Source: a virus. From it: DNA of 20,414 nt. Within the stretch, counting starts at the first letter, position 1. Each line of letters starts with the position of its first letter. The stretch covers positions 1 through 20,414 of the IMG/VR virus record IMGVR_UViG_3300009606_000124. The stretch is one strand, 5' to 3'. Shown here one piece after another: positions 1 to 20,414 of this stretch. Under the pieces are notes generated by a model. It was not told where the DNA came from. It was given only the letters and a program-made list of their open reading frames with translations, and did not search any database. A program made the translations under genes and the position numbers.

Positions 1-309
1 AAAGAAGAAGTAGAACTTACATTCGAAGAAATGACACCGCAGCAAAAAGCTGATAGACTAAGATTGATTGCTAAGAAAGCTGACTACGTTCAAAGCGGCG
101 CTGCTGCTAAAGCTGTTAAGAAGCAAGCAAAGACAGACATGAAGCAAAAAGGTGCCCAGAAAGGCATGGCTCCTACTAAGAAAGATGTAGAAGAGCAAGT
201 TGCTGCTATCAGAAAAACAATTAAAGAAGGCACAGTAAAAGAAAAAATCGAAGCCTTCAAAGAACTCAACACAATTATAGAGCAATTTAAAACCACAGGA
301 GAACTATAA
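1..309 (+). CDS. C-terminal part of a lysine-rich hypothetical protein (5' end may lie outside the window)
   Basis: The frame is open from base 1 to the TAA at 307-309, so the window probably cuts into this gene. An ATG at 31 would give a 92-aa protein, but I see no convincing ribosome binding site before it. The visible protein is highly charged and helical: a Lys/Ala-rich stretch, then a segment with regular hydrophobic spacing (KEKIEAFKELNTIIEQFKTTGEL at the end). No catalytic motif is visible. The stop overlaps the start of the virion-type gene at 309 (TAATG), so it is probably co-transcribed with the structural genes. I do not recognise the family. It could be the tail end of a larger structural or scaffold-like protein. 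Confidence 0.65.
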   Translation, partial: KEEVELTFEEMTPQQKADRLRLIAKKADYVQSGAAAKAVKKQAKTDMKQKGAQKGMAPTKKDVEEQVAAIRKTIKEGTVKEKIEAFKELNTIIEQFKTTGEL

Positions 310-710
310 TGTCCGCATGGTCAAGATCAGTTAAGCCAGTTATTACTGGTGTTCCCGCCTCAGAAATCTTCATGGTGGACGAAGCAGAAGTAGCAGCAAC
401 TCCTGGCATCACACAGCCAGGTTGGGTACGCAGAACTACTGTAGGTTCACGCAAGAAATATGAAACTATCGTAGCAATGGCAGCAGCCGCTACTGACGCT
501 GTATATGAAGCAGCCGTTGGTTTGGCGGGCGGCGCACTTGTTATTGGTACAGAATATAAGATTCTTACTACAGGCGACACAGACTTCACATTGGTTGGTG
601 CAGCAGATTCACTACCAGATACAGTATTCACCGCCACAGGCGTTGGTGCAGGAACTGGTACAGTTGTCGCTACAGCAGACGATGACGATGACGAATTCCC
701 AGACGTTTAA
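309..710 (+). CDS. Small virion-type structural protein
   Basis: A 133-aa protein starting at the ATG that overlaps the previous stop (TAATG), with AGGAG at 297-301 as ribosome binding site. The N-terminal half has the pattern 'PGW..RTTVGSRKKYETIVAM' that I associate with short virion proteins of marine T4-like phages. The second half (about residues 75-120) matches a module that recurs in many phage tail and fibre proteins: V.GT.Y.I...G.TDF...GA...P.TVFTATG.G.GTGTV. The extreme C-terminus is acidic (DDDDDEFPDV). No enzyme motif is present. The family assignment is recalled rather than searched. A virion role is inferred from this module and from its place next to the protein at 742. Exact position in the particle is unknown. 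Confidence 0.75.
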   Translation: MSAWSRSVKPVITGVPASEIFMVDEAEVAATPGITQPGWVRRTTVGSRKKYETIVAMAAAATDAVYEAAVGLAGGALVIGTEYKILTTGDTDFTLVGAADSLPDTVFTATGVGAGTGTVVATADDDDDEFPDV

Positions 711-716
711 TAAATA
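709..716 (+). promoter_or_regulatory. T4-like late promoter (AATAAATA)
   Basis: AATAAATA lies directly after the stop of the 309-710 gene and about 25 bases before the ATG at 742. It differs from the T4 late element TATAAATA only in the first base and fits the looser NATAAATA form that I recall from T4-like cyanophages. Its position in a short gap before a virion-type gene supports a real promoter. Confidence 0.55.
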
Positions 717-741
717 CTTTTTATTTTAGGGAGTATTTAAT

Positions 742-1182
742 ATGGCAGATGCGAAACTATCAGAACTAACAGCGGCCACTGCGGCCGCTGGAACTGATGT
801 GCTTTATGTAGTAAGTGGAAGTAACAGCAACAAGATTACTATTGCTAATCTGTTCGCTGACGTAGCAACCCCTGTAAGTTTCAGCGATTCAATAGCTATC
901 ACTGACACTAATACAATGACTGCTGCTGGCGAAATCATTACAACGACTAATATCACATATATTAGTAATCCAGACGCTGATGGCAATTATACATTAGGAG
1001 CTGGTGTTGATGGTCAACTCAAAATTGTTATTATGATTAGCAATACAGGCAGCAGAACTTGCACATTGCAAGGGTCTACTTTGGCCAATGACATATCGTT
1101 TACTGCTGCAGGACATTCTGCAACTCTTCTATATACTAATAGCAAATGGTATTTCATTGGAGGTACCGCTACAGTATCATAG
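742..1182 (+). CDS. Virion structural protein, tail-fibre-like beta-rich protein
   Basis: A 146-aa protein with AGGGAG at 728-733, eight bases before the ATG. The N-terminus (MADAKLSELTAATAAAGTDVLYVV) is the 'KLSELTAAT...GTDVLYVV..G..NKITI' segment often found at the start of phage tail-fibre and receptor-binding-region proteins. The rest is rich in Thr, Ser, Asn and Gly with alternating hydrophobics, as in a beta-sandwich or beta-barrel, and ends in a typical 'ATLLYTNSKWYFIGGTATVS' strand pair. It is much shorter than a real fibre, so it may be a tip, collar or decoration protein. A late-type promoter precedes it. Structural role is likely; exact location is not known. Confidence 0.75.
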   Translation: MADAKLSELTAATAAAGTDVLYVVSGSNSNKITIANLFADVATPVSFSDSIAITDTNTMTAAGEIITTTNITYISNPDADGNYTLGAGVDGQLKIVIMISNTGSRTCTLQGSTLANDISFTAAGHSATLLYTNSKWYFIGGTATVS

Positions 1183-1191
1183 GATTAGATA

Positions 1192-1569
1192 ATGCTACAA
1201 TTGAATGAAGATAATTTTTTGATTTATGCGATAAAAAATTATTATAGCCCGGGTTCACTCGGAATGAAAGATTTAGAAGACGACTTAAAAAAGTTCAAGT
1301 ATGTTAAGCGTCTTCTAGGTCGTTATAAAAAGACTGGTGAAGTCAGCGAACGACTAGTACTAAATCATCTAGTTGTCATATACAATGTTTTCGGCGATGC
1401 GGCAACAGATATGTTGTTTTACAAGTTAGAGCCAGAATATTGGTCAGACTTGAAAACATATCTTGTTTACTTACATAGAATGCCACTAGAGACTGTAGTT
1501 TCTCCTGGTATAAAAGAAACAGATATTCCTTTGAATAATGAACTCATAGCAATACTAAGGAAACTATAG
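1192..1569 (+). CDS. Conserved phage hypothetical protein
   Basis: A 125-aa protein with AGGA at 1181-1184, which overlaps the stop of the previous gene and sits seven bases before the ATG. It is mostly helical and mixed in charge, with a basic stretch (KKFKYVKRLLGRYKKTGE) near residues 30-46 followed by a hydrophobic segment (VLNHLVVIYNVFG). It resembles short conserved proteins of unknown function that I recall beside structural genes in marine T4-like phages. No catalytic motif is visible. Its stop overlaps the GTG start of the next gene (TAGTG), which suggests translational coupling. Function unknown. Confidence 0.7.
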   Translation: MLQLNEDNFLIYAIKNYYSPGSLGMKDLEDDLKKFKYVKRLLGRYKKTGEVSERLVLNHLVVIYNVFGDAATDMLFYKLEPEYWSDLKTYLVYLHRMPLETVVSPGIKETDIPLNNELIAILRKL

Positions 1570-2111
1570 TGGCACGACTCGCAGATGCATATGTAACGTA
1601 CAGAATCATTAGGATGCTCGCTACTCCTATTGAGAAATCTGATGCCTATAAAATGGGTATCATTGATGCTGACGGTAAAAAGATTAAAAATCCTACTACA
1701 TCATCTGAGAAAGACGCTTACTCCTTACTACAAAGATTCGTGTTCAAAGTACAACGGGCACTGATGAAATCGCCTGATAGAAATGCAAAAAGACTCTTGA
1801 CAGTAGCAGCAGCTATGAGTATACTAAGAGAACATGACGAGACTACACTAGAAACTTATACAGAGCAAGACATTGAAGCTCTATTAGACATGTATGAGAC
1901 GGACGAGAGTGTAGAAAGACAATCCAAATTACTAGAACACAATGTTATTTCCTTCAATACTTTTTTAAGTGAAGAAGGTGTTGTCGCCAATGCAGTTGGC
2001 GGCGGCGGTATCGATGGCATTGGTGTAGGACCTAAAGGCGAACCTGGAAGAGATCCAGTTATGATGCCAATGGTTCGCAGAAAAAAGAAGAAGAAAGATG
2101 CCAACAGTTAA
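1569..2111 (+). CDS. Conserved phage hypothetical protein, GTG start, basic C-terminus
   Basis: A 180-aa protein starting with GTG, chosen because AAGGA at 1557-1561 lies seven bases upstream and the start overlaps the previous stop (TAGTG). The N-terminus (MARLADAYVTYRIIRMLATPIEKSDAYKMGIIDADGKKIK...) followed by 'EKDAYSLLQRFVFKVQRAL' matches a family I recall from marine T4-like and T7-like phages, usually annotated only as hypothetical. The middle is helical and acidic. The end has a Gly-rich linker (AVGGGGIDGIGVGPKGEPG) and a run of Arg/Lys (RRKKKKK). The basic tail could bind nucleic acid or the capsid interior; this is inference. It overlaps the next gene by 14 bases. Confidence 0.7.
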   Translation: MARLADAYVTYRIIRMLATPIEKSDAYKMGIIDADGKKIKNPTTSSEKDAYSLLQRFVFKVQRALMKSPDRNAKRLLTVAAAMSILREHDETTLETYTEQDIEALLDMYETDESVERQSKLLEHNVISFNTFLSEEGVVANAVGGGGIDGIGVGPKGEPGRDPVMMPMVRRKKKKKDANS

Positions 2112-2571
2112 AACTCTAGAAACAGAAGTGGCGTTAGTCAAACAGGATGTTAGTCAAATCGGACAACTGTTTTCGAAACTCGAAACAGCACTTGATAAGA
2201 TTACAGATGTTTCAAATAATATTGGACAAATACTTGCCGTGCATGAACAAAGATTGCAAGAAGGCGAGAGAGAATTTGGGGCATTGAAAGCTGAGATGAA
2301 AAACGCTGAAGATAAGTTTGATGATGAAGTAAAAGACCTGCATTCAAGGCTAACATCAAACACTAGAGAGATCGAAAGTAAAATGTCTAAAGAAATCGAT
2401 AAAGTCCTAGATTCAATCAAGGACCTCAAAGAACATCTTATCAACAAGAATGATAAGATAGAAACTCGAATTGCTGCCCTCGAACGATGGAGATGGATAT
2501 TAGTCGGCGCCATGTTTGTTGGAGCTATGATTGTACCTGAACTACCAAGCCTTTCAGCATTTTTCAAGTAA
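2098..2571 (+). CDS. Coiled-coil protein with C-terminal membrane segment
   Basis: A 157-aa protein. Residues about 1-130 show heptad-like spacing with abundant Glu, Lys, Leu and Ile, indicating a long coiled coil. A short hydrophobic segment near the end (WRWILVGAMFVGAMIVPELPSL) looks like one membrane anchor. The layout resembles the phage haemolysin XhlA type and other phage coiled-coil/TM proteins, some of which act at the membrane during lysis. That role is only a suggestion, because no holin or endolysin lies next to it here. The gene overlaps the previous one by 14 bases and is the last before the promoter/terminator region at 2575-2633. Confidence 0.7.
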   Translation: MPTVKTLETEVALVKQDVSQIGQLFSKLETALDKITDVSNNIGQILAVHEQRLQEGEREFGALKAEMKNAEDKFDDEVKDLHSRLTSNTREIESKMSKEIDKVLDSIKDLKEHLINKNDKIETRIAALERWRWILVGAMFVGAMIVPELPSLSAFFK

Positions 2572-2574
2572 CAC

Positions 2575-2603
2575 TTGACATTAGTTCGCTGATGTACTAT
2601 AAT
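2575..2603 (+). promoter_or_regulatory. Consensus sigma70-type promoter before the primase gene
   Basis: TTGACA at 2575-2580 and TATAAT at 2598-2603 are both perfect, with a 17-base spacer. Transcription would start near 2610, giving a leader of only about 24 bases before the primase ATG at 2634. The -35 element sits in the wider context ACACTTGACATT, shared with the promoter at 15805. This is likely a host-polymerase promoter for replication genes. Confidence 0.85.
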
Positions 2604-2633
2604 AAACCTATACTAAATGTGTAGGTTTTTTTT
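2604..2633 (+). terminator. Small terminator-like hairpin with U tract
   Basis: AAACCTA at 2604-2610 pairs perfectly with TAGGTTT at 2622-2628 around an 11-base loop, and an eight-T run covers 2626-2633. This is the form of a weak intrinsic terminator closing the structural transcript. The stem is A/U-rich. Its 5' arm overlaps the start site expected from the promoter at 2575, so transcripts from that promoter would lack most of the 5' arm and escape termination. Confidence 0.5.
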
Positions 2634-3659
2634 ATGTCTCTTTATATTGACCTCAAATACATCAATATGATATCTAATCGTTTGCCGATGTTTACTCGCA
2701 AAGACGATTACTTATTCAATTGCCGGTGTATCATCTGTGGTGACTCTTCCGAAAAGAAGAACAAAGCTCGTGGCTACTTCTACAAGAAAGAAGCCAATAT
2801 GTTCTATCGCTGTCACAACTGCGACTACGGCACAACTGTCGGTAAGTTTATCGAACAGTTAGATCCTATGCTCTATAAAGAATATGTGCTAGAGAAGTTT
2901 GTCAAGCAAGTCGAAAAGCCTGTACCTAAGAAAGAACCTGATCCTACATACGCATTTGATTTCAAGCCATCATTCAATAAGCCCCTCAGTATCATTGACG
3001 GACTGATGGACAGACTTGATACTCTGCCGAAAGATCATGAGGCAGTTCAGTATGTGAAGAACAGAATGATCCCAGAATCTCAGTACAATCGCATGTATTT
3101 TGTAGACGATATACGCAACCTGTCACAGCTAAATACCAAATACACAAAAGCACTAAATATAAAGCAGCCGAGAATTTGCCTGCCCTTCATCCGAGAAGAC
3201 GGACAACTATCAGGCATGGCATTGAGAGGTATACGAGGTGAAACACTTCGTTACATCAATCTCAAAATAAAGGAAGATGATCCTACTATCTTCGGTCTAG
3301 ATGTTATAGATAGAAATGAAGAAGTCTTTATCGTTGAAGGTCCGATAGACAGTCTGTTTCTAGACAACGCAATCGCAGCAGCCGGCTCATCTTTCCATAA
3401 GATTGATAAGATAGGGTTGACTCACTTTACGGTCATATTTGATAATCAGCCACGAAACAAAGAAATCTGTGATCTGATATACAAGCAAATAAAAGCCGGC
3501 AATAAAGTCTGTTTGTGGCCGTCTGATATTCAAGAGAAAGATATTAACGATATGATACTTTCGGGCTTGACAAAGAACGACATTCAGTATATTATAGATA
3601 ATAATACATATGAAGGCTTAGAAGCCGAACTTGAATTTACCGCCTGGAGAAAATGTTAA
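2634..3659 (+). CDS. DNA primase, T4 gp61-like (zinc ribbon plus Toprim)
   Basis: A 341-aa primase that would make RNA primers for lagging-strand synthesis together with a replicative helicase. The N-terminus carries a zinc ribbon (C32-x2-C35 and C60-x2-C63, with C30 nearby and the typical 'CIICGDS...CHNC' wording). A Toprim-type core follows: FIVEGPIDSLFL with the catalytic Glu near residue 235, and VIFDNQPRN with Asp near 270. The length is close to T4 gp61 (342 aa). The ribosome binding site is weak (TAGG eight bases upstream), and the leader from the promoter at 2575 is very short. Its last bases overlap ThyX, so the two are coupled. I am confident it is a primase and fairly confident of the gp61-like subtype. 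Confidence 0.88.
   Translation: MSLYIDLKYINMISNRLPMFTRKDDYLFNCRCIICGDSSEKKNKARGYFYKKEANMFYRCHNCDYGTTVGKFIEQLDPMLYKEYVLEKFVKQVEKPVPKKEPDPTYAFDFKPSFNKPLSIIDGLMDRLDTLPKDHEAVQYVKNRMIPESQYNRMYFVDDIRNLSQLNTKYTKALNIKQPRICLPFIREDGQLSGMALRGIRGETLRYINLKIKEDDPTIFGLDVIDRNEEVFIVEGPIDSLFLDNAIAAAGSSFHKIDKIGLTHFTVIFDNQPRNKEICDLIYKQIKAGNKVCLWPSDIQEKDINDMILSGLTKNDIQYIIDNNTYEGLEAELEFTAWRKC
3567..3595 (+). promoter_or_regulatory. Possible internal promoter before thyX
   Basis: TTGACA at 3567-3572 and TATTAT at 3590-3595 are 17 bases apart, which is 11 of 12 consensus bases. It lies inside the 3' end of the primase gene, about 64 bases before the ThyX start, and could give thyX-nrdA extra transcription. The same bases code for primase residues, so chance cannot be excluded. 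Confidence 0.4.
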
Positions 3660-4312
3660 TGTCAGTGAGTTTAGTAGGAATGACTCAACCATCTGCTACA
3701 ACTGGGTGCAACACAGCGAATCAACTAATTGCGTATGTTGCACGAGTGAGTAACCCAGAGAATCAAAATAACGATAAAACCGCATCAAAACTACTCAAAT
3801 ATCTCATAAAGCATGAACATTGGAGCCCTTTTGAGATGGTTTCTGCTACATTAGAAATTAAGACTACTCGTGACATCTCCAGACAGATTATAAGGCACCG
3901 TAGCTTCAGTTTCCAAGAGTTTAGCCAAAGGTACGCAGAATCAACAAACTTTGAAACTCGTGAATGCAGACTACAAGACCAGACCAATCGACAGAACAGC
4001 ATAGAAACAGAAGACCGTGAACTAGCTGAGTGGTGGAAAATGGCTCAGAAAGAATTGATTCAAAAGTCTAAGTTAGTATATCAAACAGCATTAGATCACG
4101 GAATAGCAAAAGAACAAGCAAGGGCAGTACTGCCAGAAGGCAATACTGAAACAACACTATACATGTCAGGCACTCTTAGATCGTGGATACACTACTGCAA
4201 ACTAAGAAGGTCTAACGGAACTCAGAAAGAACATATGATAATAGCTGACCAATGTTGGGATGTGTTAAGCCAACACTTCCCTGATGTGGCAAAGGCAGTA
4301 GAGGAACTATAA
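3659..4312 (+). CDS. thyX: Flavin-dependent thymidylate synthase
   Basis: ThyX converts dUMP to dTMP with methylene-tetrahydrofolate and FAD/NADPH. The diagnostic ThyX motif is complete (RHRSFSFQEFSQRY, of the form RHR-x7-S-x-R-Y). Other family features are present, such as 'EHWSPFEM' (substrate-proximal) and 'R.VLP....T.....G..RSW.H...LR'. The length of 217 aa is normal. Two ATGs are possible, at 3653 and 3659. I choose 3659 because GGAG at 3646-3649 is nine bases from it but only three from 3653, and because it forms the TAATG overlap used all through this genome. It lies in a deoxynucleotide operon with NrdA and NrdB, and supplies thymidylate for phage DNA. Confidence 0.95.
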   Translation: MSVSLVGMTQPSATTGCNTANQLIAYVARVSNPENQNNDKTASKLLKYLIKHEHWSPFEMVSATLEIKTTRDISRQIIRHRSFSFQEFSQRYAESTNFETRECRLQDQTNRQNSIETEDRELAEWWKMAQKELIQKSKLVYQTALDHGIAKEQARAVLPEGNTETTLYMSGTLRSWIHYCKLRRSNGTQKEHMIIADQCWDVLSQHFPDVAKAVEEL

Positions 4313-6114
4313 TGGCGAAAAAAGAATATATGGGTCTAAAAATAGACTACGCAAGAGATAGTCTGTTTGATAAATTAGGCATCGCAAGACTCAAAGAATC
4401 GTACATGCGAGAAGACGAAGCGTCTCCTCAAGAAAGATTTGCACATGTGAGTGCTACCTTTGGCAGCAACCCAGAACACGCACAACGACTGTATGAGTAC
4501 AGCAGTAAGCACTGGTTATCTTATTCGACCCCTATTCTTTCTTATGGTCGTTCAAAGAAAGGTATGCCTATCTCATGCTTTCTAAACTTCATTGATGACA
4601 CGGCGGAGGGTCTCGTTGAAAATCTTTCTGAAACAAATTGGCTTTCTATGCTTGGGGGTGGCGTTGGGATTGGTTTTGGTATCCGTTCCTCTGATGATAA
4701 GTCTGTTGGTGTTATGCCTCATCTCAAGACTTACGATGCATCGTGCCTCGCATATCGCCAAGGTCGCACTAGACGGGGCTCTTACGCTACTTATCTTGAT
4801 ATATCTCACCCAGATGTGATGATGTATCTTGAGATGCGAAAGCCGACAGGTGATCCGAATGTTCGCTGTTTGAACCTTCATCACGGCATCAACATCTCAG
4901 ATCGTTTCATGGAAATCATCGAACGATGCATGACTGATCCTGACTCTGACGACGGATGGAATTTGATTGATCCTCATTCAGGTGAAATCAGAGACACTGT
5001 ATCAGCAAAGCATTTGTGGCAGAAAGTACTAGAGCTTCGTATGGAAACAGGCGAGCCATATGTTCACTTCATTGACACAAGCAATCGTCACTTACCTGAG
5101 TGGCAGAAAGAATTAGGACTCAAAGTTCATCAATCAAATCTTTGTTCAGAAATCATTCTGCCTACAAACAAAGACAGAACAGCAGTATGTTGTTTGTCAT
5201 CTGTGAATCTTGAGCATTACGATGCTTGGAGCAAGAACTCATTGTTCCTCAAAGACATTGCAGAGATGCTAGACAATGTATTACAATTCTTTATCGACAA
5301 CGCACCGAATGAAGTTGCACGAGCTAAGTTCTCAGCAAGCCGTGAAAGAAGTATTGGTGTAGGCGCATTAGGTTTCCATGCTTATTTGCAGCAGAAGAAT
5401 CTGCCGTGGGAAAGCGCAATGGCAAAAGGCACTAATCTGAGAATGTTTAAACACATACGAGGAAAATTAGATGACGCAAACAAAGAACTGGGGGAAGCCA
5501 GAGGTGAAGCCCCTGACGCTGCTGGACGAGGTCTTAGATTTAGTCATGTTATGGCTATTGCTCCCAATGCTAGTAGCAGTATTATTATGGGAAACACTTC
5601 GCCTTCCATTGAGCCGTTTAGGGCGAATGCTTACAGGCAAGATACACTTTCTGGAGCTTTCCTTAATAAAAATAAGTATCTGGTGGAGCTTATTAAAAGT
5701 AAGATTGAAACTGGGGCGACTAAACAGGCAGAAGACGAAATCTGGTCCTCAATCATCTCAAACGACGGATCAGTCCAACACCTAAACTTCTTAGATGAAT
5801 GGGAGAAAGATGTATTCAAGACTTCTATGGAAATAGATCAGCGATGGGTCATTGAACATGCAGCAGACAGGCAGCAGTTTATTGACCAAGCACAGTCACT
5901 CAATACATTCTTCCGTCCTGACTCTAACATCAAATATCTACATGCTATTCACTACATGGCATGGAAGCAGGGCTTGAAGACACTTTACTACTGCCGCTCA
6001 GAGAAGTTAGGAAAAGCAGATAAAGTATCGAACAAGATTGAGCGACAAATTATCAAAGAGATTGATATGACTGCACTTGTAAACAATGACGAATGCCTGG
6101 CGTGTGAGGGATAA
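4312..6114 (+). CDS. nrdA: Ribonucleotide reductase, class I large (alpha) subunit
   Basis: A 600-aa alpha subunit that reduces ribonucleoside diphosphates using the radical supplied by NrdB. The catalytic set is complete: redox cysteine C89 (PISCF), active-site N276-x-C278-x-E280 (NLCSE), second redox cysteine at C293/C294, the YY pair for radical transfer (LKTLYYCRSEKL), and a C-terminal CxxC (ECLACEG) for reactivation by thioredoxin or glutaredoxin. The first redox cysteine is at residue 89, against 225 in E. coli NrdA, so the N-terminal ATP-cone (overall activity control) is absent. Two internal stretches (about 4500-4850 and 5490-5720) use different codons from the rest. It overlaps ThyX by one base, with GAGG at 4301-4304. 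No intron or intein is seen. Confidence 0.96.
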   Translation: MAKKEYMGLKIDYARDSLFDKLGIARLKESYMREDEASPQERFAHVSATFGSNPEHAQRLYEYSSKHWLSYSTPILSYGRSKKGMPISCFLNFIDDTAEGLVENLSETNWLSMLGGGVGIGFGIRSSDDKSVGVMPHLKTYDASCLAYRQGRTRRGSYATYLDISHPDVMMYLEMRKPTGDPNVRCLNLHHGINISDRFMEIIERCMTDPDSDDGWNLIDPHSGEIRDTVSAKHLWQKVLELRMETGEPYVHFIDTSNRHLPEWQKELGLKVHQSNLCSEIILPTNKDRTAVCCLSSVNLEHYDAWSKNSLFLKDIAEMLDNVLQFFIDNAPNEVARAKFSASRERSIGVGALGFHAYLQQKNLPWESAMAKGTNLRMFKHIRGKLDDANKELGEARGEAPDAAGRGLRFSHVMAIAPNASSSIIMGNTSPSIEPFRANAYRQDTLSGAFLNKNKYLVELIKSKIETGATKQAEDEIWSSIISNDGSVQHLNFLDEWEKDVFKTSMEIDQRWVIEHAADRQQFIDQAQSLNTFFRPDSNIKYLHAIHYMAWKQGLKTLYYCRSEKLGKADKVSNKIERQIIKEIDMTALVNNDECLACEG

Positions 6115-6782
6115 TGTTAGAAAGAATGATTGAAAGGGTAACGAGTAGTTACCCTATTGAAAAGATAATGCCTTTTTGTGAAGCATCAATTGGCGATCCT
6201 AGACCTGGCACTGAAGTCTTTAGGCCTCATGACTGGGAGAATCGTCCAGGATGCTTATTACATTGTTTATATATAGAGAAGAGGTTCGATAATAGGGCTG
6301 GATATTACATTTACAGAGAGAATGGTGAAGTGATATCTGGTCACGGTTATTATCCTTTCGATGAGGATCCTAACATATATGTGTTGTGCAGAGGCTACTC
6401 TATTCCTTCACATAAACCAAAACTAGGAAAGAATGCGTTTATTACTATGAATCTTCTAGGCTCTGTTATTGCTGATAGAGCATACAAAGAAGGTTACTTA
6501 GGACTAATAGATACATTCGAATTGCACAACCAAGAATTAGCAGAAAAGTTAGTAAAGATAACAGACCCAAAAAGACATCCTAACTATCATTACGACACAG
6601 AATTAAAAGACGGCAGATTTTTTAAACCTAGACATTATAAAGACGGTGATTTAAGAACTCAGCCAATGACTATGTTTGGAAAATGTATGATTAGATACAC
6701 TCCTCAAATAGTTGTATATCATTTGTTTGATGAATCCTATAAAAATGAACTAATCAACAAACTTACAGGAATTAAGATATAA
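6114..6782 (+). CDS. Hypothetical protein between nrdA and nrdB, possible GNAT-like fold
   Basis: A 222-aa protein that I do not recognise with certainty. The central part (YYIYRENGEVISGHGYYPF...NIYVLCRGYSIP) and the following helix rich in Ala and Gly (GSVIADRAYKEGYLGLIDTFELHNQELAEKLVKI) have the rhythm of a GNAT acetyltransferase: a beta-hairpin, a strand ending in a reported-property strand, then an acyl-CoA-binding helix and the 'N..A..L' segment. The canonical Q/R-x-x-G-x-G/A loop is not clear. The gene overlaps both neighbours by one base, so it is translated with the reductase subunits. GAGGG at 6106-6110 is only three bases from the ATG, and a second ATG at 6126 is possible. Function unknown; the GNAT idea is weak. 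Confidence 0.6.
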   Translation: MLERMIERVTSSYPIEKIMPFCEASIGDPRPGTEVFRPHDWENRPGCLLHCLYIEKRFDNRAGYYIYRENGEVISGHGYYPFDEDPNIYVLCRGYSIPSHKPKLGKNAFITMNLLGSVIADRAYKEGYLGLIDTFELHNQELAEKLVKITDPKRHPNYHYDTELKDGRFFKPRHYKDGDLRTQPMTMFGKCMIRYTPQIVVYHLFDESYKNELINKLTGIKI

Positions 6783-7420
6783 TGGAAAGCATAGCAGATC
6801 TAAAGAAAATCATTCACAAAAGTCAACATTGTCAACGAAACTGGGATCTTTCTAAAGAAATCCCACAAGAAGATATGGACATCATGTTAGAGGCAATTAC
6901 TCAATGTCCTAGCAAGCAGAACAAAGCATTCTACAAAGTACATGTAATCACTAACAGAGAAGTTATTGAAAAGGCACACGCAAACACAGTGGGCTTTGGT
7001 AACTATCTAGTTATAAACGAAAATACTGCAAAGTTTGAGCCGCAAACAAACTCACAAGTGTTGGCTAACATGTTAGTTGTATTTGAAAAGTACACAGAAG
7101 ACAATGTTCAGCAGCATCCAAATCCTGAGTTCGCATTTGACACTGAAGAAGTCGAATCTATGGACAGAAACACTGCTGTTGGTATCGCTGCAGGTTATCT
7201 CAATCTTTCTGCATCAATGCTAGGTTACTCTACTGGTTGCTGCGGTTGTTTTCAACCACAACAAATGAAAGAAGTATTGGGACTAGACAACGAGCCTCTA
7301 TTGCTTATGGGTGTTGGCTTCCCTGATCCTGATAGAAACAGAAGAATGCATCATAAAGATGAAAACTTTAAGTTCCCTACAATTACAAAAACCCCTATTC
7401 CTACTAACATAATCCGGTAA
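6782..7420 (+). CDS. Nitroreductase-family FMN-dependent oxidoreductase
   Basis: A 212-aa protein with the two hallmark regions of the nitroreductase fold: an N-terminal 'R.WD....I..EDMDIMLEAITQCPSKQNKAFYKVHVI', which matches the phosphate-binding R..R and 'APS..N.QPW.F.V' segments, and a C-terminal 'GIAAGYLNLSASMLGYSTGCCGCFQPQQMKEVLGL......LLMGVGFPDP'. The protein should bind FMN and use NAD(P)H to reduce small molecules or flavin. The Cys cluster CCGC is unusual for the family. It lies between nrdA and nrdB, with a one-base overlap upstream and four bases to nrdB. That suggests a role tied to reductase or flavin metabolism, for example supplying reduced flavin for ThyX or for radical maintenance. 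The specific role is inference. Confidence 0.85.
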   Translation: MESIADLKKIIHKSQHCQRNWDLSKEIPQEDMDIMLEAITQCPSKQNKAFYKVHVITNREVIEKAHANTVGFGNYLVINENTAKFEPQTNSQVLANMLVVFEKYTEDNVQQHPNPEFAFDTEEVESMDRNTAVGIAAGYLNLSASMLGYSTGCCGCFQPQQMKEVLGLDNEPLLLMGVGFPDPDRNRRMHHKDENFKFPTITKTPIPTNIIR

Positions 7421-7424
7421 AAAA

Positions 7425-8402
7425 ATGGCTACAAAACTGAAGTTGACAGATGAAAGAAGTTACTTTAAACCCTTCAACTATGCCTGGGCATATGACGCTT
7501 GGCTAAAGCACGAACAAAGCCACTGGCTACACACAGAAGTGCCTATGAACGAAGATGTAAAAGATTGGAAATCAAAACTTTCTGATGCCGAGAAAGGATT
7601 TCTTACAAACATCTTTCGATTCTTTACACAGGGTGATATTGATGTGGCAGGCGGTTATGTAAATAACTACTTGCCCAATTTCCCTCAACCAGAAGTACGA
7701 ATGATGCTTGCAGGTTTCGCTGCTCGTGAAGCACTTCATGTTGCTGCATACTCACATCTCATTGAGACATTAGGCATGCCTGAGTCTACATACAATGAGT
7801 TCCTTGAGTATGAGGCAATGAAAGAGAAGCACGATTACTTACAAGAACTTTCGGTAGAGACACAAGACAAGACTACTATTGCTACAAACATTGCAGCCTT
7901 CTCAGCATTCACTGAAGGCATGCAGTTGTTCAGCTCATTCATTATGCTACTTAACTTCCCACGACATGGTAAGATGAAAGGCATGGGACAGATTGTTACT
8001 TGGTCAATCGTAGACGAAACTCTACATGCTGAAAACATGATTAAGTTGTTCCGTGAATATGTGAACGAGAACCTTGACTTGTGGAACGACGGTCTCAAAG
8101 GTAAAATATACACAATCGCTGAGAAGATGGTAGAACTTGAAGATAAGTTTATTGACCTAGCGTTTGCGATGGGTGACATGCAAGATTTGACACCAGAAGA
8201 TGTGAAGAAGTACATTCGCTACATCTGTGACCGTAGACTGATTAGTCTTGGACTCAAGGGCATCTTCAAAGTGAAGAAGAATCCTTTGCCGTGGGTGGAA
8301 GAAATGATCAATGCTCCTACTCACACAAACTTTTTTGAAAATCGTGCTACAGACTATGCTCGTGGCGCACTCTCAGGTAATTGGGGTGACGTTTGGGCAT
8401 AA
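7425..8402 (+). CDS. nrdB: Ribonucleotide reductase, class I small (beta) subunit
   Basis: A 325-aa beta subunit that houses the di-metal centre and generates the radical. The ligand set is intact: D71 (FFTQGD), E102-x2-H105 (REALH), E164 (FTEGM), and E198-x2-H201 (DETLH). The tyrosine that would carry the radical, Y109, is present in 'EALHVAAY'. This is therefore an ordinary tyrosyl-radical type rather than a Tyr-less subclass. Helical ferritin-like pattern and length fit the family. The spacing to the upstream nitroreductase gene is four bases, with no strong ribosome binding site. It overlaps the deaminase gene by ten bases. Partner of the alpha subunit at 4312-6114. Confidence 0.96.
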   Translation: MATKLKLTDERSYFKPFNYAWAYDAWLKHEQSHWLHTEVPMNEDVKDWKSKLSDAEKGFLTNIFRFFTQGDIDVAGGYVNNYLPNFPQPEVRMMLAGFAAREALHVAAYSHLIETLGMPESTYNEFLEYEAMKEKHDYLQELSVETQDKTTIATNIAAFSAFTEGMQLFSSFIMLLNFPRHGKMKGMGQIVTWSIVDETLHAENMIKLFREYVNENLDLWNDGLKGKIYTIAEKMVELEDKFIDLAFAMGDMQDLTPEDVKKYIRYICDRRLISLGLKGIFKVKKNPLPWVEEMINAPTHTNFFENRATDYARGALSGNWGDVWA

Positions 8403-8839
8403 AACCAAAGTTCGTAAAGTACTTTGCTACTATAGCAGAAGAGACAGCAAAACTTTCTTCTGCTATCAAACTACAAGTAGGGTGCGTTATTGTAAAAGAT
8501 AACCGCATTCTATCTGTAGGCTACAACGGCACACCTTCTGGATGGGATAACGAGTGTGAAGAAGTAATTAAGTGGCCGAACGGCGACATAAAGTTTCTCA
8601 CAACAAAGCCAGAAGTCCTTCACGCAGAAGCAAATGCGCTAATGAAACTGTGTCAGTCTACTGAATCAAGTGAAGGAGCTACTTTATTTGTTACACACAC
8701 TCCTTGCATCGAGTGTGCTAAACTTATCTATCAGGCAGACATCTCACAGGTGTACTATATAAATGATTACGATGCAACAAAAGGTTGCGGGAAAGACTTT
8801 TTAGAAAAGGCAGGAATCGAAGTATGTCAAGTATCATAA
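8393..8839 (+). CDS. dCMP/cytidine deaminase-family protein (TTG start)
   Basis: A 148-aa zinc-dependent deaminase, most like dCMP deaminase, which turns dCMP into dUMP, the substrate of ThyX. Motifs: H77-A-E79 and P-C105-x2-C108, the classic HAE...PCxxC zinc site, plus the N-terminal 'VGCVIVKDNRILSVGYNGTPSG' typical of dCMP deaminases. The only start that keeps the conserved N-terminus is TTG at 8393, inside the end of nrdB, with GGGGTG at 8383-8388 nearby. No in-frame ATG exists before the zinc motif. Its position after NrdB and ThyX supports a dUMP/dTMP supply role. Confidence in the dCMP subtype is good but not absolute. Confidence 0.88.
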   Translation: MGIKPKFVKYFATIAEETAKLSSAIKLQVGCVIVKDNRILSVGYNGTPSGWDNECEEVIKWPNGDIKFLTTKPEVLHAEANALMKLCQSTESSEGATLFVTHTPCIECAKLIYQADISQVYYINDYDATKGCGKDFLEKAGIEVCQVS

Positions 8840-9009
8840 TCAAGAAAACAATAGAGTGTGAAGAGTGTGAGGCAGAATACAAAGTACGCCACGACATGTC
8901 AGACAGGCATTATGTAGTTAGTTTTTGTTCTTTCTGTGGTGCTGAGTTGGACATTGAAACATCACTTGATGATTTTATAAATGAAGATGAAATAGAGGAA
9001 GATTGGTAA
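8824..9009 (+). CDS. Small zinc-ribbon protein
   Basis: A 61-aa protein with two CxxC knuckles (ECEECEAEY and FCSFCGAEL) about 23 residues apart, which should bind one zinc ion, and a strongly acidic C-terminus (DDFINEDEIEEDW). I chose the ATG at 8824 because AGGA at 8812-8815 precedes it by eight bases. The frame extends further upstream, but that part would run deep inside the deaminase. It overlaps the deaminase by 16 bases and the next gene by one. Small zinc ribbons in phages are often transcription or protein-protein adaptors; nothing here fixes a specific role. Confidence 0.75.
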   Translation: MSSIIIKKTIECEECEAEYKVRHDMSDRHYVVSFCSFCGAELDIETSLDDFINEDEIEEDW

Positions 9010-9224
9010 TGGCACAGTGGCATGGCGGGAAAGGCAGCGCCCAACGCAAAGTAGACAAGAAAAAGTACAGCGATAACTGGGATGCAATCTTCGGTAAAAA
9101 GAACGATACTGACCTGAAGTTTACGACTGCTGAGGACTTTATAAATAGTGTTTCTGATGATGAAGGAACACTTGATGCCAACAGTAAAGAAGAAACGCAA
9201 GAAGAAGGAACCTCAGGTACATAG
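9009..9224 (+). CDS. Conserved small 'GGKGS' phage protein
   Basis: A 71-aa protein starting at the ATG of a TAATG overlap. The N-terminus MAQWHGGKGSAQRKVDKKKYSDNWDAIFGKK fits a very common short phage family with a GGKGS/GKGD sequence followed by 'R..D..K...NWD.IFG'. I know it as conserved in cyanophages, pelagiphages and many podoviruses, without an assigned function. The C-terminal half is acidic and apparently disordered. An exact late-promoter sequence (TATAAATA, 9140-9147) is embedded in its coding sequence, and its last 50 bases overlap the next gene in another frame. Confidence 0.75.
   Translation: MAQWHGGKGSAQRKVDKKKYSDNWDAIFGKKNDTDLKFTTAEDFINSVSDDEGTLDANSKEETQEEGTSGT
9140..9147 (+). 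promoter_or_regulatory. T4-type late promoter (TATAAATA) inside a coding region
   Basis: TATAAATA is an exact match to the T4 late promoter. It lies 28 bases before the ATG at 9175, the same distance as the copy on the minus strand at 15755-15748 to its gene. Both copies continue as TATAAATAGTGT. Likely used for late transcription of the GIY-YIG-like and membrane protein genes. Confidence 0.6.
9163..9167 (+). promoter_or_regulatory. Ribosome binding site that fixes the start of the 9175 gene
   Basis: AAGGA lies seven bases before the ATG at 9175. It favours this start over the GTG at 9148 or the ATG at 9157 in the same frame. Confidence 0.7.
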
Positions 9225-9525
9225 GGTATATTGCACATATTTCCCTTCCGGCAATTACTACATAGGTTATTCAGGCAAACCTCAACGCCTGTATGAAAAA
9301 TATTATGGGTCTTCTAAGTATGTCCTAGAGCACGAAGGACAGCTTGAGAAGGAAACTATTGCAGAGTACGACAAGAAGTCGTGGGCTAAAATGCAAGAAT
9401 TTCTCCTACAGTGGCAACAACGACACGATCCCAAGTGCCTCAATTCCATGCTGAACATCAGGCTCAACAAAGAACCGTTGGCTGATTTCGAACCAATAGA
9501 GTGGACACCAAAATGTTCTTCATAG
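9175..9525 (+). CDS. GIY-YIG-like protein (possible small endonuclease)
   Basis: A 116-aa protein with a very basic N-terminus (MPTVKKKRKKKE) followed by 'VYCTYFPSGNYYIGYSGKPQRLYEKYYGSS'. This resembles the GIY-YIG core, with a VYC/GIY-like strand, a nine-residue gap, YYIGYS for YIG, and R/Y residues on the next helix. The first motif is degenerate, and I cannot place the catalytic Glu with certainty ('EKETIAEY' is a candidate). It may be a short homing-type or repair nuclease, or a derivative that has lost activity. Start chosen by AAGGA at 9163-9167. It overlaps the previous gene by 50 bases in a different frame and the next by 13. Confidence 0.6.
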   Translation: MPTVKKKRKKKEPQVHRVYCTYFPSGNYYIGYSGKPQRLYEKYYGSSKYVLEHEGQLEKETIAEYDKKSWAKMQEFLLQWQQRHDPKCLNSMLNIRLNKEPLADFEPIEWTPKCSS

Positions 9526-10481
9526 CATTACTTTTATTTTCGGCATTAGCAGTATCTACAGTAGCAGGTTACTTTTCGATTGTCGGTCTCATGGCAATCT
9601 TTCCGGCAGCAGCAGAACCTATTCTCGCAATGGGTGTTGTATTAGAAGTAGCGAAACTAGTCACAGCGTCTTGGCTGTATCGGTACTGGAACAAAACAGC
9701 ATTCGCCATGAAGTCATACTTTACGGTTGCTGTCATCATTCTGTCCGTCATCACATCGATGGGCATCTTTGGCTTTCTCAGTAAAGCACACCTCGAGCAC
9801 AGCGTCTCTACGGGTGATAACACACTACAAGTCGCTAGACTCGACAGAAGGATAGAAACTGAGCAGAGGCGTATAGCAGACGCAGAGACGGTACTAGCAC
9901 AGTTAGACGACACAGTACAGACTCTCATAGACTACGATAGAATTCGTGGTGACGATGGCGCTATTGCTACACGAGAGAATCAGGCTCTGGAAAGAGAACA
10001 GTTGAACGCCTCAATTGATGATGCGGTAGCAGCCATTGACGCATTGTCGGAAGAAAAGCTAGTATTAGAGACTGAACAGCTACTTATTGAGGTTGAGGTC
10101 GGACCTCTATTGTATGTTGCCGAAATGGTATATGGCGACACAGATAAAGAAACACTTGACAAGACTGTCAGGTTTGTGATAATATTACTTATATTAGTTT
10201 TTGATCCATTAGCGATCTTGCTTGTTGTAGCGGCTAATATGAGCATGAAAGAGCGTAAAGGTGAGAGCATCACTTTTATGTCCGAGAAAGACCTCGAACT
10301 TGAGTCAGAAGATTTTGGTATCGAAAATGTTTCTAATGATGAACAAACAGTAGAAGATGTACAGGATGAGAAACAAGATGATATGGAAATAACCGAAGAC
10401 GATCTGCAACATGTACAGCGGCTTGATAGACGAGTCCGTAAAAAACTTGAATGGTTAATTGATAAAAAGAAGACAGAATGA
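9513..10481 (+). CDS. Multi-pass membrane protein with long central coiled coil
   Basis: A 322-aa inner-membrane protein. Membrane segments: about residues 2-32, 36-56 and 69-90, then a coiled coil (about 95-195, with repeated E/Q/L/D heptads), then a fourth segment at 221-243 (FVIILLILVFDPLAILLVVAANM) and an acidic, basic-ended cytoplasmic tail. The order TM-TM-TM, coiled coil, TM with 'FDPLA' resembles DUF4407-type membrane proteins and a conserved membrane protein I recall from T4-like marine phages. Its role is unknown; membrane remodelling, superinfection control or lysis timing are possible. I chose the ATG at 9513 over the GTG at 9501 because only the ATG is reasonably spaced from the purine-rich sequence at 9497-9503. 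Confidence 0.8.
   Translation: MFFIALLLFSALAVSTVAGYFSIVGLMAIFPAAAEPILAMGVVLEVAKLVTASWLYRYWNKTAFAMKSYFTVAVIILSVITSMGIFGFLSKAHLEHSVSTGDNTLQVARLDRRIETEQRRIADAETVLAQLDDTVQTLIDYDRIRGDDGAIATRENQALEREQLNASIDDAVAAIDALSEEKLVLETEQLLIEVEVGPLLYVAEMVYGDTDKETLDKTVRFVIILLILVFDPLAILLVVAANMSMKERKGESITFMSEKDLELESEDFGIENVSNDEQTVEDVQDEKQDDMEITEDDLQHVQRLDRRVRKKLEWLIDKKKTE
10156..10183 (+). promoter_or_regulatory. Possible internal promoter in the membrane protein gene
   Basis: TTGACA at 10156-10161 and GATAAT at 10178-10183, 16 bases apart (11 of 12 consensus bases). The -35 context ACACTTGACA equals that of the promoters at 2575 and 15805. It could serve the 10478 and 11001 genes, but it lies inside coding sequence. 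Confidence 0.35.
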
Positions 10482-10987
10482 AAATAACAGTAATCGGCAA
10501 TGGAATATCTCGAATACCTATTCCATTGTATAAGATACCCGGCATAACTATAGGGTGCAATGAGTTATATAAATCATTTGATCCTAAATATTTATGTGCT
10601 GTAGACTTTGCTATGCTTAAAGACTTGCATGAAAGCAGCTATGCAGGAGCCGTATGCTATAGATTTAAGAGTCTCAATGATCAGGGTCTTAAACCCAAAC
10701 AGAATTGGTTTTGCCCATCATTCATGGATAATAATAGCAGTGGTCATGCGGCAATAGAATTGGCAGCAGGATTAGATGCTACCCAAATTGATATTTTGGG
10801 ATTTGATTGTCAGTTAGGCAGAGTGTATGGAGAACATACCCCTCCTTCTAGTTGGCAAAAATGGATAGATGCTTTGATAATGCAATCAAAAAAATATCCA
10901 GTGAGAAGAGTAGTAGGCGAAAATAGTTTAGCAATACCTGAAATAAAGAACACGATAAGTGTGCAAGACTACATAAATGAACTTTGA
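10478..10987 (+). CDS. Rossmann-like phage protein of unknown function
   Basis: A 169-aa protein beginning MKITVIGNGISRIPIPLYKIPGITIGCNELYK, a strand-loop-helix nucleotide-binding start followed by 'IGCN'. A later stretch 'GHAAIELAAGLDATQIDILGFDC' is another strand and helix pair. The pattern recalls MptE/DUF115-like and sialyltransferase-like Rossmann proteins ('IGNGPS... GCN') that occur in marine phages, but I cannot assign a substrate. It starts at an ATGA overlap with the membrane protein gene. Function unknown; a nucleotide-sugar or pterin-related role is only a guess. Confidence 0.65.
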   Translation: MKITVIGNGISRIPIPLYKIPGITIGCNELYKSFDPKYLCAVDFAMLKDLHESSYAGAVCYRFKSLNDQGLKPKQNWFCPSFMDNNSSGHAAIELAAGLDATQIDILGFDCQLGRVYGEHTPPSSWQKWIDALIMQSKKYPVRRVVGENSLAIPEIKNTISVQDYINEL

Positions 10988-11000
10988 AAGGACTTATAAT

Positions 11001-11288
11001 ATGAACTACCACCGTGAAAGAAATGAAGCAGCATGGCAAGGCAAACTAGTCGATTACTTGACTCGCTACGAGTGCCAAGTCCAATTCGAAAAGGCTGACG
11101 GCACAGTCCGTGACATGCAGTGTACTCTACAAGAGTCTGTAGTGCCTGCTACAAAAGGTACTGGCAAAACTAAACCTGCAGGTGTCCTCACTGTATTTGA
11201 TACGCAATCAAAAGGTTGGCGAACTATCAAGTTTGATAGGATCATCGACTTTTCGGTGCAAAACGAGTACATCCGATCGGCAAACTAA
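11001..11288 (+). CDS. Small SH3-like phage protein
   Basis: A 95-aa protein with an AAAGGA ribosome binding site at 10987-10992, eight bases from the ATG. This makes 11001 a better start than the ATG at 10977, which lies inside the previous gene. The central pattern 'VQFEKADGTVRDMQCTLQESVVPAT...VLTVFDTQSKGWRTIKFDRIIDF' fits a short beta-barrel family common in T4-like phages (V.F.K.DG..R.M.CTL ... D....WR....DRI..F). Relatives are annotated as SH3-like or WYL-like small proteins. Likely binds nucleic acid or a protein partner; the role is unknown. It is the last gene before the promoter at 11292. Confidence 0.7.
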   Translation: MNYHRERNEAAWQGKLVDYLTRYECQVQFEKADGTVRDMQCTLQESVVPATKGTGKTKPAGVLTVFDTQSKGWRTIKFDRIIDFSVQNEYIRSAN

Positions 11289-11291
11289 TGC

Positions 11292-11321
11292 TTGACATTA
11301 TAGGATTCTTTGTGTTATAAT
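11292..11321 (+). promoter_or_regulatory. Sigma70-type promoter with extended -10 before the 11353 gene
   Basis: TTGACA at 11292-11297 and TATAAT at 11316-11321 with an 18-base spacer. TGT just before the -10 makes an extended -10. The -35 context is AATGCTTGACAT, as at 15877. A good ribosome binding site (AAGGAG, 11338-11343) follows, nine bases before the ATG at 11353. Confidence 0.8.
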
Positions 11322-11352
11322 TACGGAGTAATCAAATAAGGAGTCCTATATA

Positions 11353-12453
11353 ATGGCAAAACGACAACGCAGTACTTATGTTCTCCCAGAACCTAAATGG
11401 CGAGAGTTCAAAGAGTACACGGACGAGGCAGACCGTGAGACGGCATTTCGTGACTGTGAGTATTTCACTCACTACGAAGTTGCCGACAAGTCTGGTGTGC
11501 CTCACATCAAGAAGTGGATGAAGGCGAACTTTCCGGCAGATGATGTAACAAGCATTCTGAAGTCGCCTGACTCTACTTTCTATTCTATCGCAAAGTATGG
11601 CTACATTTGGTCTAAGCTCGGCTACATGACACAAGCACACGAAACTTATCTACACTCTATCAAAGATGATTTGGTAGCGAAGGGTACTGCCTATGTTGCT
11701 GACAAAGAAGAAGCGCCTAAAGTTGTTCCTATCAGAAAAAATCTCGATAACTTTCTCGATGGTGTTGAGGACGCACAGGCCAAGATCGCACAGAGCGGCA
11801 CAGTCAATGTAGAATCTTTTGTTGAAGGCTACAAACTCAATGCAGCAGAACTTACTACAGCATACACAAAGCTAGACGAGATGGCATTCGAGTGGCGTGA
11901 ACTGTTAGCACTTCGCAATCTCAAAGGTGAACTCAGTGAGTGGGATCAGCAGTTAGTAGAAGGCTACAGTCATCTCAAACTGTCTACAATCAAAAAGCTA
12001 GTAGACTTTTATTCTCAGTTGCAGACAGGTCTTCTTGAAACTAAACAGTCAAAGAAGATTGTCCGTATTCGCCGTAAGAAGCCTACTGACAAGAACAAGG
12101 TTGTTCGCCGTCTCAAGTATCTCAAAGATTTTCCTGAGTTGAATCTCAAGTCAGTTGACCCTGTAGATATAATAGGTGCAAGCGAAGTGTGGGTGTATGA
12201 CACTGCCCGTAAAAAGATTGGCGTGTATGCCTCAGAGTATGAAGGTACGCTAAGTGTGAAAGGCACTAGTATAGATAACTATTCAGATGCAAAGTCTTAT
12301 GAAAAGACAATGCGTAAGCCTGAGATCCAGGTGCCTGAATTCATGGCAGCTCGCAAGAACGGACTGCACAAATTTGTAGACACTATTAAAGGTAAGAAGC
12401 TCTCAGCACGAAAGCGCTTACTACCTTCTATGGTTATTGTGAGGGTTATATAA
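11353..12453 (+). CDS. Conserved hypothetical protein upstream of RNase H
   Basis: A 366-aa soluble protein that I do not recognise functionally. The N-terminal region (about 1-110) is aromatic and mixed ('WREFKEYTDEADRETAFRDCEYFTHYEV...IKKWMK'). The middle has a long helical part (about 165-235). A very basic patch follows (KKIVRIRRKKPTDKNKVVRRLKYLKD, near 236-260), then a beta-rich end with 'EVWVYDTARKKIGVYAS'. The basic patch suggests nucleic-acid binding. It is headed by a strong promoter and ribosome binding site, and sits one base upstream of RNase H, so a role in DNA replication or repair is plausible. I recall similar unnamed proteins in other marine T4-like phages. Confidence 0.75.
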   Translation: MAKRQRSTYVLPEPKWREFKEYTDEADRETAFRDCEYFTHYEVADKSGVPHIKKWMKANFPADDVTSILKSPDSTFYSIAKYGYIWSKLGYMTQAHETYLHSIKDDLVAKGTAYVADKEEAPKVVPIRKNLDNFLDGVEDAQAKIAQSGTVNVESFVEGYKLNAAELTTAYTKLDEMAFEWRELLALRNLKGELSEWDQQLVEGYSHLKLSTIKKLVDFYSQLQTGLLETKQSKKIVRIRRKKPTDKNKVVRRLKYLKDFPELNLKSVDPVDIIGASEVWVYDTARKKIGVYASEYEGTLSVKGTSIDNYSDAKSYEKTMRKPEIQVPEFMAARKNGLHKFVDTIKGKKLSARKRLLPSMVIVRVI

Positions 12454-12454
12454 C

Positions 12455-13351
12455 ATGATGGTAGTAGACTTCAATCAAGTAGCAATTGCTACATTCATGG
12501 GTGAAATGGGACATCGTGGAGGATCAGACCTTGAAGTCAATCTTCCTCTGATGCGTCACATGATCCTCAACACAATACGCTCGTACAAAAACAAATTCTC
12601 AGATGAGTTTGGTGATGAGGTAGTTATTGCTTGCGATAACAAACGCTATTGGCGTAGAGATATATTTCCCTACTACAAAGCACATCGCAAGAAGGCACGA
12701 GACGATAGTGCCTTTGATTGGTCAGCAATCTTTGAAGCACTGAATACGATACGCAATGAGTTAGACGAATACTTTCCGTATCCTGTCATTGATGTAGATG
12801 GCGCAGAGGCAGATGATGTCATCGGCACACTCGCTGAGTATTCACAGACAGCAGGTGAAGGTGGTGGTTTGTTTGACGATGGAACAGCGATACCTTTTCT
12901 AGTGTTGTCAGGTGACCATGACTTCAATCAGTTGCAGAAGTGGAGCAACGTGAAGCAGTATACGCCTGCACAGAAGAAGTGGATCAAGATCAAAGAACCT
13001 GCAGCACAAGTATTGATGGAACATATCATCACAGGCGACAAAGGTGACGGTGTGCCTAACATGTTATCACCTGATAACTCATTTGTTGATGGCATTAGGC
13101 AAAAGCCTATTCGTAAGAATCTGATGGCAGAGTGGAAAGCAACAGCACCAGAGAAATGGATTACTGCTGAGATGTCTCACGGATACAATCGTAATCAGAT
13201 GCTAGTAGATCTTACAAAGACTCCAGAAGACATCAAACAAAGTATTATAGATAGTTACGAACGTCAAAAAGGCGGTGACCGTAGTCAACTGCTAAACTTT
13301 TTTATCAAGAACAAAATGAAAGGACTAATAGAAGTCATACAGGATTTCTAG
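12455..13351 (+). CDS. rnh: RNase H, T4 type (5'-3' FEN-family exonuclease)
   Basis: A 298-aa FEN/5'-nuclease that removes RNA primers during lagging-strand synthesis. Metal-binding acids are visible in the usual places: D5 (VVDFNQ), the basic arch 'DNKRYWRRDIFPYYKAHRKK', E118/D120/D121 (DGAEADDVIG), D154 and D156 (SGDHDFNQ), and D195/D198 (GDKGDGVPN, the helix-hairpin-helix area). The length matches T4 RNase H (305 aa). Two adjacent ATGs (12455, 12458) are possible. It follows the upstream gene with one base between and pairs functionally with the primase at 2634. Confidence 0.94.
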   Translation: MMVVDFNQVAIATFMGEMGHRGGSDLEVNLPLMRHMILNTIRSYKNKFSDEFGDEVVIACDNKRYWRRDIFPYYKAHRKKARDDSAFDWSAIFEALNTIRNELDEYFPYPVIDVDGAEADDVIGTLAEYSQTAGEGGGLFDDGTAIPFLVLSGDHDFNQLQKWSNVKQYTPAQKKWIKIKEPAAQVLMEHIITGDKGDGVPNMLSPDNSFVDGIRQKPIRKNLMAEWKATAPEKWITAEMSHGYNRNQMLVDLTKTPEDIKQSIIDSYERQKGGDRSQLLNFFIKNKMKGLIEVIQDF

Positions 13352-13360
13352 GAGATGTAA

Positions 13361-13597
13361 ATGAATATTATAAAACGTGAATATCATCAAATGACAAGCA
13401 CATTCACATATGACGTACCAGAAGAAGAAATCATCAATTCGTTTGGCAGTGTAGAATCCTTTACGGAACACTACGCAGAAGAGACTGATGAGTTCTTTGA
13501 CTTTATGTGTGAATTCGATTATGATCGTGAAGACGATCTTTGGACAGACCGCAAAGGCGGTTATGAAGTTGAGTGGGAGATTGATGATGACGAATAG
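13361..13597 (+). CDS. Small acidic hypothetical protein
   Basis: A 78-aa, very acidic protein (MNIIKREYHQ... ending VEWEIDDDE), rich in Glu, Asp, Phe and Tyr. The ribosome binding site is AGGAG at 13351-13355, overlapping the RNase H stop codon. It overlaps the next small gene by 11 bases. The acidity and size resemble early phage regulators or DNA-mimic proteins that bind host factors, but no specific motif supports that. Function unknown. Confidence 0.6.
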   Translation: MNIIKREYHQMTSTFTYDVPEEEIINSFGSVESFTEHYAEETDEFFDFMCEFDYDREDDLWTDRKGGYEVEWEIDDDE

Positions 13598-13808
13598 AGA
13601 AGTATTGATTGAGGTTGACAACTTTGTATTAGAAGAGGATCAACTGGCAAAGGCGCTCGCTGAACCTCAAATGATTACAGAAGGAGATGAAGTAAAAACA
13701 TATAAAGATTTACAAGACTCGCTGACTAACTTGAATTCAGATGGTAATACAGGGATAGGGGAAGAAGGAGATGAGTTAGAATCAGTTGGAGATGAAGATG
13801 AACAATAA
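13587..13808 (+). CDS. Second small acidic hypothetical protein
   Basis: A 73-aa acidic protein (MTNREVLIEVDNFVLEEDQLAKALAEPQ...). I chose the ATG at 13587 because GGGAG at 13575-13579 is seven bases away. The ATG at 13584 in the same frame is the alternative. The C-terminal half looks disordered and acidic (GEEGDELESVGDEDEQ). It lies after RNase H, where T4 carries dsbA and 33 (late-transcription factors). I see no sequence evidence for either identity. It overlaps the next gene by 11 bases. Confidence 0.55.
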   Translation: MTNREVLIEVDNFVLEEDQLAKALAEPQMITEGDEVKTYKDLQDSLTNLNSDGNTGIGEEGDELESVGDEDEQ

Positions 13809-14355
13809 TGTAAATTTTAGACAAGTGAACGAAGGTTTCAAATGGGTATTCGATGCTACAAAACCTGAAGAGCAAGTAGCACGACTCAAAGAATGGGCAG
13901 CAAGAAATCAGACAGTTGTACCTATGGTTCGTTTAGGTGTGGGCGCAGAGAAAGTTGATTGGGCCTTACCAGAAGGTATGCCAGAAACAGCAAAGATAGA
14001 TAACGATATTCCTGAAGGCATGGGTGAAACTACACTGACACTAGAATGGCGCAGAGTGAAGCAGTTTACAGATCCTGCTAGTAACATGAACAATCTTCCA
14101 CCGTGGAAGCGTGAGCAACAATGGGTAAATATTCTCGAAGCGGTTCAAGTAGAAGAAGCTAAGATTCTCACCGCAATTAAGGACGGCGTGTTGTTGTCTC
14201 TCTATCCTAAACTAGAGAAGTGTCTACCGATTCTTGGCATCGAGGAGTATAATAAACCGCCTCGAAAAAGTGCCAAGAAAAAGCCTGTTGCAAAGACTAC
14301 AAAAACTCCTAGGGCCAGGAAAGGAAAGTCAGCACCAGACGAAGTGGTTATCTGA
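13798..14355 (+). CDS. DUF6433-like conserved phage protein
   Basis: A 185-aa protein. The ATG at 13798 is preceded by GGAG at 13788-13791 with six bases between. A core of about residues 20-140 has the pattern I associate with the DUF6433 family of T4-like cyanophage proteins: a helix ending in 'LKEWAARN', then 'VPMVRLGVGAEKVDWALPEGMPE', 'WRRVKQFTD', 'PWKREQQWVNILEAVQVEEAKILTAIKDG' and 'YPKLEKCLPILGI'. The C-terminus is a basic, Pro/Lys-rich tail. Function is unknown. It is the last plus-strand gene before the reversed cassette. Confidence 0.75.
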   Translation: MNNNVNFRQVNEGFKWVFDATKPEEQVARLKEWAARNQTVVPMVRLGVGAEKVDWALPEGMPETAKIDNDIPEGMGETTLTLEWRRVKQFTDPASNMNNLPPWKREQQWVNILEAVQVEEAKILTAIKDGVLLSLYPKLEKCLPILGIEEYNKPPRKSAKKKPVAKTTKTPRARKGKSAPDEVVI

Positions 14356-14360
14356 TAGGA

Positions 14361-14390
14361 GATTCTTTGACTTTATGAGAAGAAAGAATC
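14361..14390. terminator. Hairpin between convergent genes, possible weak terminator
   Basis: GATTCTTT at 14361-14368 pairs perfectly with AAAGAATC at 14383-14390 around a 14-base loop. It is in the 42-base gap between a plus-strand and a minus-strand gene that end facing each other. No T tract follows on either strand, so it may be factor-dependent or merely a structured 3' end. Confidence 0.35.
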
Positions 14391-14397
14391 GTTCAGT

Positions 14398-14898
14398 CTA
14401 GTCTTCGGGACGATACTTGTCGTACTTCATCCCAAGTTGATACCCTTCGGGTAGTGGCTCGTGTTTAGGAACTAGGAAAGCTCCTTCAGGGCCACATATC
14501 CAACGCTTGCGTACACGTTTCTTCCAGGCTTCATGCATCTTTTGTCTAGTAGATTCTTTATGAGTTCTACCATGCATTGGGTTCATGTAGTCTTGCCGTG
14601 TACCTGTCATAGTCTTTTTGATTTTTGATTTGTGTTCTTCGGTGAGACCGTCTTTGTGTCCGTGATTAGCCTTAACACCTGCACCTATCTTTAGCTTAGT
14701 CTCTTCGGTGTGTTTGCTTTTAGCTCTTGCTTTGTCTATGTCAATCTCTATTCTATTCTTGGCAGCATACTCACGCACTGCCTCTACAGTAGCTGCACGG
14801 GTAAGCATCTCACGAGGCTTAGGAACTTTTTGAACGTCCTTGTTCTCTACGATGTAGTGACCTTCATTGGTCTTGAATAGAAAGTATGACTTAGACAT
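14398..14898 (-). CDS. NUMOD3-repeat DNA-binding protein (homing-endonuclease-like, no nuclease domain seen)
   Basis: A 166-aa basic protein with three consecutive helical repeats of NUMOD3 type, the DNA-binding module of GIY-YIG and HNH homing nucleases: residues about 63-79 (HTEETKLKIGAG), 84-100 (LTEEHKSKIKKTMTG) and 107-125 (NPMHGRTHKESTRQKM). The C-terminal 'W.CGPEGAFLVPKHEPLPEGYQLGM' is also typical of the end of phage seg-like nucleases. The first 60 residues show neither GIY-YIG nor HNH catalytic residues, so either the nuclease part was lost or the protein works with a partner. It overlaps the PD-(D/E)XK gene by one base (TAATG) on the minus strand. Confidence 0.8.
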   Translation of the reverse strand: MSKSYFLFKTNEGHYIVENKDVQKVPKPREMLTRAATVEAVREYAAKNRIEIDIDKARAKSKHTEETKLKIGAGVKANHGHKDGLTEEHKSKIKKTMTGTRQDYMNPMHGRTHKESTRQKMHEAWKKRVRKRWICGPEGAFLVPKHEPLPEGYQLGMKYDKYRPED

Positions 14899-15719
14899 TA
14901 TATAATAGTTGTTCCTTGTGTTGGCTTTCCTTGTAAGCGATAACTAGCCATGACATCAATAGTAGTTGGTTTAGGATTGTTAGCAGGAGCATTCAATCCC
15001 CTGGGTTGTATTCTTACTTCTAATTTTGCTGTTAAGTTTGATAGTTTATTGAAAGGTTTGCTTGAGCCAAATATTGCCGCAATCTTTTTCAATTCTTCAG
15101 CAGTTACATTTTTACTGTCTACTATCCATATATCATTTCCTATCATCATTGCTAATACATTTTTTCGTATAGCAGGTCTTATGCTTTTAGTAAACTTTGA
15201 TTTATAGTGTGCTATAATTTTATTTCCTAGGGTACTGCTAGAAATATTAGCTACATTATAATTGGTAGTATTATTTGCAAAGTTTTCTGTAAGAGGTCTT
15301 CTAGCAAACTTATCTGGAACTATGCTCAACATCCCGCTGTATATTTCAGTTATTTTAGAATGAAAATATTTTTTGAAATCTTTTAGCAATCTTTTGCCGT
15401 TAGTAATTGCTTCTTGCGTGTTATTCATTAGAGTTATCAATTCTTGTTTAGCTTCTGATGTACTATCAGGCGTATAAAACTTAGTACCATCGAATCGCCA
15501 ATCACGCATGCTACCCATTTGAGCAGTGTGTGAGTTTTTGTATTCAATGTGAACATCAACTTTAGTTTTAGAATCTAGGTTTATAGTGAAACCGAAATCA
15601 GGAAATCCAGCATCAGCTCCCATTGGTTTTGCAAAAGCAGGGTGAGTTTTGCCCAGTCTTTTCTGCAAAGCCTCAAACGCTTTGTTTTCATCATCAAATG
15701 CCTTGTTATTGGCAACCAT
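14898..15719 (-). CDS. PD-(D/E)XK nuclease-like protein
   Basis: A 273-aa protein with a restriction-type nuclease core: P40-D41 (GFPDFGF), an intervening strand, then E59-x-K61 (DVHIEYKNS), giving PD-x17-ExK. An N-terminal helix (FDDENKAFEALQKRL) may supply an extra acidic residue. The remainder is alpha/beta with no other domain that I recognise. An AAGGAG ribosome binding site and a TATAAATA late promoter stand before it on the minus strand. The gene is A/T-richer than its neighbours. It could be a homing endonuclease of the PD-(D/E)XK class, a defence or host-DNA-degrading nuclease, or a repair enzyme. The coupled NUMOD3 gene favours homing. Confidence 0.7.
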   Translation of the reverse strand: MVANNKAFDDENKAFEALQKRLGKTHPAFAKPMGADAGFPDFGFTINLDSKTKVDVHIEYKNSHTAQMGSMRDWRFDGTKFYTPDSTSEAKQELITLMNNTQEAITNGKRLLKDFKKYFHSKITEIYSGMLSIVPDKFARRPLTENFANNTTNYNVANISSSTLGNKIIAHYKSKFTKSIRPAIRKNVLAMMIGNDIWIVDSKNVTAEELKKIAAIFGSSKPFNKLSNLTAKLEVRIQPRGLNAPANNPKPTTIDVMASYRLQGKPTQGTTII

Positions 15720-15747
15720 AAGGTCTCTCCTTTTAGAGTTTATACAC

Positions 15748-15755
15748 TATTTATA
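15748..15755 (-). promoter_or_regulatory. T4-type late promoter for the minus-strand cassette
   Basis: Read on the minus strand this is exactly TATAAATA, continuing as TATAAATAGTGT like the one at 9140. It ends 28 bases before the ATG at 15719, and AAGGAG lies between. This predicts late expression of the nuclease/NUMOD3 pair. Confidence 0.65.
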
Positions 15756-15804
15756 ATAATATCAAGCACTTACAAACTTCAATGAAATCAATGACTTATA
15801 ACAC

Positions 15805-15832
15805 TTGACATTGGCCTAAAATACTGTATAAT
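15805..15832 (+). promoter_or_regulatory. First of two tandem sigma70-type promoters
   Basis: TTGACA at 15805-15810 and TATAAT at 15827-15832 are both perfect, spaced 16 bases apart. The -35 context is ACACTTGACATT, as at 2571-2582. Start expected near 15839. Confidence 0.75.
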
Positions 15833-15876
15833 AGTGGTATGAATCAAAGAACCCTATCAATCCGGAAAGATAATGC

Positions 15877-15905
15877 TTGACATACCCCTCAATATGTCAT
15901 ATAAT
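15877..15905 (+). promoter_or_regulatory. Second tandem sigma70-type promoter
   Basis: TTGACA at 15877-15882 and TATAAT at 15900-15905 with an ideal 17-base spacer. The -35 context AATGCTTGACAT is the same as at 11292. The expected start near 15912 leaves a short leader containing AAGGAG at 15923-15928, six bases before the ATG at 15935. Confidence 0.85.
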
Positions 15906-15934
15906 GTAAGCATAAACTAAAAAAGGAGATGTTT

Positions 15935-16093
15935 ATGAACAAAGATACCCTGCTAGAACTGTTACTTTCCGCCGAAAACACACTCGACAGCTACTATGTT
16001 TCCGGCAGTAGCTACGACATTGAATCTATGGAACGCCGTTGCGCTGAGTTGGAGAGAGAAATGGCATCCTTAAGTGAGGAGTACACCTCTTGA
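15935..16093 (+). CDS. Small hypothetical protein, 52 aa
   Basis: A short gene directly behind the strongest promoter and ribosome binding site of the region (AAGGAG at 15923-15928). The protein begins MNKDTLLELLLSAENTLDSYYVSGSS and continues as a helix with 'MERRCAELEREMASLSEE', a likely coiled coil. No motif shows a function. Strong expression signals and the four-base overlap with the TTG start of the next gene (stop TGA at 16091-16093) make it a real gene despite its size. As the first gene of an early-type operon, it may be a host-directed early protein; that is inference. Confidence 0.65.
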   Translation: MNKDTLLELLLSAENTLDSYYVSGSSYDIESMERRCAELEREMASLSEEYTS

Positions 16094-16629
16094 TCTTGAT
16101 TTCAATCACAGGCGGCACTAAGACGCAACGAGACTTGGGTGACGATGCTATCCGATTCTTTGTCAAAACACTGATGCCTCGCAAGCGCAGTCTCAACATT
16201 GATCTCAAGATTCACAACCTCATAAAAGATGATGTAGCCGGACTGTGTGACTACATGGGAGGCAACGAGGTTGTTATTGAGTCACATAACCGTGGCACTC
16301 TTTACGATTACATTAGCTTCTTAGCGCATGAATGCGTACACATGAAGCAGTATGTAACAGGCGAACTAAAGACAAATGGTCGCAAAGAATTGTGGCATGG
16401 TAAAGACTTTACTGATGTCCCTTACAAAAAGCAGCCATGGGAAATAGAAGCATGGTCTTCGCAGCACAACTTAGCAAAAGATTTTATTAAAAACAATATG
16501 GGCATTACACTCAAAAAAGCAAAAGACCTGAGTCCTAGATCATTGAAGCAAATGGACTGGAACGCAGAGGCATTGTTTCTACACAAGATAGTAGAGGCTC
16601 AAGTAAAGAAGGAGAAAAAAAGAAAATGA
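16090..16629 (+). CDS. HExxH zinc metalloprotease-like protein (TTG start)
   Basis: A 179-aa protein with the zincin signature H80-E81-C-V-H84 (AHECVHMKQY) and a probable third zinc ligand at E118 or E120 (PWEIEA), a spacing like SprT-type or small phage metalloproteases. The basic tail (KKEKKRK) could bind nucleic acid. The TTG at 16090 is preferred: GAGGAG at 16076-16081 is eight bases before it, and the next in-frame ATG lies 28 codons later. Its substrate is unknown. SprT relatives cleave DNA-protein crosslinks, so clearing proteins from phage DNA is one idea. Neighbours are small nucleotide-metabolism genes. Confidence 0.75.
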   Translation: MILISITGGTKTQRDLGDDAIRFFVKTLMPRKRSLNIDLKIHNLIKDDVAGLCDYMGGNEVVIESHNRGTLYDYISFLAHECVHMKQYVTGELKTNGRKELWHGKDFTDVPYKKQPWEIEAWSSQHNLAKDFIKNNMGITLKKAKDLSPRSLKQMDWNAEALFLHKIVEAQVKKEKKRK

Positions 16630-17231
16630 TGTTTAAAGAAAAAATAATCCTAACTGACATAGACGGATGCTGTCTTGACTGGGAATATGCCTTCCATAAT
16701 TACATGGAAGTACAAGGTCATGAACTTGGTGACAAAGATGTATACTCAATGGCAATGGCGTATCAAATGGCGCCTGATAAAGTCAAACGAATGATTAAGA
16801 CATTCAACGAATCCGCAGCGATTGGCTTCTTGCCACCGTTGCGTGATGCTCAGTACTATATCAAAAAGCTCCACGAGAAGCGACAGTATAGGTTTGTGGC
16901 AATCACTAGCCTGAGTTTAGATCCTTATGCTAAACTGTTACGAGAACGTAATCTCAAAAAGATATTTGGTCCAAACACATTCAAAGAGGTTATCTGTTTA
17001 GAATGCGGTGCTGATAAAGACGATGCACTAGGACATGCAGCAGTAAAATATCCTGGTGCAGTTTGGATTGAAGATAAGCCAGAGAATGCTGATGTTGGTG
17101 CTAAACTGGGCTTTGATACATATTTAATGGAACATGCACACAATATGAAATATAGGGGCAAAGCCAGAGTCGTGAAGAACTGGCAAGAGCTTTATGGATT
17201 GATACTTAGAGGCAAGCCAGTATGGCCATAG
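16626..17231 (+). CDS. HAD-superfamily phosphatase
   Basis: A 201-aa HAD-fold hydrolase. Motif I is DIDGC (nucleophile D11 and D13 in 'ILTDIDGCCLDW'), motif II is the Thr/Ser of 'AITSLS', a Lys for motif III is likely in the following helix region, and motif IV is 'WIEDKPENADVGAKLG', where the acidic pair binds magnesium. The size and the small cap between motifs I and II suggest a nucleotidase- or sugar-phosphatase-like enzyme. Phages use relatives such as 5'(3')-deoxyribonucleotidases and polynucleotide phosphatases. The start ATG overlaps the previous stop (ATGA), with AAGGAG at 16609-16614. Confidence 0.8.
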   Translation: MMFKEKIILTDIDGCCLDWEYAFHNYMEVQGHELGDKDVYSMAMAYQMAPDKVKRMIKTFNESAAIGFLPPLRDAQYYIKKLHEKRQYRFVAITSLSLDPYAKLLRERNLKKIFGPNTFKEVICLECGADKDDALGHAAVKYPGAVWIEDKPENADVGAKLGFDTYLMEHAHNMKYRGKARVVKNWQELYGLILRGKPVWP

Positions 17232-17240
17232 GAATAAATA

Positions 17241-17348
17241 ATGTTGATTAATATTCAAATTGAAATTGATACCGAACGAGATGCAGATGAGCTACGTGCT
17301 TTGATGGAACTCATTCAACAACTACAGGATAAAAAAGATGTCAACTGA
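17241..17348 (+). CDS. Very small hypothetical protein, 35 aa
   Basis: The sequence is MLINIQIEIDTERDADELRA... ending QDKKDVN. AGGA at 17230-17233 lies seven bases before the ATG, and the end overlaps the MazG-like start by 11 bases, which fits the tight packing around it. It has a short beta strand with alternating Ile residues and then a helix with a leucine pattern. No function can be read from it. A conserved reading frame in related phages would be needed to be sure it is translated. Confidence 0.55.
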   Translation: MLINIQIEIDTERDADELRALMELIQQLQDKKDVN

Positions 17349-17646
17349 AGGAATGTGTGAGAATTTAATCTACAAGATTAGACAGTGGCATCATGACCGC
17401 AATCTAATCGAGGGTGCTACTGACAAGGATCAGGTGTGTAAACTGATTCAAGAAGTCGGAGAACTGTCTGACAACGTATGTAAGCAACGAGATGTCCGTG
17501 ATGACATTGGCGACATCATTGTAGTGCTGATAAATATTGCTGAAAGAAACAACATTACTATTGCAGAGTGCCTTGCACAAGCATATGATGACATCAAAGA
17601 CCGCAAAGGTAAGATGGTAGACGGCATCTTCATCAAGGAAGAATAA
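17338..17646 (+). CDS. MazG-like nucleotide pyrophosphohydrolase
   Basis: A 102-aa all-alpha protein of the MazG/NTP-pyrophosphohydrolase type, which cleaves nucleoside triphosphates to monophosphates or acts on ppGpp-like signals in marine phages. The metal-binding pattern is 'KLIQEVGELSDNV' (E..E on helix 1) and 'DVRDDIGDIIVVL' (D...D on the next helix), the ExxE...DxxxD set. The length is typical of a single-domain phage MazG. It sits with the HAD phosphatase in a nucleotide-oriented operon. Specific substrate is not determined by the sequence. Confidence 0.85.
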   Translation: MSTEGMCENLIYKIRQWHHDRNLIEGATDKDQVCKLIQEVGELSDNVCKQRDVRDDIGDIIVVLINIAERNNITIAECLAQAYDDIKDRKGKMVDGIFIKEE

Positions 17647-17750
17647 TGTACCTTTGTGTATGTAACGCTGTCAAAGAAGGCGACAAGGATCGCTATCATT
17701 TGATCGGTACAAATTGTGGCAAATGTAAAGAAACTAAAGAGAAAAAATGA
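17646..17750 (+). CDS. Miniature Bfd-like [2Fe-2S] ferredoxin, 34 aa
   Basis: A tiny protein, MYLCVCNAVKEGDK... ending in ...GTNCGKCKETKEKK, that reads like a cut-down bacterioferritin-associated ferredoxin (Bfd). It has the same start (MY.C.CN), the cysteine set C4-x-C6 ... C24-x2-C27, and the 'G..CGKC' second pair. In E. coli Bfd (64 aa) the two pairs are about 31 residues apart; here only 17 residues lie between. Four cysteines in the right order could still bind a [2Fe-2S] cluster or zinc. It starts in a TAATG overlap with the MazG gene and ends in an ATGA overlap. A role in electron transfer or iron release for the oxygenase or reductase genes nearby is inference. Confidence 0.65.
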   Translation: MYLCVCNAVKEGDKDRYHLIGTNCGKCKETKEKK

Positions 17751-17926
17751 TTATGGAAACTTATTACGCTGTTTCACTCTTTCTAATGATTGGCTGTGGT
17801 TTTATGTCTTATAACATAGGACGAAAGGAAGGCGTGATGAAATTCCTTGATTACTTAGACTCTCATGCTGACAAGAATGGTGTATTAAAAATCAAAATCA
17901 CTGAGACAACCTTTGAGATATTGTAG
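17747..17926 (+). CDS. Small single-pass membrane protein, 59 aa
   Basis: It starts at ATG 17747 in an ATGA overlap. The N-terminus METYYAVSLFLMIGCGFMSY (from Met3) is a membrane segment, followed by 'NIGRKEGVMKFLDYLDSHADKNGVLKIKITETTFEIL' in the cytoplasm. Small phage proteins with an N-terminal anchor and a short 'GRKEG' tail are common in T4-like phages and unexplained. Its stop overlaps the GTG of the next gene (TAGTG), so it is part of the operon. Function unknown. Confidence 0.65.
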   Translation: MIMETYYAVSLFLMIGCGFMSYNIGRKEGVMKFLDYLDSHADKNGVLKIKITETTFEIL

Positions 17927-18516
17927 TGAATGATTATATAAGAGAGAATGTGCTGTATCCTCTCACTGAAAAAGACATAGAAATATTCGCTGATTCAGTC
18001 AAACATCCTGATGATGAGCGCCTCACTCACCACGCCATCAAAGACAAACGCATCCTTCGTACAGACTTCACCAAGAACATGATTCGTCTGGCTAAACTGC
18101 TAGACTTAGAAGTCTCGTCCATCACAGCATTCACGGGCAAAGCTGGCGAGCATTGCGCTCCTCACATTGACGGAGAGCCAGGCAAGTCATACTCATGGCG
18201 GCTAGCTTATTATGCCAAAGGAGACAACAGCTCACTGAACTGGTGGCGTGTAGGTCCTGCTATTGAACACAAGCTATTAGAATTGGATAACAAGCGTTCA
18301 AAAGAGAATGATGAGACTCCTACTGGATATTCTGTTATAGATACTCAAGAGAAAGTATTCACACAGCCTATCAATATGCATTCTGCCTTCGTGCGTACAG
18401 ATATACCACATTCAGTAGACATGACAAAGGCGACTGAAGAACGTCTAACAATATCTGCTACATTCTTTCCTCACATCTTTTGGGAAGAACTGAACAAAAG
18501 ATTGGATAAAATATGA
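17926..18516 (+). CDS. 2-oxoglutarate/Fe(II)-dependent oxygenase-like protein (GTG start)
   Basis: A 196-aa protein with the double-stranded beta-helix residue set: H80-x-D82 (CAPHIDG), distal H162 (IPHSV) and R173 (ERLTIS), the usual HxD...H...R that holds iron and 2-oxoglutarate. The GTG at 17926 is chosen because it sits in a TAGTG overlap and is the first start in the frame. The substrate could be a nucleic acid, protein or small molecule. The immediate partners downstream are a dehydrogenase and a ketoacyl synthase, so oxidation of an acyl-type product is a reasonable guess. It overlaps the dehydrogenase by four bases. Confidence 0.8.
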   Translation: MNDYIRENVLYPLTEKDIEIFADSVKHPDDERLTHHAIKDKRILRTDFTKNMIRLAKLLDLEVSSITAFTGKAGEHCAPHIDGEPGKSYSWRLAYYAKGDNSSLNWWRVGPAIEHKLLELDNKRSKENDETPTGYSVIDTQEKVFTQPINMHSAFVRTDIPHSVDMTKATEERLTISATFFPHIFWEELNKRLDKI

Positions 18517-19058
18517 AGATATCAATCACTGGTTCATCAAGCGGTATAGGACTGGCTGTTAAAAATTTACTAGGGGCTGAACATGAAGTGGTGTGTCTAG
18601 ATATTACAGACGGATATACCATAGACGACCTGTCTATAATTAAGCACATACTAGATGCAGACATATTCATCAACAATGCCTTCAGCAAAACAAAACCAGA
18701 AGCACAGCAACTGCTGTTTGATACAGTGTACGGAGAATGGAAACACACTGAGAAACAAATCATAAATGTGGGAAGTCTTTCAAAATACTATAGCCCAGAA
18801 GACACTGTGAAATTTCCTAACTACACGAATGCTAAAAAGGCATTGAATGAAGCGCATTGTGCTGCATTAGTGCAAAAAGACAGAACGGTAAGGATGACAC
18901 AAATCTGTCCTGGTTATACTGACACTACAATGATAGATGGATGGGATGTGCCAAAACTTGAAGTAGAAGTTATTGCTTCAGCTATACACCACTGTATAAA
19001 AATGGCAGCTGCAGGAATAGAGATATCAGACTATACAATATGCAAAGCAAGGGGATAA
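18513..19058 (+). CDS. Short-chain dehydrogenase/reductase (FabG-like)
   Basis: A 181-aa SDR. The cofactor motif is T6-G-S-S-S-G-I-G13, N54-N55-A56 is the NNA segment, S88 is the catalytic serine (NVGSLS), and Y104-x3-K108 (YTNAK) is the catalytic pair, followed by 'CPGYTDT'. The protein is about 60 residues shorter than a typical 240-250-aa SDR, so the substrate-binding part is reduced. NADP(H)-dependent oxidation or reduction of a keto/hydroxy group is expected. Adjacency to the ketoacyl synthase (one base apart) suggests a 3-oxoacyl reductase step like FabG, but short SDRs also act on sugars. ATGA overlap with the oxygenase upstream. Confidence 0.88.
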   Translation: MKISITGSSSGIGLAVKNLLGAEHEVVCLDITDGYTIDDLSIIKHILDADIFINNAFSKTKPEAQQLLFDTVYGEWKHTEKQIINVGSLSKYYSPEDTVKFPNYTNAKKALNEAHCAALVQKDRTVRMTQICPGYTDTTMIDGWDVPKLEVEVIASAIHHCIKMAAAGIEISDYTICKARG

Positions 19059-19059
19059 T

Positions 19060-20262
19060 ATGCAACTAGCAGTGACTGGCGTAGGCATTGTATCGCCTCT
19101 TGGCAATAACATTGAAGAAAATATCAAGGGACTTAGAAATCTTGATGTCAACCTGTCTGACTTCAACATGGTTGGACATTACAGTGAACCGATGCTTGAA
19201 ATAAAGAAAGCGTTTCACTGTAACTACGATAACATAGACACTAGCCAGCTAGTCAGAGACAAGGACAGAAAAACGCTAGATCCTAATGTCATTACGAGTC
19301 TGATTGCCGCAGATCAAGCAGTCAAAATGTCAGGACTAAAATTGCCTGAAGATACTCCTGTTGTTGTAGGCACTGTACGAGGAGGATCTGCTAATCTAGG
19401 CAGAGTAGGCAATGAACTGTGTCAAGGTAAAACTCGTATCCATCCTAATGTGCTACTCAGCAGTGCCCAGGACTATGTAAGCAATCATATCAGCAGCCAT
19501 TTCAATCTCAAAGGTCCTAGTTTAGGAACAAGTGCTGCCTGTGTGAGTTCCATTCAAGCACTCGACATTGCCAAGAAGTATATGCAGACAGACGGATACA
19601 CAGCAGCCATCGTGGGCGGCACAGAGTTTATGGCGAACTCAATCACTGCAATATACTTTCAGATGATAGGTGCGGCGAGCAAGACAAACAAAAGTATTCC
19701 TTGGGACAAAGACAGAGATGGACTTGTCATAGGCGAAGGCAGTGTGTACATTGTAGTAGAACCATTAGAGTTAGCACAAGCACGTGGCGTTTGCATACGA
19801 TGGGTGATAGACGGCATAGGCATAGCAAACGATGCAGCCAGTGTGCTACGGCCAGACAAGAACGGCACAGGAGCTAGACTTGCTATCAGCAAAGCAATGA
19901 AGCAAGCGAACACAGAGCCAAAAGATTATAAAGTATTCAACGCACACGCTACTAGCACACCCACAGGTGATCCTATTGAATACGATGTGTTGAAGGATAT
20001 ATTTCATGGAGGCTTCTTGTACAGCAACAAAGGGCAACTAGGACACATGATGGGAGCATCCGGTCTCGCAGAAATAGTACTGGGCGCAGAGGCAATGGTA
20101 GATGATTTCATACCAGGCAACGCAGGACTCACAACTCCTTTCACTGATGATAAATACTTTACACTAAAGAATACCACTGTCCAAGGACAATATAATCGTT
20201 TGTTCAAAACAAGTTTCGGTTTCGGCGGCAGAGCAGCAGCAGTCAGTATAAGGAAAACATGA
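19060..20262 (+). CDS. Beta-ketoacyl-ACP synthase (KAS II/FabF-like)
   Basis: A 400-aa thiolase-fold condensing enzyme, normal length for FabF/FabB. The catalytic triad is intact: C161 (TSAACVSS), H296 (NAHATSTPTGD) and H329 (GHMMGASG), with a lysine (YSNKGQLGH) before the second histidine and the C-terminal gate 'FGFGG' (SFGFGGRAAAVSI). The N-terminus 'LAVTGVGIVSPLG' is also typical. It would join malonyl-ACP to an acyl chain. The group it uses (fatty acid, polyketide-like or modified ACP) cannot be read. No acyl carrier protein or malonyltransferase is in the window, so host partners or downstream genes must supply them. The gene is one base after the SDR and overlaps the next by four. Confidence 0.93.
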   Translation: MQLAVTGVGIVSPLGNNIEENIKGLRNLDVNLSDFNMVGHYSEPMLEIKKAFHCNYDNIDTSQLVRDKDRKTLDPNVITSLIAADQAVKMSGLKLPEDTPVVVGTVRGGSANLGRVGNELCQGKTRIHPNVLLSSAQDYVSNHISSHFNLKGPSLGTSAACVSSIQALDIAKKYMQTDGYTAAIVGGTEFMANSITAIYFQMIGAASKTNKSIPWDKDRDGLVIGEGSVYIVVEPLELAQARGVCIRWVIDGIGIANDAASVLRPDKNGTGARLAISKAMKQANTEPKDYKVFNAHATSTPTGDPIEYDVLKDIFHGGFLYSNKGQLGHMMGASGLAEIVLGAEAMVDDFIPGNAGLTTPFTDDKYFTLKNTTVQGQYNRLFKTSFGFGGRAAAVSIRKT

Positions 20263-20414
20263 AAAAAGATAATGGCGTCTTTTGTGCGCTTCCTTTCTTG
20301 CACTTGCATGTAAACGCAAAAGGCAATGTTAAGCCTTGCTGTATATCTCCTACAACTTCGGAAGATGTAGGCAAATTATCAAAATCTACCCTCGAAGAAA
20401 TTTTCAATAACGAC
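20259..20414 (+). CDS. Twitch/SPASM-type radical SAM-like protein, 5' part (runs off window)
   Basis: The first 52 codons are visible. The sequence MKKDNGVFCALPFLHLHVNAKGNVKPCCIS fits the cysteine-rich 'FC..PF.H....G.V.PCC' twitch or SPASM segment that appears at the start of some phage radical SAM proteins, followed by 'G.L...TLEEIFNND'. AAGGA at 20250-20254 serves as ribosome binding site, and the ATG overlaps the ketoacyl synthase stop. The CxxxCxxC cluster of the catalytic domain is beyond the window, so only the auxiliary-cluster-type segment can be supported. A further redox modification step in the same pathway is likely. Confidence 0.7.
   Translation, partial: MKKDNGVFCALPFLHLHVNAKGNVKPCCISPTTSEDVGKLSKSTLEEIFNND

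Follow-up and report, generated by a model that had tools for sequence, protein, structure and literature searches.

Does the run of genes that closes a marine phage record encode a single biosynthetic pathway, and what might a ketoacyl synthase in its midst do during infection? The record in question is an IMG/VR entry of 20,414 bases (IMGVR_UViG_3300009606_000124; the whole stretch is called the window here), which terminates within the operon. The original prediction, made from the sequence alone, described four closely spaced genes for a 2OG-Fe(II) oxygenase, a short-chain dehydrogenase/reductase, a condensing enzyme and a radical SAM-like protein, and four tightly packed open reading frames are indeed found there:

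17926..18516, plus strand: oxygenase-like protein, 196 aa, with an invariant HxD...H...R motif; family not proven
18513..19058, plus strand: compact short-chain dehydrogenase/reductase (SDR), 181 aa, with catalytic S88-Y104-K108
19060..20262, plus strand: beta-ketoacyl synthase (KAS) of a phage-only FabF-like clade, with Cys161-His296-Lys324-His329
20259..20414, plus strand: first part of a radical SAM protein of the N-twitch/SPASM kind (NF033640), truncated where the window stops and complete in a syntenic phage (L002:11200-12447)

The junctions consist of a TAGTG overlap at 17926, ATGA overlaps at 18513 and 20259, and one base between 19058 and 19060. The reading that we favour, and think probable, is that the KAS would extend acyl chains jointly with host fatty-acid synthesis, and that the region would be a slot in the genome of a marine T4-like phage where cargo genes vary.

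The condensing enzyme proved to be intact, as had been claimed. Both halves of the Pfam ketoacyl-synt family matched far above the cut-off of 20.8 bits (N, 99.6 bits; C, 75.9 bits), and Cys161, His296 and His329 are present together with Lys324 and the GFGG loop; retention of the Cys-His-His set indicates that the protein is not a chain-length factor. Like FabF/KAS II (TIGR03150), it aligns over its full length, and its best PDB matches, the closest solved relatives, are FabF proteins (E 1e-46). Unlike them, it reaches only about half of the NCBIfam equivalog cut-off (238.2 versus 493.75 bits), belongs to a clade of its own and does not lie beside fabG, acpP or fabD; we describe it as FabF-like and do not file it as FabF. 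It has no PHROG family. Because the score is so far below the FabF cut-off, the substrate may be something other than ordinary fatty acyl-ACP. Phylogenetic analysis placed the protein in a phage-only clade with 100/100 support that comprises about ten phage populations, and all ten of the clade members included in the tree retain Cys161, His296, Lys324 and His329. The window KAS is 26-31% identical to the sampled marine gammaproteobacterial FabB/FabF, and dN/dS between the window and L002 is 0.10. A bacterial origin was considered and rejected: neither a genome-contig scan with short exact peptides nor a search of 398 Pseudomonadota genomes at E 1e-50 returned a relative, whereas the same query, as a positive control, recovered relatives in phages with E values of 1e-178 or lower; the absence from bacteria holds for what was sampled, the single collection-wide genome scan having used short exact peptides. 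Two sets of candidate family members were also set aside. Matches in 28 INPHARED records were all below 32% identity, and several are bacterial fab genes in phage-labelled records. The many matches of 28% identity that lie close to a terminus of a short IMG/VR contig (L164 onward) resemble host FabF next to pieces of prophage, and the three of these placed on the tree group with marine gammaproteobacterial KAS. The KAS of L160 is split by an assembly gap (a run of N) and is no pseudogene. On the best reading of the sequence, the KAS would be a FabF-like enzyme that is catalytically active and adapted to phages.

An acyl-chain role for the enzyme is supported by the gene content of its relatives, since phages with this KAS also encode acyl carrier protein (ACP), desaturases and a FabZ-type dehydratase. 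ACP with the DSL serine was found in all five KAS-positive sister-group records longer than 100 kb (G002, G003, G407, G409 and G410), which represent four populations related by descent, G409 and G410 sharing these regions and being counted as one; the ACP neighbourhood is conserved in the order lipoprotein-ACP-DnaJ-ClpA. Desaturases occur in G407, G409 and G410 (two populations) and the FabZ-type dehydratase in G409/G410 (64 bits; one population), with G409 holding KAS, ACP, FabZ-type, SDR-type and desaturase genes together. In the sister group these companions lie tens of kb away from the KAS and not in one operon. More distant KAS genes of phages, 26-30% identical to that of the window, immediately precede a desaturase gene, as seen in L163 and L196-L198. 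A related 125-kb record, G005, is without KAS, ACP and desaturase, as a single contrast. All ACP-positive, KAS-negative records are fragments of at most 64 kb, among them G439 of the same population as the KAS-positive G003; because ACP and KAS lie tens of kb apart, such fragments neither support nor refute co-occurrence. The window's own lineage is represented by fragments (the window and L002), in which the acyl-type genes are the KAS and the SDR and no ACP, desaturase or other fatty-acid synthesis gene is known.

Two alternatives build on these companions. One holds that a marine T4-like lineage possesses an acyl-elongation toolkit of its own, made up of the phage-only KAS clade, ACP, desaturases and sometimes a FabZ-type dehydratase and SDR, which would make or reshape a phage-specified acyl chain in infection, the window KAS being a branch located in an Isc/radical-SAM slot; we put this forward tentatively, as a possibility that we doubt more than we believe. 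The other, which appears rather unlikely, is that the KAS and an ACP supplied by the phage itself, from a gene outside the window, form a dedicated module for a phage-specific acyl chain instead of tuning that of the host. The ACP of all five long KAS-positive sister-group records, with FabZ-type and desaturase genes added in some, would fit such a module, but neither AcpS nor a PlsC-type acyltransferase was found in the records of the KAS-bearing relatives, the FabZ-type gene belongs to a single population, and the co-occurrence of ACP with KAS is not independent, because members of one phage group have inherited much of their gene content in common. A search for a more complete acyl pathway could well begin with the 217-340 kb phage record of G409/G410 (L258 and L259 in G410; L260 in G409), where tandem desaturases and several oxygenase-like genes were seen and the FabZ-type gene is next to a reductase-like reading frame.

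The other three genes of the window bear out the first description to differing degrees. For the putative 2OG-Fe(II) oxygenase the motif was confirmed but the family was not: H80, D82, H162 and R173 are invariant in six homologues, a pattern that on its own can arise by chance, while no convincing Pfam, PHROG or PDB profile match was obtained even at lax thresholds (one irrelevant PDB match, E 0.27) and its structure was predicted with low confidence (pLDDT 45). Similarity to another HxD-bearing phage protein is weak. The second gene is an SDR as proposed, with a PF00106 match of 31.8 bits and the motifs and fold of the classical SDR superfamily; TGxxxGIG, NNA, S88, Y104 and K108 are invariant in seven relatives, and the predicted structure has the SDR (Rossmann) fold (pLDDT 89.8). 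It lies below the FabG equivalog cut-off (TIGR01830, 21 versus 297.75 bits), its best PHROGs match is a FabG-like family that spans 69 residues only, and its predicted fold is no closer to FabG than to other SDRs. Between the window and L002, dN/dS is 0.14 for the SDR and 0.04 for the oxygenase-like gene (dS near saturation). The last reading frame, again as predicted, encodes the beginning of a radical SAM protein of the N-terminal-twitch kind: the fragment, the frame being cut off, matches NF033640 with 42.1 bits across 46 residues, and its homologue in L002 is complete with CxxxCxxC and scores 375.5 bits against a cut-off of 170. A defence assignment of the antiviral viperin type (pVip) was rejected, with 39.4 bits against a cut-off of 180 and a weak PADLOC match.

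If these four proteins acted in sequence, oxygenase-like protein, SDR, KAS and radical SAM enzyme would form one pathway to a small molecule or to the acyl decoration of a glycoconjugate. Such a pathway would agree with the tight packing, with a condensing enzyme adjoining an SDR, with the identical gene order in L002, whose KAS is 88% identical to that of the window, with an SDR near the KAS in L154/L155 as well, and with the FabG-like PHROGs match of the SDR. The relatives argue against it. Conservation of the neighbourhood, which the original prediction had named as its own test, was found for pairs but not for the quartet, which the window is seen to share with L002 alone. In L009-L013, five records from four populations (L009 and L010 hardly differ), the backbone is retained together with the oxygenase-like gene, the latter at 77-80% identity, and an SDR, only 31-34% identical to that of the window, always comes next; it is followed by SGNH-like, 263-aa-family and GlyA-like genes and then by IscU or ErpA, with neither KAS nor radical SAM in the slot. 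Conversely, most relatives' KAS is without the oxygenase-like, SDR and radical SAM genes. Across L003-L006 and L154-L161 it adjoins a dCMP deaminase gene and usually a gene of the TauD family, in many cases downstream of a SufB-C-D-S operon, and L154/L155 are the only ones with an SDR near it. Genes of the radical SAM family form long stacks that have no relation to KAS, the surroundings contain no gene for a carrier protein, a transferase or export, and the SDR fold is equally near other SDRs and FabG. A single four-gene pathway is on this evidence quite improbable. The KAS and radical SAM genes are cargo, and the stretch between the SDR and IscU is a variable slot that ends in IscU/ErpA. Since the SDR follows the oxygenase-like gene more faithfully than it does the KAS, that it serves as ketoreductase for the KAS product is a possibility, but one that we do not favour. 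We give almost no credence to the view that these are passenger host genes, without phage function, caught in a recombination-prone slot: the slot is variable and the 125-kb relative lacks the KAS, but dN/dS is about 0.1, the catalytic residues are all retained across a deep clade, and no bacterial source appeared at E 1e-50 in the 398 Pseudomonadota genomes as against 1e-178 or better for phage relatives.

Several features of these neighbourhoods were recorded in passing. A family of 263-307 aa with no Pfam or PHROG match (L009:9130-9921, L012:9118-9918, L003:8131-9045, L006:7360-8268) immediately follows the SDR in one group of phages and precedes the KAS by a short distance in the other, and may be a functional partner of either. 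SUF-type Fe-S genes (SufB, SufC, SufD and SufS) lie upstream of the KAS in the sister group (L003:366-5681, L004, L006, L156, L158, L161), with ClpS and a SufT-like gene added in L003. Stacks of paralogous N-twitch radical SAM genes (L016, at G005:42696-59946, and L015, L018, L020, L026) are interleaved with methyltransferase-, SGNH-, oxygenase- and carbamoyltransferase-like reading frames.

The left flank of the slot and the signals ahead of it are the following:

15805..15832, plus strand: perfect sigma-70-type promoter (TTGACA-16-TATAAT), first of a tandem pair ahead of the transcription unit
15877..15905, plus strand: perfect sigma-70-type promoter (TTGACA-17-TATAAT), second of the pair
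16626..17231, plus strand: NT5C-type 5'-deoxynucleotidase (PF06941, 35.1 bits), 86-94% identical in L002 and L009-L013; conserved backbone upstream of the slot
17338..17646, plus strand: MazG-type pyrophosphohydrolase (PF03819, 22.4 bits; synteny); conserved backbone
17747..17926, plus strand: small conserved protein of 59 aa, 63-80% identical in relatives; left edge of the cargo slot

Both promoters precede the reading frame at 15929 and are directed toward the operon, and most relatives have one or two similar sites ahead of the same gene group. The window holds four perfect sigma-70 sites against 0.055 expected, and counts of the T4 late-promoter pattern TATAAATA showed no excess. As judged from these sites, the transcription unit is probably read early or in mid-infection by host polymerase. 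The backbone includes an RNase H-like nuclease gene (12455-13351), and because its product matches those of T4-like phages, from several hosts, at up to 48% identity, the T4-like label appears reasonable. Beyond the window, the expected continuation of the operon is seen in the syntenic L002, where the rest of the radical SAM gene is followed by IscU (219 bits, above its cut-off), then by a protein of 235 aa that matches nothing in Pfam, and finally by an ErpA/IscA-type carrier; the ACP, acyltransferase, aminotransferase or glycosyltransferase that had been sought after the window end is absent directly downstream there. Because the L002 IscU is closest, at 77-83% identity, to mostly gammaproteobacterial IscU, with that of marine Luminiphilus among the best, a gammaproteobacterial host is suggested, though not proved.

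In the reading that we favour, a slot bounded by backbone genes (nucleotidase, MazG, small protein) and Fe-S assembly genes (IscU, ErpA) would carry the oxygenase-like and SDR pair and, in the window phage and L002, also the KAS and radical SAM insert, and host-type promoters would drive it early or in mid-infection. The KAS would take acyl-ACP from the type II fatty-acid synthesis of the host and condense it with malonyl-ACP, each cycle would be completed by enzymes of the host, possibly aided by a phage SDR, and acyl chains destined for host lipids would be lengthened or re-proportioned as infection proceeds. The radical SAM protein would perform separate chemistry, with IscU/ErpA helping to supply its clusters, and the product of the KAS would presumably not be a substrate of the SDR or the oxygenase-like protein. 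In favour of this reading stand the gene content with its variable slot and downstream IscU/ErpA, the promoters, the intact active site, purifying selection, the phage-only clade and the presence of ACP, desaturase and FabZ-type genes in sister-group phages that carry the KAS. Against it, the fragments of the window's own lineage and the KAS-negative G005 show no ACP or desaturase, the sister-group companions are remote from the KAS, and the FabF score is low.

Desaturases are the main known route by which phages control host lipids. Cyanophage-encoded lipid desaturases (Roitman 2018, cited in PMC8224337) are, to the extent that they are described there, likewise phage enzymes acting on host acyl chains, but they desaturate, whereas the present enzyme would condense chains and the window has no desaturase. 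A close precedent comes from freshwater SAR11 myophages, T4-like phages that carry both fabF and a stearoyl-CoA desaturase gene and have radical SAM genes in variable cassettes (PMC7029224); going by the description in the available portion of that report, the window KAS differs in adjoining an SDR and a radical SAM gene, and a phage-only clade and an ACP partner are not described there. Two co-isolated T4-like cyanophages encode ACP together with an ACP synthetase (PMC3037559); the excerpt at hand mentions no KAS, whereas the present relatives have ACP with KAS and without AcpS. T4-like environmental viral genomes with an IscU/A-type carrier and up to 12 radical SAM genes (PMC5332604) resemble L002 past the window in phage kind and in their Fe-S assembly and radical SAM cargo, but KAS, SDR and acyl genes are not discussed in the accessible part of that paper. 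Predicted Rhodobacteraceae prophages contain fabG-acpP-fabF (PMC8224337), again a ketoreductase, an ACP and a condensing enzyme in predicted phage DNA; that arrangement follows bacterial chromosomal gene order and is possibly host flank, whereas the window genes lie in a T4-like backbone. Phage radical SAM with IscU, fabF with a desaturase, and ACP are thus already published separately. Our literature search found no report of the phage-only KAS clade or of its co-occurrence with ACP, FabZ-type and desaturase genes, which is not proof of absence. If a phage-restricted condensing enzyme does co-occur with a phage ACP, some marine phages would act on the chain-elongation step itself, and the KAS sequence would be a marker for tracing such phages in viromes.

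Two further observations concern the rest of the window. The four perfect sigma-70 promoters, all on the plus strand (2575, 11292, 15805 and 15877), give a clear early-promoter map for the phage. On the minus strand, a gene with NUMOD3-like repeats (14398-14898; repeats recognised by eye) is conserved in relatives, where its upstream partner, of 273 aa in the window, is swapped for unrelated-looking proteins of 246-357 aa; this region (14398-15719, minus strand; L002:5446-6680; L009:3414-4987; L013:2956-4517) is a second swap site, possibly a nuclease or homing-type module.
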